DNA from: Fluviicola sp.
GTDB lineage: Bacteria; Bacteroidota; Bacteroidia; Flavobacteriales_D; Crocinitomicaceae
Direction: 5' to 3'
DNA: 64,000 nucleotides
Assembly: GCF_039596395.1 (NCBI RefSeq)
Contig: NZ_JBCNJT010000001.1
Location: forward strand, 186,001 to 250,000
Positions 1-64,000 of the stretch are shown here, in pieces. Every line of letters starts with the position of its first letter. The first letter of the stretch is position 1. The position numbers and the translations under genes are program-made. Below the pieces are notes generated by a model. It was not told the origin of the DNA. It made no database searches and saw nothing but the letters and a program-made list of their open reading frames with translations.

Positions 1-846
1 CAAATCGAGGTAAAAGATCCATTGCGCATTAACTCGGCGCTTCTTTATGGGTACAACCCGAAATTACAGATCTTGCCGGTTGCAGTTGCACAAAATGCAC
101 ATAAGCAGGATATCGTTTTCGACGGATTTGAAGATTATTTTTACTACACCTCTCAATTAATGGATGATTATGAACCCCATTTCTCATTTACCACTGACAA
201 ATCTTACAAAGTCGAAATTGCTAATGATGTACGTCACAGTGGGAAGTCTTCAGTAAGGGTTGCACCGGCTAAAGTATTGACGGCAACCCGTTCGATCAAG
301 GCGTTCCAGGAAGCAAAAACCGTTCACGCTGACAATACAACCAACACTGGTCAGACAAAAAGCTGCGATTGTATCAACAATTTTAGTCCTACTCCCGGAG
401 AATATGTGGTGGGCGCATGGTTGAGACAACGTGCTGCCAATACAGGTATTATAAAAGTTGAAATACTGGACGCTTCCAATACATCCCTGCTTTTAACAAC
501 ATTCGGGGCAAGCGGCACAGCACTTGACGGCTGGCAGCGAATAGAAGGTACGTTTACAATACCTGCAGGGGCTGCAACAATCAACGTTTATTTGGTAAAC
601 AATGCCGCAAGCGATGGTACTGAAGTTTATTTTGATGATTTCCGAATACATCCTTTCCAGGCAAGTATGGCAACAACGGTTTATGATCCGGTTACCCTCC
701 TGAAAATCGCTTCGCACGACGGGAATAACTATACTACCTTCTACAACTATGATGAGAATAATCAGCTTGTTCGTGTAAGAGTTGAAACTGCTGAAGGCAT
801 CAAAACAATCAGCGAATCAGAAATGTCTGTTTACAAACAACCATAA
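1..846 (+). CDS. Secreted-type protein, C-terminal part (5' end outside window)
   Basis: The frame is open from the first base and the first possible start in the window (TTG at 22) has no reason to be the true one, so this is the 3' part of a longer gene. The middle (about residues 125-215 of the visible part) has the look of a carbohydrate-binding beta-sandwich: a GWQRIEGTFTIP stretch followed by VYFDDFRI, as in CBM_4_9-like domains. The end, around YNYDENNQLVRVRVETAEG, resembles a single YD-type repeat. The gene stops 9 bp before the giant Rhs gene, so the two are probably co-transcribed. The exact function is unknown. Confidence 0.7.
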   Translation, partial: QIEVKDPLRINSALLYGYNPKLQILPVAVAQNAHKQDIVFDGFEDYFYYTSQLMDDYEPHFSFTTDKSYKVEIANDVRHSGKSSVRVAPAKVLTATRSIKAFQEAKTVHADNTTNTGQTKSCDCINNFSPTPGEYVVGAWLRQRAANTGIIKVEILDASNTSLLLTTFGASGTALDGWQRIEGTFTIPAGAATINVYLVNNAASDGTEVYFDDFRIHPFQASMATTVYDPVTLLKIASHDGNNYTTFYNYDENNQLVRVRVETAEGIKTISESEMSVYKQP

Positions 847-855
847 TCCACTTAG

Positions 856-3800
856 ATGAAAACGATTTTAAAATTAATGACCAACAAGCTTCAAAGCTTT
901 TCGCTTTTCATGGCTTTATTCATGGCTGTTTTGGCTCCTGAATATCTGAAGGCTGCAGACGAACGTGCAATTAACACCGCTCCGGTAGCTGCCAGTACTT
1001 CTTTTTGGGTATACGACGGACGCTATTCCGATATGGCTCTAAATCCGAGTACCTGGTCCTCCTCCTTTACCAATAAAAAGGTTACGAATATTGTAAGAGT
1101 TTCTACGCTACCGGGACTTACAGCCAATTTTGACGTGAAGGTAAATGTCACCATCCTGAGTATGAAATGGGACCCTGCAACTCTGAGTTTTGTTCCTTCT
1201 ACCATAACGACCGATTTACAGGTGGGATCTTCAACAACAGGAACAAATAGTATCAATGATAAACAGGCGATTGTTCTTCAGGACGCACATGCTGTAAAAG
1301 TTACCATTAACTCTGTCAATTTTGTTTCGGGTTCAACTGCTCTCAGTAATCTGACCATTACTTCAGAAATTATTGTGGACAGGCAGTATTTTATGAATAC
1401 TACTGCGGTAACCGGACTGTCACATACTCCGTCTGCTGCGTCACTCATTTTGACGGCTTCCGAACTGGACCTGAACTGGGATTACAAAGCCGGGGCAGAA
1501 TGGTACGAACTGGAATATGTGCATATCAGTAAATTAGGCTATGGAACGGCGGTTTTACTATTGAATGACCCAACGCTGAACTACAATTATTACCTGAACT
1601 CCACCCGGGTGGAAGTAAAGGGGAATCACTATACGATTCCAAAAATCTATGATAAAGGATTTCTGCTTTACCGTGTACGGGCAATCGGGTTTAACGGATC
1701 TGCTTACAGCAGTCGTGTAGAATCCAACTGGACTTCCGTTGAAAGTGGACTTTTGACCGCGCATACCGCTGCGAATGTGATCGACATAGACAACGATTAT
1801 GATTCCCAGATGAACTGGTCCCACATAGCAACATTTGCGGAAGATGGTAAACGCGGAGACGTTCTCAACTATGCAGATGGTATGGGTCGGGGCCGTCAAA
1901 GTGTTTCGTCGAATAAAGCGACTAACCAGGTGGTGATCAATAACATTTATTTTGATGAAATGGGCCGGCCTGCTGTTAGCGATCTTCCTACTCCGATGGA
2001 TATGACTGTCTTTAATCACCAGCCGAATTTCAACCGGGCTGATGACGTGTCAAATACAACTTTCAATTATACGGTTTTTGATGCATCCGTAACAAGTTGT
2101 GCGGCTGTACCCAATGCATTTTCAACTTCCTATGGAGCCGGAAAATATTATTCAGCAAACAACCCCGATAAAGATGGTGCAAATGCAGGGATTCCGGATG
2201 CTGAAGGATTCCCTTATAACCGCATTACCTATAAAAAAGATTTGCTCGACAGGGTAGATAGAGAAGGGGCTGCCGGAAACACCTTAAAAACCAATGGTGG
2301 TAAAGAAGTTCGTTATATAGATCTGACCTCTGAACAGGAAGAACTGAACCTTCTTTTCGGCTCGGATATAGGCTGGTCTGCACATTACCAGAAATCGGCA
2401 GTTATCGATCAGAACGGACAAGCAATGGTCAGCTATACTGATATGGTCGGACGAACAGTGGCAACATACTTGACAGGACCTACACCACTTTCATTGGATG
2501 CACTTCCTGACAATGTAGTAACAACTTCTACTTCTTCCCTGATTACTAATGGAGTTGGAGATGTGGATAACCCGGCAGGGCCTTCTTCTTCTTTGTCCTA
2601 TACCAAACTGGTTACAAATACGGGTAATTATTCCTTTCATTATGGATTTACTCCACAGGAATATACCAAAGTATGTGGCTCCAATTCGATCTGCCTGGAC
2701 TGTGTATATGATTTCAATATGAAAATCACCGATGAATGCGGAACGGTTTATTTCAACAAAACCAAAAAGATCAGCGGAGAAAACCTGGATGCAGCATGCA
2801 GTGTAGAAACATTTTCAGCGGATACTACCGTTTTCCTGAATAGTCAGATCGGTCAGCTTACCGGTGTAAGTTATATCATTACGAAAAACTTATCTGTAAA
2901 CAAGGATGCTATTGACGATTACTGGTGTTATTACCTGGAAGTTGCCTGTATCGATGATGTACCGGATATCTTCAACGAATTGTACGATGATGCTGCATTC
3001 ACAGATTGTGAGCCGATGCTTACGAGTACTGAAACCGGGCCGTGTGATACCTGGAGAGATATCATGCTGGAAGACATGTCACCGGGAGGGCAGTATGCAG
3101 CTTATACGCTCAATGGAACCGCTTATACTTATACAGATCCGGTTTCGATCCTGAATCTTTCCGGTACCGGAACCAAATATAATACTGTGACTTATGAAGA
3201 TGCGTTTGGAGCACCGATCACGGTTGTAAATAACGCCGGGGCTACGGTTTCCCCTGCCGCACTTCCTGAAGCTGAATTCATTGAGAAGTTCCAACCTGAA
3301 TGGGCGTTATCCCTGCTTCCATTGCACCCGGAATATTGTTTCTACAGAAATTGCGTAGTAGCAAACTCCGGTCCATCATTAGCTTTTGATGAAGCTATGT
3401 TGAATACACATTCTTTCCAGGATGCTTACAATGCGGGGTACTTCAATCCGGTTCCGGGTGGTACTATCGTTAGTAATCTGACTGATTTCATCGGGGCGGC
3501 TTCAACAAGTGATCCTTATTTTTCAGCTCATCCAACTGCGGCAAGTTCAATGAACACTAAGATGGACGATTACATCGTGGTAGGAGGAGTTACTTTTTCC
3601 ATGTGGGAATACGCGATCCTTTTGGCTATGCCTTGTACGGATCCTGCCCCTCAGAATTGTTTGCGCAGCAAATCCATCGAATCCTGTTCCCTGGATTATC
3701 TCTGGATGGAATTCCGCAGGTTATACCTGGAGGCAAAGCGCAATGTCATGTACGAGAATCCTACCTATACCTGTTCGGACAACTGTACGATCGGAGTTTC

Positions 3801-6800
3801 CGGAACGTATGCGGCCAAGCAACGCAGATGGCCATGCTGGAATGACTTGCTGGCAGGTAACCCGAATTTAAGCGATCCGGCTGCGGATTACAGCAATGCG
3901 ATCCAAACGATGTGTGATGAAACATGTACCGAATACGCGGATGAATGGCTGGTAAAACTGGCTGGATGTTCCATTTCTCCTTCTATTCTGACTGCTTTGC
4001 GTCAGGACCTGATCAACTTGTGTAAAAGTGGGTGTTCTGCGAGCAATCCACAAGGATTTGCCAGCGATATGAGTGGAAACACCATCAATACCGTCCTGGC
4101 TTCTTATGGCATTGCCGAAACAGATCTGTGCAGCGAGTTATTGATCTCGGAACCTGGCCTGTACCAGAGTCCGGAATCCGTGTTTGATGAAGTACAGGTG
4201 CCTTTGGATGTCTGCGGATGTGACGCTGTGATGCAGGCACAAACGGATTTGACGGCTTACCTGGCTACAAATCCTTCGCCAGTATTGTATAGTACCGTGG
4301 AAGAAATGCTCGCACACAATACAGGCATCTCTGTCGAAGAAGCGGATCCTTTGCTTTGTGCTTGTGATAAGGTTAAGAATGATACCCAAAAGGAATATGT
4401 TTGGGAACCGGGAAATACAATCACCCAGGAGGCTCTTGATGTATTCCATTACCAAATTCCGGCGGCTTTGTCTTGCGAAGATGCAAACTGTCCGGATTGT
4501 GAAACAGTTGATGCAGCGATGGATAACCTGGAAGGAAGATTCCCCAATTTGAGCTCTTCTCCGAATTATACAGTGATTGTTACCAATTACCTGAATAATC
4601 TTTACGATAAGGACTACGACTTCTTCCAGTACCAGGATTTCTTCGCAATGTGCAATGCTGCAACTACTACGTTTTGTTCAGAAAACCCGGCAACAAAAGG
4701 ATTCCTGGACATGCTGACACTTTTGGCATACCGCGGACAGTTTACATCGGCCACACCGATTGACCTGTTTACTAACAATGCGGTATACGAATACGGAACC
4801 ATCAGTGATTACTTACCGGCACCGGGTACGGCAGATTACACCTTCTCCCTTTCCGGCACTACGGCTACATTAACTTTTGGAACCGGAAGTGAAACCTGCA
4901 CTGCAACGATTACAAATCCGGACGGTATCGACTACGCTTCGATTCTTTCCTTCGACCTGATCGGGAATAATACCCCGGGATGCAGTTCCGACCCGGAGTA
5001 CAGTTTACTGGTTACTTACCTGGATTGCGGACAAAAACGTACAGGGACCCTTACGATCAGCAGCACTTGTTTCTCTTTTTACAACTGTATTTGCGACAAT
5101 TCCGCTGTTACGCTTTGTGATGTTCCGGAACCATTGCCGCTGGAGTTCTGTTATACGAATTTACTGAGTGAATTGTACAACGCGACCATGGATACCTACG
5201 AAGTCGAATTGGCGGAAGCTTACGAACAATTCTCTGCAGAATACCTGGCAAAATGTGCCCAGGCATTCACCAGCGAAAATCTAACAATGACAGGATTCTC
5301 CAATAATTACCAATATACTCTATTCTACTACGATCAGGCAGGAAACCTGGTACGCACAGTTGCTCCTCAGGGAGTCAATATGCTGCTGCCAAGCCAGAAT
5401 GCAGCTGTAAACTACGCCCGTTTGCATGCAAATGATCTGCCAACTCCTGCTCCGCGTGTGATTCCAACCCATACCTTTGAAACGTATTACACCTACAATT
5501 CCTACGACCAGGTAGAGAGCACGGCTAATCCAGACCAGCCTGTGTCAACTGTTTATTACTATGACTTTTACGGACGTGTGGCAGCCAGTCAAAACCCCGA
5601 ACAGGCAGCGGTTAAGATGTATTCTTATGTGTTGTATGATACCCAGGGAAGACCGGTGGAATCCGGGCAGATCTGCCGAGATGTACCTGCCGTATTCCAG
5701 GGACCTCCGGGATATACGCTGAATCCTTTGACGGATGCTGAACTCAAAGCAGACGACCTGGGAGCAGCCTTTAAAGCCTGGGTCTATAACGGAGCGCGTT
5801 CTGAAGTAACCATTACCACTTATGATAAACCGCTTTCAATTACCATTGCCGCTAAATTTAAATCCGGGGTGCAGCAAAACCTGCGCCTGCGTGTGGCCAC
5901 TGTGGCTTATTTTGAGTATGTTCCGCGTCCGATACCGGCCGATTTCTTCAAGACCGGTTATACCTCCGCCATCCATTACTCCTACGATATTCACGGGAAT
6001 GTGATAGAACAACTACAGGACTTGCCTGAACTGGCTCCTGTAAAGCAGGACATCAAGTCTACGCAGTACGATTTCGAACTGATCAGCGGGAATGTGAACA
6101 AGGTAACTTACCAGGCAAACGAGGCAGACCAGTTTATTCATACTTATGATTACGATGTGGTGAATCGTTTGAGTGAAACAAGTACTTCACCGGATGGATA
6201 TACGTATTCCCGCGAAGCACATTACCAGTACTACGATTACGGCCCGCTGGCCCGCAAAGAAATCGGGGAATTGAAAGTACAGGCAGAAGATTATACCTAC
6301 ACGATCAACGGCTGGCTGAAACTGAAGAACGGGACCAAGCTGAATCCGAACTCCGATGCGGGGAAAGACGGCCGCAACGGGTATGAAACTGCCAACACGG
6401 GTGCGCATTTGAACATTCCTGCCGACGTAACGGGGTATACACTCGGTTATTTCGAAGGAGATTACAAACCGATCAGCGGCGGGCTGATGGAACTTCCTAC
6501 AGCCGGAAGTGCATTCTCTGCCAGTGCTGCCAACCTCTACAACGGGAATATCCGTTTGAGCACAACCGCCATCAAAGATGTGCAGGCAGGAAGCCCGGGG
6601 GTGAACCAGGTTGTTGGCGCCAGTTACCGCTACGACCAGCTGAACCGTCTGAAAGGCATGAAAGCCTACTTTGGATCTTTACTGGATAACGGAACGGCTT
6701 CCAATTGGAATGGAGCAACAACAAGCAATTCCTACAGTTCTGCGATCACTTATGACCGCAACGGGAACATCAAAACAATGAACAGGTATGCTTCTTCTCC

Positions 6801-8919
6801 ATCTGCGATGATGGACCAGCTGACCTACAATTATATCACCAATACCAACAAACTGCACCAGGTAACAGATGGAGCGGGAGCAGCTGCATTTGACGATATC
6901 AGCAATACGCAGAACCCGAATAACTACGTGTACGACAACCTGGGGCAAATGACCAAAGACATTTCCGAGGGAATTACGGATATGGACTGGCGTAAAGGCG
7001 ACCGTAAACTCCGCCAGATGAAGCGCAGTACCAACGTGACCAGCTTCCTGTATGATCCGTTAGGGCGCCGTATTGCAAAAATTTACAAACCGGCCGGTAC
7101 CAATGATAAAACACAATGGGTCTACACCTATTATGCCAACGAATCCAATGGACAAACCATGGCTGTGTATGACATCAAGTACGCGACTAATTATGTATAT
7201 TTAAAAGAACAGCATATCTACGGAGGAGAACGTTTGGGCATGGTTCAATTGAATAAGACCGTTTATGCAAACGGAACCACTTTACCGACGGATAATTATT
7301 CCACCAATACCCTGGGGAATAAACGCTATGAGTTGGTGAACCATTTGGGGAATGTAAATGCGGTGATTACCGACCGGAAAGTGTTGAACAGCAACTATTC
7401 TGCGCTGTCTTATTACTTTGATTTTACCAGCACCGGCAATACCGGTTGGACTACCACCGGTTGTTCGGGGTCAACAGTAGCACTGACCTCCGGAAGATTG
7501 CGGATCACTGCAGGTTCTTCCTGTACTTTTGATACCTACAAGAGCTTCCAGGTAGCACCTTCCGTGCCTTATACGGTAACTTTTGACCTGGACCGCACGG
7601 ACATTGCTAATATGAACGTGCTGATCTATGCAGGAACAACTGCTACCGTGGGATCTGCCAGTTTGCTTACAACCATTACGAACCCGGCAAACGGAACTAT
7701 TTCGTATACGTTTACACCAACTGCTACCCCAACTACCCAGAATTACGTATTTGTGTATTTCAAGAAACTTTCTACAGAGAATAAAACGTTCTTTATTGAT
7801 AACCTGCAAATCCAGAGTGCCGCTTCTTCACCGTATGCTGCGGTTACCGTAATGAGCTCGGATTATTACCCGTTTGGAATGCAGATGCCGGGCCGCCACA
7901 CCAATGACGACAAGTACCGCTACGGCTACAACGGCATGGAGAAAGACAAGGAAATGCACGGTGAAGGAAATTCGTATACTACTGAATTTAGACAATACGA
8001 CCCAAGATTGGGGCGCTGGCTGAGTTTAGATCCGTTGATGGGGGAATTTCCATGGATGAGCCCTTATGTGGCATTTGATAATAATCCGATTTTGTATATT
8101 GATCCTTATGGTTTAGAAAGCACTTCAAAACCTGGAGGTGGCTTCCATAAACGAAAACATAGATGGACTCATTTAAGAGGGAATGATAAATTCGGATCCA
8201 TTGCAAAAAGAATTGTAGGTGGTATTGTGCGTGGTTTTCAAACTTTAGTGAGAGCCCTGCATGGAGGAAAGCATGCTAGAATACCAATGTCTGCAGGACA
8301 TAGAAGGTCTACTTTTACAAAAACGATTACTATCAATATGCGAGCCGACAGAACAGAATACCTGATGTTGAGAGGAGAAGATGGTGAGGGTCTTTTACCT
8401 TCCGATCGCATAATCTCAATTACCGCAACATCCATTGGAGACAAACAACGACGTCAGTATTGGCCATTTGGACCAGCTTTTGAAATTACATCATGGAATG
8501 AAAAAAAATACAAATTTGAAGGAATCGGTATGAATTCCGGTTGGTTCAGTAAATTAGTAGAAAATAATACAGGATTGGCAGGAAATGTTGCGGGGACGCA
8601 TTATATTCCAATGTTACCTATTGTAATGGCAGCAGGTTATACCGTGATTAAAGGGGCATTGGCAGGAATTGATTTAACAATGAAATTAGTTCAATTGATT
8701 ACTTACGGTACAGAAGCATTGTTTACCCTTGAGGCTTTTAAACTCATAAGGAATCAAAATTTGAGTTTTTTGCCTTTCTGGAAGCAACAACCAGACTTGT
8801 TGAAAATTGATACAAAAGGAAAACAAAATCAAAGTATTGATATTACTATAAAGTATAGACGTATCGATAAGACTAAACCTAGGGGATTACTAAATCGCCT
8901 TTTAGACATGGGATTGTAA
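856..8919 (+). CDS. Giant Rhs/YD-repeat protein with unique C-terminal domain
   Basis: This 2687-residue protein has an N-terminal signal peptide (about residues 1-33). A long beta-rich and Cys-rich region follows (about 600-1550, many CxxC-like pairs), then YD-type repeats (YYYDFYGRV, YDTQGRPVESG, YDNLGQMTK, YDPLGRRIAK). The Rhs-associated core lies at about 2355-2420 (RYGYNGMEKD, EFRQYDPRLGRWLSLDPL) and ends in DPYGLE. Such shells normally enclose a C-terminal polymorphic domain. Here the last ~267 residues begin with a Lys/Arg/His-rich stretch and later hold a hydrophobic segment (about 2575-2630). I recognise no toxin family or catalytic motif there. No obvious immunity gene follows; the next gene encodes a secreted protein. 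The role may be contact toxin or surface structure. Confidence 0.88.
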   Translation: MKTILKLMTNKLQSFSLFMALFMAVLAPEYLKAADERAINTAPVAASTSFWVYDGRYSDMALNPSTWSSSFTNKKVTNIVRVSTLPGLTANFDVKVNVTILSMKWDPATLSFVPSTITTDLQVGSSTTGTNSINDKQAIVLQDAHAVKVTINSVNFVSGSTALSNLTITSEIIVDRQYFMNTTAVTGLSHTPSAASLILTASELDLNWDYKAGAEWYELEYVHISKLGYGTAVLLLNDPTLNYNYYLNSTRVEVKGNHYTIPKIYDKGFLLYRVRAIGFNGSAYSSRVESNWTSVESGLLTAHTAANVIDIDNDYDSQMNWSHIATFAEDGKRGDVLNYADGMGRGRQSVSSNKATNQVVINNIYFDEMGRPAVSDLPTPMDMTVFNHQPNFNRADDVSNTTFNYTVFDASVTSCAAVPNAFSTSYGAGKYYSANNPDKDGANAGIPDAEGFPYNRITYKKDLLDRVDREGAAGNTLKTNGGKEVRYIDLTSEQEELNLLFGSDIGWSAHYQKSAVIDQNGQAMVSYTDMVGRTVATYLTGPTPLSLDALPDNVVTTSTSSLITNGVGDVDNPAGPSSSLSYTKLVTNTGNYSFHYGFTPQEYTKVCGSNSICLDCVYDFNMKITDECGTVYFNKTKKISGENLDAACSVETFSADTTVFLNSQIGQLTGVSYIITKNLSVNKDAIDDYWCYYLEVACIDDVPDIFNELYDDAAFTDCEPMLTSTETGPCDTWRDIMLEDMSPGGQYAAYTLNGTAYTYTDPVSILNLSGTGTKYNTVTYEDAFGAPITVVNNAGATVSPAALPEAEFIEKFQPEWALSLLPLHPEYCFYRNCVVANSGPSLAFDEAMLNTHSFQDAYNAGYFNPVPGGTIVSNLTDFIGAASTSDPYFSAHPTAASSMNTKMDDYIVVGGVTFSMWEYAILLAMPCTDPAPQNCLRSKSIESCSLDYLWMEFRRLYLEAKRNVMYENPTYTCSDNCTIGVSGTYAAKQRRWPCWNDLLAGNPNLSDPAADYSNAIQTMCDETCTEYADEWLVKLAGCSISPSILTALRQDLINLCKSGCSASNPQGFASDMSGNTINTVLASYGIAETDLCSELLISEPGLYQSPESVFDEVQVPLDVCGCDAVMQAQTDLTAYLATNPSPVLYSTVEEMLAHNTGISVEEADPLLCACDKVKNDTQKEYVWEPGNTITQEALDVFHYQIPAALSCEDANCPDCETVDAAMDNLEGRFPNLSSSPNYTVIVTNYLNNLYDKDYDFFQYQDFFAMCNAATTTFCSENPATKGFLDMLTLLAYRGQFTSATPIDLFTNNAVYEYGTISDYLPAPGTADYTFSLSGTTATLTFGTGSETCTATITNPDGIDYASILSFDLIGNNTPGCSSDPEYSLLVTYLDCGQKRTGTLTISSTCFSFYNCICDNSAVTLCDVPEPLPLEFCYTNLLSELYNATMDTYEVELAEAYEQFSAEYLAKCAQAFTSENLTMTGFSNNYQYTLFYYDQAGNLVRTVAPQGVNMLLPSQNAAVNYARLHANDLPTPAPRVIPTHTFETYYTYNSYDQVESTANPDQPVSTVYYYDFYGRVAASQNPEQAAVKMYSYVLYDTQGRPVESGQICRDVPAVFQGPPGYTLNPLTDAELKADDLGAAFKAWVYNGARSEVTITTYDKPLSITIAAKFKSGVQQNLRLRVATVAYFEYVPRPIPADFFKTGYTSAIHYSYDIHGNVIEQLQDLPELAPVKQDIKSTQYDFELISGNVNKVTYQANEADQFIHTYDYDVVNRLSETSTSPDGYTYSREAHYQYYDYGPLARKEIGELKVQAEDYTYTINGWLKLKNGTKLNPNSDAGKDGRNGYETANTGAHLNIPADVTGYTLGYFEGDYKPISGGLMELPTAGSAFSASAANLYNGNIRLSTTAIKDVQAGSPGVNQVVGASYRYDQLNRLKGMKAYFGSLLDNGTASNWNGATTSNSYSSAITYDRNGNIKTMNRYASSPSAMMDQLTYNYITNTNKLHQVTDGAGAAAFDDISNTQNPNNYVYDNLGQMTKDISEGITDMDWRKGDRKLRQMKRSTNVTSFLYDPLGRRIAKIYKPAGTNDKTQWVYTYYANESNGQTMAVYDIKYATNYVYLKEQHIYGGERLGMVQLNKTVYANGTTLPTDNYSTNTLGNKRYELVNHLGNVNAVITDRKVLNSNYSALSYYFDFTSTGNTGWTTTGCSGSTVALTSGRLRITAGSSCTFDTYKSFQVAPSVPYTVTFDLDRTDIANMNVLIYAGTTATVGSASLLTTITNPANGTISYTFTPTATPTTQNYVFVYFKKLSTENKTFFIDNLQIQSAASSPYAAVTVMSSDYYPFGMQMPGRHTNDDKYRYGYNGMEKDKEMHGEGNSYTTEFRQYDPRLGRWLSLDPLMGEFPWMSPYVAFDNNPILYIDPYGLESTSKPGGGFHKRKHRWTHLRGNDKFGSIAKRIVGGIVRGFQTLVRALHGGKHARIPMSAGHRRSTFTKTITINMRADRTEYLMLRGEDGEGLLPSDRIISITATSIGDKQRRQYWPFGPAFEITSWNEKKYKFEGIGMNSGWFSKLVENNTGLAGNVAGTHYIPMLPIVMAAGYTVIKGALAGIDLTMKLVQLITYGTEALFTLEAFKLIRNQNLSFLPFWKQQPDLLKIDTKGKQNQSIDITIKYRRIDKTKPRGLLNRLLDMGL

Positions 8920-8934
8920 ATTTTTTAATAGGTA

Positions 8935-10008
8935 ATGAAATTAGTATTGTTTGTTAGCTTTTTACCTTTTTTTATTAATGCACAAAATCTGGTCATAAAT
9001 CCAGGTTTTGAAAAGGTGGAATCTATCCCGCTACTCTATGGGAGTAGCGGGAATCTGCCTAATGATATGAATTGGTGGGCAGCAAATAATGCAACAATTG
9101 ATTTATATAGCCTGAGAACAATGAATAGCCTTGTTAAAGATTCTTTTCTCATGACACCATTCCATGGTGACAATTACTTAGGTGCAATAGTTAGTGAGAA
9201 ATCAGTTATCAATTACGGTGAGATCTTGCAAGGAGAATTGACTCAAAAATTACAGAAAAATAAAAGCTACCTGATTGGAGCATATTTAAGGTTCGGAGTT
9301 TTATCCATGTATAAAAGCAGTGATTACTCCTTTGGTGTTTCTAAGAAAAAACAATATGAAAAGCTTTTTTTTAAACGGTATTTAATACGTAAAACCCTTA
9401 AAAATATCTCCAGAGATTCAATTCCGGATGTATGGAAATTCAACTCCTCTATCTACAAGGCTCACGGAAATGAAAAATATGTGGTATTTGGTAATTTAAG
9501 ACAGCGAATAAATATTCCGAATACCATTCAGGCTAATCCTGCAGTTTTGAATTTAAAAAGCGGCTTGATCAATCATGCCTATGTGGATATTGACGATATT
9601 TTTGTAATTGAAATACCTGAAAATTACGATTCAATAAAAAAAGAAACCTTTCACTTCTCATTCAACCAGAAATTGAGTTTGCTTCCGTCAGTAGGGGATT
9701 CTGTTTTTACATATTCACAGGGATTTTATAAAGAACAATGGAAATTAACGGACTCCATGTCCAATACCTTAAACGAATTGGTAAATTACTTGAAATTAAA
9801 TCCATTTATTACTGTTGAATTATCGATTCCTTTAAATGCGGAATCAAAAATGTCACAACTTGACAGGCTGAAGAACAAACGTCTCCAATCCCTCGAACTG
9901 TATTTTGAAAAAAAAGGGGTCAGTTTTAACCGCATACATCTTAGCTGGAATGAGACTACTGAACGATCTTGTGTGGTAGTTAAAATTCATGATGTATTAT
10001 TGCATTGA
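8935..10008 (+). CDS. Secreted protein with degenerate OmpA-like C-terminus
   Basis: The 357-residue product starts 15 bp after the Rhs gene and has a signal peptide (MKLVLFVSFLPFFINAQ). The N-terminal part (NLVINPGFEKVE, then GDNYLGAI) resembles the beta-sandwich 'PGFE' domains found in Bacteroidota surface proteins. The last ~90 residues (VELSIPLNAE..., LDRLKNKRLQSLELYFEKKGVSFNRI) recall the peptidoglycan-binding OmpA fold, in which a helix with repeated R/K residues precedes a GI-type strand, but the canonical NxxLSxxRA motif is altered. Base composition is more AT-rich than the Rhs core and resembles the Rhs C-terminal region. A role as an envelope partner of the Rhs protein is inferred from position. 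Confidence 0.6.
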   Translation: MKLVLFVSFLPFFINAQNLVINPGFEKVESIPLLYGSSGNLPNDMNWWAANNATIDLYSLRTMNSLVKDSFLMTPFHGDNYLGAIVSEKSVINYGEILQGELTQKLQKNKSYLIGAYLRFGVLSMYKSSDYSFGVSKKKQYEKLFFKRYLIRKTLKNISRDSIPDVWKFNSSIYKAHGNEKYVVFGNLRQRINIPNTIQANPAVLNLKSGLINHAYVDIDDIFVIEIPENYDSIKKETFHFSFNQKLSLLPSVGDSVFTYSQGFYKEQWKLTDSMSNTLNELVNYLKLNPFITVELSIPLNAESKMSQLDRLKNKRLQSLELYFEKKGVSFNRIHLSWNETTERSCVVVKIHDVLLH

Positions 10009-10138
10009 TGATTAGGGTATTGTAATCATCATTATTCCAATCCGGTTTCTCAAACAGACATTTTCGACAGTACTGAATGAAAGAGAATGGAAAGAAGGGT
10101 TTATAAGTTGGGATGAAGCGATGGAGTAATTCAAAACC

Positions 10139-10810
10139 TCACTTCTCCTTATCAAACCACCTTTTGCCCATCGTATAGTAAAAACTGATAGATCCGAAGT
10201 CTGAAAAAGTTCTTATAGGGTAAGTCGTACCATTGCTAAGTTCTCTGTCGAAATGAAGTTGGGTGAGGTATCCGTAAACACCGATCCGGAAATAATCCAT
10301 ACCGAATTCCAATCCGAAAACAGGCGTGTTGTAATTGTATTCGCTTCGTACCAGGCGATAACCACCCAATACAGATACATGGAATAGTTCCCAAAGTTTG
10401 CAACGTACATAGAGCAATCCGCTGAGATCCATGACTAACGTACTAACTTGTTTATGAGCTTCGAGTGTATTCCAGTTCACGCGCTCGTTGCTCCTCAGGA
10501 TCCCGATACCGAATTTGGGTTCCGCTCCAAAACTCACTCGTCCGATCTTTGCAAACGGAACGGATATCCCGATTTGTCCCATGAAGGTATTGCAGGTATA
10601 AGCCTTGGTTTCGGTACTGAAATTGTTTCCGTAAGTTACCTCGTCTTCATTCCAGGATTGGTTGTAATAGCCCATAGTGGGAGGGACCATTTCATTATTC
10701 GTCATAGTAACGCGTCCCAGGTTTGCTGCAAAAAGCACCCGGAAATGATCGTCCTGCGAAAAGCTGCTGAATGAACAGAAGATAGCAATCAGTAAAACGG
10801 TAATTCTCAT
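10139..10810 (-). CDS. Predicted outer-membrane beta-barrel protein
   Basis: This 223-residue protein has a clear signal peptide (MRITVLLIAIFCSFSSFSQ). It is rich in aromatic residues and alternating strands (LFHVSVLGGYRLV, GMDYFRIGVYGYLTQLHF, SISFYYTMGKRWF), as expected for a small outer-membrane barrel. The start overlaps the stop of the upstream lipoprotein gene (ATGA type), so both come from one transcript. No specific family is recognised. Confidence 0.6.
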   Translation of the reverse strand: MRITVLLIAIFCSFSSFSQDDHFRVLFAANLGRVTMTNNEMVPPTMGYYNQSWNEDEVTYGNNFSTETKAYTCNTFMGQIGISVPFAKIGRVSFGAEPKFGIGILRSNERVNWNTLEAHKQVSTLVMDLSGLLYVRCKLWELFHVSVLGGYRLVRSEYNYNTPVFGLEFGMDYFRIGVYGYLTQLHFDRELSNGTTYPIRTFSDFGSISFYYTMGKRWFDKEK

Positions 10811-11844
10811 TTGAAAGTTCCTTTAAAAAATAATCCCTTATCGCCGGAAACATAAAAATAGTCACCTGCTATTTTTTTGACTTTCCGGAATACTTCCTGT
10901 TGACCGCTGAGATCTGTGTTAAGCGCTTCTTCCCATTTTCCATTGATATTGGTGCTGATTGTTTGGTCTCCCACGGCAATGTAGTAATTGCCCATATATT
11001 CCCCCGAATAATAATCCCTCGAATGAAAGTTGTAGAACGAATAATCGGTGAAAGTGTCCGTAAGTGACTGGAAATTCACTTTACCTTCCTTTCTTATCAA
11101 AAAAACGCGGTTCCCGACACGCATAGCGTCAAGCGGGTAATCGTATCCGGTGGCTGAAATGGGGATCGTTTCATATTCTCCGGTTAAAAGATCGAATCCA
11201 TGTACACAGCTGTAATGATAGTCATTCTCATAATCCAGTAGCATGAGGTAATTCCCGTACAATCTGCCGACATCATAGTAACTAACCGCCGGAGGCAATG
11301 TATCGACGGTATAAAATGTCGAAGACGCATAATCCGATTTATAGATCTTGCTCACATACCAGGTTGAATTGTAATCTTCGATAAAGAGCAATTTTCCGTC
11401 ATCTCCCTTACCTGCAAAAAAGATTGGAAGTTCCTGGAAGCCATTGGTGGTAATGGTCCAGTTTTGTCCGCCGTCATAAGAACGGTATAAGCGATTGTCG
11501 GCAACAAAAGCCAGGTTGCTCTCGTCCATGTAGACGATAGATTTTACTGCTTCAATGCTCTGGTTCCAGGCAGGATTAAAAGTACTGGTGATATCCATCC
11601 AGGAAGTTCCTCCGTTAGAGGATAGAAAAAGACCAACGGACCCCTGAAACATTCCGATGGCAAAAATGTGATTCTCATCATAAGTGTCGAAATTCACTAT
11701 GTTGTAATCCGTAGGGATATTCCTGCTGGATTTTGTAACGACCAATTGGGTTTCTATAACACCGCGGTCTTTCTCGCAGGAAAATGCCGTTAAGATAAGC
11801 AGCGCAACAAAAAAAGGTTTTACTTTGGAGGCAAGTGCAGGCAT
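10807..11844 (-). CDS. Lipoprotein with BNR/YCF48-like repeats
   Basis: The 345-residue product begins with a lipoprotein signal peptide (LLILTAFSCEK; lipidated Cys at about residue 23). Repeats such as SSNGGTSWMDI and SYDGGQNWTI match the Asp/Gly-x-x-W signature of BNR-type propeller blades seen in photosystem assembly factor-like and sialidase-like proteins, but no catalytic residues are apparent. It overlaps the following barrel gene by 4 bp. Likely anchored in the outer membrane, facing the periplasm or the outside. Confidence 0.65.
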   Translation of the reverse strand: MPALASKVKPFFVALLILTAFSCEKDRGVIETQLVVTKSSRNIPTDYNIVNFDTYDENHIFAIGMFQGSVGLFLSSNGGTSWMDITSTFNPAWNQSIEAVKSIVYMDESNLAFVADNRLYRSYDGGQNWTITTNGFQELPIFFAGKGDDGKLLFIEDYNSTWYVSKIYKSDYASSTFYTVDTLPPAVSYYDVGRLYGNYLMLLDYENDYHYSCVHGFDLLTGEYETIPISATGYDYPLDAMRVGNRVFLIRKEGKVNFQSLTDTFTDYSFYNFHSRDYYSGEYMGNYYIAVGDQTISTNINGKWEEALNTDLSGQQEVFRKVKKIAGDYFYVSGDKGLFFKGTFK

Positions 11845-12156
11845 GATTCAAATTGTTTGGGCAAAAGTAATGAAATTGGCTTATTGTTCCAATCCGGAAT
11901 CAAATTCCCCACGCATCTATCATTAAAACTAATTCACTACATTTAGCAAAAAGAAAAGCGAATTACGGTAGTAGTTCGCTTTTCTTTTTCCCTCAATCCT
12001 CACTCTCAAACTCGCTCCGTTTTTCAGGGCTTTTTCTTTAGTGTGAGTGTGAGCTTTGAGAGTGATTAGATATGAAGTAAGCTTTTCAAATCTTTCACCC
12101 AATAGTTAGAACGATCAGACATTAGGATTCGAACCTGTTTTGAAAATCAACAAGGG
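11845..12156. terminator. Intergenic region with a strong bidirectional hairpin and a second inverted repeat
   Basis: At 11948-11989 a 15-bp stem (AAAAAGAAAAGCGAA pairing with its complement, 12-nt loop) has an A-run on the left and a T-run on the right, so it can end transcription from both sides. A second inverted repeat has arms TCACTCTCAAA (12000-12010) and TTTGAGAGTGA (12055-12065). No gene was found in the rest. Confidence 0.7.
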
Positions 12157-13521
12157 TTAATCCCGCGAAATCACCACCTTTTCAATAAACGTTTCCTTTA
12201 GCGTCTTGATCCGGATGAAATAAACCCCATTCGGCAGATTCCCGAAATCGAGTTGTTGGTATTTGTAATCGACCGGAACGGCAACTTGCTTTCCGGCCGG
12301 GTCCATCACGCTGATTGCACTGATCTTTTCTTCCGTCAGGATATTGACCGCACTGCTGGCCGGATTCGGGTAAATGCTCAGTTTGCTGTCGATCTCCGAA
12401 CAGTTCTGGAGGTATACCAGGTCGTGGATCGTTTGTTCGCCGTTGTAGTCCGTTTGCGACAAGCGGTAATACATGTCCCTTCCTGGATTAGAAGGATCGG
12501 TCCAGGAATAGTTTGTCAGCACGGTCGTCGAGCCGCTTCCGTCAACAATTGCTGCGGGCTGCCAGTTTTGGGCATCGACGCTGTTCTCAATGGTGAAATA
12601 ATCATTGTTGTATTCACTGGCCGTTGTCCAGCGCAAGACCACTTCTTCCTGCTCACAATATGCCGAAAAGGCTACGAGTTCCACCGGCAATGGATTGGTA
12701 AGGGTGGAAGAGGACAGCGTGAAAGGCCCGAAACCCGTTACTGCCGCCGAAGAAACAACTGTTCCGGCTGCTGTGCTGCCTGTTGTTCCACCGTTTCCTT
12801 TGTCCGTCCACTGCGTACCGTCCCAGCGGGCAACTCGTAAATCAGCGGGTGCTGTCACTCCGCAGCTGCGGGTATCCCAACTCAGCGTTACCGGTACATT
12901 GGAAGAACCGGTCGTGCGGTCGAGCATCCAGTATTCGCATTCGGAAATGTGGTTCAGGGTTGCTTCCATACTCGAAGTGGAATACGTCGGGTTGGGCGAT
13001 ACCTGGAAGTATTCGGCCGTGAATATGTCCGTTACAACAGCCGGAGCACCAATAGCAATCGGAGCGTAAACAACGTTCTTTCCCGTAGGGAAGACAAAAG
13101 CCGTATTTCCGGTCTTGGCAACGGGGCCGGCAACAAAACTGGCATTGCTCGCACTGCTGACTGCTGAAGTACTGGTCATCGTCAAAAGATTGACAGCTGT
13201 CGTATTGAGGTATCCGTCCGTAAAAGTCAAGGTGCCTCTGACGTTCAGTGCCTGGGCAAGTGTTAGTCCCGGTGCGCTGCTGTTGTTGAGTCGCAGGTTA
13301 TTCAAAGTCGTAATGCTGCTTCCGCCGAAAGTCTGAAGGCTGGAACCGGCAAGTGTAACGAGCGTTCCGGAATCAACAAGGGCGCCGTTATTGGTTACGT
13401 CTCCGTAAATCGTCACATTCGCGCCGGTAAACAGGCGCATATTGCCCGAATTGGTCAGCTGGGCATAGATGCTACCGGTACCTGCGAGAAATCCGATACA
13501 AATAAAAATGAACTGTTTCAT
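12157..13521 (-). CDS. Secreted protein with type IX secretion (T9SS type A) sorting domain
   Basis: This 454-residue protein has a signal peptide (MKQFIFICIGFLAGTGSIYAQ). Its N-terminal beta-rich region is built from short repeated units (GNMRLFTGANVTIYGDVTNNGAL...), and a middle domain ends in PLPVELVAFSA, a phrase typical just before Bacteroidota sorting domains. The C-terminal domain (about residues 375-454) has KLSIYPNPASSAVNI, GVYFIRI and a closing KVVI strand, the hallmark of the type A sorting signal. It should cross the outer membrane through the T9SS. It lies 12 bp downstream of another secreted-protein gene in the same direction. Confidence 0.85.
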   Translation of the reverse strand: MKQFIFICIGFLAGTGSIYAQLTNSGNMRLFTGANVTIYGDVTNNGALVDSGTLVTLAGSSLQTFGGSSITTLNNLRLNNSSAPGLTLAQALNVRGTLTFTDGYLNTTAVNLLTMTSTSAVSSASNASFVAGPVAKTGNTAFVFPTGKNVVYAPIAIGAPAVVTDIFTAEYFQVSPNPTYSTSSMEATLNHISECEYWMLDRTTGSSNVPVTLSWDTRSCGVTAPADLRVARWDGTQWTDKGNGGTTGSTAAGTVVSSAAVTGFGPFTLSSSTLTNPLPVELVAFSAYCEQEEVVLRWTTASEYNNDYFTIENSVDAQNWQPAAIVDGSGSTTVLTNYSWTDPSNPGRDMYYRLSQTDYNGEQTIHDLVYLQNCSEIDSKLSIYPNPASSAVNILTEEKISAISVMDPAGKQVAVPVDYKYQQLDFGNLPNGVYFIRIKTLKETFIEKVVISRD

Positions 13522-13533
13522 AGCTCCCGGTTT

Positions 13534-14943
13534 TTATTGGATCGAAAGATTTAAAGTCTGCACGGTAACATCGGTAGTTGCTGTTTGATTTGCTACCCAA
13601 ACTTCGATGTAATCACCGGGTGCGAGCGTTGCACGACAGGAAATGGGAACAGAAACCTGGTCTGTGCTGTTAACCACTTTGATATCCATCCGCGATTCGG
13701 GCAGAATTACTCCGTTTTTAGCAATGTAAAAGGAGAAAAAACGGTTGCTATTGGGTTGTGTAATACTCAGTGCCCCGGAAACATAGAAAGAACGTGTTTT
13801 GTTTCCGGCATAAGTCAATCTGTTATTGGTAGGACTTGTAACACGAAATAAATTCGTCGAAGTAGTAGTTCCCTGGACTTTTACAGGTGTACTGATCGCT
13901 GCAAATGTGGTTGCTGCAGGTGTGGAGATATACATATTTCCACCGGCAACGTCGTCCTTCTGCGTATTCAAACCGGTAGCTTCCACTTCCCAGGCGTTGG
14001 TAAACGTTCCCACCACATAAGTACCGGTACCCACAAACATGATCACCTTCGCAGATCCGGCATTGATACTCGTTATCCCACTGATGTCAAGCGCTTTGGC
14101 CGAGTTTGCGGAAGTAGTCAGCCGGTCACCTCCAAGTAGCTGTATCACGTTGAAAGTACCAACGAAACGTTCGTAAGTGTTCGAGTTGGAAGCATCCCAG
14201 AGTGTATTACTCATGACCACGTTATTGTCGTTTTGAAAGGTGATTCCATTGGTATTGGAGAAATAGGCATCTGTCGAAAAGAAAACCGTTCCGCCAACAC
14301 CGGCGATGGTGCCCACACTGCTGCTTCCCAGGAAAAAACAGTTTTGGACAAGCATGTTTTGAGGTGTTCCCAAAGCGTCTATATTGAAAACACTTCCGGA
14401 CGCTGCTGTCATAGTCAAGAAGCGGATATTACCGGTTTTGTTCCCCGTGAATAAAGCACCTGATCCGGTGTAAACCAGTTTGTCATTTCCCGAATCATCT
14501 CCTTTTAATGTACAACCGTTCAGGTTGATGGAACTTGAAAGTGTAATCGTCCCGTTGATTTCGTATTCGACTCCGGCTGCCAGCGTAATCACACCTGCAA
14601 CAGGCGCCGGAAGATCTGCCGTGGATTTTACGAGTACGTAATTGTCGCGGGCTATGCGCAACATCACCCACCGGCTGGAATTCCAGTAATAATACCCGTT
14701 TGGAAGTGTACCACCGAAACTGTAGACCAATGTTCCTTCCGCAATCGTAGCGGTCATAGGAGCAGTGGCTGTGAGACTGTTCAATGCTACTCTCGGTGGT
14801 AAAAACCCTTTGTTGGTGCTCTCCAATTCGAGCATCGAATTGGCGTTAATCGTGTTGGGATTATCCCCGATCTTAACCTGTGCCGTCAGTTGGTTAACAC
14901 ACCCGGCAGCGAGAATAGTGAGAAGAAATAGTTTTTTTTTCAT
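13534..14943 (-). CDS. Large secreted protein, beta-helix-like, unknown function
   Basis: The 469-residue product has a signal peptide (MKKKLFLLTILAAGCVNQLTAQ). The start region (KIGDNPNTINANSMLELES, then GFLPPRVAL and GYYYWNSSRWV) is the conserved N-terminus of many Bacteroidota secreted adhesin-like proteins. The central Gly/Ser/Thr/Asn-rich portion is compatible with a right-handed beta-helix, and the last ~110 residues look like a jelly-roll domain. It has no sorting domain of its own, unlike the gene 12 bp downstream, with which it is probably co-expressed. Confidence 0.6.
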   Translation of the reverse strand: MKKKLFLLTILAAGCVNQLTAQVKIGDNPNTINANSMLELESTNKGFLPPRVALNSLTATAPMTATIAEGTLVYSFGGTLPNGYYYWNSSRWVMLRIARDNYVLVKSTADLPAPVAGVITLAAGVEYEINGTITLSSSINLNGCTLKGDDSGNDKLVYTGSGALFTGNKTGNIRFLTMTAASGSVFNIDALGTPQNMLVQNCFFLGSSSVGTIAGVGGTVFFSTDAYFSNTNGITFQNDNNVVMSNTLWDASNSNTYERFVGTFNVIQLLGGDRLTTSANSAKALDISGITSINAGSAKVIMFVGTGTYVVGTFTNAWEVEATGLNTQKDDVAGGNMYISTPAATTFAAISTPVKVQGTTTSTNLFRVTSPTNNRLTYAGNKTRSFYVSGALSITQPNSNRFFSFYIAKNGVILPESRMDIKVVNSTDQVSVPISCRATLAPGDYIEVWVANQTATTDVTVQTLNLSIQ

Positions 14944-15144
14944 AACCTGTTGCTTAATTCTTTAATAATGAACCATTCATTACTTGTTCACTTACGCAAG
15001 CATAGTTAGTGGAAGAAGTGATAGTGTATTGTTAAGAAAGTTACAAAAGGAAACATTAAAAAACAAAAAAATGTTGCGATGGGCCACGATTTACAAATTC
15101 TCAGATGAAACAAATGGTTGAGGATAAATCTGATAAATATTTTC

Positions 15145-15172
15145 AAAAAAAAAGAGTCCTTAATCGGGACTC
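15145..15172 (-). terminator. Rho-independent terminator of the 15.2 kb gene
   Basis: On the minus strand GAGTCC(C) pairs with GGACTC around a short loop (15154-15172) and is followed by a run of nine T (15145-15153). It lies 14 bp after the stop of the 139-residue protein gene. Confidence 0.8.
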
Positions 15173-15185
15173 CTTCTTAATCTTA

Positions 15186-15605
15186 TTAACCGGCTTCCTG
15201 GTCTTCCGGTTTGCCGTCAATCGGCGGATTCGTATTTGCTTTCTCAATTTCTTCTACCTGCTTGACAAATTCGGAAACTTTTAAATCCGTATAGACACCG
15301 TAAGCATCGGTCAGGGTTCCTTTTTCGCCTTTACTGGTTTCGATCACATACAAAATAGCATTGTCGGAAGGATCAGATTCTCCTTCAAAGCGGTAGAAAT
15401 TAATGATCTTCACTTCTTCCGGTGTGTACATTTCATGTGTTTCCAGTGATTCCAATCCGTCTTTATGAGCTTTGAACTGGGTTACATACCCGTTTGCAGA
15501 TAATTTTCGGGTGGTGGAAGAAAGCGTTTTCATGGAATCGTGATCGCTGCCTTCGCCTTTATCCGGTCTGTCCTTAAATTCATTGAAGTTGTCTGTTGTT
15601 TCCAT
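15186..15605 (-). CDS. Conserved-looking soluble protein, unknown function
   Basis: This 139-residue, strongly charged protein has no signal peptide or membrane segment. A mixed alpha/beta core (VKIINFYRFEGESDPSDNAILYVIET, KGEKGTLTDAYGVYTD) is flanked by acidic, low-complexity ends (KDRPDKGEGSDHDS, PPIDGKPEDQEAG). It is followed by a strong terminator. The neighbours (DUF3606, DUF6496, small membrane proteins) are the kind of small genes often induced in stress or stationary phase, but its own role is not recognisable. Confidence 0.6.
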   Translation of the reverse strand: METTDNFNEFKDRPDKGEGSDHDSMKTLSSTTRKLSANGYVTQFKAHKDGLESLETHEMYTPEEVKIINFYRFEGESDPSDNAILYVIETSKGEKGTLTDAYGVYTDLKVSEFVKQVEEIEKANTNPPIDGKPEDQEAG

Positions 15606-15735
15606 TTTTTCGTCATTTAAACAATTAATAATGCAGATAACTATGAGGTTCGAGTGTCTTCTAAAGATAAGTCATTCAACCTCCCGGAAAAAGTCTTTTG
15701 TGATCATTTAGGATAATTTGGGACTTCCGGGGGAA

Positions 15736-16110
15736 TCATAGTTTACGCCTGAAAAAAAGGATCCACCAAGCGATGAAAACCAGCTGGAAGAGCCCGTCAG
15801 CGAGATAAACCTTGCTGATTACTCCGCTCAGGCTGTAATAGAGGTCTATTGCAAAAAGCGCGGTCGCAGTACTTAACGATAAGAAAGTAACTCCCAGCGA
15901 ATATTCACGAAGACGCAGATCAACAACAAAGGTAAGCGCTGCGCAAAGGATCAGTGCACCTACTGTTTTCACCAGCCACACATCTGTTTTATAACCCGAA
16001 ACTTCCATGAAGCTGGTAATATGGACCAAAGGCCACAACCCCGTTAAGAAATAATACGCGGTTTGCAGCGTCAATAAAGACTTTCTTCCTGTGCGTTTCA
16101 TCGATTCCAA
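15736..16110 (-). CDS. Small integral membrane protein (four helices)
   Basis: The 124-residue product has four predicted membrane segments (about residues 14-33, 46-63, 74-92 and 98-118) and a Lys/Arg-rich N-terminus and C-terminus (FFRRKL). It lies 3 bp after the DUF3606 gene in the same direction, so the pair is likely one transcript. No family is recognised. Confidence 0.6.
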   Translation of the reverse strand: MESMKRTGRKSLLTLQTAYYFLTGLWPLVHITSFMEVSGYKTDVWLVKTVGALILCAALTFVVDLRLREYSLGVTFLSLSTATALFAIDLYYSLSGVISKVYLADGLFQLVFIAWWILFFRRKL

Positions 16111-16113
16111 GGT

Positions 16114-16302
16114 TTAACCTGCATTCGGATTATTTAAATGTGCTCTCACTTTCTCTGCAGAATTTCCTACAACCTGGATGGCTTCTGCAATATCGTTTTC
16201 AGAAACTCCCAGTTCTTTAGTCCAGTAGGCAACTTCCCACTCCTCGTTCAGATTAATGAAATTTCTGTCCGGGTTTCCGCGATCATTTAAATTGTCTGCC
16301 AT
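16114..16302 (-). CDS. DUF3606 domain protein
   Basis: A short soluble protein that matches the DUF3606 pattern over its whole length: MADNLNDRGNPDRNFINLNEE, then WEVAYWTKELGVSENDIAEAI and VRAHL at the end. I chose the internal ATG at 16302 because family members begin with MADNL; the longer frame to 16341 adds 13 residues with no family match. The molecular function is unknown. It is often found among small stress-related genes, as here. Confidence 0.85.
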   Translation of the reverse strand: MADNLNDRGNPDRNFINLNEEWEVAYWTKELGVSENDIAEAIQVVGNSAEKVRAHLNNPNAG

Positions 16303-16480
16303 CTCTAATCGGTTTATAATGAATACTTTTTCACCATGCAAAGATCTCCGGATAACTGGTGGAAACTGTTACAGAAATGGAGGAAAGTTTACATAATTCA
16401 CACGATTTGCATCCGTTTTCCCGGATTTTACAAATGTTTTGGATTTTTGGATTTGGCCCGAAACGCTCCTATATTTAAGT

Positions 16481-16807
16481 ATGGAGTTTGAAATAAATGC
16501 AGTACAGTGGATTGGGATCTGTTTGCTGATAACAGGTCTGGTGTTGAATACAGCGATCTTTATCTTTTCATATTACAAGATCGTGACGGTTATTCACGAA
16601 CATCAGGAAAAGAAAGGTTACGAGAAAAAAAGCTTTCCCGTCATCCGGTTCATTTTCCGTTTTAGAAAAGTGTTGAAGGAACTCACGGAAGAGGAGGAGG
16701 AACAAAATTTTGAATTGATCATATCCTTTCTCAAATGGACCTTGCTGATCGCGGTGATCATGATCCTTCTCGGGCTCTTGTTATTCCTGATTGGTTTCTT
16801 CTTCTGA
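16481..16807 (+). CDS. Small membrane protein with acidic linker
   Basis: A protein of 108 residues with two hydrophobic segments near the N-terminus (WIGICLLITGLVLNTAIFIFSYY) and the C-terminus (LLIAVIMILLGLLLFLIGFFF), joined by a basic and then acidic (TEEEEEQ) cytoplasmic stretch. The ATG at 16481 was preferred over one at 16439 because it directly precedes a sensible membrane protein start; the upstream 14 codons look untranslated. No family is recognised. Confidence 0.55.
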   Translation: MEFEINAVQWIGICLLITGLVLNTAIFIFSYYKIVTVIHEHQEKKGYEKKSFPVIRFIFRFRKVLKELTEEEEEQNFELIISFLKWTLLIAVIMILLGLLLFLIGFFF

Positions 16808-16866
16808 CAACTTTTAAGTCCTGAAATCAGGCTATCCTTGGATCCTATGTCTTAAAAATTAAGATT

Positions 16867-17040
16867 ATGGCAAAGTACAGTAAGAAAGCAGGCGAAAAAG
16901 TAGAAAAAGCGATGCACGAAATGAAGGAGGGAACATTGAAAAGCGGTTCCGGGAAAAAAGTAACCAGTAAAAAACAGGCCGTAGCCATCGGGCTCTCCGA
17001 AGCGCGGGAAGAAGGTGCGAAAGTGCCGAAGAAGAAGTAG
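16867..17040 (+). CDS. DUF6496-like small basic protein
   Basis: A 57-residue ORF. It reads MAKYSKKAGEKVEKAMHEMK, then a Gly/Lys-rich turn (SGSGKKVTSKKQAVAIGLSEAR) and a Lys-rich tail ending KVPKKK. This is the pattern of the small basic DUF6496-type proteins (KAxAIGLSEAR core), which may bind nucleic acid; that role is not proven. The stop is immediately followed by three tandem copies of a 55-56 bp repeat. Confidence 0.75.
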   Translation: MAKYSKKAGEKVEKAMHEMKEGTLKSGSGKKVTSKKQAVAIGLSEAREEGAKVPKKK

Positions 17041-17207
17041 CGAAGCTACTGAAGACTGAGGCTCCGTCTGGCAGAGACGGAAAAGCCGATGGAAAGCGAA
17101 GCTACTGAAGACTGAGGCTCCGTCTGGCAGAGACGGAAAGCCGATGGAAAGCGAAGCTACTGGGGGCTGAGGCTCCGTCTCGCAAAAAGGAAAAAGCCGA
17201 GGAAAAT
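17041..17207. repeat. Three tandem copies of a ~56-bp unit
   Basis: Units at 17041-17096, 17097-17151 and 17152-17207 all begin CGAAGCTACTG and contain GGCTCCGTCT. The first two differ only by one A; the third is diverged. Within each of the first two units CCGTCT...AGACGG can form a small hairpin. They start directly at the stop codon of the DUF6496-like gene. Confidence 0.85.
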
Positions 17208-17247
17208 GAATGCATCTCCCGCTGATAGCGCAGGTTTTGGTTATAAA

Positions 17248-18543
17248 TTAGTCTTTGATCAATGAAATTCTGTGCCGTCTGCGGGAGTTTTTTTGAGTAG
17301 ATAGCCTGTAATAGCGCCAGCCCGCCACCGCTCCCATCAGTGAAAAGGCAGCCAGCATCCAGAATACCTGCTGATGTCCAGCTATTCCTTTGGACCCATC
17401 CAGCAAATAACCTATAACGGGACCGGCAAAAATATCCGGCGTATATCCGATCAGTGAAATCAATCCGACGGCTGTTCCGGTCAGTTCGATGGGTATTCTC
17501 CCTTTTTCCATGACTGCAAAATACAGGCAGCGGGCGGCATAAACGCCACAAGCTACAATCAGGATCGAAATCAGGAACAGGATGGTTGTGTGCGCCGAAA
17601 CAAAGCCCATGGCAAAAAGTAAGGCGCCCGAAAAGGAGATCACGAAACTCACGAATAACAGTGTAGTCGTTTGCCAGCGGTCAGCCAGTATCCCGATAAG
17701 GACTCCCACAACCGGACGTATGAACAGCAGGAAAGTCCCCACTTTTGCTGAATCCACCGAATTGTATTTCATAACATCCTGCGCATACAGCGAAAAAACG
17801 TCTGTTATTTTATAGCCGACATAGGCGCAAAGAATGATGATCATCAGAAGCCACACTGCCGGCAGCCGGAGCACGCGCTTCACTTGTGAAAAAGTGATCT
17901 TGTCGACTTTGAGATCCGCTTCTGTTTTTTCGTCCAGTTTCATGAAAAACCAAACCAATATCCCAACCAGGATGATCATTCCTGAAGAAATCAGGATTAC
18001 CTGCCTGAATGCTGCTTTACTTTCCGCAATACTGGCTTCGGAAACTTCCGTTCCCAGGAAGAAGGCAAAAACGACTACTCCCATCGTACCGAATAATGCC
18101 CCGACCAAGCCGCGGCCTCCGTCCAGGAATCCGAACGCTTTTCCCTGGGAAGTTGTTCCGCCCCAAACCCGCGTGGCTTTGATCATAGGTGCCCAGAACA
18201 GGAAAATAGTCGTAAATCCCCAATAGCCGTAAAGGATTTTCAGGACAGTAAAACCCGGGAATGCTGCATAGACAAAACCTCCCAAAGCGGTCATCCAAAG
18301 TGCTGTGGCAATCAGCTTGCGGGGAGCGAACCGGTCGGCGAGCGGCCCTCCCAGCAGGTAGGAAACCAGGGCAACGATCCCGTAAATCGAAAAGCAAATC
18401 CCCAACCGGAAATTATTCAGATCGAAAGCTTCCAGTACTATCGGCCGGAAAACCCGCGAAAGCACGAAAGGAAGAATGAATACCGATTCACCGGCTAGGA
18501 TAAGCAAGAATAAAAAGTACCAGGGAGCCTTTTTCGGATTCAT
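17248..18543 (-). CDS. MFS transporter
   Basis: The 431-residue product has twelve predicted membrane helices and the MFS loop 2-3 signature GGPLADRFAPRK (about residues 65-76), with a partial second one in the C-terminal half (GILADRW). It resembles the anion:cation symporter/hexuronate branch in length and helix spacing, but the substrate cannot be told from sequence. The C-terminus is basic (TQKNSRRRHRISLIKD). It is transcribed alone; its 5' side faces a large palindrome at 18584. Confidence 0.85.
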   Translation of the reverse strand: MNPKKAPWYFLFLLILAGESVFILPFVLSRVFRPIVLEAFDLNNFRLGICFSIYGIVALVSYLLGGPLADRFAPRKLIATALWMTALGGFVYAAFPGFTVLKILYGYWGFTTIFLFWAPMIKATRVWGGTTSQGKAFGFLDGGRGLVGALFGTMGVVVFAFFLGTEVSEASIAESKAAFRQVILISSGMIILVGILVWFFMKLDEKTEADLKVDKITFSQVKRVLRLPAVWLLMIIILCAYVGYKITDVFSLYAQDVMKYNSVDSAKVGTFLLFIRPVVGVLIGILADRWQTTTLLFVSFVISFSGALLFAMGFVSAHTTILFLISILIVACGVYAARCLYFAVMEKGRIPIELTGTAVGLISLIGYTPDIFAGPVIGYLLDGSKGIAGHQQVFWMLAAFSLMGAVAGWRYYRLSTQKNSRRRHRISLIKD

Positions 18544-18583
18544 CTTTTTCAGGATTTTTGAATCCTAAACTTACGGATAATTG

Positions 18584-18629
18584 ATTGAAAACGTAGGGGC
18601 GTAAAATTTTACGCCCCTACGTTTTCAAT
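18584..18629. repeat. Perfect 46-bp palindrome (REP-like / bidirectional terminator)
   Basis: Two 23-base arms are fully complementary and centred between 18606 and 18607, containing the core GTAGGGGCGTAAAA. It stands between the MFS gene and the YbjN-like gene. A shorter copy of the same core flanks the other side of the YbjN-like gene (19138-19164). Confidence 0.9.
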
Positions 18630-18673
18630 TGTGAGGTCTTGACTCACAATACTTTTTTTACTAATTTTCCCTC

Positions 18674-19129
18674 ATGAGTTTTGATGCATCAGCTTTCCTG
18701 GTTGAGCAAAGTATTGCTGAGTTGGGAGTAGATCCGGGATTATGCCGCGGCGAAAAACCCGGACAATGGAATTTGACCTATAAAGGGTCTACCGTGTGGA
18801 TTGATATTTTCAACTTTCCGCAAAATCCGGATAAATACTATTTCCAGGTAATGAGTCCTTTGGTAGCGGTTCCGGATCGCAACCAGGAATCTTTTTTCAA
18901 AAACTGCCTGGAGATCAATCATACCATGTACGGTTCGTGGATCAGTATTAAGAATGACTGGACCTATGTTTTGTGTTTGCGCGAAGCTGATAACCTGGAT
19001 AAAAGCGAAATCGATGCAACGTTGGACCGGGTGGCGTTTTATTCGGCCGATTACCATGGTAAACTGACCTTCAAGTTCGAAGGAAGCTGGGATCCGAAAC
19101 CCAATGACAAACCGGTAAATTTTAATTAA
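18674..19129 (+). CDS. YbjN-like (type III chaperone-fold) protein
   Basis: A 151-residue soluble protein with the alpha-beta order of YbjN/CesT-like folds: an N-terminal helix (FLVEQSIAELG), strands around WNLTYKGSTVWIDI and YYFQVMSPLVAVP, a helix (QESFFKNCLEINH), strands GSWISIKNDWTYVLCLRE, and a final helix (LDKSEIDATLDRVAFYSADYHGKL). The function of this family is poorly known (chaperone-like). The gene stands alone between two palindromes sharing GTAGGGGCG. Confidence 0.6.
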   Translation: MSFDASAFLVEQSIAELGVDPGLCRGEKPGQWNLTYKGSTVWIDIFNFPQNPDKYYFQVMSPLVAVPDRNQESFFKNCLEINHTMYGSWISIKNDWTYVLCLREADNLDKSEIDATLDRVAFYSADYHGKLTFKFEGSWDPKPNDKPVNFN

Positions 19130-19137
19130 TAAAAAGG

Positions 19138-19164
19138 GTAGGGGCGTAAATTTTACGCCCCTAC
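19138..19164. repeat. Second GTAGGGGCG palindrome, terminator-like
   Basis: Arms GTAGGGGCGTAAA and TTTACGCCCCTAC around one central T. It sits 8 bp after the YbjN-like stop and 6 bp before the stop of the convergent histidine kinase gene, so it is well placed to separate the two transcripts. Confidence 0.85.
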
Positions 19165-19169
19165 AGTCT

Positions 19170-19907
19170 TTACAGCGGCACCATAATCTGCAAATTCATT
19201 CCTGTACCCAGTTCTTCATTCCAAAGTTGTTTGCCCCCGATAATCTCGATCCGTTTAATGATGTTCTGGATGCCAAGTCCCGAATTAACCGATTTCATCT
19301 CGAAGCCTCTTCCGTTGTCCCGGTATATGAAAAGCAGGTAATCGCTCGTTTTTTCAATAATAATAGTCACCTGCGTAGCCTCTGCATGCCGGATCGTGTT
19401 AACCAATAATTCCTGGAAGATCCGGATGAAAGAAGTGGCCTTCACCGGGTCGATTGGCGGAATATCTGCCGCAATGTCCAGTTCAATTGCGATGTTCCCC
19501 AATTCATGAATATAGGCAACCTGTTCCCGGAGTACTGTTTCGAAGGATTTGGAATGATCAACCTCGGAGGAAATCATGTGCGAAATATTCCGGCATAATT
19601 TGATGGCATCCTGCAGTTGATGCTGGATTTTTACCAGGAGTTCTTTTTTGCTTTCCTGCTGTACCTGTTCAATCAGGTAGCCAACCTGCATTTGTGTGAT
19701 GGAAAGCATCGGGCCAAGATTGTCGTGTACTTCCCTGGAAATACTAGTGCGTTCACGTTCCTGTGCGGCAATGATCGATTCAATGGCTTCTGTTTCCCGC
19801 TTTCTCAACTGCCGGTAGAGCCTTGTAATCACATAATAAATCCCGACCCCGAAAGCGATGATCAGGAGTATAACAACAACGAGTATGATTACAATCAGAT
19901 TATCCAC
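19170..19907 (-). CDS. Sensor histidine kinase, NarL/DegS type (HisKA_3)
   Basis: A 245-residue protein with one N-terminal membrane helix (about residues 3-28), a short coiled coil, and the HisKA_3 dimerisation/phosphoacceptor box ERERTSISREVHDNLGP (phospho-His 61). The HATPase domain has its N-box at FQELLVNTIRHAEA and G-box at DNGRGFEM ... GLGIQNIIKRI. It has no periplasmic sensor domain of its own; the preceding gene, overlapping by 8 bp, encodes a seven-helix-like membrane protein that could be the sensing partner. The response regulator at 21911 is the likely target. Confidence 0.88.
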   Translation of the reverse strand: MDNLIVIILVVVILLIIAFGVGIYYVITRLYRQLRKRETEAIESIIAAQERERTSISREVHDNLGPMLSITQMQVGYLIEQVQQESKKELLVKIQHQLQDAIKLCRNISHMISSEVDHSKSFETVLREQVAYIHELGNIAIELDIAADIPPIDPVKATSFIRIFQELLVNTIRHAEATQVTIIIEKTSDYLLFIYRDNGRGFEMKSVNSGLGIQNIIKRIEIIGGKQLWNEELGTGMNLQIMVPL

Positions 19908-20625
19908 GACGCCTCAAGGCAATACTTTCAGAAACGAATACAAATACAAACGAAAAATAAAACAGCAGCATATTGATGTTCTGTATCAGGAAAGAAGCAA
20001 AATTAACTGGATTACCTGATGAAATGTCAAACCAATGCACAGTAGAAAGAATACTCGCCAGCAGGGCAAAAATTAAAACCACCAGGCTGATTTTTAATTT
20101 TAATTTGAAATGATCTGTTTTGGAATGCATCAGCAAATCCGTCAAATGTAATAAGGCTATCAGGAAAAAAACACTGTTCAGGATCAAAGAGATACTGATG
20201 TTTGGAGCTCCGAACGGGTTAGCATATCCTTTAAAGATCAGGAAACCGATAAGAGTAGCATGTAAAGCAATATAGCTGTAACGCTTCCACCTACTGTGTG
20301 TATGCATGAACATAAAAGCGAACAAGGGAATTGGCCCGAATGTAAAGCAAATACTAAATGCAAGCCCGTTATCTATGTGATGTGAGGCAAGATAATAAAG
20401 AACAACCTGGTTAATAAGTATTAGCAGGAGAAAGAGCATCAGGAGATAAATACTGAAATTGAATTTCTTTTGGGTAGAAGATTTTCTCCATGCTTCCGGC
20501 AACTTGTTGGAAGATTTCTTCAACTGCACCAGGTAAATAACCGCCGAAATAATTCCCAGGGAATTCACAGCCATGTATATAGGAAATAGAAAGAGCACCT
20601 TGTTTTTTAATCTTAAGTTGCCCAA
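19900..20625 (-). CDS. Polytopic membrane protein, possible sensor partner of the kinase
   Basis: The 241-residue product has about seven hydrophobic segments (for example VLFLFPIYMAVNSLGIISAVI, LLMLFLLLILINQVVLYYLAS, ISLILNSVFFLIALLHL) resembling the membrane sensor half of 7TM histidine kinases. It ends inside the start of the kinase gene, an overlap implying translational coupling. This may be a kinase whose sensor and catalytic parts are encoded separately; that is inference from position. Confidence 0.6.
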   Translation of the reverse strand: MGNLRLKNKVLFLFPIYMAVNSLGIISAVIYLVQLKKSSNKLPEAWRKSSTQKKFNFSIYLLMLFLLLILINQVVLYYLASHHIDNGLAFSICFTFGPIPLFAFMFMHTHSRWKRYSYIALHATLIGFLIFKGYANPFGAPNISISLILNSVFFLIALLHLTDLLMHSKTDHFKLKLKISLVVLIFALLASILSTVHWFDISSGNPVNFASFLIQNINMLLFYFSFVFVFVSESIALRRRG

Positions 20626-20672
20626 AGATAGGCAGAATTCAAAACCTGCCTATACTTAGTTCTAAGCATTTT

Positions 20673-21545
20673 TTAAGGGAAATAGGCATTCACAAACAAC
20701 ACAATTTTGGCCACACAATCATTCGATTGTTGCGTGTTCCAATTTCCGTGTCCGGCTCCCTGGTACATGGTTGCCTGGTTATAGACTCCATTTGCATTCA
20801 AGGCATCGTGCAAACGTGTCATTTGCGTAGAGGGAACGAGCGGATCCGAATCTCCGTAAAAAGAAATGGTTGGTGGAGAAGCCGGTGTTACATGAAGGGC
20901 CGGGCTCACAGCTTCAATTCCTGCCTGGTTTTGCGCACCTCCACTGATCAATGTCGGGTACACAGAGGCATAAACAGGATTGTTCAGGTAATTCGGATCG
21001 GTCATATCACTCGGGCCAACTGTGTTGCAAACTCCTTTTACATGATGGTTCGGATCGAATCCGTAAGCATAAAGCATGGAAAGATGTCCGCCGGCAGAAG
21101 CTCCGAATAGCAGGTACTGGGAAGAAACGCCATATTTCTCAAGACTTATTTCATTCAGCGCAGCCTGGATATCATCGATCTGTTTCGGGTAGGCAGGACT
21201 GGATTGAGTCGCCAAACGGTAATTGATATTAATGATCGCATGGTTCGGATAATAGGATTTCAGGGAATTCAATAAATAGGTGAAATCCGCTTTATCGCCG
21301 CCACCCCAGCCACCGCCATGGATCAGCACAAACACTTTCGTATTGGAATTCCGGTTTGCGGGCAGGTAAATGTCCATTTTTTGCTGGTTGTCCGTTCCGT
21401 AGGAAATATCCTGCAAATTATACTCCTGTGTTACTTCATAACCAGGTTCCGGATCCGGGTTTTTCTTTTTGCACGCAGCAGAGAAAAGAATCAGCAAACC
21501 AAACAGCGGTGCCACGAACTTTTTGGAGAAATTGAAAACCATCAT
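20673..21545 (-). CDS. Alpha/beta-hydrolase lipoprotein (carboxylesterase/lipase-like)
   Basis: The product is a lipoprotein (LLILFSAACKKK) with the esterase/lipase fold: oxyanion-hole motif HGGGWGGG, nucleophile elbow GASAGG (Ser), then acid and His in GDSDPLVP and GAGHGNW near the end. This belongs to the BD-FAE/HSL-like serine esterases that deacylate small esters. I placed the start at 21545 (MMVFNFSKK...), directly before the signal peptide; a frame to 21629 adds 28 residues that do not fit a signal sequence. It lies between the kinase pair and the divergent response regulator. Confidence 0.8.
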   Translation of the reverse strand: MMVFNFSKKFVAPLFGLLILFSAACKKKNPDPEPGYEVTQEYNLQDISYGTDNQQKMDIYLPANRNSNTKVFVLIHGGGWGGGDKADFTYLLNSLKSYYPNHAIININYRLATQSSPAYPKQIDDIQAALNEISLEKYGVSSQYLLFGASAGGHLSMLYAYGFDPNHHVKGVCNTVGPSDMTDPNYLNNPVYASVYPTLISGGAQNQAGIEAVSPALHVTPASPPTISFYGDSDPLVPSTQMTRLHDALNANGVYNQATMYQGAGHGNWNTQQSNDCVAKIVLFVNAYFP

Positions 21546-21910
21546 AATGGAGACTTTGCTATTAAAAGTACTGTTTTTTATCCGGATTAAAAAACAAGTT
21601 TTCATGAAAAACCCCGGTTCGTCTGACAAACCGGGGTAAATTAATTGAGGTGTGTGGTTATTTTTTCGAGTGCTCGGGTATTTCTTTTAATCAGATTTCA
21701 AAAAAGTAAAGGATTGCCCCAAAGAAGCTTTTTATAACACATTTGAATTATTTTTAGCTCCGGAACAAAAGTAGAAAAACGGCAGGCGCGATAAAATGCT
21801 TACTTATAATCATTTTTTATTTGATCTTACAAACCGATCTTTGGCAAACTTTAAAACTCAGCGGTCAATGAAGAATCTGTAAATCGCTCAGTGTTAATCA
21901 GAACAACCCA

Positions 21911-22558
21911 ATGACATTATTAATAGCAGACGATCATACGGTTTTCCGGGAAGGACTTTCTAATTTGCTGTTCCAAATGAAGGAAGTGAGACAGGTACTC
22001 GAAGCTTCTAACGGGGAAGAGGTACTTGAGCTCCTGAACATTCATAAAGTAGATCTGGTTCTGATGGATATTTCCATGCCGGTGAAAGGTGGAGTGGAAA
22101 CCATTCGTGAAATGAAAAAAGGAAAGTTTGCAGAAGTTCCGGTAATCGCCTTAACCATGTTCAACCGGAGCACCGATATCCTTTCGTTGTACGACCTGGA
22201 TGTGAATGGTTATTTATTGAAAGACAGCGCTATCAGTGAGGTCTGGAAGGCAATAGTGGAAGTGGGGAAAGGCGGTGAATATTACGCAGCTCCCGTCAAG
22301 GAAACATTGTTGAAAGCCTTGCAGGAACGGGAGAAACTGTCAGCGAACGTACAAAAGGAAGAATTGACCAACCGCGAGAAAGAAATTTTGGTGATGATCT
22401 GCCGCGAAATGAGTACCGAAGAAATAGCTCAAACACTTTTTGTATCTCCGCTCACAGTCAATAATCATCGAAGAAATATCCTGCTGAAAACCAAAGCGAA
22501 GAATGTGGCCGGCCTGGTTTTTTATGCCTTGAAGCACGGAATCTACAAAGAAGAATAA
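21911..22558 (+). CDS. NarL/FixJ-family response regulator
   Basis: This 215-residue protein has a receiver domain with acidic pocket D7-D8, phosphoacceptor D53 (LVLMDISMP), conserved Thr (ALTMF) and Lys (YLLKD). The LuxR-type HTH is at about residues 150-210 (LTNREKEILVMICREMSTEEIA, VSPLTVNNHRRNILLKT). It is the natural partner of the HisKA_3 kinase encoded in the opposite direction at 19.2-19.9 kb. Confidence 0.93.
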   Translation: MTLLIADDHTVFREGLSNLLFQMKEVRQVLEASNGEEVLELLNIHKVDLVLMDISMPVKGGVETIREMKKGKFAEVPVIALTMFNRSTDILSLYDLDVNGYLLKDSAISEVWKAIVEVGKGGEYYAAPVKETLLKALQEREKLSANVQKEELTNREKEILVMICREMSTEEIAQTLFVSPLTVNNHRRNILLKTKAKNVAGLVFYALKHGIYKEE

Positions 22559-22618
22559 AGGTAGAAATAAGCGGAGTTCTGGCATTAATTTTGTTAATTA
22601 GCCTACTTTTTCGGGCTT

Positions 22619-23533
22619 ATGAAACAGTGGTTACTTGTATGTAGCATATTTCCTTTTTTTACAGCTTTTTCCCAGTTTAATATTGGGGTTGGAGGAGCAT
22701 ATCAAATTGTCAATGCCGTTTCCACTTTCGGAAGAGAAGTCGTAACTGCTGCACAATATAAAAAACAGAAAAAAGAGCAACAGGCACATGAAGCGGAATA
22801 TATGACTGCGATCCAAACCGCAGATTCCTTATTTGTTCAGGCGAAATACCGGGAGGCGATCGATCAATACAACCGCGCTCTGCAATTCCGGCAGGATGAA
22901 TATGCCATCAATCAAATCGGCCGGTCAAATACCGAGCTCAATCGCCTCACCGAACAAAACTACGAACGGTTCCTGGATACTGCAGATGCGGCCTATACCG
23001 GTTTGAATTATGCGGAAGCAATCAAATATTATGAAAAAGCACTGGAACTAAAGAATGAGGAATACCCGAGAGCCAAAATCGAACGGGCAAAATCCCGACA
23101 GGAACTTTGGAAAACCGTTCACTTCAGCAGCGTGCTCATGTCGGATTCAAGCATGGCAGATCTTTCCTCGCAGGCATTTGTAAGTGATTCCTATTCGAAT
23201 TTCATTCCTCCGGGACAATACCCTGTATTGAACGGTTTTTCCTGGGGAACCAACGATCAGACACCCAATGGGATCGCAATTCCGGCTCATGTCCGTTTCG
23301 TGATTTACAGCGAACCTTATCTGAAAGGAAAAGTACTGGTAGATGTCACCGGCCCGGCAATTATCAATAACAGCAGAATGAAAACTCAAATTACCTCCGT
23401 AACAGCACATTCAAAAACATTCAGTCCGGCGTTGCAGCAAATTTTCCCGCAGGCAGTAAGAAGCTGGAGCGCGAATGACATGAAAGAATGGTACAAGGGA
23501 TCGATGGAGATCCAGGCCCTTCCTTCCGAATAG
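22619..23533 (+). CDS. Secreted/periplasmic TPR-like protein
   Basis: The 304-residue product has a signal peptide (MKQWLLVCSIFPFFTAFSQ) and two tetratricopeptide-like units (about residues 60-145: FVQAKYREAIDQYNRAL and YTGLNYAEAIKYYEKALEL). A C-terminal beta-rich domain follows (RFVIYSEPYLKGKVLVDVTG). It is likely periplasmic or outer-membrane associated. It follows the response regulator by 60 bp but appears to have its own start region. Function unknown. Confidence 0.65.
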   Translation: MKQWLLVCSIFPFFTAFSQFNIGVGGAYQIVNAVSTFGREVVTAAQYKKQKKEQQAHEAEYMTAIQTADSLFVQAKYREAIDQYNRALQFRQDEYAINQIGRSNTELNRLTEQNYERFLDTADAAYTGLNYAEAIKYYEKALELKNEEYPRAKIERAKSRQELWKTVHFSSVLMSDSSMADLSSQAFVSDSYSNFIPPGQYPVLNGFSWGTNDQTPNGIAIPAHVRFVIYSEPYLKGKVLVDVTGPAIINNSRMKTQITSVTAHSKTFSPALQQIFPQAVRSWSANDMKEWYKGSMEIQALPSE

Positions 23534-23600
23534 TTAATCTTTTCATGCTATGTGTTCGTATTAAAGGAAAAAAGATACCTTTAAACCAACTGAAACATGC

Positions 23601-24314
23601 ATGAGAAAACTACTGGTTGTTTTTTTATTCCTCCGGCTGACTTCCTGGTCCCAGGATGTGGATTTGTCTGCTTCCGCGAACAACTACAGGTTTGACAGTC
23701 AGATCTGGGCGAAAGCAAAAGCAACGCTGCCGCTCAATAAGAAAACCGAGATCAGTGCACAGTACATTTCGCGGATTTACCTGGATGGAACAACCAATCC
23801 CGGGAGTTATTTCTACCTCTCCGGGAAACGCAGCCTCAAAAAATGGCTCGCTGCCGATTTTACGACCCGTTTTGTGATTGATCAGGGATACAATATGTAC
23901 CGGTTGGAAGCAGGATTAAAAGTGAAGAAAAACGTCAAAGACTTTCAGTTTGCTTTTCGCACGGCAGGCTTCCTGGAAAACAGGACCATTGCCTTTACAA
24001 ATGTTTTGTCGCGCTCAACCTACTACTTCTGGCGAAACCGGGTAGAAGCATCCTGGAGCCCGAAAAAGAAATGGGAATTCGGGGCCTCTTTTGAAACCTG
24101 GAACGTCTTCAACTACCGCTACAACGGAAAACTCGATAAGGCCTGCGTAACTGTCGATGCAGAATACAAACTCACCAAACACCATGCTTTAACGCTTGCC
24201 TACCAAAACCAGTTCGACATCCAAAAAGCCCATAAAACATCCCTGAACATGTATGTGCTTGGGTATGAGTATACCTTCAAACGGTTGAATGAGAAAAAGA
24301 AGAATCAGCACTAG
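23601..24314 (+). CDS. DUF2490-type outer-membrane protein
   Basis: A 237-residue protein with a signal peptide (MRKLLVVFLFLRLTSWSQ) and a barrel of amphipathic strands rich in Tyr/Trp/Arg (FWRNRVEASWSP, WEFGASFETWNVFNY, LTLAYQNQFDI). It ends in YVLGYEYTFKRL, a closing-strand arrangement typical of DUF2490 barrels in Bacteroidota. The role of the family is unknown. Confidence 0.7.
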   Translation: MRKLLVVFLFLRLTSWSQDVDLSASANNYRFDSQIWAKAKATLPLNKKTEISAQYISRIYLDGTTNPGSYFYLSGKRSLKKWLAADFTTRFVIDQGYNMYRLEAGLKVKKNVKDFQFAFRTAGFLENRTIAFTNVLSRSTYYFWRNRVEASWSPKKKWEFGASFETWNVFNYRYNGKLDKACVTVDAEYKLTKHHALTLAYQNQFDIQKAHKTSLNMYVLGYEYTFKRLNEKKKNQH

Positions 24315-24387
24315 CCGAAGTAAAGCTATAATCTGCTCGCCTTGACAAAGACCGGGATATCAATCTGGGTAATTCGGAAAAGAAACC

Positions 24388-24464
24388 TGCTCACAGCAGT
24401 TAGAGATAACAAACTTCTCCTTCTTCCGTGTTCTTCCGCGTCCATCTGCGGGCAATAAACAAGG
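24388..24464. repeat. Dispersed non-coding repeat, copy 1
   Basis: Shares GCTCACAGCAG, TAGAGAT and a TCTTC...CGCGTCC/CAGCGTCC...CTGCGGG pattern with 33268-33346; the similarity extends upstream to AATCTGGGT (24362 and 33158). No reading frame is conserved between the copies. Confidence 0.65.
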
Positions 24465-24589
24465 GCCACCGCAGGTGGACAATAATTCTTATAAATCTGC
24501 GCGATCTGCGTGCTATTAAAATCTTCGATCGAAATCACTATACCATTATCGGCACGGAATTAGTAGATTTGAGAAAGAAACCTGAAATT

Positions 24590-25618
24590 ATGCGTCATAT
24601 ATTCTTGTTAATCATATTCTTTACAGGCTCCATCCATTCATTCTTTGCCCAGGAAGCTGAAAAACTGAAAAAGTACCAGTCAACCGTTTCCAAACAAACC
24701 TATGCCAAAGGAGATACCATTGTTGTCGGCGAAAGCGGAAAGAACGTATTCAGTGCCAAAAAGAAATACATCGGGATCTTTGTCAAAGACAAGAAAAACG
24801 TATGCGGATACACCGAACTCGATTCCACGATTTCCGGTTCCAAATGCATCATAAAAAACATTTTGTCATACCAGGAACATTGCTCGTTCGATTTTAAGCA
24901 TTCAGTCGTGTTCGAATTGCAGGGACCGAATAACAAAATCCTGTACATGCCGATCGAAAAAGCCTTGCAGGCAAAAGAACTCATCGTTTTCACCAAACCG
25001 CATTCCTGGAAAGGGATCGACTTCCTCGATGACCGGACAATCTTTTTACTGAACCTTGAATACAGCAAGGGGGCTTCTGTGGATAATGCTTTAAAATATT
25101 GCAAGTTGGCAGATCCTGCAAAAGGAAAGGCTTATGAATTCAATCAGGACGAGTTTGAAAAGGAAAAAAACGAATGGATCAAAAAACTGGATGCAGCCCG
25201 GAAACAGGTAAACCTGAAAGATACCTTCATTATCCGCGTTCCGGTTTACTTAAACAAATACCTCTTTGAAAAAGGAGAGTTCCAGGTCTTCGATAACCCC
25301 GATGCATACGGATCGAAACCATTGAAATACGCCAGCGACAGCAAAGTGCTTTTCGACAATTACAAAGCATTTTCAACCATTAAAGCAGCCAAACCCAATG
25401 CAGATTTCTTCCTGAACGTCAACACGGCAGATTACAACGGGAACCGGAAGGCTTACGGCGAGATCAAGGCAATCTGTACATCCATCACAAAAGATCCGAC
25501 GGTAATGGTAACGGCAGATAATCCGGGAATCAACATCCTGCATTTCACCATCCTGGAAATTTCAGTAGTCGATTCTGAAAACCAGAACTACAATTATATC
25601 GGAACAAAGAAAAAATAA
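24590..25618 (+). CDS. Secreted protein, unknown function
   Basis: 342 residues from the ATG at 24590, which begins a good signal peptide (MRHIFLLIIFFTGSIHSFFAQ). The frame continues 54 codons upstream but that part overlaps the non-coding repeat. The mature protein is Lys-rich, mixed alpha/beta, with no recognised domain; one segment (RVPVYLNKYLFEKGEFQVF) looks like strands of a beta-sandwich. The following membrane-protein gene starts 31 bp later. Confidence 0.65.
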   Translation: MRHIFLLIIFFTGSIHSFFAQEAEKLKKYQSTVSKQTYAKGDTIVVGESGKNVFSAKKKYIGIFVKDKKNVCGYTELDSTISGSKCIIKNILSYQEHCSFDFKHSVVFELQGPNNKILYMPIEKALQAKELIVFTKPHSWKGIDFLDDRTIFLLNLEYSKGASVDNALKYCKLADPAKGKAYEFNQDEFEKEKNEWIKKLDAARKQVNLKDTFIIRVPVYLNKYLFEKGEFQVFDNPDAYGSKPLKYASDSKVLFDNYKAFSTIKAAKPNADFFLNVNTADYNGNRKAYGEIKAICTSITKDPTVMVTADNPGINILHFTILEISVVDSENQNYNYIGTKKK

Positions 25619-25649
25619 GTTTGCTTAGCAAATCAAAACATAAGCTAAA

Positions 25650-25937
25650 ATGGAAAACAAAACTCCTGCATTAAACGCGCTTCCGAAGAAAGCCCGTATC
25701 CTGATCATCGTCGCTATTGTGGTACCTGCAATAGTTGCGTTCATCTTTACGGAAATGCAATGGTATCCCGCAACCATTATCATTGAAAAAATAAGCGATG
25801 AAAACGGCATGTTTCGAATGAAACACGCAATTCTGTTAAATATGGCGGCATTAATGCTTTGCGAACTGGCACTGATCCTTCCCATCCTGCTGATTAAAAA
25901 ACTCTTCTTTAAGCCAAAAAGTAATCAGTCCCAATAG
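25650..25937 (+). CDS. Small two-helix membrane protein
   Basis: A 95-residue product with membrane segments at about residues 13-33 (ILIIVAIVVPAIVAFIF) and 62-85 (LNMAALMLCELALILPILLI) and short basic ends. It follows the secreted protein gene closely. No family is recognised. Confidence 0.5.
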   Translation: MENKTPALNALPKKARILIIVAIVVPAIVAFIFTEMQWYPATIIIEKISDENGMFRMKHAILLNMAALMLCELALILPILLIKKLFFKPKSNQSQ

Positions 25938-26291
25938 CAAAAAATAAAGCTTTGCGTTCTTATTTTCTTGCGGTAAAAAAACGAAGCTGCACCTCTTTGA
26001 ATCCATCAATGCTTTATGTCTTTTGCGTCCGTAAACGGTTAAAAACAACGCAATTGCCAATCCTGCATAATCAAAAACGCTGCGTCCTTCCTTCTCTGCG
26101 GTAAAAAAAAGCGAAGCTGCACGTCCCTTGAGGTTAAAAACAGCAACGCAGTTGCCAACCTACGCCTTTCACCCCCATAAATCTTCTAAGAATAACCTCG
26201 TGAGCAGAGCGAAACTACAAATCATCTTCCCTGAAACACCGATAACCTAAATCTCCTCGTGTTCTGAAAGATATAGCTACGGAAAGTCTGC
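25938..26291. repeat. Gene-free region with two diverged copies of a ~110-bp sequence
   Basis: The pieces CTTGCGGTAAAAAAACGAAG-CTGCAC (near 25968) and CTCTGCGGTAAAA-AAAAGCGAAGCTGCAC (near 26095) match. Each is followed by a GGTTAAAAAC...CGCA.TTGCCAA segment (near 26037 and 26132). These look like decayed repeats; no gene is seen. Confidence 0.6.
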
Positions 26292-27329
26292 TTATGTCTC
26301 CGTGTCCCTTGAGGCTCCTCCTACATACTGCTCATAAGCCAGCTTAAACCGGTTCCGGATCCGGTTTCGTAAGATCTTCGGCTTCAGCACTTCGATACAA
26401 GGCCCGAATCCTAGTATCAACCGGTCGAACTCCATATTCAAATGAACCCGCAATTGAAAGATCACGGAGCCGTCTTCGAAAGTCTTTACAAGTGTTTGGG
26501 ATTGATGGAGCGGTTTGGTAATAACGTAAGGAGCGTTTTCACGGTCAACCTTTAAGACCACGTCCATCAGCATCGAATCACCCAGAACCGTTACGCCATA
26601 AGTATCCTTATAGTACAGATCGCCGTCAAAGTCGTCATTGGAATAATCCAGGTCCAGGTCGTAATCAATTCCTGCAATACGATCCAGCGCAAACGTTACA
26701 ATGCGCGAATGTCCTTCTTTTCGTCCCACAACGAACCAGCGGTTATTGAATTGCTTCAGGATATACGGATGAAAGTGTGTTTTTGTCGGCTCGTCGGCTT
26801 TGAAAGATTGATAATTCAGGATCAAACAAATCCGCTTCACGATGGCCTGGTAAATCGTATCGAAATGCTCCAAACCTTTCAATTGTTCATTCTTATCCAA
26901 ATGAATAATGGCCAACTGATGGGTCTTTTCCACGTAAATGGTGTCCTCCAAACGCTGGATGACTCCGTTCAAATCTTGGAACAACGAAAAATTCTTGAAC
27001 TGTTTCAGCATTTCTACCGATTCATTGAGGATCGTCATGTCATTTTCCGTCAGCGGAATATTCGTAATCGAATAATCGGGATCCGAGTAGCGGTAAAAAC
27101 GTTTATCATACACTTCTATCGGGGCATTGTAACCCAGTTTGTCGCTGCGCATCAATTGAATGTCCAGCTGGGTGGTACGCAAACTCACGTTTACATCGCG
27201 TCCTTCGTATTCATAAAGTGCATCCGAACAGGCATCTACCAGGTCCTGGAGCGTCCATTGACGGTAGTTGTTCTGCAAACATTTGTCAATCGTCTTGTAG
27301 CGGATTAAAGCATTTTTATTTTGAGCCAT
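26292..27329 (-). CDS. WYL-domain transcriptional regulator
   Basis: 345 residues from the ATG at 27329, chosen because MAQNKNALIRYKTID matches the start of Bacteroidota WYL regulators and of the paralogous HTH protein at 53.8 kb. An N-terminal winged HTH (about residues 1-85, with SLRTTQLDIQLM as recognition helix region) is followed by a helical linker and the WYL domain (KRICLILNYQSFKADEP..., HPYILKQFNNRWFVVGRKEG) and a WCX-like C-terminus. WYL domains bind nucleic acid or nucleotide ligands. It is divergent from rtcB; an inverted repeat at 27471-27491 lies in the shared intergenic region and recurs at 30252, so it probably controls both units. Confidence 0.9.
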   Translation of the reverse strand: MAQNKNALIRYKTIDKCLQNNYRQWTLQDLVDACSDALYEYEGRDVNVSLRTTQLDIQLMRSDKLGYNAPIEVYDKRFYRYSDPDYSITNIPLTENDMTILNESVEMLKQFKNFSLFQDLNGVIQRLEDTIYVEKTHQLAIIHLDKNEQLKGLEHFDTIYQAIVKRICLILNYQSFKADEPTKTHFHPYILKQFNNRWFVVGRKEGHSRIVTFALDRIAGIDYDLDLDYSNDDFDGDLYYKDTYGVTVLGDSMLMDVVLKVDRENAPYVITKPLHQSQTLVKTFEDGSVIFQLRVHLNMEFDRLILGFGPCIEVLKPKILRNRIRNRFKLAYEQYVGGASRDTET

Positions 27330-27470
27330 AATATAATCTGAAAACAGGTGTTTACTAACCGCTGCGTCTATCTGCACAACGTAAATTCCGCGAAGCGAAT
27401 CTGCGTGCTAAAGACCAGTTTACGCTTATAATTTGCGACGGGAGAAAACAAAATTAAAATTTATTTTTAC

Positions 27471-27507
27471 CTACGCAAAATGATTGCGTAGTAGCTTCCA
27501 ACCTTTG
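27471..27507 (+). promoter_or_regulatory. Inverted-repeat operator plus -7 element before rtcB
   Basis: A perfect inverted repeat CTACGCAA-N5-TTGCGTAG (27471-27491) is followed after exactly 8 nt by AACCTTTG (27500-27507), close to the Bacteroidota -7 consensus TAnnTTTG. The same block with one changed base recurs at 30252-30288. Likely operator of the divergently encoded WYL protein. Confidence 0.75.
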
Positions 27508-27521
27508 TTTCATCAAAATAA

Positions 27522-28994
<1,473 letters not shown>

Positions 28995-29030
28995 TGACTT
29001 ATATTTACCGCTGAAATGAATTCAAAAATG

Positions 29031-29098
29031 ACATACAATTTCCAGGCTCAGCAGCTGATACTCCCGATTCTTCGTGGAGAAAAGGACTCGTTGTATGT
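29031..29098 (+). other. Possible structured 3'UTR element after rtcB
   Basis: ACATACAA (29031-29038) pairs perfectly with TTGTATGT (29091-29098), enclosing smaller stems TCAG-CAG-CTGA and CTCC...GGAG. One 8-bp pairing in a stretch this long could arise by chance, so confidence is low. Confidence 0.3.
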
Positions 29099-29151
29099 GC
29101 TGTTTGGGAATGAATTCCGGTAAAAGAAAGCAAGATTAAATACAAATACAG

Positions 29152-29184
29152 GCGTCCAAATAAACTTTGGACGCTTTTTTTTTT
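29152..29184 (+). terminator. Rho-independent terminator after rtcB
   Basis: GCGTCCAAA pairs with TTTGGACGC around TAAAC, followed by ten T. Confidence 0.92.
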
Positions 29185-29367
29185 GAATTTTTTTGAGGTA
29201 AAAATGAAACCGAAAAACGAAGAATAGAAATAAGCATTGATACACAAAGCAATTGAGAGACAGTCGGTTGCCCGAAAGGTGAAAATCTGCAGTATGCGGA
29301 CAGGAATTCTATTGCCTGACAATTTGATTTAACTGATTGATAATCAATAAAATAAATTCAAAAATAA

Positions 29368-29399
29368 TTTGGTAGATTCAAAAATAGTATTCAACTTTG
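29368..29399 (+). promoter_or_regulatory. Predicted promoter of a small terminated transcript
   Basis: TTTG (29368-29371), 20 nt, then CAACTTTG (29392-29399), one base from TAnnTTTG. It precedes the small ORF at 29435 and its terminator at 29587. Confidence 0.45.
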
Positions 29400-29434
29400 C
29401 CTCACCGAAAAACAAGTTGTTGCGGGAATTAAAA

Positions 29435-29560
29435 ATGAATAACATGAAACAAGTATTTATATCAATTATGCGACCGGCACTCTTTGGCCAACTCAATGTC
29501 CCGGCATTACTGCAGGATACTTGTGCAAGATTACAACACATACATGGAAGGTTTCGATGA
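29435..29560 (+). CDS. Possible small protein (41 residues)
   Basis: A short ORF beginning MNNMKQVFISIMRPALFGQL and ending HIHGRFR, preceded by a modest GGGAATT ribosome-binding stretch. It lies inside a short unit bounded by a promoter-like sequence and a clear terminator, so the region is probably transcribed. Whether the product is this peptide or an untranslated RNA cannot be decided here. No family is known. Confidence 0.35.
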   Translation: MNNMKQVFISIMRPALFGQLNVPALLQDTCARLQHIHGRFR

Positions 29561-29586
29561 AGCGGCTATAAGCTGAACATTCATTG

Positions 29587-29614
29587 AAGCATCTCCATCC
29601 GGGATGCTTTTTTT
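29587..29614 (+). terminator. Rho-independent terminator
   Basis: AAGCATC pairs with GATGCTT (7 bp, 9-nt loop) and continues into a run of seven T. Confidence 0.85.
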
Positions 29615-29639
29615 GTGCCTGGATTTTTAGAAAAATCTT

Positions 29640-29701
29640 CGTACTGAACATGCGAAAAGTTGCTTAACTGTCTCTTAAGTTCTTTTTAAGGAATCAGTAC
29701 G
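29640..29701 (+). ncRNA. Possible miniature cloverleaf before the tRNA-like array
   Basis: CGTACTGA (29640-29647) pairs perfectly with TCAGTACG (29694-29701). Between them CTTAA-7 nt-TTAAG forms an arm with a 7-nt loop, and TTC...GAA a weaker one, so the 62 nt can be drawn as a small cloverleaf. The outer helix alone may be chance; it ends only 5 nt before the first tRNA-like gene. Confidence 0.3.
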
Positions 29702-29706
29702 ATTTC

Positions 29707-29812
29707 TCCGGAGAGATAACGGTGGTTGGTTTATCCCGACGGTACCGTTGGGAAGGTCGTGGGTCCTTAGATCCTGACCACCAGCGTCAGGGTTCGAATC
29801 CCACTCTTCGGA
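29707..29812 (+). ncRNA. tRNA-Pro-like RNA 1 with 29-nt insertion and no normal anticodon loop
   Basis: Same acceptor (TCCGGAGA / TCTTCGGA), D-region and T-arm as the Pro-like gene at 29996. The anticodon loop is replaced by TCCCGA-CGGTACCG-TTGGGA, whose loop is self-complementary and has no TGG triplet. The T-arm is split after GTGGG by 29 extra bases (29764-29792) flanked by GGGT direct repeats; the insert folds as CCTGAC-7 nt-GTCAGG. Removing it restores GTGGG-TTCGAAT-CCCAC exactly. It cannot be a normal decoding tRNA as written. Confidence 0.75.
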
Positions 29813-29886
29813 CTGGTTCAGAATGTGGAACAGAAAAAGAGAAGTTAATCTCTTTCTCGCTTCGCTACCGCTATAACTTTAGCGAA
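29813..29886 (+). ncRNA. Hairpins trailing tRNA-Pro-like RNA 1
   Basis: CTgGTTC-8 nt-GAACAG (29813-29833), then AAGAGA-AGTTAA-TCTCTT (29837-29854), then TTCGCTA...TAGCGAA (29861-29886). The first two recur after the second Pro-like RNA; in the second hairpin two base pairs change on both sides, so the pairing is conserved. Confidence 0.6.
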
Positions 29887-29911
29887 CGCGGCCTCATTCT
29901 CATACTGATAC

Positions 29912-29981
29912 TGTCCTGTAGTGTAATGGCAACACACAAGATTTTGGTTCTTGTACTAGAGGTTCGAATCCTTTTGGGGCA
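29912..29981 (+). tRNA. tRNA-Gln (TTG), possibly degenerate
   Basis: Cloverleaf: acceptor TGTCCTG with TTGGGGC plus discriminator A (7 bp, three G-U pairs), D-arm GTG...CAC, anticodon arm CAAGA-TTTTGGT-TCTTG (anticodon TTG), T-arm AGAGG-TTCGAAT-CCTTT. No CCA is encoded. The wobble-rich acceptor is weaker than in ordinary tRNA-Gln genes. Confidence 0.8.
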
Positions 29982-29995
29982 ACAATACATATAAA

Positions 29996-30070
29996 TCCGG
30001 AGAGATAACGGTGGTTTAGTTTACCCGTTTTGGAAACGGGAGGTCGTGGGTTCGAATCCCACTCTTCGGA
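29996..30070 (+). tRNA. tRNA-Pro (TGG)-like, copy 2
   Basis: Anticodon arm CCCGT-TTTGGAA-ACGGG gives anticodon TGG; T-arm GTGGG-TTCGAAT-CCCAC is perfect. The acceptor can pair over 8 bp (TCCGGAGA / TCTTCGGA) and the D-arm (ATAAC...GTTTA) is irregular, with unusual bases at positions 8-9. This may be a tRNA-like RNA rather than a working tRNA. Confidence 0.7.
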
Positions 30071-30117
30071 CTGGTTCAGAAGGAGGAACAGAAAAAAGGA
30101 AGTTAATCCTCTTTTCT
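30071..30117 (+). ncRNA. Hairpins trailing tRNA-Pro-like RNA 2
   Basis: CTgGTTC...GAACAG followed by AGGA-AGTTAA-TCCT. It matches the trailer of copy 1 with two compensatory pair changes in the second hairpin (A-T to G-C and G-C to A-T). Confidence 0.6.
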
Positions 30118-30134
30118 CATTCTATTCTGAAAAC

Positions 30135-30207
30135 GCGGGAATGGCGGAACGGTATACGCGCCTGATTTAGTATCAGGATTTTAAGGGTTCGAATCCCTTT
30201 TCCCGTA
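30135..30207 (+). tRNA. tRNA-Leu (TAG)-like lacking the long variable arm
   Basis: Acceptor GCGGGAA / TTCCCGT with discriminator A, D-arm GCG...CGC, anticodon arm CCTGA-TTTAGTA-TCAGG (anticodon TAG), T-arm AAGGG-TTCGAAT-CCCTT. Bacterial tRNA-Leu is class II with a long variable stem; here only about five bases lie between the anticodon arm and the T-arm. That makes normal leucylation doubtful. Confidence 0.75.
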
Positions 30208-30209
30208 CG

Positions 30210-30235
30210 AAAGATCAGTCACCTGAATCTTTTTT
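30210..30235 (+). terminator. Terminator of the upstream tRNA-like array
   Basis: AAAGATCAG pairs with CTG-a-ATCTTT (9 bp with one bulge, loop TCAC) and runs into six T. It closes the Pro/Gln/Pro/Leu-like unit before the second promoter at 30252. Confidence 0.7.
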
Positions 30236-30251
30236 ACAAAGAAAAATTTAT

Positions 30252-30288
30252 CTACGCAAAATGATTGCGCAGATTCTTTTAACCTTTG
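30252..30288 (+). promoter_or_regulatory. Second copy of the rtcB operator/promoter block
   Basis: CTACGCAA-N5-TTGCGCAG (one mismatch from the perfect repeat before rtcB; spacer AATGA identical), then 8 nt, then AACCTTTG (30281-30288). It drives the unit holding the structured RNA elements, the Lys-like RNA and the RING/TerD gene, placing that unit in the same regulon as rtcB. Confidence 0.75.
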
Positions 30289-30398
30289 TCATGTCAAAGA
30301 AAGAGAACAGATTAAATGCTCTGAATGCTGATAAAAACAAAAGTTCTGAATAAGAATTTCTTTTCATCATTCTTGCTCTCATGCTCTTTCTGAGATGC

Positions 30399-30464
30399 CC
30401 GGGTCAAAAAGAGGTTACTTCTGTTTTAATTGAACCTTAAAAGTTTACCTCTTTGATTACCCGG
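30399..30464 (+). ncRNA. Structured RNA element A (GGTCAA/GATTACC motif)
   Basis: P1 CCGGGT/ACCCGG, internal loop CAA opposite GATT, P2 AAAGAGG/CCTCTTT (7 of 7 pairs), then TTACTTCTG and an apical hairpin TTTTAA-7 nt-TTAAAA. It ends 5 nt before the Lys-like RNA. See elements B, C and D, which share the loops but not the helix sequences. Confidence 0.75.
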
Positions 30465-30469
30465 AAAAC

Positions 30470-30592
30470 GAGATAGTAGCTCAGTTGGTAGAGCAATGGC
30501 TTTTTAGTTTTTAGATTACCGCTTAAACGGTCAATAGGAACTTACTACTTCTGTGGTTCCATGGGGCACGGGTTCGAATCCCGTCTATCTCA
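30470..30592 (+). ncRNA. tRNA-Lys-like RNA with ~50-nt insertion in the anticodon arm
   Basis: Acceptor GAGATAG/CTATCTC, bases TA, D-arm GCTC-AGTTGGTA-GAGC and T-arm ACGGG-TTCGAAT-CCCGT are all canonical. The anticodon arm starts ATGG-CTTTTTA (Lys TTT possible) but its 3' strand CCAT comes only after about 50 extra bases. The first 35 of these (30507-30541) are structured element B. Removing about 50 nt leaves a normal-length tRNA, though the exact joints are ambiguous and the pair at position 31-39 would be a mismatch. No CCA is encoded. Confidence 0.75.
30507..30541 (+). ncRNA. Structured RNA element B, circularly permuted, inside the Lys-like RNA
   Basis: P2 GTTTTTA/TAGGAAC (7 pairs, two G-U), internal loop GATT opposite CAA, P1 ACCG/CGGT closed by CTTAAA; TTACTACTTCTG follows at 30542. 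Same parts as A, C and D, but here P1 carries the closing loop and P2 is the open end. Confidence 0.7.
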
Positions 30593-30595
30593 CAA

Positions 30596-30667
30596 TTAGG
30601 TCAAAGGATGCTTACTTCATTGGTTTAACGGTTCGAGTCCGTCTTTAGAAGCTTGCTGATTACCTAA
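30596..30667 (+). ncRNA. Structured RNA element C with T-arm-like hairpin
   Basis: P1 TTAGGT/ACCTAA (6 of 6), CAA opposite GATT, P2 AGGATGC/GCTTGCT (5 of 7), TTACTTC after the P2 5' strand, and an apical hairpin ACGG-TTCGAGT-CCGT that looks like a tRNA T-arm. It starts 3 nt after the Lys-like RNA. Confidence 0.7.
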
Positions 30668-30670
30668 GGA

Positions 30671-30737
30671 AACAGGTCAATTATTTCTTACTTCTGGTGC
30701 AAGCACCACGTGATTGGATAGAAATAAGATTACCGTT
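30671..30737 (+). ncRNA. Structured RNA element D, terminator-like leader of the RING/TerD gene
   Basis: P1 AAC(a)GGT/ACCGTT, CAA opposite GATT, P2 TTATTTC/GAAATAA (7 of 7), TTACTTCTG, apical hairpin GGTGC-AA-GCACC. The right P1 strand runs directly into six T (30736-30741), 17 nt before the ATG at 30759, so the folded element could terminate transcription or hide the ribosome-binding region. Confidence 0.72.
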
Positions 30738-30758
30738 TTTTAATTAATACATATTACT

Positions 30759-32996
30759 ATGAGAAAAGAACTGACAAAAGTAGCGTTGAGACACAACGCA
30801 TTGTTCCTGGAAAATGCTTCGCAGGAGCAAAACCAGGGAAAAACCCTGAATGAAACAACCGTTGTCCTGGTGGCAAATTGCAATAAATTGGGATTCACTT
30901 TTTCGGAAAACTTGCTGGCGAAGGTTAATACCCTGACTCCAATGGCAAAATTGGAATTGCTGGAAGATCTGAAGGAAGCTGCCGGTGTCGGTAAAAACTG
31001 GATGCCTCTTGTGAAACAGTGGGATAACCCCACAGGAGAAGGTTTTTTAGACCATGTATTTACCTTCCTGGCGAATGTTTTCCAAAGCAAAAAAGGAACA
31101 AAACTGGCTTGCGGACATGTCATCCCGGAGGGAACTTTCCCGTTGGAACGATACAATGGTTGTCCTTACTGCGGAACACAATTCGAGACTTCCCTGGAGT
31201 TGGATCTGAAAGCTCCTGCAAAATTGAAAGTATTGGAATTGTGGGGTGAAAACGATTTGAAAAACCTGTTGCTGGATTTACTGAAATCACCGGTTGCTTT
31301 GGACGCTACACAAGCGGAAAGCCTGGAAATCCTGGTTGCGAATTTCGGGGTGACTGACTTTTCCGTAATCGGGATGAAAGAAACCCAGATGATCGTTATC
31401 GACGTGTATTGCGCGAAAGGAGAATCCGAGCAGGTTTCTGGCCTGTTCTCAACCCCGAACGATATCCTGCGCTATATCTGGTACAAGCATACGGGTTACC
31501 TGCAATTGGTGGAACCAAAAGTGATCCTGCGACGAAACGTAAGAAATACGCATATGTTGGGTAGAGCAATGGTTTCCGGTATCGAAAAACAGGAGAAAGA
31601 AAAACTGAAATTGAAGTTTTCGAGAACCGAATGCAAAATGTACGCGGAATGGCTGAACGGTTTGACGATGAATACCGAAGCGCAATGTGAAACCATGCAC
31701 CCGAAAAGAGAAATCTGGGTACGTGTGATCCGTGCACTGCGATTGGCTGAATACAGCAAACGAAAAGGATTCGACCGTTTGAGAACCTTGCTGGATGTTT
31801 TCTACAACGAACGTTATGTAGTGTGGAACGGGGGAGTAAACCATTTCCGCTTGAAAATGGATGCGGAGGAAACATTCCGTTTGTTGAAACAGCGTCCGGG
31901 ATTGTTTGCCAGATCTTTGTTTTCCAACATGCTTTATTTCGGAGCGGATGAAACGCTAGCAAATTTTAAGGAAGTCATGCACCAGGTTCCGGCCAGACTG
32001 ATCTACAGCCTGAATATGTATGCGGAATATTACTTCGTGAAGAACAGTTCCAGAACAGTGAAACCTTTGGGTTCCGTTTCAAAACGTGTTCCGACCAACA
32101 AATTGCTGAACCTTTACTCAAACCTGGATTTGGAGCGAATGCAGCTGAAAATCGAGGAATTGAGCCTGGAAGTAATCACCAAACGTTTGGGAGAAGTACC
32201 AAACGGGAATAAGACGATGTACATCGATGATGCTTTGTTCCGGATTCCTTTGGCTATCGGAGACCGAAGCAATCATGTCCAGGATATGATGGTAACTCCG
32301 ATGGGAACACGCTTCAAGGTGGAAGGTGAACAGGTGCGTTTGTTCATGCATTGGGGAGAAGGTCTTCCGGCGCAACACCTGGATATGGACTTGAGCTGCA
32401 GCGTTGTTTACGAGAAAGAAACAGACTATTGTTCGTTCTCGAACCTGAACACGATCGGGTGTAAGCATAGCGGCGACGTGAGAAATATCCCGGACAATGT
32501 AGGAGCAGTGGAATACATTGAACTGGACCTGGAAGAACTGGCTAAACGAGGCGCGAAATACGTGAGTTTCACTTGTAATGCTTACTCGAGAGGAAGCTTG
32601 TCTGTGAACATGAAAGTGGGATGGATGAACAGTGCATTCCCGATGGATATCCATTCCAACGGAGTGGCTTACAATCCGGGAGATGTGCAGCAGGAAGTCC
32701 GTATCAAACAAAGCCTGGATAAAGGAATGGTGTTTGGTTTGCTGGATATTGCCAACAAAGAGATCATCTGGATGGAAATGCCGTTTGGTGGACAGATCGT
32801 TCAAAATATGAATGCAGAAACCGTACTGAGCTTCCTGCGAAAGTTGGATGCAAAACTGAAAATCGGTGATGTACTCAACCTGAAAGCCGAAGTCCAGGGA
32901 TTGGAACTGGTAACCGATCCTGCGCTGGCAGATGAAGTTTACGACTTGAACTGGGCCTCCAACACTGCGAAAGTAACAGGTTTACTTTTGGGATAA
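30759..32996 (+). CDS. RING-like zinc-finger protein with TerD-like domain (MXAN_6230/SCO0854-type)
   Basis: A 745-residue soluble protein. Residues 118-140 carry a RING-like zinc ribbon (C118-x-H120 ... ERYNGC135PYC138GTQF). The C-terminal part (about 520-690) has the TerD pattern: LDMDLSCSVV, a Phe-x-Asn-Leu turn, KHSGD (569-573) and a following IELDLEELAKRGAKYVSF strand-helix-strand. This combination fits the MXAN_6230/SCO0854 family of RING-domain proteins, whose role is not established; TerD domains bind Ca2+ and belong to stress-response systems. It is transcribed from the rtcB-type operator and follows four structured RNA elements, so a role with RtcB in RNA stress is inferred. Confidence 0.75.
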   Translation: MRKELTKVALRHNALFLENASQEQNQGKTLNETTVVLVANCNKLGFTFSENLLAKVNTLTPMAKLELLEDLKEAAGVGKNWMPLVKQWDNPTGEGFLDHVFTFLANVFQSKKGTKLACGHVIPEGTFPLERYNGCPYCGTQFETSLELDLKAPAKLKVLELWGENDLKNLLLDLLKSPVALDATQAESLEILVANFGVTDFSVIGMKETQMIVIDVYCAKGESEQVSGLFSTPNDILRYIWYKHTGYLQLVEPKVILRRNVRNTHMLGRAMVSGIEKQEKEKLKLKFSRTECKMYAEWLNGLTMNTEAQCETMHPKREIWVRVIRALRLAEYSKRKGFDRLRTLLDVFYNERYVVWNGGVNHFRLKMDAEETFRLLKQRPGLFARSLFSNMLYFGADETLANFKEVMHQVPARLIYSLNMYAEYYFVKNSSRTVKPLGSVSKRVPTNKLLNLYSNLDLERMQLKIEELSLEVITKRLGEVPNGNKTMYIDDALFRIPLAIGDRSNHVQDMMVTPMGTRFKVEGEQVRLFMHWGEGLPAQHLDMDLSCSVVYEKETDYCSFSNLNTIGCKHSGDVRNIPDNVGAVEYIELDLEELAKRGAKYVSFTCNAYSRGSLSVNMKVGWMNSAFPMDIHSNGVAYNPGDVQQEVRIKQSLDKGMVFGLLDIANKEIIWMEMPFGGQIVQNMNAETVLSFLRKLDAKLKIGDVLNLKAEVQGLELVTDPALADEVYDLNWASNTAKVTGLLLG

Positions 32997-33338
32997 ACAA
33001 TCACACTTCCGGATTCCTATATTCAACTTTTATCGGAAGTGCCACGCCTCGGGATAATCCGGTCCTGGGGCTTTGTACTGTTTTACATGAACTTTTAAGT
33101 AAATAGAACTCTTCAGAAGGAACATAGCTAAATTAGATTCATTCCTATGTGTAATCTGGGTGATCTTCGGGAGAAAAACCAACTCTGCCGCAGGTAGAAA
33201 CCTGGGCTGATCTGCATAATCTGCGAAACGTAAGTTCAGCTAAGCTAAAACGTGCAAAAGAGAAAGAGCTCACAGCAGGTAGAGATTAACTACTGCCATA
33301 TTCTTCAGCGCTCCTCAGCGTCCCCCTGCGGGACATGA
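32997..33338. repeat. Gene-free region with dispersed repeat copy 2
   Basis: The stretch 33157-33346 is related to 24361-24464 (AATCTGGGT..., GCTCACAGCAG.TAGAGAT, then CTGCGGG...AAGG). The first 160 bp hold no recognisable gene; no clear terminator for the upstream gene was seen. Confidence 0.6.
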
Positions 33339-34640
33339 TCAAGGAAGTTTTTTATTCCGCGTAAACTGCCGCATCAATGGCAATACCACCACCATCAAAA
33401 TCGGCATGCAGAACATAATCCAGGTATTCTTGCTGGATGAAATTTCATCATCTTCCGTACACATGTAGTTGAAAAGAGCGGCTAATAAGATGAAGAATTC
33501 AATGATAAAAATAATGGACGAAGCCAAAACAATTCCCATGTTCTGGTTTAATAAATAGGAGAAGGGAGGGTAGAACAGGTATAACAGGATAATCACAACA
33601 ACGAGGCAGATCAAACCGATCAGGAACCATAAATAAGATTCCCAGTTATTATCCGGACTATCACCCATGACAACAGGCCGTATGTCTTTGACGGAAAAAT
33701 TACTCAAAGTGCCAATGTAGGAAGCCGTATCGCCGGTACTAAACTTTGCCAGGTAAAAATGGCTGTTAATCTGTGTAAACAAACTGAGATCCTGAATTTC
33801 CGAATAGCTGAAAGGATCGCCATTCACATAATAATCATCCATGATATTGGTCGGATCCAATAAGATCACATCATCTGCCATAAGGATCAACGCATACATG
33901 AAATCGTCACCGATTATATTGCGATCCTTCGGTTCATGAAAAAACAGTTTGAGCTTCATATTCCTGATTGACGGATATGTTGAAGCATCCATCACTCTGC
34001 GAATTGATTTTACGAATTGGGCCATCGCTCTTTTTTCCTTGAAATTGAAATCTGGAAAATATAAGCTGATCGTTTTGATTTTGGAACTGTCCGGTTGAAG
34101 TGCCGTGAATATGTATGAAATGGCCCGGATTACAGCTTCATCATTGGTGAGAAACCGATTGGTACGGGAAGCCCCGTTGAAACGAAAAAGAAGCCCGTCA
34201 TTTAAATTTCCGGCCCCAGCATATTCTTTGTCCTGGAATCGTTTTATGAATTGAAGGTTTTCTCCCAGTGAAAATTCCTTGATCGAAATACTGTTGGATA
34301 ATGCTCGCGGATAACGGTGGTTCCCAAAGTAATTGTAGAAGAGTTCTTTCCCGGAAACCTTGCTGAGATCCCGTAAAATACTGTCGAGGATTTTCTGGTT
34401 TTTGACCAGTTCGTTCAGCGTGATCTTTCCCTTGTAGTATTTTTTCAGGAAAGCATCCGCATTGGAGACATATACGGTGTCGTGAATGTAGATCGTGTCG
34501 AAATAAGGCTCAAAAAAGTAAGGATCTTCCAGTGCGGGAATATCCCAGGGAGCCACATAGGTTTGCCCGCGCTGTCCTTGCCCGGCCGACTGGAAAACGA
34601 TGGTAAATACGAGCAACAATCCTGCAATATAATTCTTCAT
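33339..34640 (-). CDS. Membrane protein at the end of the eCIS operon, unknown function
   Basis: A 433-residue product with a signal peptide (MKNYIAGLLLVFTIVFQSAG), an ~320-residue extracytoplasmic domain, then three hydrophobic helices (about residues 338-362, 372-395 and 407-425). The soluble part has alternating strands and helices (KIKTISLYFPDFNFKEKRAMAQFVKSIRRVM, KLKLFFHEPKD, DDVILLDPTNIMDDYY), but no known motif. The gene starts 8 bp after the AAA+ ATPase, so it is part of the operon. It could anchor assembly at the envelope or assist particle release; this is inference from position only. Confidence 0.6.
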   Translation of the reverse strand: MKNYIAGLLLVFTIVFQSAGQGQRGQTYVAPWDIPALEDPYFFEPYFDTIYIHDTVYVSNADAFLKKYYKGKITLNELVKNQKILDSILRDLSKVSGKELFYNYFGNHRYPRALSNSISIKEFSLGENLQFIKRFQDKEYAGAGNLNDGLLFRFNGASRTNRFLTNDEAVIRAISYIFTALQPDSSKIKTISLYFPDFNFKEKRAMAQFVKSIRRVMDASTYPSIRNMKLKLFFHEPKDRNIIGDDFMYALILMADDVILLDPTNIMDDYYVNGDPFSYSEIQDLSLFTQINSHFYLAKFSTGDTASYIGTLSNFSVKDIRPVVMGDSPDNNWESYLWFLIGLICLVVVIILLYLFYPPFSYLLNQNMGIVLASSIIFIIEFFILLAALFNYMCTEDDEISSSKNTWIMFCMPILMVVVLPLMRQFTRNKKLP

Positions 34641-34648
34641 TCTAGTTC

Positions 34649-35956
34649 TTAATTAACAAGTTTTCCTTCCTTCTCCAATTCCTTTTTAATCGTGTTTTTC
34701 AGCATTTCCAGGTTCAGTTTGTTCGAATGCTTCGGGTCAAAGAGTTGCAAGGCACACGATTGCACCACGTTAAGCATGCTTCCTCCCGAGAGCTTGATAA
34801 TGGCTGCTTCGCGCAACAGTTCTTCCGGGTTGTCATCCAGCCAATCCGAAGGAATCAATCGCTGCCACAGATCGTAGCGCAATTGCTGGTTCGGAACCGG
34901 GAAGTACAAAATGGATTGGAACCTGCGGAAAAAGGCTTCGTCCAGGTTGTCTTTGATGTTGGTAGCCAAAATCACCATTCCCGGGAAATCCTCAATGCGC
35001 TGCAGCAAATAAGCGACTTCCTGGTTGGCATGCCGGTCGTTGGAATCCGAGGTTTCCGTTCGCTTTCCGAATAAAGCATCGGCTTCGTCAAAAAACAGGA
35101 TCCAGTTTTGATGTTCGGCGCGGTCGAAAATCTTTGCCAGGTTTTTTTCCGTTTCCCCGATGAACTTGGAAACAACCATCGACAAATCGATCCGGTAAAC
35201 ATCCATTCCGTGCTGTTTTCCCAATAGTGAAGCCGTCAGTGTTTTCCCGGTTCCCGGCGGGCCATGGAATAAACACCGATAACCGCTTTTCAGGAATTTA
35301 TCCAGTTTCCACCGTTCCCGGATCGTACTTCCGTGTTCGAGCCATTGGGTAATTTGCTCCAGTTCTTCCTTCAAATTGTATGGAATAACCAGGTCTTCCC
35401 AGCTCAATTTGGTTTCCATGCGTCGTGCCGGAAAATCACTGCTGTAATCCGGACGGTAATTTCCATCGCGGAATACTTTTGCCAGGAATTCATCCGAAAC
35501 ACACAGTTTCCCGCTTAAATAAGGTTCTCCGGGACCCTGGCCTTCCAAACGGATTACATTTTCCTTATAAAACCAATGTTCCTGGTCAAACAGGTTTACC
35601 ACTACTTTCCGTTTTTCCGGGGAATTCAAAGCAATCAGGAAAGCAAGCGTTTCACCGGTGGGTAAAAAACCGTTGTGCGAACTTCCTTTCCAACCACCGA
35701 ATTCCGTATAGGGCCGGTCCAGGTTCTTATTCAAAATGAAGAACAGGTCCAGGCTCTGCGGGCTCACATGCGGCATTAACGCTAGCAATAAAGCTGTTTT
35801 TTCTTCCCAGCTGAGTTCTTTTCCCGTCCAGCCGGAGAGCTCCTCACTTTCCGGAAAAGGAATTTCTTCCAGCGATTGAAACTCATTTTCCTGCCCGAAA
35901 TAAAGTGCCAGCGCCGTGTGAAGCAAGGTTTGAAAGTAGTGGATGAATGCCGTCAT
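34649..35956 (-). CDS. eCIS AAA+ ATPase (Afp15/Pvc15-like)
   Basis: A 435-residue protein. Its N-terminal ~190 residues are family-specific; the AAA+ module has Walker A GPPGTGKT (232-239), Walker B ILFFDEAD (286-293), sensor-1 VILATN and an Arg-finger region AFFRRFQ. This AAA+ is a marker of extracellular contractile injection systems and is thought to act in assembly or cargo loading. It follows the DUF4157 gene by 7 bp. Confidence 0.93.
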   Translation of the reverse strand: MTAFIHYFQTLLHTALALYFGQENEFQSLEEIPFPESEELSGWTGKELSWEEKTALLLALMPHVSPQSLDLFFILNKNLDRPYTEFGGWKGSSHNGFLPTGETLAFLIALNSPEKRKVVVNLFDQEHWFYKENVIRLEGQGPGEPYLSGKLCVSDEFLAKVFRDGNYRPDYSSDFPARRMETKLSWEDLVIPYNLKEELEQITQWLEHGSTIRERWKLDKFLKSGYRCLFHGPPGTGKTLTASLLGKQHGMDVYRIDLSMVVSKFIGETEKNLAKIFDRAEHQNWILFFDEADALFGKRTETSDSNDRHANQEVAYLLQRIEDFPGMVILATNIKDNLDEAFFRRFQSILYFPVPNQQLRYDLWQRLIPSDWLDDNPEELLREAAIIKLSGGSMLNVVQSCALQLFDPKHSNKLNLEMLKNTIKKELEKEGKLVN

Positions 35957-35963
35957 TCAGAAA

Positions 35964-36494
35964 CTATTGATGGATTTGATTTGCTTTGGCGCCCATTACA
36001 TCCGCTTCGTTTTCAAGACCCGGATCATCATTGATGCTGGCATTTTCCTTCAACTGTTTCGTTGGCCGGACACGTCCTTCTTTTTGCTGGACCACATGCC
36101 AGGCTTCATGCGGAAGGTGCTTTTCCTGTCCGGGTGCCACGTGGATATCCGTTCCCTGTGCAAAGGCATGTGCCTGAAGTGCCGCCGGTTGTGAAGAATT
36201 GTAATGCACTTTTACGTCATCCATGTTTTGCCCCGATAAATTTTCAACTCCTGATTTCAGGTTGTCGGGTAAGCCTGTCTTATTCTCTTTAAGCTGGGAA
36301 GGCTCTTCTTCCTCCTCAGCAGCCAGTTGAGCGGTTTCAAACTTTCCCTGAACAGGCTCTTCTTCTTCCATGGATGCCAGTTGTGCTGTTCCTTTTTTGT
36401 AAGCCTGAAGAATGGAACCTTCGTTTGCCTGGTTTTTAGCCTTTGCCTGAACAGAAGGACTGTTTACCTGTTTTGCGTTTGCATGTGTTTTCAT
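35964..36494 (-). CDS. DUF4157 protein, probable eCIS cargo
   Basis: The 176-residue product carries the DUF4157 domain (about residues 80-170: NLSGQNMDDVKVHYNSSQPA, AFAQGTDIHVAPGQEKHLPHE, LENEADVMG), including the zinc-metallopeptidase-like HEAWH (129-133) and the Glu of ENEAD. DUF4157 proteins are regular members of eCIS loci and are treated as effectors or maturation proteases. Residues 15-38 (VQAKAKNQANEGSILQAYKK...) match residues 16-39 of the nuclease encoded just upstream. Acidic repeats (SMEEEEP, AAEEEEEP) separate the two parts. Confidence 0.88.
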   Translation of the reverse strand: MKTHANAKQVNSPSVQAKAKNQANEGSILQAYKKGTAQLASMEEEEPVQGKFETAQLAAEEEEEPSQLKENKTGLPDNLKSGVENLSGQNMDDVKVHYNSSQPAALQAHAFAQGTDIHVAPGQEKHLPHEAWHVVQQKEGRVRPTKQLKENASINDDPGLENEADVMGAKANQIHQ

Positions 36495-36509
36495 AAGCGT
36501 TGTTTTTTA

Positions 36510-37328
36510 TTACCACAAATGGACTCCTCCATTGTGACCGTGTTTTTGATGAACGAGCATATTTACCAATACCATTTTATACTTGTCTTTCAAATGGTGC
36601 CACGTCCATTTCGATTTTCTGTAATTGGTTACCTGGGATGCCTTTGCAGTGGCTCCGAACTTGGTTTTCGCCAATAAGTGATCCCCGATCGCGAAGTGCT
36701 GTGCCCGGTCTTTGGTGTTGATCGTTTTCCCTGCTTTGGATAATTCTACTTCGGTTCCGGGGTCTACCGGATTTGCCCATGCTGTGGGTACGCCATGAGT
36801 AGTACTAAAATCAATGCAGCCTTTATCGTCCGTTTTGTAGGCAACATCCTTGTAAGCGCCGTAACTTTTCGGACCGGAAACTACATTGGGTTTTCTAGCG
36901 AATTGTGTAATACTTTTTTCTTCAATGTACTGATCAATGGCCTTTTCATCTTCATGGTTTTCCAGACCCTGATGATCTGCCCAATTGACAGCTTCCTCAT
37001 CCTCTTCAGAAACGTCTGAACTTTCTTCGGTTCCCCTGAAATCACCATCCAGAAATTTGTTGATGATTTCCTGCAAACGATCTTCGTACCCTCTGTTTTT
37101 AAGGAATAAGATCAGTGAATCCATGTCTTCAGAGGTTTTTAACCGGGTTTCAGACAAGACTTTTGAAATAGATCTCGTGATCGGTTTTTGCTGGATCACA
37201 CCGCCGGATATCTGGGACGTACTTGTTTTGTAAGCCTGAAGGATGGTTCCTTCTTCTGCCTGGTTTTGCGCTTTCGGCTGAACCATTGAATCCTTCCCGG
37301 AATGGATATGTCGGTTAGTTATCTTCAT
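36510..37328 (-). CDS. Probable eCIS cargo nuclease, WHH-type HNH/Endo VII fold
   Basis: This 272-residue protein ends in W-x-WHH (243-245) ... M-V-L-V (252-255) ... H260 ... H265-N-GG ... W272, the arrangement of the WHH branch of HNH/Endonuclease VII toxin domains that cleave nucleic acid. The region before it (about 160-235: CIDFSTTHGVPTAWANPVDPG, HFAIGDHLLAKT) is probably a linker or pre-toxin domain. Residues 16-39 repeat the leader of the DUF4157 neighbour (NQAEEGTILQAYK). It sits between the tape measure and DUF4157 genes, where eCIS effectors are usually found. No immunity gene is apparent. Confidence 0.8.
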   Translation of the reverse strand: MKITNRHIHSGKDSMVQPKAQNQAEEGTILQAYKTSTSQISGGVIQQKPITRSISKVLSETRLKTSEDMDSLILFLKNRGYEDRLQEIINKFLDGDFRGTEESSDVSEEDEEAVNWADHQGLENHEDEKAIDQYIEEKSITQFARKPNVVSGPKSYGAYKDVAYKTDDKGCIDFSTTHGVPTAWANPVDPGTEVELSKAGKTINTKDRAQHFAIGDHLLAKTKFGATAKASQVTNYRKSKWTWHHLKDKYKMVLVNMLVHQKHGHNGGVHLW

Positions 37329-37400
37329 ATTGTTCCTTTAAACTTCGTCCTTTTAAACTTTTACTTTTCACATTTACCTTTTTACCATTTACCTTTTAAA

Positions 37401-40310
37401 TTACCTCCACTTCACCTGAAGCCCTTTTTGCATCCAGCTGAATTTGATCGTCCGGAAATTCCAGGGGACATGATCCAGCAACATATCATAACCTTTCGCC
37501 TCAACGGTTAATAAAAAAGTATCTTCCAGTTCTTCCAACCTTCCTTCCCGGCGAAGAAATCCTTCCTGCAAACCGGCAATGGACGTGTTTGCCAAACGTC
37601 CCCAATTTTGCAGTACGCCTTCCAGCATTCCGTCCACCGTTTGTTTGTCTTCATCGGTCAAAACAGATATCCGGGGAATGGGAATCCCGGTTTTGAACCG
37701 GGTCAGGAGTTTATTCAGTTGCAGGGCATATTCGGGGAATTCCCCGTCGCCGAAAACTGCGTATTGTGTTAGGAAAATAGCTTTGATCTGTGCGTCGCGG
37801 TCCCTGAATTTTCCGTTCTCCGTGAGTTCCAGCATGCTAAACAATCGCGGGAGGAATGGAGCCAGGAGCACCAAACCTGCATTGTCTATAAACTGGACTT
37901 TTTTCCCGGTTTCTTCTTCAACTGCTTCTTCCGGCAACTCTTCTTCGTCCATAGCTTCCTCAGCCAGGGCTTCTTTTTGTGCAGCAATCAGTTCCGGATC
38001 TTTTTCGAGCAGGATGCTTAATTGCTTTAAAAGGATTCCGGGTTCATTCGGACTCATGAGTTCTTTTACCAACTGAACTTTTTGAGCACGTGTGAGACTC
38101 TTCTGGATGAGGTTCCAGACTTCAGCCATTAATTCGCGCTGACTGCGGTGTGTGGCGTTTTTGGAGAACCTGAAAATTGTTTGCAGCAAGAATTGGTTAT
38201 TAATGCGCACGTTCCATTTGCGCTGGATAAAATCAACGATCCGTTTGGCAGCATCGAGGATCGGTGAAAGGAAATCCATCCACTCTAAATCCTGGGAAAT
38301 TGCATTGATCATCGGCATGTTTTGCGCATTTTCAGTGAAATAGTGTACCAATAATTTCCTGTTTTCCAGTTGCTTTTTCGAATAGGATTTCAGCCTTTCT
38401 GTTCGGTAAGTGTCACCCGGTTCGATCTTCAACCGGATGGAAGACAGGGTCTTAAACAGGTTAAAAGGTAAGGAGAAATTTGAATTTCTGAAATCCAGGT
38501 AGAAATAATCGATCAATTGGTTTAAAGTGAGGTTGTAATGTGCTCCTGTTTTCTCTAAAATGCGCCGAACAATGTGTTCCTGGTTGAAAACCTGGCCTTG
38601 CACTTCTTCCAGTACGTCGAAGAGGAAACTCCATTTCAGCCGTTGAATGGAACCGATGGTACGGCCTTCTATTTTCGCATCTTTTCCGGAATGGTTCAGC
38701 ACGTACATGAATGCAGATAGTTCAATGGCTTTGGAAGGAAGAATAATGGCCAGCAAACGGTGTCTTGCCGATTCTCCCAGGCGGTCCAGCAGCAATTCAC
38801 GGAAAAGCAATGAACTTAATTTCGTTTTTAATTCCCGCAGCTGGTCCTTGCTCAGTTTCGTTCGTTTCTCCAGCAATTGAAGCTGAAAATTGATGGAATC
38901 GAAGGTCCTGGTTTGTTCGGATTTGGGTTTCCCCTGAACCAGTTCCAGGTAAAACTGTTGAATGATTTCCCGCAGCCCGTGGTGAATTTTCCACGTGCCG
39001 GTTTCGTTGTAGGCAAAGGTGATGATTTGCCAGATTTCAATGTTGTAGCGGGCGGAAAGCCGTTTGAAAACCTGCCAGACCAAATACTCCCGGTTAACTG
39101 CCGGACTTTTGGAAAGCGCCAGGATAGGAAGGATAACCTGCCACTTGAACAGCAGGAATTCACCGCTTGATTTTCCCTGCAGGGCTCCGCTTTGATGCTG
39201 TTTGTTTAAATGTTGTGCGTATTCGATCACGAACGTTGCATCTGAAGGAACGAGTAAACGCACCAGGTCGAAAATTTCCGTTTCGCGAAGTGGTTTGATG
39301 ATCTGAAGCACGTTTTTTTCGTTCTCGAGTAAAACGCGTAATTGGTCCAACTCATTTTCATGCAGTTTGATTGCCCGCCCGGAAGCTTTCATTTCACGCA
39401 GGATGTGCGGCCATTCATCCGGTTTCTGCACGCGAAGCGCCATAAACGAGGTTGTTTCTTCCTGCTTCAGTTCATTCAGAATAAGCTGCAAACCCGAAGG
39501 AATAACACTTCCGAATCCTTTTTCCAATAAGAAAGTAAGCGTTTTCAGCAGTTCTCTGTAACTCACATTGATGTGCGAAGCCAGGTTCCCGATGGTTTCC
39601 CGGACAAACAATTTTTTATTGAACGTAGCGCTCTGGTTGCTCAGCAAATACCCGTAAACGACTTTCCAGATGACCACTCTTCGTTCTTCTTCCCGGATCG
39701 CTATGTTGGGAATTTCGGCATATTTGACCCGTAAAAAAGTGATATACGACCGGATGAACGAAAATTCAGACGGTGCAATGAGTTTTACGGTGTCGAACAA
39801 ACTGGCATCTTCAAACTGGTAAATCATGCGGTGCTGCAAACTGGTGAAATGCCCGTAGGATTTCAGAAAAGAGCTCAATTCCTTGGTACGGTTTTTCAAT
39901 ACCTGCCGGAACAATTCCGTGATATTGCCAAAGCGTCTCGCCAGGTTCCAGTTCATGGTTCCGTGCAATAGAAACTGCTTCAGTGCTTCGAACTGATAAT
40001 CCGCTTCTTCTAACCGTTTGTCTTCTTTTTTTGCAGGATAAAGGATCTCTTTCAACAAGCTTTCCTCCAGTTTTTCTTCCAGTATCCGCTCGAAATCCTG
40101 CTCAAAGTCTTCTTCCGGGATGTTTCCCAGGTCAATGTCCAGCCTGGAAATCTCGATTTCAAACCCGTATTGGTCGCAACGCATTAACACGCGATCGGCC
40201 ACAGCCGTAATGTGCTTCTCGGCGAAAAGCTCAAAATCGCGGTACCAGTTCTGAACGAACGATTCGTTACTGGCAGTTACATGGAGCGATATGGACGAAA
40301 TACCATTCAT
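37401..40310 (-). CDS. eCIS tape measure protein
   Basis: The 969-residue protein is largely helical and begins with the conserved head of Bacteroidota eCIS tape measure proteins (SISLHVTASNESFVQNWYRD, then a CDQYGFEIEISRLDIDLGNI beta segment). Tandem helical modules in the rest repeat the pattern 'LVRLL.PS...FV..Y...L' (for example LIAPSEFSFIRSYITFL, LLVPSDATFVIEYAQHL, ILPSKAIELSAFMYVL). It should set tube length. Its ATG overlaps the stop of the 656-residue baseplate-type gene (ATGA). Confidence 0.85.
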   Translation of the reverse strand: MNGISSISLHVTASNESFVQNWYRDFELFAEKHITAVADRVLMRCDQYGFEIEISRLDIDLGNIPEEDFEQDFERILEEKLEESLLKEILYPAKKEDKRLEEADYQFEALKQFLLHGTMNWNLARRFGNITELFRQVLKNRTKELSSFLKSYGHFTSLQHRMIYQFEDASLFDTVKLIAPSEFSFIRSYITFLRVKYAEIPNIAIREEERRVVIWKVVYGYLLSNQSATFNKKLFVRETIGNLASHINVSYRELLKTLTFLLEKGFGSVIPSGLQLILNELKQEETTSFMALRVQKPDEWPHILREMKASGRAIKLHENELDQLRVLLENEKNVLQIIKPLRETEIFDLVRLLVPSDATFVIEYAQHLNKQHQSGALQGKSSGEFLLFKWQVILPILALSKSPAVNREYLVWQVFKRLSARYNIEIWQIITFAYNETGTWKIHHGLREIIQQFYLELVQGKPKSEQTRTFDSINFQLQLLEKRTKLSKDQLRELKTKLSSLLFRELLLDRLGESARHRLLAIILPSKAIELSAFMYVLNHSGKDAKIEGRTIGSIQRLKWSFLFDVLEEVQGQVFNQEHIVRRILEKTGAHYNLTLNQLIDYFYLDFRNSNFSLPFNLFKTLSSIRLKIEPGDTYRTERLKSYSKKQLENRKLLVHYFTENAQNMPMINAISQDLEWMDFLSPILDAAKRIVDFIQRKWNVRINNQFLLQTIFRFSKNATHRSQRELMAEVWNLIQKSLTRAQKVQLVKELMSPNEPGILLKQLSILLEKDPELIAAQKEALAEEAMDEEELPEEAVEEETGKKVQFIDNAGLVLLAPFLPRLFSMLELTENGKFRDRDAQIKAIFLTQYAVFGDGEFPEYALQLNKLLTRFKTGIPIPRISVLTDEDKQTVDGMLEGVLQNWGRLANTSIAGLQEGFLRREGRLEELEDTFLLTVEAKGYDMLLDHVPWNFRTIKFSWMQKGLQVKWR

Positions 40311-42277
40311 TGAATATCTATTTCTTTTCGTTCGATAGGATCTTTCGGTGTACTAACGGTTAAAAATGCGTTGATCGATTCCGAGAAATGAATGATTTTT
40401 TTGGTGTCCCTCACGGCCAAAGCTTCACGCCATTTGTAATAGATTTGTTCGAAATCGTAAATATGGTCCGGTTTTACCTGGTATAATTTAATGCTCAAAT
40501 GTGCCGGCAAACGTTCGCGCAGCAATTGCTTGAGGCGTTCTTTCATTTCGGTGTTCTCAAACCGGTTGGAAGCAATGATGGATAAGGTGTTTCCTTCATC
40601 CCGGTGTCTTTTCGGATGCATAAATTGCAGCAAGCGGTGTTCAACCAGGTAAAACAAATGTCTTTCCGGGTTCAGAAAGCGTACAAATGCCCAGAAACGG
40701 TTGGCCGAACGGATCAAATGATCACGCGTTTTGTAAGTTCCCAGGATCATCCATTCTTCTTTGCCGGGGTAGCGGAATACCAAAATCCAGCGACTGTTTT
40801 CGCTTAGTTGGATCATGCGGTAATTCCCTGCATTTGCACCCACTTCCAGGAAACTTTCAAATATGGCATTTCTGCGAATCAGGTTGATCTCTGTTTGCAG
40901 CGAAGCGAAATACTCTTCTTTCCAGTCCATTTCGTGGGCCGGGATATTTTGAGGTGTTTCATTAAAGATCGGGTCGTAGAATACGCCTGAAATCGGGGCA
41001 ATGTCCAGGTATACTTCGTATTGGTCAAAGAACACGGAATCGGGAAGAAGTTCCAGGTCGTGTTTTTTGAGCAGGTCGCGTACCGGTATCTCGGATTGGA
41101 TTTTACTGCCGTGAAGCAGCGAGAACAATTCTTTGAACACGATGTTGCTTTCGGTCGGTTTTAATTTATTGAAAGAACGGAAACGGTTCCTGTTTAGTTC
41201 CGGTAGTTCTTCCGTAAGTGCAGCCCGGTAATTCAGCCGCGATTTCGGAGGCTGGAAATCCAGGAAGAATTGGTCCGTATCTTCTCCGTACAAGGTGTCC
41301 AGGATATCCAGGAACCCGGATTTTTTCTTCTGGATAGCGGCAGTTGTATGCAATTGATTATTCTTGTTGAACTTTTCTTTATCTACCACATCTTTGACAT
41401 CCGGAATGGAAATCAAAGGAACGGTCCCGGAAGGTGGAGGAGCCGTAAAGCTGATTAATTGCGGAGTGCTCTGGATTTGTTCGGTGACATCAGCCATCAG
41501 GAAATCCATCATCAGCAAATAGCCTTTCAATTGCCGCACGTGGGCGATATTCCGGTTGTTGGCTTCCAGCGGAAGTCCGCGGTGGCCAATGCCGTATACA
41601 TCCGGAAAATCCAACTGGAAAGAATGGTAATCGTGAATTTTGATCGGGCCATCGGCGTTGTCCAGGTCGTAGGTTTTCTCAATCTGAATAGGCTGTTCTT
41701 CCGGTTCTTTTTTTCGCTTTCCAATGACTTTGGTGAGGATTTGAATGTCCTCCCAGCGCAGGTCTTCACAAAGGTTCCGGTTGGCATGATACAGTTTGAA
41801 GACTTCTTCTTTGATGTGTTCTTCGCTGGTAATGGCAGTTTTGCTAAGCGATACGGAAGCTTTAACGGTGTAAAACCCATCTGAAAATTCGACCAGGCAG
41901 CTTTCAAGGATTTTGGCATTTTTCAATACCTTTTTGTTGTTCTCGATCACTTCGATGGGCATCACTACTCCGTCCAGAAACAGTTTTTCATAATCTTCCG
42001 TGGTAACGATAGACGGGGAGAAAATGAGATCTGCCGGTAAAATCCCCTTACTTGCATAGTCCGCTGTGTCCGGACCCAGGAATGAACGGAAGGGAAGTTC
42101 CAGCTTGTACTGAAGTTCGAACAGGGCATAATTCATGTTGTCCGAAATGGTCACACCGGGATCATGGATGTTGAAATCAGTCCATACATCACCGCTTAAT
42201 TCCTGCAGGCGTTCCAGTGTTTTTTCCTGGAGTTCCTGGTAAAAATTGTCCGTACGTTCGCGTTTTCGGATAAACAT
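40307..42277 (-). CDS. eCIS baseplate-associated protein (Afp12-like)
   Basis: 656 residues. The N-terminus has TDFNIHDPGVTISDNMNYALFE, the HDPG motif shared by the Afp11/Afp12-type baseplate proteins, in a helical context (ELQEKTLERLQELSG). The middle is diverse. The C-terminal 150 residues (RYPGKEEWMILGTYKTRDHLIRS, HLFYLVEHRLLQFM) resemble the second baseplate wedge protein of Bacteroidota eCIS. It starts 3 bp after the 243-residue gene. Confidence 0.78.
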   Translation of the reverse strand: MFIRKRERTDNFYQELQEKTLERLQELSGDVWTDFNIHDPGVTISDNMNYALFELQYKLELPFRSFLGPDTADYASKGILPADLIFSPSIVTTEDYEKLFLDGVVMPIEVIENNKKVLKNAKILESCLVEFSDGFYTVKASVSLSKTAITSEEHIKEEVFKLYHANRNLCEDLRWEDIQILTKVIGKRKKEPEEQPIQIEKTYDLDNADGPIKIHDYHSFQLDFPDVYGIGHRGLPLEANNRNIAHVRQLKGYLLMMDFLMADVTEQIQSTPQLISFTAPPPSGTVPLISIPDVKDVVDKEKFNKNNQLHTTAAIQKKKSGFLDILDTLYGEDTDQFFLDFQPPKSRLNYRAALTEELPELNRNRFRSFNKLKPTESNIVFKELFSLLHGSKIQSEIPVRDLLKKHDLELLPDSVFFDQYEVYLDIAPISGVFYDPIFNETPQNIPAHEMDWKEEYFASLQTEINLIRRNAIFESFLEVGANAGNYRMIQLSENSRWILVFRYPGKEEWMILGTYKTRDHLIRSANRFWAFVRFLNPERHLFYLVEHRLLQFMHPKRHRDEGNTLSIIASNRFENTEMKERLKQLLRERLPAHLSIKLYQVKPDHIYDFEQIYYKWREALAVRDTKKIIHFSESINAFLTVSTPKDPIERKEIDIQ

Positions 42278-42280
42278 AGC

Positions 42281-43012
42281 CTATTGATTTTCCAGTAAAG
42301 GGTTATCCCAAAGTGAAGTAATGGATCCGCGGATCAGGATGTCGTTTGCAAGCATGAAGCGCGTTCTTACCTGTAGTTTACAGGCACGGTCACTTTTGGA
42401 TTTCACCCAGCGGATCAGTAATTTATTTCCAAAAATCCCATAGTGGGACCTTACTTTTCGAATGCGTGGTTTTGCCCCGAAACAGTGGGTGGCATGAGCG
42501 ATCAGAACGGCATGTTTCCCCGTGCGGCGTTTTCCCATCACACAAATCACTTCCAGCGCGTGTATTCCTTCCAGGTAATCGGTCAGATCCTGCCATTTTC
42601 CGTTGGCAACCATGTGTTTGGTAACTGTTCTGCCGGCTCGCTGTTCGGTGTGCAATGTTCCTTTGATGGTCGTTCCGGAGCCTTCTTTCCCGATCTCAAT
42701 TTCCCCGTTTTGTTTCAATAGGATCGCTTGACCTTTTCCGGTATCGTTGACATGGCTGATCTTGAGGTCGTTATTCAATATGTCGAATTCCCATTTTCCG
42801 CCCATGTCATCCGTCATGTTCTGTAGAAAGGTCATAACGGTTCCTTCCTGCTCGGAAATAGGAGCAAGCTTAATTCCGGACTGTGCATCTTTCGAAAAAC
42901 CATCGTCCAGGATATTAACGGTCGAATCAATTAAGTTCTTAAAATCATCAGCAGACGGACGTTGTCCCTTACTAAAACCCTCAATGAGTGTATTTCTGTT
43001 TCTGATAGCCAT
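42281..43012 (-). CDS. eCIS accessory structural protein, tail-fibre/spike-adjacent type
   Basis: A 243-residue product. The N-terminal ~60 residues (LIEGFSKGQRPSADDFKNLID, SVNILDDGFSK) form a conserved attachment-like module, the middle is a beta-rich stem (DLKISHVNDTGKGQAILLKQ, GEIEIGKEGSGTTIKGTL), and the C-terminal 110 residues a compact beta domain rich in basic residues. The architecture (docking, stem, head) suits a short fibre or baseplate decoration. Receptor binding is not proven. Confidence 0.6.
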   Translation of the reverse strand: MAIRNRNTLIEGFSKGQRPSADDFKNLIDSTVNILDDGFSKDAQSGIKLAPISEQEGTVMTFLQNMTDDMGGKWEFDILNNDLKISHVNDTGKGQAILLKQNGEIEIGKEGSGTTIKGTLHTEQRAGRTVTKHMVANGKWQDLTDYLEGIHALEVICVMGKRRTGKHAVLIAHATHCFGAKPRIRKVRSHYGIFGNKLLIRWVKSKSDRACKLQVRTRFMLANDILIRGSITSLWDNPLLENQ

Positions 43013-43024
43013 GATGCTGTTTTT

Positions 43025-46000
43025 TTACTCAAGGATAAATGTTTTCCCGATTTCCATATCGCCCAGGCCGTATGGATCGGCAGTGTCTCCTTTTTCTTCT
43101 ACTTGTATAATGTGCGTTTCCGCCGGAACGAATAGTTTGTAAGGCTTGTCAGGGAATAAAACCTGTTCCTTATCCTCCTCTTTATATAAATGGTAATAAT
43201 TCCGTTTGCCGGTTTCGGTATTGTCCTGTGATACACGGATAACCGCAAAATAATCGATTGCAGCTACGTAGTCAATTTCTTTGATCGCATTGTAAATCCG
43301 GGATACGTGAAGTGGTTCGCCGAATTTCGGAAGGGTATCTTTCGCTTGCCACGGGGCAATAAAATTGTCGCAAATTTCCTGGATCGCTTCCAGGGAAACA
43401 ACCTGGTTCCGGTCCACCAAACGGATGACGCATTTCACCTGGATTTCTTCGTAAACCGGGTTGATCACATCCACGGTCACGTTTTTCGAGGCGCGGTCGC
43501 TTAAAAAATCTTCAATGTTCGTAAGCAAACCGGAAGGAACCATCGGTTTGGAATTATCCATGGTTTTCAGTTTGTTTTGAGGAATGACTACGACCGTCAC
43601 CACGCCTTGTTTGTCGTTTTTAATGTTCGTATTCGGAAGGCAAAGCACTTTCCCGATATCGGAGAATTCCTGCAGTGTCAGTAACTCAAAGTCACGTGGT
43701 GTTACAGCCCGTCCGCGGTGTGTTACATATTCAGAAACACGTACCTGCATGCTTTTCAGGTCTTCCATTTCCTGGCCGTCATAGAACGAGGTGATTTGCT
43801 CAATACTCGTAATCCCGGGAAGTTTTTTCTCCGGTTCAAGCGGACCGCTGGAGTTCTTGAACGATTGCATTTTTTCTACCGAAGCATCATCCGTTTCAAG
43901 GACCACCAAACCGGCATTGTTGTAAACAGCGCGGATTTCCGGAACAAATTCGTGATTCTTCACAAAACCGGTACGGATCCACAGAATCCCGTCTTTGTCG
44001 TATAAATTTGGCGGAATGTGCAGTGGAAAGTGGTAGACGAGGTTTCCGCTGATAGTCATTTGTTTGGTATCGTCTTTCAAGATGAAACCGCGCGGAATTT
44101 CTTCCCAGTAATACCCGTCTCCCCAATACATCACAATTTTGGGAATATCATCAATGGTCATTTCATTGCTGATTGCTTCAAATACAATGAATGTTGAAAA
44201 GGTTTCTCCTCCTTTTACGTTTTTGAATCCCATGAGAAGACTGGCATCCGTTTCCTGTGAGAAAACAAAAGGAATCCCGGTATTGGTACTGGAATCCAGT
44301 GAAGAAACCACTCCGAACGGGTGAAGCTGGTCCACAATGACATTGCTGTTGCGCGTGTTTTTGCGCAGGTCAATGATGTCTTCCGACTTGTAATTCAAAG
44401 TCATGTTCTCTACATGTGGAAAAATAGGAGGAAGCAGCGGCGGAAGCCTTTTTTTTCGCCATTTCTTCATCATCATGCGTTCCGTAAACAGGTCGCGGTA
44501 TTCCTGGTTCCCGAATCCCATTTCCGGTTCTTCCAATGTCAACTTCACAAAACCGGTGCGGGTTTTAATGGTGTATTTATAAGCTTCTTCCGAAAGTTCG
44601 AACGGAACCATTTTCTTCACGGATATTTTCTTGAAATCGCTTTCATCCGCTACCGGTTTATCCATTTTTGCAGTGGTCGGATCTTCCGACTCAGCATCCC
44701 GGAAAAGGGTGAATTTGTTTTTCCAGGTAGTCGGGAACCAGCTGTTGTCACTTAAGTAACGTGTTCGTACTTTGAAGCTGTCGTTATCAATATTCCCGGG
44801 GTAAGCCGCATAATGTCCTTTCATCCCTTTCGGATGCAGGGGAAGCTGGTTCCACTTGATGCAAACATCGATGCTGCTGGTGTTCTTAATGGCCATTTCG
44901 TAGTTTCCGATCACCATCCAGGTTCCGGCGGAAGTATTGATCCCGAAAGGTGGGAAGGATTTCGTATTATCGATCTTGCCCAATTCGTTGTAAACCTGCA
45001 GATCGTTGATCCCTTCTACTTTGGTGCGGATCAGGATGCGCTGAATGGATAATTGATGGATCCACGAAAACGGGTAGAGCCAGGCATCGAAATTCAGGCG
45101 GATCTGGATAGCCGGGAATTCGGATACAAACCCATGCACTTCTTCCGTGCAGCCGGAGGTAGATGGAAAATCTTCCGGAAGCAATAGTTTCAGGATCAAA
45201 CGGTTGCGGGTTGTGTCTTTTTTGACTTCGAAAACGGTGACGTTTGTCCAGCCGGTCGGCGTACTGATCGTAATGTAGAACAGGTTATTGAAAATGTTGG
45301 AGCGAATGGTTTGACGAACCCTTCTGACCCGGCTCATTTCCTGCTTGTCCAGTTTCATTTTGAGTAACTCTTCACGCGTAAACAGCAGTTTGTCTCCTTT
45401 CAAATGGCTGAGCTTGAGTTTGGACAACTCGTGTTTGAGCCATCTCAACCGTTCTATGACTTTCGGATCGTGGCTCTTTAGCTTTTCCAATTGGTGTTTC
45501 TCGTACCTGAATTTCTCGATTTTCATTTTGAGCAATTCCAGTTTTACGAGTTTCGGTTCAATCGATTGAAGGGTTTTAAGCCATTCCCTGTTTTCCGCCT
45601 CGAAATAAATATTCACCACGCGTTTTCCTTCCCGCAAAACCAGTGAAGGAGCTGCAATCCGTATCCCGATAGCGCGCGTTTCAAGTGAGAACTCATTGTC
45701 GAAAAGCAGTTTTCTTTCCGCTACCGGTTTATCGTGCAACAGGTTGCGGGTTTTGATTGCCGTTACGAAATTCAGGTTTGCAGCAGGGTAGTGGTACGGA
45801 TTCCGTTCAAAGCAAACCGTGTAAGCACCGATCGCTTCAATATCGTGGATAGTTACTTCGTCTTCCAGGCGGTAAGTCAATACATTTTGGTTTGCATTCT
45901 TGCGGTTGAACCCGGTATTTTTTTCGATGGTAATGGTTCCCGGAGTGGCTTTGTCAAACGCCAGCCAGACACGGTCTCCTTTCACGGAAAGCGGGCTTAC

Positions 46001-46360
46001 CTTCAGGTATTCCGTCAGGTACCAATTGGGAAAATCGTTCCAGCGGGAATTGTACTTTTCGATGACCTTTTGCAGGTTTTCCACAAAAGCCAGGAGCAGC
46101 GCCTGGGAGGGTTCCATTTTCCCGATGGCTTCGTGTGAATGCTTCATATGAATGCTTTTCAGCAAGGCTTTCAATTCCCCCAGGAAAGCATCGAAGTATT
46201 CATTGGAAACGTTTTGTTCGTTGTAAAAATGGATCCATTTGGCAATTTTGATCAGTTTTTCGAGCAGCACAGCTTTGTCGTTGTCCAGCATCTTGAAAGT
46301 GCCGGGAACGCGCAAGCGATCTAAACGATCTTTTCTGCTATGTCCGTCTCTTGATTCCAA
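43025..46360 (-). CDS. eCIS baseplate J-like wedge protein (Afp11-like)
   Basis: An 1111-residue protein. The C-terminal third shows the gp47/baseplate J pattern (LKSMQVRVSEYVTHRGRAVT, PRDFELLTLQEFSDIGKVLC, then VTVVVIP, VDVINPVYEEIQVKCVIRLV), and the N-terminal part is the large eCIS-specific extension. Residues about 258-348 form an unusual Leu/Lys/Glu-rich coiled-coil-like insertion. The gene follows gp25 after a 146-bp gap that contains short TTCAAA-type repeats. Confidence 0.88.
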   Translation of the reverse strand: MESRDGHSRKDRLDRLRVPGTFKMLDNDKAVLLEKLIKIAKWIHFYNEQNVSNEYFDAFLGELKALLKSIHMKHSHEAIGKMEPSQALLLAFVENLQKVIEKYNSRWNDFPNWYLTEYLKVSPLSVKGDRVWLAFDKATPGTITIEKNTGFNRKNANQNVLTYRLEDEVTIHDIEAIGAYTVCFERNPYHYPAANLNFVTAIKTRNLLHDKPVAERKLLFDNEFSLETRAIGIRIAAPSLVLREGKRVVNIYFEAENREWLKTLQSIEPKLVKLELLKMKIEKFRYEKHQLEKLKSHDPKVIERLRWLKHELSKLKLSHLKGDKLLFTREELLKMKLDKQEMSRVRRVRQTIRSNIFNNLFYITISTPTGWTNVTVFEVKKDTTRNRLILKLLLPEDFPSTSGCTEEVHGFVSEFPAIQIRLNFDAWLYPFSWIHQLSIQRILIRTKVEGINDLQVYNELGKIDNTKSFPPFGINTSAGTWMVIGNYEMAIKNTSSIDVCIKWNQLPLHPKGMKGHYAAYPGNIDNDSFKVRTRYLSDNSWFPTTWKNKFTLFRDAESEDPTTAKMDKPVADESDFKKISVKKMVPFELSEEAYKYTIKTRTGFVKLTLEEPEMGFGNQEYRDLFTERMMMKKWRKKRLPPLLPPIFPHVENMTLNYKSEDIIDLRKNTRNSNVIVDQLHPFGVVSSLDSSTNTGIPFVFSQETDASLLMGFKNVKGGETFSTFIVFEAISNEMTIDDIPKIVMYWGDGYYWEEIPRGFILKDDTKQMTISGNLVYHFPLHIPPNLYDKDGILWIRTGFVKNHEFVPEIRAVYNNAGLVVLETDDASVEKMQSFKNSSGPLEPEKKLPGITSIEQITSFYDGQEMEDLKSMQVRVSEYVTHRGRAVTPRDFELLTLQEFSDIGKVLCLPNTNIKNDKQGVVTVVVIPQNKLKTMDNSKPMVPSGLLTNIEDFLSDRASKNVTVDVINPVYEEIQVKCVIRLVDRNQVVSLEAIQEICDNFIAPWQAKDTLPKFGEPLHVSRIYNAIKEIDYVAAIDYFAVIRVSQDNTETGKRNYYHLYKEEDKEQVLFPDKPYKLFVPAETHIIQVEEKGDTADPYGLGDMEIGKTFILE

Positions 46361-46506
46361 ATACTAAAAGTTCAAGTGTTCAAAAGTTTAAATGTTCAAA
46401 AGTTGCTTTTCCCGAAACTCAGTCACCTTGTTTAAAAGGCCATTGAGCAGAGCGAAATGCCGTTTCAATATCAAATAATTCGCAATTAGGCATTCGTAAT
46501 TCGTAA
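46361..46506. repeat. Gap in the eCIS operon with TTCAAA-type short repeats
   Basis: Several near copies of GTTCAAAAG/TGTTCAAA lie at 46370-46401. Related 8-bp tandem repeats occupy the tube-sheath gap at 50759 and intergenic DNA at 55981 and 61013. No gene fits here. Confidence 0.6.
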
Positions 46507-46908
46507 TTAAAGTTGTGTTCCTTCCAAAAAGTAGAACGGATAAACCATACTGCTTCTGCTGTTTGTTTGCCGGATCGTAAATTCCACTTTGATCCACAGG
46601 ATTCCTTCCAGCGCGTCGCGTATTTCCACATCCACCGAATCCGTAATAATGCGCGGTTCACCTTCCCGGATGGCTTGCTCAATGATGTCGATGATCATGG
46701 TACGCTCCGAAAGATCGATTTTCGAAAACACCCATTTATCAATCGGGCAGCCGTAGTTGTAGCGAAAAACACGCTCTCCTGGAATCGTTGAAAACAAGAT
46801 CCGCAGGCTTTCACAAATATCTTCTTCGTCGGAAACCAGGTGCACGCCGAGTTGATTGAATCGCACGGGAAAGGCCCAGCCGGTTCCTAAATAGGTTTTA
46901 TCGTTCAT
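46507..46908 (-). CDS. GPW/gp25-family baseplate wedge protein
   Basis: This 133-residue protein has the gp25 lysozyme-like wedge pattern: GTGWAFPVRF near the start, EEDICESLRILFSTIPGERVF with the conserved Gly-Glu-Arg, and YGCPIDKWVF, then DIIEQAIREGEPRI. It joins the spike to the baseplate wedges. It starts 1 bp after the PAAR gene. Confidence 0.92.
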   Translation of the reverse strand: MNDKTYLGTGWAFPVRFNQLGVHLVSDEEDICESLRILFSTIPGERVFRYNYGCPIDKWVFSKIDLSERTMIIDIIEQAIREGEPRIITDSVDVEIRDALEGILWIKVEFTIRQTNSRSSMVYPFYFLEGTQL

Positions 46909-46909
46909 C

Positions 46910-47209
46910 TTATCCTCCGATTAATACTGTTGGACATCCCAATACAATTGCTCCGCCGTGCGCGCAGGTATCTCCCATCCGGGCAGCCGGTTTGTTGCCG
47001 ATCATGACCGTGGCGGAACCTTTAACGATGCTGTCGGGCGGACCTACGCAAACGCACATGTCGCCCATCACCGCAGCCGGTAATCCGCCGATGAGAACGG
47101 TTGGTACTCCCGGGCCGCTGATCGGTCCTCCGACGTGTGGAACAGGAGGAACTCCCGGTGTCACCATCGGACAGGTATGCATATCTGTTAGTCTGGCTGC
47201 TAAACTCAT
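46910..47209 (-). CDS. PAAR-like spike-tip protein
   Basis: A 99-residue protein with PAAR repeats: LTDMHTCP near the start, PHVGGPI, GLPAAVMGDMCVCVGPPD, KPAARMGDTCAHGG and a closing TVLIGG. The spaced Cys/His residues fit zinc binding at the cone tip that caps the VgrG-like spike encoded 7 bp upstream. Confidence 0.93.
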   Translation of the reverse strand: MSLAARLTDMHTCPMVTPGVPPVPHVGGPISGPGVPTVLIGGLPAAVMGDMCVCVGPPDSIVKGSATVMIGNKPAARMGDTCAHGGAIVLGCPTVLIGG

Positions 47210-47216
47210 AGTCTCA

Positions 47217-49007
47217 TTAATTAATCATTACAATGGCGCCTTTAACGGCTGTTTGACCTGCTGCGGACAATTCGGCCGAGGCATTTCCTTTCGCTGTGAA
47301 ACTGGCGTCTGCTGTCAGCTCCACGTTTGTTCCTTTTACGGTTGCATTCACTCCGGCTTTCACACTGGCGTTTGTTCCGGCATCTACTTTTACTTCTGTT
47401 CCGGCTTTAAGCGTAATTTCTTTCGCAGCCTGGATCAGGATTCCGCTATCGGAAAGCACGATCTTGTTCCCATTCTGGTCGGCAAGTGTCACGGATTTGT
47501 CCTTATCGCTCAGAACCATTTTATTGGTGCCGGGAGTGGTTACCGTTACCACTTTATTTTCATCGTCCATTTCCAGTTTGATCCCGTTTTTGGTCTGCAT
47601 AAGCTGGATCGGGTTCTTTTTGTCGATTTGCAGCGGCGCCGGATTTGCCGAACTGTACAAACTTCCGAGAATGATCGGGTAAGTAGGATCGTTGTTCAGG
47701 AAACCCAATATGACTTCGTCGCCCACATTCGGGATGAAAAATGCCCCGAAACTGTTGCTGCTCCAGAAATTGCTCAAACGCGCCCAAACCAGGTTCTTAT
47801 CGGTATTCAACAAGGGAATTTCCACTTGTATCCTGAATTCTTTGGCCGGATCTTCATCCAGTTTTTTCACGACACCGATGTGCAATCCTTCGATACCCGG
47901 GAGAAGCCCGGAAGCCGGCGGAGTAACGACATCCGTATTTTGTGTGGCCATTTCCGGATCAATTCCCATTCCGGCAGTGGTGATCCATTCACCGTCTTCA
48001 ATAGAATGTTCCACAGATCCGATAAAAGCATCTCCGTTGAACCGTTTTCCCAATCCGTCGAGTGTGATCAGGCAACCCGGTACAGCGAGTGAACTTCCCT
48101 GGAAGCGGATTTCACCGCGAATGCGCGATAAACCGGCTTTGAGCGATTGTGCGTCGGCCCAGGTTTGAAGCTGGGAGGAATCCCCGTAGCTTTCTGTTTG
48201 CAGTTCCCAGCGATCTCCACCTACAGCTTCGGAAAGGTCGGAAGGAGTCTGATCACCCTGTTCGTTTAGCGACGGAGCCGCAGATGCCGCTTTGATCATG
48301 GCTTGTGTAGCAATGTCCCAGGCGTAGGCATCAACTCCCGGTGTTTGGTCGGCAGTCTGCAATTCTCCCCGGAATGAGATGAGGTCTTCGCCGTAAGTTA
48401 CTTTGAGAACAGCTGCCGCGGAAACTTTGGGTTTGATGACACTGACCTTTTTTTGATCTGTAATGATGATCAAGCCGTTTGCGTCTGCCCGAGAACAAAT
48501 GAAATCCCAATCGGAACAGTAGTATTGGACCATTTCCGGGTGGGAAACCGTTGTTGCGTCTACGTCGGCTGTAAGTCCGGGATAAGTACCCAGGATGGTT
48601 GAGATGATGTCGCTGTCTGTTTGCTGCGGGAAGTAATTATTCTTCCGCATGAGCGTAGACGGGAATACAAAATCGGCACACTCAATTTCCAGTGTTGCCG
48701 TATCGTCTTCCGGGATATCTACGTTGTGTGTAATTACGACTCCTTCGAACAAAATGTGCTCGTTGCTTTGATAACCGGCCTCAATGCGAATGGTAGTTCC
48801 CGGAGCAAACGTGTCATCGTCACTTTCCGGAATTTCTTTCATAGGCATGTTTCCGGCCTCAAAAACCAGTTTCGCCCGCCCAATGCGATTGACTTCCCGG
48901 CGGATCCAGATGGAAACCGTTTCAAAGCTGTCGCTGATCTTTTCACCTTCGCTGTAGATGGTAAAAGTGACGAGTCCTTCGCTATTTTTTTCCGGAGATA
49001 CGCTCAT
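47217..49007 (-). CDS. VgrG/gpV-like central spike protein
   Basis: The 596-residue product joins a gp27-like N-terminal hub (about 1-350) to a gp5-like OB domain (about 360-450: LPGIEGLHIGVVKKL, WARLSNFWSSNSFGAFFIPNVGDEVILGFL) and a beta-prism needle of short repeats (KAGTEVKVDAGTNASVKAGV, NATVKGTNVELTADAS). Its ATG overlaps the stop of the LysM gene. It is the piercing spike of the eCIS. Confidence 0.92.
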   Translation of the reverse strand: MSVSPEKNSEGLVTFTIYSEGEKISDSFETVSIWIRREVNRIGRAKLVFEAGNMPMKEIPESDDDTFAPGTTIRIEAGYQSNEHILFEGVVITHNVDIPEDDTATLEIECADFVFPSTLMRKNNYFPQQTDSDIISTILGTYPGLTADVDATTVSHPEMVQYYCSDWDFICSRADANGLIIITDQKKVSVIKPKVSAAAVLKVTYGEDLISFRGELQTADQTPGVDAYAWDIATQAMIKAASAAPSLNEQGDQTPSDLSEAVGGDRWELQTESYGDSSQLQTWADAQSLKAGLSRIRGEIRFQGSSLAVPGCLITLDGLGKRFNGDAFIGSVEHSIEDGEWITTAGMGIDPEMATQNTDVVTPPASGLLPGIEGLHIGVVKKLDEDPAKEFRIQVEIPLLNTDKNLVWARLSNFWSSNSFGAFFIPNVGDEVILGFLNNDPTYPIILGSLYSSANPAPLQIDKKNPIQLMQTKNGIKLEMDDENKVVTVTTPGTNKMVLSDKDKSVTLADQNGNKIVLSDSGILIQAAKEITLKAGTEVKVDAGTNASVKAGVNATVKGTNVELTADASFTAKGNASAELSAAGQTAVKGAIVMIN

Positions 49008-49660
49008 TTTCTTGCTAATGGTGGGAAGTGGATTTTTGTTCCCGGTTCAATATTTCTGAATTCGCTCAGGTTATTATAGGCTGCTATTTCGTGGCAAAAC
49101 GAAGCGTCGCCGTAAATTTCATCGCAGTAGCGTGCAATGGTGTCTCCTGCGCGGAAGGTAATGATCCTCGAAAGGTCCGGCGAGTTCATTTGCGTGGTGT
49201 CTTTGTCGAAATAACCGGCAAATGAAAAGGATACTTTTACCCGCAAGGGTGTTCCGTCGGGAGCGAATAAACTGTAATCGTAATTGATACTTTCTACTCT
49301 TCCGCGGAATATGAATGTTCCCCAGATTACTTTGGTGTAACTTGGTTCGTGACTTTCCGAATTGATGCGGTAGATCGCTTTTTCGAGTTGATTGATACGG
49401 TCTTTGATCTTTCCGGTTTTACTTGGAATGATTCCCGTATCGTCCATCAACACTTCGAATGAAAGACTGTCAAGTGCCTGGGAACGGAATTTGCGCAGGT
49501 TTGCAACTCCCTGTGCTTCTCCGTTTTGAGAATAGTTCAGGCGTTTTCCCAATTTCATCGTTGCAGGGTTCACCTGTGTAGTGAAGTCACTGCTCTTCTT
49601 CGATTCGGAATAACTCTGGTTCTCATACCCGATGATTTTCAACTTGACCAATTCGCCCAT
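49004..49660 (-). CDS. LysM-type tube-baseplate adaptor (Afp7-like)
   Basis: A 218-residue protein. The N-terminal part resembles the gp53/tube-initiator-like domain (KSSDFTTQVNPATMKLGKRL, SLSFEVLMDDTGIIP), and the C-terminal ~50 residues are a LysM module (ITFRAGDTIARYCDEIYGDAS, AAYNNLSEFRNIEPGTKI). Found in all eCIS at this position. The start shares one base with the stop of the DUF5908 gene (TAATG), indicating coupling. Confidence 0.9.
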   Translation of the reverse strand: MGELVKLKIIGYENQSYSESKKSSDFTTQVNPATMKLGKRLNYSQNGEAQGVANLRKFRSQALDSLSFEVLMDDTGIIPSKTGKIKDRINQLEKAIYRINSESHEPSYTKVIWGTFIFRGRVESINYDYSLFAPDGTPLRVKVSFSFAGYFDKDTTQMNSPDLSRIITFRAGDTIARYCDEIYGDASFCHEIAAYNNLSEFRNIEPGTKIHFPPLARK

Positions 49661-49821
49661 TACCGATCTCCTTTCTTCATGCGTTGTTTGCGTAATGTAT
49701 CCTGAACCTCTCTCAAAATGTCTTTTTTGAGTTTGGCGACTTTTAGATCCAAATCTCCCGTTGAGCCTGCTTTTCGCTCAATGGTTGTCCGGATACTGAT
49801 TTCTTTAATGATAATTGACAT
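49660..49821 (-). CDS. DUF5908 family small protein
   Basis: A 53-residue protein. It starts MSIIIKEISIRTTIERKAG and continues with a charged helix (DLDLKVAKLKKDILREVQDTLRKQRMKKG), the pattern of DUF5908 proteins found only in eCIS clusters between tube and LysM genes. Its stop overlaps the LysM start (TAATG) and its start is 4 bp after the second tube gene, so it is surely translated within the operon. Role unknown; possibly a small tube or baseplate linker. Confidence 0.82.
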   Translation of the reverse strand: MSIIIKEISIRTTIERKAGSTGDLDLKVAKLKKDILREVQDTLRKQRMKKGDR

Positions 49822-49825
49822 AGAT

Positions 49826-50269
49826 CTAAGAACGTTTCAGGGTTGTGTATGCAAATTCGATCGTTTCAATTAAAATGCTGTTGGATTGTGAATCCAGGTT
49901 TGCCACCTGCCATTTCACCGGGTATGCTCTCGAGCAGGTCCAGGTATAAACAGGAGTGCCATCCTGTCCAAGCAAATTCACCACAATATCTCTCGGAACA
50001 ATAGTCTGCGAAAAATCGCCCTCCAGTATTTTTTTGATCCAGACCACATCGTTCCTGTTAATCGGGTTCAATGCTCTTTTCAATTGCAGGTTACCATGCT
50101 TCACTTGCTTGGGAAGGAGGTATGTAAATTCATTCACACCTCCTTCTTTCACGCTTTCTGTTTCTATTTCAGCTGATAATCCGGTTACTTCTTTAAACGC
50201 AAACTCTTCATTCCCGATTTTTACCTGGAAATAAAAAGCTACCGGAAGTTCCCATTTTGACTTGGCCAT
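49826..50269 (-). CDS. eCIS inner tube protein 2 (Afp5-like)
   Basis: The 147-residue product is of the phage T4 gp19-like tube family (PVAFYFQVKIGNEEFAFKEVTGLS, YLLPKQVKHGNLQLKRAL, WTCSRAYPVKWQVANLDSQS). It is paralogous to the tube gene 16 bp upstream. In Afp-type systems this variant forms the tube initiator next to the spike. Confidence 0.9.
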   Translation of the reverse strand: MAKSKWELPVAFYFQVKIGNEEFAFKEVTGLSAEIETESVKEGGVNEFTYLLPKQVKHGNLQLKRALNPINRNDVVWIKKILEGDFSQTIVPRDIVVNLLGQDGTPVYTWTCSRAYPVKWQVANLDSQSNSILIETIEFAYTTLKRS

Positions 50270-50285
50270 AGAATGTGATTAATTA

Positions 50286-50735
50286 TTAGCTGTTGGCAAT
50301 TGTTAATCCTTCGTGAGCAATCTCAACTGTTTCTACAGCTACCTCATTACCATCCGATTTCATATCCGTCCCGGTAATTTTTGTCGGCCATGCATTGTTC
50401 AAAGTCCAGACCATTGTTGGTGCTCCGGCTTCATCCAATAAACTGATCACAACTGTTTGACGCTCGATCGTATTCATCTTGATTTTGTTGAACCAATCCC
50501 AGAATCCGTTGTCTTTCACGAACACACCTTTTTTCAGGGTCACATTTCCGGTCTTTTTAATTCCGGGCATTTTGATCGTTGAAAACTCTTTGCTGTTTCC
50601 GTGTCTGTACTCAATGATTTGAGCTTCGATGTCCAATCCGGATACTTCCTGGAAAGGAACTTCTTTGTCTCCTAATTTTACCTGGAAGTAAAACTTCGGT
50701 AGAGGCCATACATTATCTTGTTTTTCTCCTGCCAT
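50286..50735 (-). CDS. eCIS inner tube protein 1 (Afp1-like)
   Basis: A 149-residue gp19-family protein (PLPKFYFQVKLGDKEVPFQE, VSGLDIEAQIIEYRHGNS, FSTIKMPGIKKTGNVTLKKG, WTLNNAWPTKITGTDMKS). It should be the main tube subunit, as it follows the sheath gene and precedes the initiator-type copy. Confidence 0.92.
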   Translation of the reverse strand: MAGEKQDNVWPLPKFYFQVKLGDKEVPFQEVSGLDIEAQIIEYRHGNSKEFSTIKMPGIKKTGNVTLKKGVFVKDNGFWDWFNKIKMNTIERQTVVISLLDEAGAPTMVWTLNNAWPTKITGTDMKSDGNEVAVETVEIAHEGLTIANS

Positions 50736-50758
50736 GATTTCTTTTTTTTAATTCTATG

Positions 50759-50816
50759 AATGTTCAAATGTTCAAATGTTCAAATGTTCAAATGTTCAAA
50801 TGTTCAAATGTTCAAA
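50759..50816. repeat. Tandem 8-bp repeat (ATGTTCAA) inside the eCIS operon
   Basis: About seven perfect tandem copies of ATGTTCAA lie in the 142-bp gap between sheath and tube genes. A similar run occurs at 55981-56020. Confidence 0.92.
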
Positions 50817-50877
50817 TTGAACCTTTTAGACCTTTGGAACTCTTTGAACTTTTTTGAGCCTGTTTGATCTTATTTAT

Positions 50878-52425
50878 TTAGCTTTTCTGCATTTGTTGCT
50901 GGAACGTAATTTCAATAAACTCCGCTGGTCTTGAAATCGCTACCAGGATCGTAATTCGCATGATTCCTTCCAGGATATCTTCCGGTGTCATCGTGTCGCC
51001 AAGCCCGATATGTACGCTGAATGCGTCTTCCGGAACTGCTCCTGCCAAACCGCCTCTTTTCCAGATCCCGTTCAGGAAGTTGCTGATCATACTTTTCACG
51101 CTCACCCACGTATTGGCAACGTTCGGTTCGAAAACATATGCTTTAGCCGCATTTTTGATGGATTCTTCCAGCATAATCATGGTTCTGCGTACGTTGATGT
51201 ATCTCCAGTCAAGGGAGTTTCCATCCAGGGTACGTGCTCCCCAAACTTTGATCCCGTCGCCTACGAAATAGCGGATCGCATTCACTGCTTTACCGTTCAT
51301 CGGAACGTTCAGGTCTTCCTGGTCATTGAAAGAAATGCTTACTGTAGGGCTGATCACGTTTGCAACGCTGATGTTTGCAGGTGCTTTCCAAACTTCTTTG
51401 GTTCCGTCAACCAGCGTGTAAATTCCTGCCATAGCTGAAGCCGGTGGCAACAAGTTGATGATCAGTAACATTTCACGCATCAATTCACTGTAAACGGAAG
51501 AGTGGCGTGACAATACCTTGTGTGCAGTATCGATATCCAGTTCGAGTTTTTTGAAGTCATCCGATGTCGGATCGGACTCAAGCAATTCAAAGTATTTGTC
51601 TACGTTTGCTTTACTTACTTTTTCAATAAACTCCGTCAGTTTTCCTGCTTTGTCTTCAGCAGTAATTAACGCAGCAATTGCATCCGGATCACTAAAATTC
51701 TTGAAGGTAATGTCGTTGTCTGAAACAATAGATGTATTCAACCACGGATAATATACAGCTCCGTAATCCAGGAATTCGGTACCGATTTTTTCACGGAAGT
51801 TTTTGACATTCTCGCTTCTGGTATCTTTGAATCCGTCGAATACATCAAAAATAGCCACGCGGTTTCTCATTTCCCCGCCACAGTGAGACAATGTTTTCAC
51901 CTGTACATTCGCACAACTGTCTACTGTGCTCAAATAAACAGCTTCCGGTACCAGGACCATGGTTGGTTCTTCTTCTTTTAAAAGCGTGTCAATCCCGTTT
52001 TTTAGTTTTTCTTCATCCAAACCCCCGGTATATCCTTCACCAACAGAGACAATGTAACATGGGCCACCTCCGTTTGCAAAGAAAAAACGCATTTGGTAAT
52101 AGAAGTTATACTTATCACCTTCACGCTGTACCGTGTGCTTCACGCCGTTGAGTGACAACGTTGCAACTCCAAGCTGCTCTTCGCCGTCCTCACCGTCTTT
52201 GGCAGGAGTTGCGCTGAATTTTGGAACCGGAGCTCCACCGAAATACTGCATGAATTCAGCCAGGGAGCTGATCTTCCAGGGCTTCATTACTAAAGATTTG
52301 TTTCCGTCTTTCGCAAACTCTGTATAACCTATGAACGCAGGTACGGCAGTAGCAGCTTCGACAACAGAATTAGGGAACGCGTTCTTTTCAACGATGTATA
52401 CCCCAGGTGTTTTCATTGTACTCAT
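50878..52425 (-). CDS. eCIS contractile sheath protein (single copy)
   Basis: The 515-residue protein has the sheath N-terminus (KTPGVYIVEKNAFPNSVVEA, TAVPAFIGYT) and the conserved C-terminal core (WGARTLDGNSLDWRYINVRR, TMIMLEESIKNAAKAYVFEP, NFLNGIWKRGGLAGAVPEDA) of T4 gp18-like sheaths. Afp has three sheath genes; this cluster has one, as in several Bacteroidota eCIS. Confidence 0.94.
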   Translation of the reverse strand: MSTMKTPGVYIVEKNAFPNSVVEAATAVPAFIGYTEFAKDGNKSLVMKPWKISSLAEFMQYFGGAPVPKFSATPAKDGEDGEEQLGVATLSLNGVKHTVQREGDKYNFYYQMRFFFANGGGPCYIVSVGEGYTGGLDEEKLKNGIDTLLKEEEPTMVLVPEAVYLSTVDSCANVQVKTLSHCGGEMRNRVAIFDVFDGFKDTRSENVKNFREKIGTEFLDYGAVYYPWLNTSIVSDNDITFKNFSDPDAIAALITAEDKAGKLTEFIEKVSKANVDKYFELLESDPTSDDFKKLELDIDTAHKVLSRHSSVYSELMREMLLIINLLPPASAMAGIYTLVDGTKEVWKAPANISVANVISPTVSISFNDQEDLNVPMNGKAVNAIRYFVGDGIKVWGARTLDGNSLDWRYINVRRTMIMLEESIKNAAKAYVFEPNVANTWVSVKSMISNFLNGIWKRGGLAGAVPEDAFSVHIGLGDTMTPEDILEGIMRITILVAISRPAEFIEITFQQQMQKS

Positions 52426-52446
52426 ATTTGGATTTATTGTATTGAT

Positions 52447-53160
52447 TTATAAATAGATATAACTTGTTATGGTGTCCTTCGGGCTGAAGGGTGAAAGTAC
52501 GTTTACACGCGGAAAGTCGGGAAGCCTGCTCAACAGGTTTTCGCCGCTTTTTCGCAGTTCCCACAAATGAAACTGGTATTCGCTTTTTTGCTTCAAAGGC
52601 AGTGTTTCGGAAGAAACAAACCGGTAGAGCACTTTTTCGGTTCCGGGAAGTTTCAGTTCTTCTGCTTCCTTAAAGACCACTTTTTCACGCTGTTCGCGGA
52701 TTTCCAATGGTCCCATGACATAATTTTGCGAAGGAAATACCAGGAACTCCACGTGTTTCAACTGGCTTTTCAACTGAATTTCAACTGTTTCGGTTTCTGT
52801 AGCATTTAAACGCTGATCGTTTACCGGAATAGTAAGGATTTTCCAAATCCCGTTTTTGTTGTAATTGATCAACGACCAATCCGTCCCGGAAGCGGCAGCC
52901 TGATCGGTGTAATAATAGAATTCGCTTTGTTTGGTTTTAAAATAAAAGTTCAGTTTGCTTGCTTCATTCAGCAGGATTTGTTCTTCCCCGATTACGAACC
53001 AGGTGCGTGCATCGTGTTGTTTAAAGAGGAGTCCCGCTTTTTGAAAGCGCATTTTCGTGTGGTCGTCCGGTTCAAGTGATAAACCGCACTGCTCCGCATC
53101 AAAATATTCATGAAGTACGACTAGTTTCAGCCAAATCCGGTATGTTCCCTGCCAACTCAT
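52447..53160 (-). CDS. eCIS cluster protein of unknown function
   Basis: 237 residues from the ATG at 53160, which overlaps the stop of the DUF4255 gene (ATGA); the frame runs 30 codons further upstream but inside that gene. Beta-rich with conserved-looking Trp/Tyr/His (MSWQGTYRIWLKLVVLHEYF, FLVFPSQNYVMGPLEI, YQFHLWELRKSGENLL). Proteins of this size and place occur in Bacteroidota eCIS loci. The function, possibly tube terminator or capsule, is not recognised. Confidence 0.65.
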   Translation of the reverse strand: MSWQGTYRIWLKLVVLHEYFDAEQCGLSLEPDDHTKMRFQKAGLLFKQHDARTWFVIGEEQILLNEASKLNFYFKTKQSEFYYYTDQAAASGTDWSLINYNKNGIWKILTIPVNDQRLNATETETVEIQLKSQLKHVEFLVFPSQNYVMGPLEIREQREKVVFKEAEELKLPGTEKVLYRFVSSETLPLKQKSEYQFHLWELRKSGENLLSRLPDFPRVNVLSPFSPKDTITSYIYL

Positions 53161-53705
53161 TGCAGCCTGGTATTGCTTCTTGGTTGGGAAATAGTGTAGG
53201 AGATATCGGTAATCTCGTTGCCTGTGATCTCTGTTCCGCGAATCTTGCAAACAACGGACGGATAGTAATTCTCACCGGAAATGCTCCACAAGTTGGACAA
53301 TTCGTGCATGCTCAGGTTCATAATTTCCATCGTGAGCTTTTTGCCTTCGTCTCCGGTTGGAATAATCTGATTGCGCTGAATGAATGACATGACCCCGGAA
53401 AGCAGGCGAATTGATTCTTCGTACTGTTTCTCCTGAAAAATAACCGAAATCATCACGTGTAAGTTGATCCATATCGGCGGATTTACAGACCCGAATGTGG
53501 TATCGGAAACAGACCTGCTTGGAGTGTATGTGCTGATGACCGTTTCCCGCTCCACACCGATCAGCGATATGGCCACGCGGTTCGGAAAGGATTTCGACGG
53601 ATCTTTCACGGGAGAAATGAACACAATATCCTCCGTCAATCTGTAGCGGATCTTCAGATAGTCATTCAATTGTCCGGAAAGCAGTTGCAGTGCTTCGAAA
53701 ATCAT
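53157..53705 (-). CDS. DUF4255 tail-cap/terminator protein (Afp16/Pvc16-like)
   Basis: A 182-residue protein with the DUF4255 pattern: an N-terminal helix (MIFEALQLLSGQLNDYLKI), the VAISLIGVERE strand, PPIWINLHVMISVIFQEKQY and a C-terminal EITDISYTISQP. It caps the distal end of the sheath-tube and ends polymerisation. It is the first structural gene of the operon. Confidence 0.9.
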   Translation of the reverse strand: MIFEALQLLSGQLNDYLKIRYRLTEDIVFISPVKDPSKSFPNRVAISLIGVERETVISTYTPSRSVSDTTFGSVNPPIWINLHVMISVIFQEKQYEESIRLLSGVMSFIQRNQIIPTGDEGKKLTMEIMNLSMHELSNLWSISGENYYPSVVCKIRGTEITGNEITDISYTISQPRSNTRLQ

Positions 53706-53770
53706 AACTCAGCGAATAAATAGGTAACCAATAAATCAAGCTTACAAGGATACATTCGAATGGCGAAGTT

Positions 53771-54160
53771 TTATTTCGCGATGTATCTTTTCTTGATTTT
53801 GAAAAGAACATCACCGAGAATAGCACGCTGGTCGGGTTTCAAATGCCGGGAAGCTATGTTGCAGACATCTTCCAATAGGTCTAGTTCAGACACGTTCAAT
53901 TGCTGGTAACCGAACTGGTAATCGGAGTCTTTGTAGAAATACGCTTTTCGTTTGGGACAATACTCAATAGGAGCGAAGAAGCCGAGAAACGTATCGTCTT
54001 TCATCGAGTTCAAATCCAGCTGGATCGTACGCTGGGAAACCTCGTATCCGAGATTCCGCTTGCATGTCTCAGCAATGATCGAAGTCTTTACATAAGTGTG
54101 CTTCCGGAGAAGTTCATCGATAACCGCATAACGGGCGATGGCAAATTTGTTTTGAGGCAT
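53771..54160 (-). CDS. HTH protein related to the N-terminal domain of WYL regulators
   Basis: The 129-residue product aligns with the first ~110 residues of the WYL regulator at 26.3 kb: MPQNKFAIARYAVIDELL versus MAQNKNALIRYKTIDKCL, then SQRTIQLDLNSMK versus SLRTTQLDIQLMR, and APIEYCPKRKAYFYKDSDY versus APIEVYDKRFYRYSDPDY. It therefore has the winged HTH but no WYL ligand-binding domain. It lies 65 bp upstream of the eCIS operon in the same direction, so it is a good candidate for its regulator. Confidence 0.75.
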   Translation of the reverse strand: MPQNKFAIARYAVIDELLRKHTYVKTSIIAETCKRNLGYEVSQRTIQLDLNSMKDDTFLGFFAPIEYCPKRKAYFYKDSDYQFGYQQLNVSELDLLEDVCNIASRHLKPDQRAILGDVLFKIKKRYIAK

Positions 54161-54558
54161 GTTGTAATGAATAGTGAAATTCCGTAGGATACAAACAGGA
54201 AATTTTTCCAGAGATCACCTGGTACGCAAGAGTTGTGAAATGTGGTAAAACTGGTCTTTTCCATGGGAATTATCGAGTGAACAGTGAGCGATAAAGGTAG
54301 CAATAGTTTGATACGAAGTGTGTTTTTTGAAAAAAAATAAACGAATTTCTAACAGAAGAACTAAAAAATTATCACCTCGTAATTAATTGATTATCAACGA
54401 TTAATAGTTTTTCGGTTTCCATTTTGATCGCGTGCTTTTTTCCCGAAAACAGGGGGTAACCCTGGTGTAAATGATCAATGAAGGAATGATCAATTATCAA
54501 GGTGTTTCGGATGAAACCAGGTTCGTCCTTGATAATTGATAATTAACCCAATTGATAA
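54161..54558. other. AT-rich gene-free region with inverted repeat
   Basis: TCAATTATCAAGG (54490-54502) and CCTTGATAATTGA (54527-54539) form a perfect 13-bp inverted repeat, which may end the minus-strand eCIS-side or plus-strand transcripts. Several further ATTGATAATT-like pieces occur nearby. The promoter of the eCIS regulator should lie in the left part, but I see no clear TAnnTTTG. No gene found. Confidence 0.55.
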
Positions 54559-55470
54559 TTACCCAAACAGGTCTCCTGTTGTTTCGATCAGTTTTGGTCT
54601 CTGCAATGATAGTCCGCAATGGTTATTCAGTTCTTTTACAAGATAATCGGTGAGTTGTGGTGTGTACAATTCGTCCGGTTGGTGCATGTAAAAGTGTATT
54701 TCCCGGATGTCTTTCTCCAGCCACGATTTGATGCGTTTCACCCAATCGTCGATGCGTTCGTAATCGGTAGGATGCAGGCCGTTTCCTACAAAACGGATAA
54801 ATGTTACCGGAGCGGTAATTTCCATGTGCGCGCAATCCCTTCTTCCCGAAACATCCGTGATCACAGAGCCGATTGACAGTTCATGCAAGGTTTGGAACAG
54901 TTCCCGGCGAATGGCTTCATTCCCGTACCAATCCGGGTGACGGATTTCCAGCGTGATATCCAGGTCTTTGGGTAATTTTTGCAGGTAGGAAAAAAGCGCA
55001 TCCCGGCGCTGCGGACCGAATTTTTCACTCAATTGCAGGAACATCGGCCCTAAATGATCTCCGAAGTTGACCACCGAAGCGAGGAAACGATCTGTGTCCG
55101 CAAGTGCTTTTGTACTTGAAAGATCGCTGTAATGACTGATGGATTGCGGGAATTTCGGACAGAATTTGAAATCGGTTCCTTTTGCCTTCTCCGCCCACTT
55201 TTTGATCGTTGCTTCCGGGTAAATCTGGTAATGGGTCGTATTGAGTTCAATTCCGTTGAAATTCTGAATGTAGAAGTCCAGGAACTCGGATTCTTTCGTT
55301 TTTGCCGGATAAATTAGCCCGACCCATTCTTTTCGTCCCCATTTTGCACCCCCGAGGAAGAGTTTGGGTTGTTTTACAGCCGGTTTTAATGTCCGGGTGA
55401 AAGTCCCGTCTTCCGGCAGGCGAAAATTCATTTTATCCAATAAACTGCGATCTATTTTTCCGAATTCCAT
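54559..55470 (-). CDS. DUF72 family protein
   Basis: A 303-residue soluble protein matching DUF72 (a TIM-barrel-like family of unknown activity): GGAKWGRKEWVGLIYPAKTK near the start, FNGIELNTTHYQIYP, the FCPKFPQSISH segment, GPMFLQLSEKFGP, DITLEIRHPDWY and a final REIHFYMHQPDE. The first ~30 residues extend beyond the usual family start. It is transcribed alone. Confidence 0.9.
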   Translation of the reverse strand: MEFGKIDRSLLDKMNFRLPEDGTFTRTLKPAVKQPKLFLGGAKWGRKEWVGLIYPAKTKESEFLDFYIQNFNGIELNTTHYQIYPEATIKKWAEKAKGTDFKFCPKFPQSISHYSDLSSTKALADTDRFLASVVNFGDHLGPMFLQLSEKFGPQRRDALFSYLQKLPKDLDITLEIRHPDWYGNEAIRRELFQTLHELSIGSVITDVSGRRDCAHMEITAPVTFIRFVGNGLHPTDYERIDDWVKRIKSWLEKDIREIHFYMHQPDELYTPQLTDYLVKELNNHCGLSLQRPKLIETTGDLFG

Positions 55471-55687
55471 GAACTAAAAATAGTCAAAATTAAGTGGTTT
55501 TGAACAATCAGAAAATGCGATTTGCAGGCAGAATACGGGAAGCACAATGTTACCGGAATATTAAATCACGGAGGTGTTAAAAAGTTCTTTTAAAAGCCAA
55601 AAATAAAAAGTCGTAACTTTCCAGGGTAATCAAAAACAGCAGATTGAAATTTACCCGTTAATTGGCTGAAAATAAAAATGTTGTGTT

Positions 55688-55981
55688 ATGGCTATACCAG
55701 TTAGACTTGTCAAGGATTTGATTGAATTCTCTGACACCATTCCCGATTTACAAGGCATCGGATTAAAAGTTTTTTCCTACGGTAAAATCAAGAATATTTA
55801 CTGGTGGGGAAAGGGCATTATCAAAAGCGTGGAAATCGTCCAATACAGAAACCTGGAAGACTATTTTAATGAAGGAAGCGGAGATCCTGTTTCGCGTTCA
55901 TTCGGTCGTACGAACCTGCCTGCAGAAATTGAGTTTTTTATAAACCAAAAAGAAGAATTTCCTGCTTTGTTTGTGAAATAG
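55688..55981 (+). CDS. Small soluble protein, unknown function
   Basis: 97 residues, mixed alpha/beta (VRLVKDLIEFSDTIPDLQGI, IKNIYWWGKGIIKSVEIVQY), no signal peptide or known motif. The stop is followed immediately by a tandem 8-bp repeat. Confidence 0.5.
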   Translation: MAIPVRLVKDLIEFSDTIPDLQGIGLKVFSYGKIKNIYWWGKGIIKSVEIVQYRNLEDYFNEGSGDPVSRSFGRTNLPAEIEFFINQKEEFPALFVK

Positions 55982-56020
55982 TTCAAATGTTCAAATGTTC
56001 AAATGTTCAAATGTTCAAAT
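55981..56020. repeat. Tandem 8-bp repeat (ATGTTCAA)
   Basis: Four to five tandem copies, the same unit as in the eCIS sheath-tube gap. Confidence 0.9.
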
Positions 56021-56072
56021 TGAAGGTTTAACTTTTTGAACCCTTTGAACCCTTGAAACTTATTTGAACGGT

Positions 56073-56348
56073 CTAATTCCGGTTGTAATCATTATTGGTA
56101 TAATTATCGTCCCCGCGTTCCCAGCCGCCCTGGTTTCCCATGTACTTTTTGTCCGGATCATACGTTCCGTTTTTGATGTCGCGCATCATGCGGTCGGCCC
56201 GGCGCTGATTTCCTCTGGCAGCCAGCCAGTTTGCCAGAACAACAATTAAAGCAGCAGCAATAATTAATCCTCCGATGCAAATCCAAACTAGAGTACTTTC
56301 ATTCATTATCGTTGAAAAAACAATTCCGGATGAAAGATACGAATTCAA
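56073..56348 (-). CDS. Small single-helix membrane protein
   Basis: 91 residues with one membrane helix (about 20-42: VWICIGGLIIAAALIVVLANW), followed by an Arg-rich stretch (RGNQRRADRMMRD) and a polar Asn/Asp-rich tail. No family is recognised. The TetR operator and promoter at 56377-56418 lie on its 5' side and could affect it as well. Confidence 0.5.
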   Translation of the reverse strand: MNSYLSSGIVFSTIMNESTLVWICIGGLIIAAALIVVLANWLAARGNQRRADRMMRDIKNGTYDPDKKYMGNQGGWERGDDNYTNNDYNRN

Positions 56349-56376
56349 TATTAAAAGAAGTTCTTAACGAAAATTA

Positions 56377-56418
56377 ATATACCAATCGGTATATAATTAA
56401 GAAAAAGGACTACATTTG
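56377..56418 (+). promoter_or_regulatory. TetR operator 1 with promoter of tetR
   Basis: Inverted repeat ATATACC-AATC-GGTATAT (56377-56394), followed by TACATTTG (56411-56418), a perfect TAnnTTTG -7 element, 24 nt before the ATG at 56442. The matching operator lies at 57050-57067. Confidence 0.8.
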
Positions 56419-56441
56419 TCGGGTATTTGGATCATAAAATC

Positions 56442-57032
56442 ATGACAAAGGCAGAACGTACACGGCAATTCATTATAGAAACAACGGCTCCGATCTTCAA
56501 CAAGAAGGGATACGAGGGGACTTCTATTTCGGATATTACCACTGCAACTGGCCTTACCAAAGGAAGTGTTTACGGGAATTTCAGGGATAAAGATGAATTG
56601 GCGGCGGAAGCTTTCGATTACAACCACGGAATTATAAAAAGCGAGATCGTAAACCGTTCTTTGGGATTGAAGGACCCGGTTGAACAATTGCTGGTGTACG
56701 TTGATTTTTACTCGGAAGTTTTTGAGAAAGTTTACGTGGCGGGCGGGTGTCCTTTATTGAATACGGCCGTGGATACCGATGATTCCAATCCGGAATTGTT
56801 TGGCAGGGTGCAAACAGCCATGCAGGACTGGTATGATCATGTTGAAAGCGTAGTAGCTTACGGAATCAAGAAGGGAATTTTTTCCTCTGAAACCGATGCA
56901 GGTACGTTTGCCAACCATTTTGTTTCGCTGATTGAAGGCGGAATGCTCTTGTCAAAAACATTTAAAAGCAAAAAACACTTGAACTTAAACCTGGAATTGA
57001 TCCGGAAAATGATCGTGGAAATGACGGTTTAA
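56442..57032 (+). CDS. TetR/AcrR-family repressor
   Basis: 196 residues from the ATG at 56442. The N-terminal HTH (TKAERTRQFIIETTAPIFNK, KGYEGTSISDITTATGLTKG, SVYGNFRDKDELA) is a textbook TetR domain; the C-terminal ligand domain (PVEQLLVYVDFYSEVFEKVY, GGCPLLNT) resembles the TetR_C regulators of lipid and efflux genes. Identical-arm operators stand before its own gene and before the thiolase operon, so it should repress both. Confidence 0.9.
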   Translation: MTKAERTRQFIIETTAPIFNKKGYEGTSISDITTATGLTKGSVYGNFRDKDELAAEAFDYNHGIIKSEIVNRSLGLKDPVEQLLVYVDFYSEVFEKVYVAGGCPLLNTAVDTDDSNPELFGRVQTAMQDWYDHVESVVAYGIKKGIFSSETDAGTFANHFVSLIEGGMLLSKTFKSKKHLNLNLELIRKMIVEMTV

Positions 57033-57049
57033 AATTTTTTTACTCTAAA

Positions 57050-57067
57050 ATATACCGATTGGTATAT
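57050..57067 (+). promoter_or_regulatory. TetR operator 2 before the thiolase operon
   Basis: ATATACC-GATT-GGTATAT, the same 7-bp arms and 4-bp spacing as operator 1; the two spacers differ at two positions. Confidence 0.82.
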
Positions 57068-57136
57068 TTAACATAGCAATATGGCAATGTTCAAATATAG
57101 CAACATCGAAAAATTGAAAAATTGAAAAATTGAAAC

Positions 57137-58318
57137 ATGGAAAATAACGCATATATCTTAGCAGCAACCCGGACCGGAACAGGTGGTTTCATGGGTTCTT
57201 TGTCTTCCTTTTCTGCTCCGCAACTTGCCGCGGAAGTGATCAAAGACGCACTCCGGAAAGCAGGAATTCAACCGCAGGATGTAAACGAGGTCATCCTGGG
57301 AAATGTACTTTCGGCCAATATCGGCCAGGCTCCGGCCCGACAAGCAGCGCGTGCCGCAGGTATTCCGGATGAAGCCGACGCAATGACCATCAATAAGATC
57401 TGTTCCTCCGGGATAAAATCCGTTTCCTATGCCGTACAATCCATTCTCCTCGGAGACAGTGATGTCGTAATTGCAGGAGGAATGGAAAGCATGTCGAATG
57501 CTCCGTATTACATCGAAAATCACCGCGAAGGGCATAAAACAGGTCATCAGCAAATTGTAGACGGAATGATCAAAGACGGTTTGTGGGATCCTTATCACAA
57601 TTTCCACATGGGAAGTGCTGCCGAACTGGCAAACACGAAGTATGGGATTTCGCGGGAAGAACAGGACGAATACACGCTGAAATCGTTTGCAAAAGCAAAA
57701 CAGGCACATGCTTCCGGCAGTTTTAAGAGCGAGATTACTCCGATTACGGTGAAAACCAGAAAAGGAGAATTCATTTACGATAAGGATGAAGACATGGAGA
57801 AACTGAACCCGGAAAAAGTCAGCCAGTTGAAACCGATCTTCGAATCCGACGGATCAATCACCGCAGCGAATGCTTCCAATCTGAATGACGGAGCAGCCAT
57901 CCTGGTGATTGTTTCCGAAAAATTTCTCCGGGAACACGACTTAAAACCACTGGCGAAAATCGTTGCTTTTTCCGATGCAGCGCAAGCCCCGGAATGGTTT
58001 ACAACATCACCGTCAGTTGCAATCGAAAAAACACTTCAGAAAGCCGGAATCGGGGTTGATGAGATCGATTACTTCGAAATGAACGAAGCATATGCCAATG
58101 TGCCGATCATTAATTCGCGCCTGGCAAATGTGGACCTCGAAAAAGTAAACATCAAAGGAGGAGCAGTGGCACTCGGCCATCCGCTCGGAGCTTCAGGAGC
58201 ACGCATCCTGGTAACACTCACACATATCTTGCAGCAACAAAAAGCCCGCTACGGAATGGCAGCAATCTGTAACGGCGGAGGAGGCGCTACTGCAATGCTG
58301 ATTGAAAACATACAATAA
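57137..58318 (+). CDS. Thiolase (acetyl-CoA C-acyltransferase family)
   Basis: The 393-residue protein has all thiolase catalytic groups: nucleophile Cys89 ([11 protein letters not shown]), NEAYANVP (about 314), His348 in [17 protein letters not shown] and Cys378 in [10 protein letters not shown]. It either condenses or cleaves 3-ketoacyl-CoA. It is the first gene of a TetR-controlled group with an SDR reductase, MFS exporter, hotdog thioesterase and ketosynthase II, which suggests a route that builds or trims acyl chains. Confidence 0.93.
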
Positions 58319-58330
58319 GTAAAAACACAT

Positions 58331-58378
58331 TTCGACTTCGCTCAGTGGCCTTTGCATAGGTGGCTGAGCGGAGTCGAA
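58331..58378. repeat. REP-like inverted repeat between thiolase and SDR genes
   Basis: TTCGACT-TCGCTCAGTG and its complement TGGCTGAGCG-GAGTCGAA form a long hairpin with a short loop; the GCTGAGCGGAGTCGAAG core is a common dispersed palindrome in Bacteroidota genomes. Confidence 0.8.
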
Positions 58379-58402
58379 GCCACAAACAAATAAATAATAC
58401 AC

Positions 58403-59098
58403 ATGAAAACAAATGGAAATACCATCCTGATTACAGGTGGTTCAGCAGGGATCGGCTTCGAATTGGCAAAACAATTTTCAAAATTGGGAAACAAAGTAGT
58501 GATTACAGGTCGTAACGAAGAAAGATTGAAACAGGCAGCAAGCCAACTGGAAAATGTGGTTGCGATCCAGGGCGACGTAACAAACGCGGAAAGCACGGAT
58601 CAGCTTGTTGCTCAAATCAAAGAGCAGCATCCGGAACTCAACATGGTGATTAACAACGCCGGTTACGCAGACGTTTACCAACTGGACACAAACGCTAATG
58701 CGGCGGCAAAAGCGGGTCAGGAAATGGAAACAAACTACTTGTCCATTGTCGGGTTAACGGAAAAATTACTTCCGACCCTTTTAAAGAACGAAAATGCAGC
58801 AGTGGTGAACGTAACTTCCATAGTTGCTTATTATCCGCAGAAAATGCTGCCTACTTACACGGCAAGTAAAGCTGCGTTAAGAGCATACACCGATGTTTTG
58901 CGCGACACTTTTGAAGAAAAACTGAACGTTTTTGAATTGATTCCGCCTTTGGTAAACACGGATTTCTCTAAAGAGATCGGCGGAGAAAACGGAATTCCTC
59001 CGAAAGAAGTAGCCGATGAATTGCTTTTGGCTTTGGAGAAAAACCAATGGCGCGTTCCGGTGGGAATGTCTAAGGATTTTGTTCAGATTTCCAATTAA
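58403..59098 (+). CDS. Short-chain dehydrogenase/reductase
   Basis: A 231-residue SDR with cofactor motif TGGSAGIGFELA (residues ~10-21), NNAGYAD, active-site Tyr152 and Lys156 (YTASK). It is close to the DltE/SDR subgroup of NAD(P)-dependent reductases. The gene for the MFS exporter begins 3 bp later. It could reduce a 3-keto group made by the thiolase or ketosynthase of the same operon; the substrate is unknown. Confidence 0.9.
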   Translation: MKTNGNTILITGGSAGIGFELAKQFSKLGNKVVITGRNEERLKQAASQLENVVAIQGDVTNAESTDQLVAQIKEQHPELNMVINNAGYADVYQLDTNANAAAKAGQEMETNYLSIVGLTEKLLPTLLKNENAAVVNVTSIVAYYPQKMLPTYTASKAALRAYTDVLRDTFEEKLNVFELIPPLVNTDFSKEIGGENGIPPKEVADELLLALEKNQWRVPVGMSKDFVQISN

Positions 59099-59101
59099 TT
59101 C

Positions 59102-60490
59102 ATGGAAAAATACGGTAATCGATGGGTGCAGCACAGTATTTTACTGACTGCACCTTTGTTGACGGTCCTGGATGTCTTTATTGTAAATGTAGCAGTTCCA
59201 TCCATCAAAAAAGGATTGCATGCTTCGGATGGAGAAATCCAGCTGGTCATAGCAGCTTATTTGTTAGGATACGCTTCTTTCCAGATTACCGGGGGAAGAG
59301 CGGGAGATTATTTCGGTCGTAAAAAAGTATTCTTCTGGGGAATGGTGTTTTTTACGCTTGCATCCTGTTTGTGCGGTTTGGCTGCGACGCCTTTCATGCT
59401 GATTACCGCACGATTTTTCCAGGGAGTAAGCGGTGGATTTATGATGCCGCAGGCATTGTCCTATGTACAACTGCTTTTCCCGGAATCAAAAGAACGCACA
59501 AAAGCGATCGGGCTGATAGGAATTACATTGGGCCTGGCATCCGTCCTGGGACAGTTCCTGGGAGGTCTTTTCTCCGATATGCAGGGAGCAATTGAAGGCT
59601 GGCGTTACATTTTTTTTATCAATCTTCCGATCGGAATTGTTGGCCTGTGGGCAACAAGCCGGTTTTTGATAGAAACCAAAATCAATAAAACCGGGAAGTT
59701 TGATTATTCAGGAGTGTTAATACTGACCATTGCTCTCGGAGCTTTGATCTATCCCTTAACACAGGGTCGCGAAATGGGCTGGCCTTTGTGGAGTTTTGTT
59801 TCCATAGGAATGTCAGTGCTTCTAGGTGTCTTTTTTATCAGGGATCAGCACAGGAAACAGCACGCGGGAAAAAATTCGCTGATCGATCTGAAATTATTCC
59901 GTATCCGCGATTTTAACCTGGGTTTGGGAATCGTTTCCCTGCATTTCATGATGCACACTTCTTATTTGTTAATTGCGACCATTTATTTTCAGAACGGCTT
60001 GAAACTGGGAGCTTTTGAAACAGGACTTTATTTTATCTGGTTCGGGGGATTTTTCACGCTCTCTTCGCTGTTATCCATCAAACTGGTGCATGCCTTCGGT
60101 AAGCCGGTCATTCAGTTCGGAGTACTGATGATCATTACTTCACTGGTTCTCCAATCCATTTATTTCCGGACAACTTTAGACCATGTAACCTTCGTATTGA
60201 TCTTATCGCTTTACGGTTTGGGAGGAGGATTGGTACTTCCTTCACTCATGAATATAGCATTGCGAAGTATCCCGTCTGATTTGGTGGGAGGTGCTTCCGG
60301 TGTCTACAATACCATCCAGCAGGCCTCTTCATCCATTGGTATCTGTTTGGTGGGAGGAATTTTCTTCTATTACATTTCAAAAACAGCATCTGCAACAACA
60401 GCATTCCATATCGGGCTTTATGCGGAAATGTGTTGTGCTGCCGGAGTATTCTTATTGCTTTTGCTGGTGCCGAACAACATAAAAAAATGA
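59102..60490 (+). CDS. MFS drug/product exporter, DHA2 (EmrB/QacA) type
   Basis: The 462-residue product has about 14 membrane helices, a GGRAGDYFGRKK loop motif (residues ~63-74) and the helix-5 antiporter motif LGLASVLGQFLGG. It is a DHA2-like proton-coupled exporter with an operon position between biosynthetic-type enzymes, suggesting export of their product or resistance to the TetR ligand. Confidence 0.9.
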   Translation: MEKYGNRWVQHSILLTAPLLTVLDVFIVNVAVPSIKKGLHASDGEIQLVIAAYLLGYASFQITGGRAGDYFGRKKVFFWGMVFFTLASCLCGLAATPFMLITARFFQGVSGGFMMPQALSYVQLLFPESKERTKAIGLIGITLGLASVLGQFLGGLFSDMQGAIEGWRYIFFINLPIGIVGLWATSRFLIETKINKTGKFDYSGVLILTIALGALIYPLTQGREMGWPLWSFVSIGMSVLLGVFFIRDQHRKQHAGKNSLIDLKLFRIRDFNLGLGIVSLHFMMHTSYLLIATIYFQNGLKLGAFETGLYFIWFGGFFTLSSLLSIKLVHAFGKPVIQFGVLMIITSLVLQSIYFRTTLDHVTFVLILSLYGLGGGLVLPSLMNIALRSIPSDLVGGASGVYNTIQQASSSIGICLVGGIFFYYISKTASATTAFHIGLYAEMCCAAGVFLLLLLVPNNIKK

Positions 60491-60508
60491 TCATTCAATT
60501 AAAGAATC

Positions 60509-61012
60509 ATGGAATTTACAAAACAGCGCGAACGCGTATACTCCTGGGAAAACCCTTTTGAAGGAGTGGAATTGTCCAAAGGCCTTTCGGGAATGGAATA
60601 CTTGCTGGCAATTAAAAACGGACAGGCGCCGGCTTCTCCGTTGATCAATACACTCGATTTTTCACTGGGTGAACTGGAAGAAGGAAAAGTGAGTTTCTAT
60701 TTTGAACCGCAGGAATTTCATTACAACCCGAACGGAAGTGTACATGGCGGAGTCATCACGGCAATCCTCGATTCTGCCATGGGTTGCACGCTTCATTCGC
60801 TTTTACCGAAGGGAACCGTTTATACGACTTTGGAACTGAAAGTCAATTTCCTGAAAAGGGTACATGCCAATTCCGGGGTGCTCACTGCAACAGGAAAGAT
60901 GATCCACCTGGGAAATTCAACGGCTTTGGTGGAAGCTTCATTAACGGATGAATCAGGTAAGAAATACGCATACGCCGTTTCGACCTGTATGCTGTTGAGA
61001 AACGATAAATAG
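60509..61012 (+). CDS. PaaI-type hotdog thioesterase
   Basis: A 167-residue hotdog-fold protein with the PaaI motif NGSVHGGVITAILDSAMGCTL (residues ~74-94) and the LELKVNFLKRV strand that follows. Hydrolyses acyl-CoA or acyl-carrier thioesters. A short TTCAAA-type repeat lies directly downstream. Confidence 0.88.
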   Translation: MEFTKQRERVYSWENPFEGVELSKGLSGMEYLLAIKNGQAPASPLINTLDFSLGELEEGKVSFYFEPQEFHYNPNGSVHGGVITAILDSAMGCTLHSLLPKGTVYTTLELKVNFLKRVHANSGVLTATGKMIHLGNSTALVEASLTDESGKKYAYAVSTCMLLRNDK

Positions 61013-61163
61013 TTCAAATGTTTCTGCCGCGGCAGATTCAAATGTTCAAATTAAATCTTTTAAACCCTTGAACTGTTTAAACTTTTTTGAACCTGTGCGA
61101 ACGATTCGCAGAACAGCAAAATGTATGGATAGTATGATGATCTAAAATATTGAAATAAAAATC

Positions 61164-62402
61164 ATGAAAAGAGTAGTTATAACCGGGATGGGAACGGTAA
61201 ATCCGTTGGGAAAAACGGTGGATGAATTTTGGAAAAACAGTGTGGCCGGAAAAAGTGGCGCGGGAATGATTACCCGTTTCGATGCAACGCATTTTAAAAC
61301 ACGGTTTGCCTGTGAAATCGATGGGTTTGACCCTGAAAAATACTTAACGCATGCGGAAATCAAGCGCAGTGATCTCTTTACACAATATGCATTGTATGCA
61401 GCAGCACAGGCTTTGGAAGATTCCGGGCTGGAACTGCAAAAATTGGATCCTTTCGATGTAGGTGTGATCTGGGGAACCGGTCAGGGCGGAATGGGTACTT
61501 TTGAAGAAGAAGTAAAGAACTACGTTCAAACAGACTTCATCCCCAAGTTCAATCCGTTCTTTGTTCCGAAACTCATCGCCAACATGGCCTCCGGGATGAT
61601 CTCGATCAAGTTTGGTTTGCAGGGAATCAATTATACGACCGTTTCGGCCTGCGCCACTTCGAATACGGCTTTGATGGATGCCTTCAATTATATCCGTTTG
61701 GGAAAAGCCAAAGTGTTTATTTCCGGCGGATCGGAAGCACCGATTACAGAAGCTTCTGTTGCAGGATTTAATGCCATGAAAGCCATGTCGACGAATAATG
61801 AACATCCGGCAGAAGCCAGTCGCCCGTTTGACAGTGCCAGAGACGGATTTGTAATGGGAGAAGGGGCCGGAACACTGATTTTGGAAGAATACGAACACGC
61901 CAAACAGCGCGGAGCAAGGATTTATGCTGAATTGGTAGGAGCTTCCATGACCGCGGATGCTTATCACATGACAGCCACGCATCCCGAAGGTTTGGGAGCA
62001 ATGAAAGCCATGCAACTGGCCATGGCCGAAGCACAACTCAATCCCGACCAGATTGATTACCTGAATGCTCACGCAACTTCAACTTCCGTCGGAGATTTAA
62101 GTGAAATTGCGGCTATTCGTGCTGTTTTCGGGGAGAATAGTTCGCTGAGTGTCAGCGCTACGAAATCCATGACAGGGCATTTGCTTGGGGCTGCCGGGGC
62201 CGTGGAAGCAATTCTTTCGATCAAGTCGATCACTGAGAAACTTATTCCGCCGACGATCAATCTGCATCAGCTGGATCCGGCAATTCCAGGTCAGTTGGAC
62301 ATTGTACGGAATCAGGCCATCGAAAAAAATGTAAAAGTAGCGATGAGTAATACCTTCGGTTTCGGCGGACATAACGGAATTGTGATTTTCAAAGAAGTCT
62401 GA
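61164..62402 (+). CDS. fabF: 3-oxoacyl-[ACP] synthase II
   Basis: A 412-residue ketosynthase of normal FabF length with catalytic triad Cys163 (TVSACATSN), His303 (LNAHATSTS) and His339 (SMTGHLLGAAGA), plus the closing SNTFGFGGHNG motif. It condenses malonyl-ACP with acyl-ACP. Probably a second, regulated FabF copy rather than the housekeeping gene, because no acp or fabD neighbours are present; that is inference. Confidence 0.9.
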   Translation: MKRVVITGMGTVNPLGKTVDEFWKNSVAGKSGAGMITRFDATHFKTRFACEIDGFDPEKYLTHAEIKRSDLFTQYALYAAAQALEDSGLELQKLDPFDVGVIWGTGQGGMGTFEEEVKNYVQTDFIPKFNPFFVPKLIANMASGMISIKFGLQGINYTTVSACATSNTALMDAFNYIRLGKAKVFISGGSEAPITEASVAGFNAMKAMSTNNEHPAEASRPFDSARDGFVMGEGAGTLILEEYEHAKQRGARIYAELVGASMTADAYHMTATHPEGLGAMKAMQLAMAEAQLNPDQIDYLNAHATSTSVGDLSEIAAIRAVFGENSSLSVSATKSMTGHLLGAAGAVEAILSIKSITEKLIPPTINLHQLDPAIPGQLDIVRNQAIEKNVKVAMSNTFGFGGHNGIVIFKEV

Positions 62403-62467
62403 ACAGAATCAGGACACGATTAATTATCCGGGATGAAAATCACTCTCGATCCTTAAATCATTCATCA

Positions 62468-62494
62468 TTGATAATTGGTAAAGTCGTATATTTG
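62468..62494 (+). promoter_or_regulatory. Promoter of the AraC-type gene
   Basis: TTG (62468-62470), 16 nt, TATATTTG (62487-62494): a perfect TAnnTTTG -7 element, 20 nt before the ATG at 62514. Confidence 0.65.
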
Positions 62495-62513
62495 AAAAAC
62501 ATAATTCTACGCC

Positions 62514-63425
62514 ATGAATGGGTTATTGACTTTACAGGAATTTTATGCCAGCATTTTGAACAAAGGAACAATGGAACAGTTTTCCCATTTGTCTAAAATG
62601 AGCCATTTCAATGTCTTTAAGCGCGGACAAATCCAGTGTGCACGTATTACGGAGCTTCACCGGACCGACTTTCATAAGATTTCCCTGGTGGTGGGTGAAG
62701 GAATTATTCATTTTGAAGACCGGAAAGTACCGATTTCAGGCAAAACACTGGTTTTTTACCACCGCAACGTGCCGCATGTCTGGGAACCGGTTTCCGAAGA
62801 CCAGCAGGGATATTTCTGCCTGTTCAACAGCCATTTTATCGAGACATTTTTGCTGGACACGGTTTTCCGGGATACACCGCTCATGAATATGATCATGAAC
62901 CCGGTTTATCCGTTGTCGGATGCGGAGGCCCGAATATTTGAACTGATTTTCGAGCGAATGCACGATGAAATGGAAGGCGATTACGAAAAGAAGTACGAAG
63001 TGATCGTTCATTATTTACACCTTTTATTGCATGAAACAAATAAGTTGTGCACGCTCAACGGAGGTGATAAGAAACCTCAGGCTTCCGTCGTATTAACCGC
63101 TTTATTCATGGAAATGCTGGAAAGACAATTCCCGATCGATTCTTCCGATCAATCCTTGTCACTGAAAAAACCAAGCGATTTTGCAGAGAAATTATCCATC
63201 CATGTCAATCACCTGAACCGTTCCATTAAGGAAGTAACGGGTAGAAGCACTACCGAGATTATTTCTTCCAGGTTGGCAAACGAAGCCAAGGCATTATTGC
63301 GCCATACAGATAGCTCTGTTGCTGAAATTGCCTACACATTGGGTTTCGAACATCCCTCCAATTTCAATAACTTTTTCAAGAAACAAACACGGCTAACTCC
63401 CAAATCGTTCAGAGCGGAGATTTAG
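62514..63425 (+). CDS. AraC-family transcriptional regulator
   Basis: The 303-residue product has an N-terminal cupin-like sensing domain (GEGIIHFEDRKVPISGKTLV, FFHRNVPHVWEP-type turn) and a C-terminal pair of HTH motifs (about 200-300: FAEKLSIHVNHLNRSIKEVT, SSVAEIAYTLGFEHPSNFNN, FFKKQTRLTPKSFR). It stands just upstream of an RND efflux adaptor gene and probably controls that pump. Confidence 0.92.
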   Translation: MNGLLTLQEFYASILNKGTMEQFSHLSKMSHFNVFKRGQIQCARITELHRTDFHKISLVVGEGIIHFEDRKVPISGKTLVFYHRNVPHVWEPVSEDQQGYFCLFNSHFIETFLLDTVFRDTPLMNMIMNPVYPLSDAEARIFELIFERMHDEMEGDYEKKYEVIVHYLHLLLHETNKLCTLNGGDKKPQASVVLTALFMEMLERQFPIDSSDQSLSLKKPSDFAEKLSIHVNHLNRSIKEVTGRSTTEIISSRLANEAKALLRHTDSSVAEIAYTLGFEHPSNFNNFFKKQTRLTPKSFRAEI

Positions 63426-63607
63426 TTAAAAAATGTAAAATGTTTGATTTTAATAATTAATTGCATGAATTGAATAAGTTTTTGCGGAGACTTTGAAAGA
63501 TCTTTGCTGCAGAATTTGACCAAATAGTTAAACCAGTAACAAAGATTCGGATTCCGGCTCACACGATTTACCCCACTGGCCGGAGTTTCAAAAAAAGACA
63601 AAAATTT

Positions 63608-64000
63608 ATGATTGCAAAAAGAACAAACCACTTATTGGCGGCACTGTCGCTGGTACTTTTATCTTCCTGTAGTTCGGAAGAAGCGCCTGCTCCGGTCGGC
63701 GGGATTAAACCATACCAGGTATTGGAGATCGAACAACAAAATACAACTATTGAAACAACTTATCCCGCAGTCTTAGAAGGAGTAGAGAATGTGGATATTC
63801 ATCCTAAAATTGACGGATTCGTAGAGAAAATAGCGGTAGATGAAGGCCAGTTCGTGAAGAAAGGACAATTATTATTCACCATTTCCGCTCCGCAATACGA
63901 GCAATTGGTTCGCACGGCAAGAGCAGCCGTTAAAAGTTCAGAAGCAGCAGTAAGCGTGGCTCGTTTACAGGTTCAGAAAACCAAATCATTGGTAGACAAG
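63608..64000 (+). CDS. RND efflux periplasmic adaptor subunit (3' end outside window)
   Basis: The first 131 residues are visible. The start has a lipoprotein signal (LLAALSLVLLSSCSSEE) and then the membrane-fusion-protein pattern TTYPAVLEGVENVDIHPKID, GFVEKIAVDEGQFVKKGQLLF (biotinyl-lipoyl-like half motif), followed by the helical hairpin (RTARAAVKSSEAAVSVARLQ). It couples an RND pump to an outer-membrane channel; both would lie beyond the window. Confidence 0.92.
   Translation, partial: MIAKRTNHLLAALSLVLLSSCSSEEAPAPVGGIKPYQVLEIEQQNTTIETTYPAVLEGVENVDIHPKIDGFVEKIAVDEGQFVKKGQLLFTISAPQYEQLVRTARAAVKSSEAAVSVARLQVQKTKSLVDK

What the first reader, a model, noticed from the sequence alone, without database searches (positions are those of the whole stretch)
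30399..30737. Four copies of an apparently undescribed structured RNA motif (GGT-CAA / GATT-ACC) with covarying helices
Elements A (30399-30464), C (30596-30667) and D (30671-30737) share the order GGT, CAA, a 7-nt strand, TTACTTC(TG), an apical hairpin, the complementary 7-nt strand, GATT, ACC. The 7-nt helix differs in sequence each time but pairs: AAAGAGG/CCTCTTT (7/7), TTATTTC/GAAATAA (7/7), AGGATGC/GCTTGCT (5/7). The outer helix also covaries (CCGGGT/ACCCGG, TTAGGT/ACCTAA, AAC-GGT/ACCGTT). Element B (30507-30541) has the same parts circularly permuted: GTTTTTA/TAGGAAC, GATT/CAA, ACCG/CGGT, then TTACTACTTCTG. Fixed unpaired bases with changing but complementary stems are the signature of a functional RNA. 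I match it to no ribozyme or riboswitch class I know.
Basis: seen in the sequence. Interest (0 to 1): 0.93.

Follow-up and report, generated by a model that had tools for sequence, protein, structure and literature searches.

The report
tRNA-mimicking RNAs beside Ro60-like gene
A row of small structured RNAs, several of them imitating pieces of transfer RNA, sits beside an RNA-repair enzyme and a possible distant cousin of the Ro60 RNA-sorting protein; they look like an unlisted relative of the bacterial Y RNAs and recur across many Bacteroidota and in two phages.

The parts
26292..27377 (-). WYL/WCX-domain transcription regulator, candidate regulator of the locus (inferred)
   Evidence: Pfam WYL 3.7e-14, WCX 4.3e-13; relative within the held flanks in 52 of 80 loci
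27472..27490 (.). palindrome TACGCAAAATGATTGCGTA between WYL and rtcB, candidate operator
   Evidence: with one mismatch allowed only two places in the window, 0 of 100 shuffles have as many matches
27576..28994 (+). RtcB RNA ligase
   Evidence: Pfam RtcB 1.7e-35; relative within the held flanks in 42 of 80 loci
29912..29983 (+). tRNA-Gln (ttg)
   Evidence: ARAGORN; Rfam
29997..30071 (+). tRNA-Pro (tgg)
   Evidence: ARAGORN; Rfam
30135..30208 (+). tRNA-Leu (tag)
   Evidence: ARAGORN; Rfam
30253..30271 (.). second copy of the palindrome (one base different), about 125 nt upstream of element A; candidate operator of the RNA/RING transcription unit
   Evidence: same palindrome within 350 nt upstream of the first element in 42 of 81 loci
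30397..30464 (+). element A: outer helix, GGTCAA, N7, TTACTTC, small head, A, N7', GATTACC
30470..30592 (+). tRNA gene or tRNA mimic carrying element B (I-type) in its anticodon arm
   Evidence: Rfam tRNA 57.9 bits; not called by ARAGORN
30507..30548 (+). element B: N7' GTTTTTA, GATTACC, loop, GGTCAA, N7 TAGGAAC, TTACTAC
30596..30667 (+). element C, P-type with T-arm (GGTTCGAGTCC) and an upstream TTGG
   Evidence: orthologue with 7 of 7 pairs in G007/L057
30670..30739 (+). element D, P-type, nearest to the gene; model R1 63.4 bits (it is one of the 20 rows of that model)
30759..32996 (+). 745-aa protein: RING (117-141), Ro60/TROVE-like helical domain (about 160-500), TerD (about 520-690)
   Evidence: NCBIfam NF041916 133.9 bits, below its cut-off of 600; Prok-RING_4 in all 39 homologues at E<=1, window 18.3 bits against cut-off 27

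Best explanation
The copies are Y-RNA-like scaffold RNAs for the protein encoded just downstream. Each RNA has (i) a basal stem GGU/ACC, a CAA x RAUU internal loop and a 7-bp helix of free sequence, (ii) UUACUUC opposite a single A at the top of that helix, and (iii) a variable head: short hairpins (A, D), a tRNA elbow (T-arm plus a GG D-loop-like segment; C and other copies), or a whole tRNA body (B). B and the others share one architecture opened at different ends: B at the acceptor end, as an ordinary-order tRNA gene whose anticodon arm carries the stem; A, C and D at the basal stem, as in YrlA. The protein is a RING / Ro60-like / TerD fusion. Inferred: its Ro60-like domain binds the stem; the tRNA-like heads gate it, recruit tRNA enzymes, or act as decoys for anticodon-cutting nucleases; the WYL regulator controls RtcB and this RNP together in response to tRNA damage. 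Shown: the RNA structure by covariation, its constant coupling to the gene in the loci examined, the shared palindrome, the tRNA parts. Moderately supported: the Ro60-like fold. Not shown: transcription boundaries, binding, function.
For: 79 of 80 homologous loci kept from one scan carry 1-8 copies upstream of the gene, all on its strand. In an even sample of 296 genomes of the phylum, all 7 full-length homologues besides the window's carry 3-6 copies upstream. All 8 gene-positive of 240 family genomes do (five of these overlap the 80). Covariation. T-arm motif in 60 of 157 unique P-type elements, several with a closed GAAA-type acceptor stub and a GG-containing D-loop-like segment. The Rfam YrlA alignment shows the same order: stem, 3x4 internal loop, stem, T-arm, closed acceptor hairpin, UA, D-arm. 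The Y-RNA idea was noted before the structure search; then 7 of the top 8 matches of the middle domain were TROVE/Ro60 entries over 246-275 of 351 residues. RtcB beside it, with a shared palindrome. Homologues: Rhodococcus phage Weasels2 with tRNAs, rtcB and four diverged copies, one a permuted near-complete tRNA; Lactobacillus phage LpeD with two; a Variovorax homologue three small genes from rtcR. The published rsr-yrlBA-rtcBA operon has comparable parts (PMC7790460, PMC8394870, passages).
Confidence: 0.66

Rival explanations
1. Interrupted and circularly permuted tRNA genes: the motif is a splicing signal, the insert of B-type genes is cut out by an endonuclease or by itself, and the neighbouring RtcB joins the halves; permuted copies would give circular RNAs.
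For: RtcB beside it. Taking the insert out restores a 5-bp anticodon stem with U33 in 27 of 40 unique I-type genes, against a mean of 13.9 (max 19) with 3' halves dealt anew and 7.1 (max 13) with letters shuffled. The implied insert position varies (after tRNA position 28 in 20 of 27, after 29 in 3, after 30 or 31 in 2, after 37 in 2) while the restored arm stays canonical. Weasels2 element 3 is a permuted near-complete tRNA.
Against: The distance from TTACTTC to the exon varies (0-6 nt; 1 or 2 nt in 23 of 27) and so does the 5' linker (1-7 nt; 2 or 3 nt in 21 of 27): narrow in most cases, so this speaks only mildly against a precise site. Similar tRNA bodies carry different anticodon loops in relatives (CTTTTAA 10, CTTCTAA 5, twelve others once each). 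The stem would equally form unspliced as a three-way junction. A and D have no tRNA exon. In the window itself B gives only 4 of 5 pairs. No archaeal-type bulge-helix-bulge was seen by eye.
Confidence: 0.13
2. Cis-acting leader: a tandem array of sensors (for tRNA fragments or the protein itself) in the 5' UTR of the RING gene that controls its expression.
For: In the Bacteroidota loci the copies are on the coding strand and mostly within 800 nt upstream of the gene; in 42 of 81 loci the palindrome lies upstream of the first copy.
Against: In Weasels2 the four copies lie downstream of the gene. Some copies hold tRNA acceptor, D and T arms, which a leader does not need. Autoregulation by a bound protein would be compatible with the best reading.
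Confidence: 0.12
3. A self-cleaving ribozyme class that, like hammerhead, occurs in permuted forms.
For: Conserved unpaired bases with covarying stems in two permutations; RtcB joins the kind of ends that such ribozymes leave (established knowledge).
Against: No Rfam ribozyme reaches its cut-off. Conserved bases also fit a protein site; coupling to one protein gene is not typical of ribozymes. Cleavage itself could not be tested.
Confidence: 0.05

Closest known systems
Bacterial Y RNAs of the YrlA type (Rfam RF02553) with Ro60/Rsr in rsr-yrlBA-rtcBA operons
   Same: Stem made by the two ends, 3x4 internal loop, and tRNA-like T-arm, closed acceptor and D part in the same order (consensus seen in the Rfam alignment); coded near a Ro60-type protein and RtcB (papers PMC7790460, PMC8394870, passages).
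   Different: Not matched by the Rfam model at cut-off; partner is a RING/Ro60-like/TerD fusion that the TROVE profile does not find; 1-8 copies per locus; UUACUUC...A in the stem top; one copy sits inside an ordinary-order tRNA gene; WYL rather than RtcR next door here.
Permuted and intron-containing tRNA genes of archaea and algae (recalled)
   Same: tRNA halves in reversed order around a closed acceptor; insert in the anticodon arm; an RtcB-type ligase beside it.
   Different: No bulge-helix-bulge seen; linker lengths vary somewhat; many copies hold no complete tRNA.
Stress-induced tRNA operon of Anabaena with rtcB under TrcR (PMC10272220, passages)
   Same: Reserve tRNA genes and rtcB under one repressor linked to translational stress.
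   Different: TrcR is an RHH protein, and the main text has no occurrence of WYL, RING or Y RNA.

Membership tests
YrlA / bacterial Y RNA | basal stem formed by the 5' and 3' ends with a conserved internal loop | tested here: met
   7-bp helix and outer helix covary. Of GGU/ACC and the loop CAA x RAUU most letters were required by the search pattern, so their constancy in those rows is not independent evidence; the pattern's presence in 79 of 80 loci and the unrequired A 5' of N7' are
YrlA / bacterial Y RNA | tRNA-like domain (T, acceptor, D) | tested here: met
   for a subset: T-arm motif in 60 of 157 unique P-type elements; a full set of arms in B and, read by eye, in Weasels2 element 3; not seen in A and D
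YrlA / bacterial Y RNA | match to Rfam RF02553 | tested here: not met
   window: not listed at E<=5; L059: 15.9 bits against cut-off 69, chance level
YrlA / bacterial Y RNA | coded beside a Ro60 (TROVE) gene | tested here: inconclusive
YrlA / bacterial Y RNA | binds Ro60/Rsr in the cell | not testable with these tools
   needs binding or pull-down
Ro60/TROVE proteins (for the 745-aa protein) | TROVE sequence profile | tested here: not met
Ro60/TROVE proteins (for the 745-aa protein) | closed ring of HEAT-like helical repeats | tested here: inconclusive
   model pLDDT 86.3; best matches TROVE/Ro60 over 246-275 residues at rmsd 5.7-6.5; none in the Foldseek top 50
RING_SCO0854 (NF041916) | curated cut-off 600 bits | tested here: not met
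   133.9 bits over residues 8-679: a distant relative, not a member by cut-off
archaeal-type intron or permuted tRNA | bulge-helix-bulge with fixed distance to the splice sites | tested here: inconclusive
   linkers vary 0-6 and 1-7 nt but are narrow in most cases; no BHB seen by eye, no model of it was run
known self-cleaving ribozymes or riboswitches | match to an Rfam model at its cut-off | tested here: not met
   sub-threshold matches only

The most novel reading that the evidence does not exclude
The B-type genes are real interrupted tRNA genes of bacteria and the P-type copies their circularly permuted sisters; the CAA x RAUU and UUACUUC x A motifs mark cleavage sites, and the neighbouring RtcB joins the ends, giving working tRNAs and small circular RNAs: a protein-dependent (or ribozyme plus RtcB) RNA splicing system in bacteria and their phages, held together by a Ro60-like protein.
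Probability: 0.12. Interest if true: 0.96.

Novelty: new variant of a known kind. Interest (0 to 1): 0.8.

Why it matters
If right, Ro60/Y-RNA-type RNPs extend to Bacteroidota and further phages under a protein that the TROVE profile does not recognise, with up to eight RNAs per locus. Having one architecture side by side as an ordinary-order tRNA gene and as its circular permutation would bear directly on how tRNA-like Y RNAs arose from tRNA genes. The frequent link to RtcB, and in some loci to reserve tRNAs and WYL, makes a role of Y RNAs in tRNA-damage repair testable in Flavobacterium species, many of which carry the locus.

Tried and rejected
Known RNA class: Rfam at gathering score and at relaxed E-values: within the RNA region only tRNA is over a cut-off. 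Single matches to the left-arm pattern in related genomes without the gene are at the level of the reversed-pattern control and do not cluster. A CM match in G054 (28.7 bits, E 0.004) lies in a genome where no RING homologue was found, and its sequence has AGTCAA and no clear right arm: taken as chance. Viral contigs (IMG/VR): 56 pattern stretches, none a relative by tblastn. A loose structural scan of eight phage and plasmid loci gives many chance hits; only copies with exact TTACTTC next to the gene were kept (Weasels2: 4 of 4 plus-strand TTACTTC, 0 of 2 minus; LpeD: 2 of 2; background in the window outside the locus 5 of 20). Ro60 is absent from the 50 rows of plain Foldseek shown, told here as absence only. 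Sequence searches of solved structures gave only weak ABC-transporter matches (E 0.27, 0.005), taken as chance. First pairing statistics were inflated by selection and replaced. Papers on bacterial Y RNAs that I most wanted (Chen 2014, Wang 2018, Sim 2018 and 2020, and one recalled DOI for Burroughs and Aravind 2016) are not held, so I cannot exclude that some of these RNAs are described there.

Full report
OBSERVATION. Pairs in the 7-nt helix: A 7/7, B 7/7 (counting G-U), C 5/7, D 7/7. The genome has three exact copies of GGTCAA-N7-TTACTTC, all here, plus B at one mismatch; nine other one-mismatch matches are scattered and the reversed-pattern control has 14. No Rfam family reaches its gathering score on A, C or D; sub-threshold overlaps at E<=5 (for example IRE_I on D, E 0.27) are taken as chance. 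Copy B lies inside a tRNA match, 30470-30592, 57.9 bits, with about 50 extra bases in the anticodon arm. ARAGORN does not call it.

CONSERVATION. The pattern clusters in the same-genus genomes G001, G007 and G013 as here, between tRNA genes and the downstream gene. The 745-aa protein was found in 8 of 240 genomes of the family, and copies lie upstream of all 8 (window). A scan of genome contigs with an alignment of the 8 proteins found 389 relatives; the best 80 were kept (Flavobacterium, Saprospiraceae, Cytophagales, Aquimarina, Hymenobacter and others, one labelled Chlorobi); at least five of them are the same loci as in the family search. 79 of these 80 carry one to eight copies of GTCAA-N7-TTACT upstream of the gene, 350 in all, none on the minus strand; the 80th contig begins inside the gene. 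As a sample not chosen by closeness, 296 genomes drawn evenly from the phylum held 7 full-length homologues besides the window's, and all 7 have 3-6 copies upstream on the gene's strand. Plasmid homologues at 54% (Hymenobacter volaticus) and 45% identity (Segatella hominis) have copies, and Prevotella sp. oral taxon 299 has one. A covariance model of D, built from 20 sequences that include the window's and those of G001 and G007, gives matches over 50 bits in G000, G001, G007 and G013 of 59 related genomes, the ones known to bear the gene, and one weak match (28.7 bits) in G054, where no gene was found; the other order-level genomes in that set were not searched for the gene.

STRUCTURE. Consensus: outer helix, GGT, CAA, N7, TTACTTC, head, A, N7', RATT, ACC, outer helix. 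In 63 dereplicated elements (chosen with at least 5 of 7 pairs) each of the seven inner pairs occurs in five or six standard types. Most letters of GGTCAA, TTACTTC and RATTACC were required by the search pattern, so their constancy inside these sets is not independent evidence. With a pairing-blind choice of the right arm (200 of 373 left arms usable; 147 had no right motif, 26 several), 44 dereplicated rows give covariation 0.520 against 0.201 shuffled (0 of 500) and at most 0.195 slid; in the same test the number of pairs with a change on both sides (13) is not unusual (148 of 500 shuffles reach it). 193 of 373 left arms have a 7/7 partner against means of 51 (max 63) and 5 (max 10) in two controls. 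The base 5' of N7', which no pattern required, is A in 162 of 168 P-type and 66 of 67 I-type elements with at least 6 pairs; this supports the view that both topologies are one motif. In L119 a P-type element is nested inside the insert of the tRNA-like gene.

tRNA PARTS. Of 157 unique P-type elements with at least 6 pairs, 60 hold a T-arm motif (GGTTCGA or GGTTCAA..CC); two of the 60 span a neighbouring element. Some continue into a short closed hairpin (for example CTCTC GAAA GAGAG) and a TTGGTT segment, like acceptor stub and D-loop; others have ATTGGT before the T-arm. For the I-type genes, removing the insert restores a 5-bp anticodon stem with U33 in 27 of 40 unique cases, against 13.9 (max 19) and 7.1 (max 13) in two controls; five further I-type elements were skipped because no D-stem or T-arm pattern was found, and two of the 40 could not be evaluated. 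In the window itself only 4 of 5 pairs form. The restored loops are CTTTTAA in 10, CTTCTAA in 5 and twelve others once each, on mostly similar tRNA bodies; the 5' linker is 2 or 3 nt in 21 of 27 (range 1-7) and the 3' linker 1 or 2 nt in 23 of 27 (range 0-6). I read this as a tRNA mimic with a side arm rather than a precisely spliced tRNA, but splicing is not excluded.

SURROUNDINGS. WYL regulator and RtcB lie upstream. A relative of this RtcB is in 42 and of this WYL in 52 of 80 loci, with flanks of unequal length; in many Flavobacterium loci the RtcB is a distant one (about 30%) downstream. The palindrome TACGCA-N7-TGCGYA is in the window at only two places at up to one mismatch, the WYL-rtcB gap and upstream of element A; in relatives it lies within 350 nt upstream of the first copy in 42 of 81 loci, while 34 matches occur in 580,727 nt downstream of the gene starts. 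Of 30 loci given to ARAGORN (30 of 80), 10 have four or more tRNA genes called and 20 have none, so the tRNA array is optional.

BEYOND BACTEROIDOTA. Rhodococcus phage Weasels2 has tRNAs, a homologue (25% identity over 56% of the query), four diverged copies right after it and rtcB. All four have N7-TTACTTC and A-N7' with 6 or 7 pairs; their internal loop differs (ATTAA or CTCAA or CTTAA opposite GCTCA or GCTCG). The model built from Bacteroidota lists three of them at E 0.004, 0.02 and 0.76. The third contains, between the arms, an anticodon loop CTCTTAA, T-arm, an acceptor stem closed by ATAT, and a D-arm: a circularly permuted near-complete tRNA (read by eye). Lactobacillus phage LpeD has two such elements (6 pairs each) just before its homologue. 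No such element was found beside the Variovorax homologue, which lies three small genes from rtcR, beside the Streptomyces homologue, or, with exact TTACTTC, beside the RcXuper and MT835874 homologues.

COMPARISON. The Rfam YrlA alignment printed (a chance-level match, used only for its consensus) shows stem, CUA x UAUG internal loop, stem, T-arm, closed acceptor hairpin, UA, D-arm: the same order and a 3x4 internal loop. A review passage describes YrlA as a large basal stem plus D, T and acceptor arms, in some bacteria in an operon with rtcA-rtcB (PMC8394870), and PMC7790460 (passages) describes the Salmonella rsr-yrlBA-rtcBA operon. PMC7824862 (passages) notes TROVE proteins beside tRNAs and RNA ligases in some jumbo phages. 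I conclude that these RNAs most likely work like Y RNAs. They are not members of the Rfam YrlA family as defined, and their partner is not a TROVE protein by sequence; hence 'new variant of a known kind'.

LIMITS. No transcript, binding or function data. The key Y RNA papers are not held. The 80 loci are the best of 389. Flavobacterium loci are numerous and related; dereplication at 80% identity was used for the covariation counts, not.

Noticed in passing
window 29707-29812: A tRNA-Pro-like copy of the gene at 29997-30071 with an altered, longer anticodon region and extra bases (a CCTGAC...GTCAGG hairpin) inside the T-arm; neither ARAGORN nor Rfam at gathering score calls it.
   Followed up: no
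window 29813-29859 and 30072-30118: A repeated spacer (CTGGTTCAGAA..GGAACAGAAAAA..GAAGTTAATC) follows both tRNA-Pro-like copies.
   Followed up: no
L154 1642-6848: In Variovorax sp. SRS16 a gene annotated RING finger family 4 (a distant homologue) lies three small genes from rtcR, the activator of RNA repair operons.
   Followed up: partly
L156 1529-10616: Rhodococcus phage Weasels2 carries a set of tRNAs, a homologue of the RING/Ro60-like protein, four Y-like RNAs and RtcB within about 9 kb.
   Followed up: yes
L072, about 1.66 to 0.13 kb upstream of the gene at 3904: Tenacibaculum sp. M341 has eight copies; a block with a palindrome-like part and a D-type copy appears repeated in tandem at 320-440 nt spacing (by eye).
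   Followed up: no
window 33339-40310: Minus-strand genes for an AAA ATPase, small proteins that by eye resemble DUF4157-type proteins of contractile injection loci (recalled), and a 969-aa protein: perhaps part of such a cluster, impression only.
   Followed up: no
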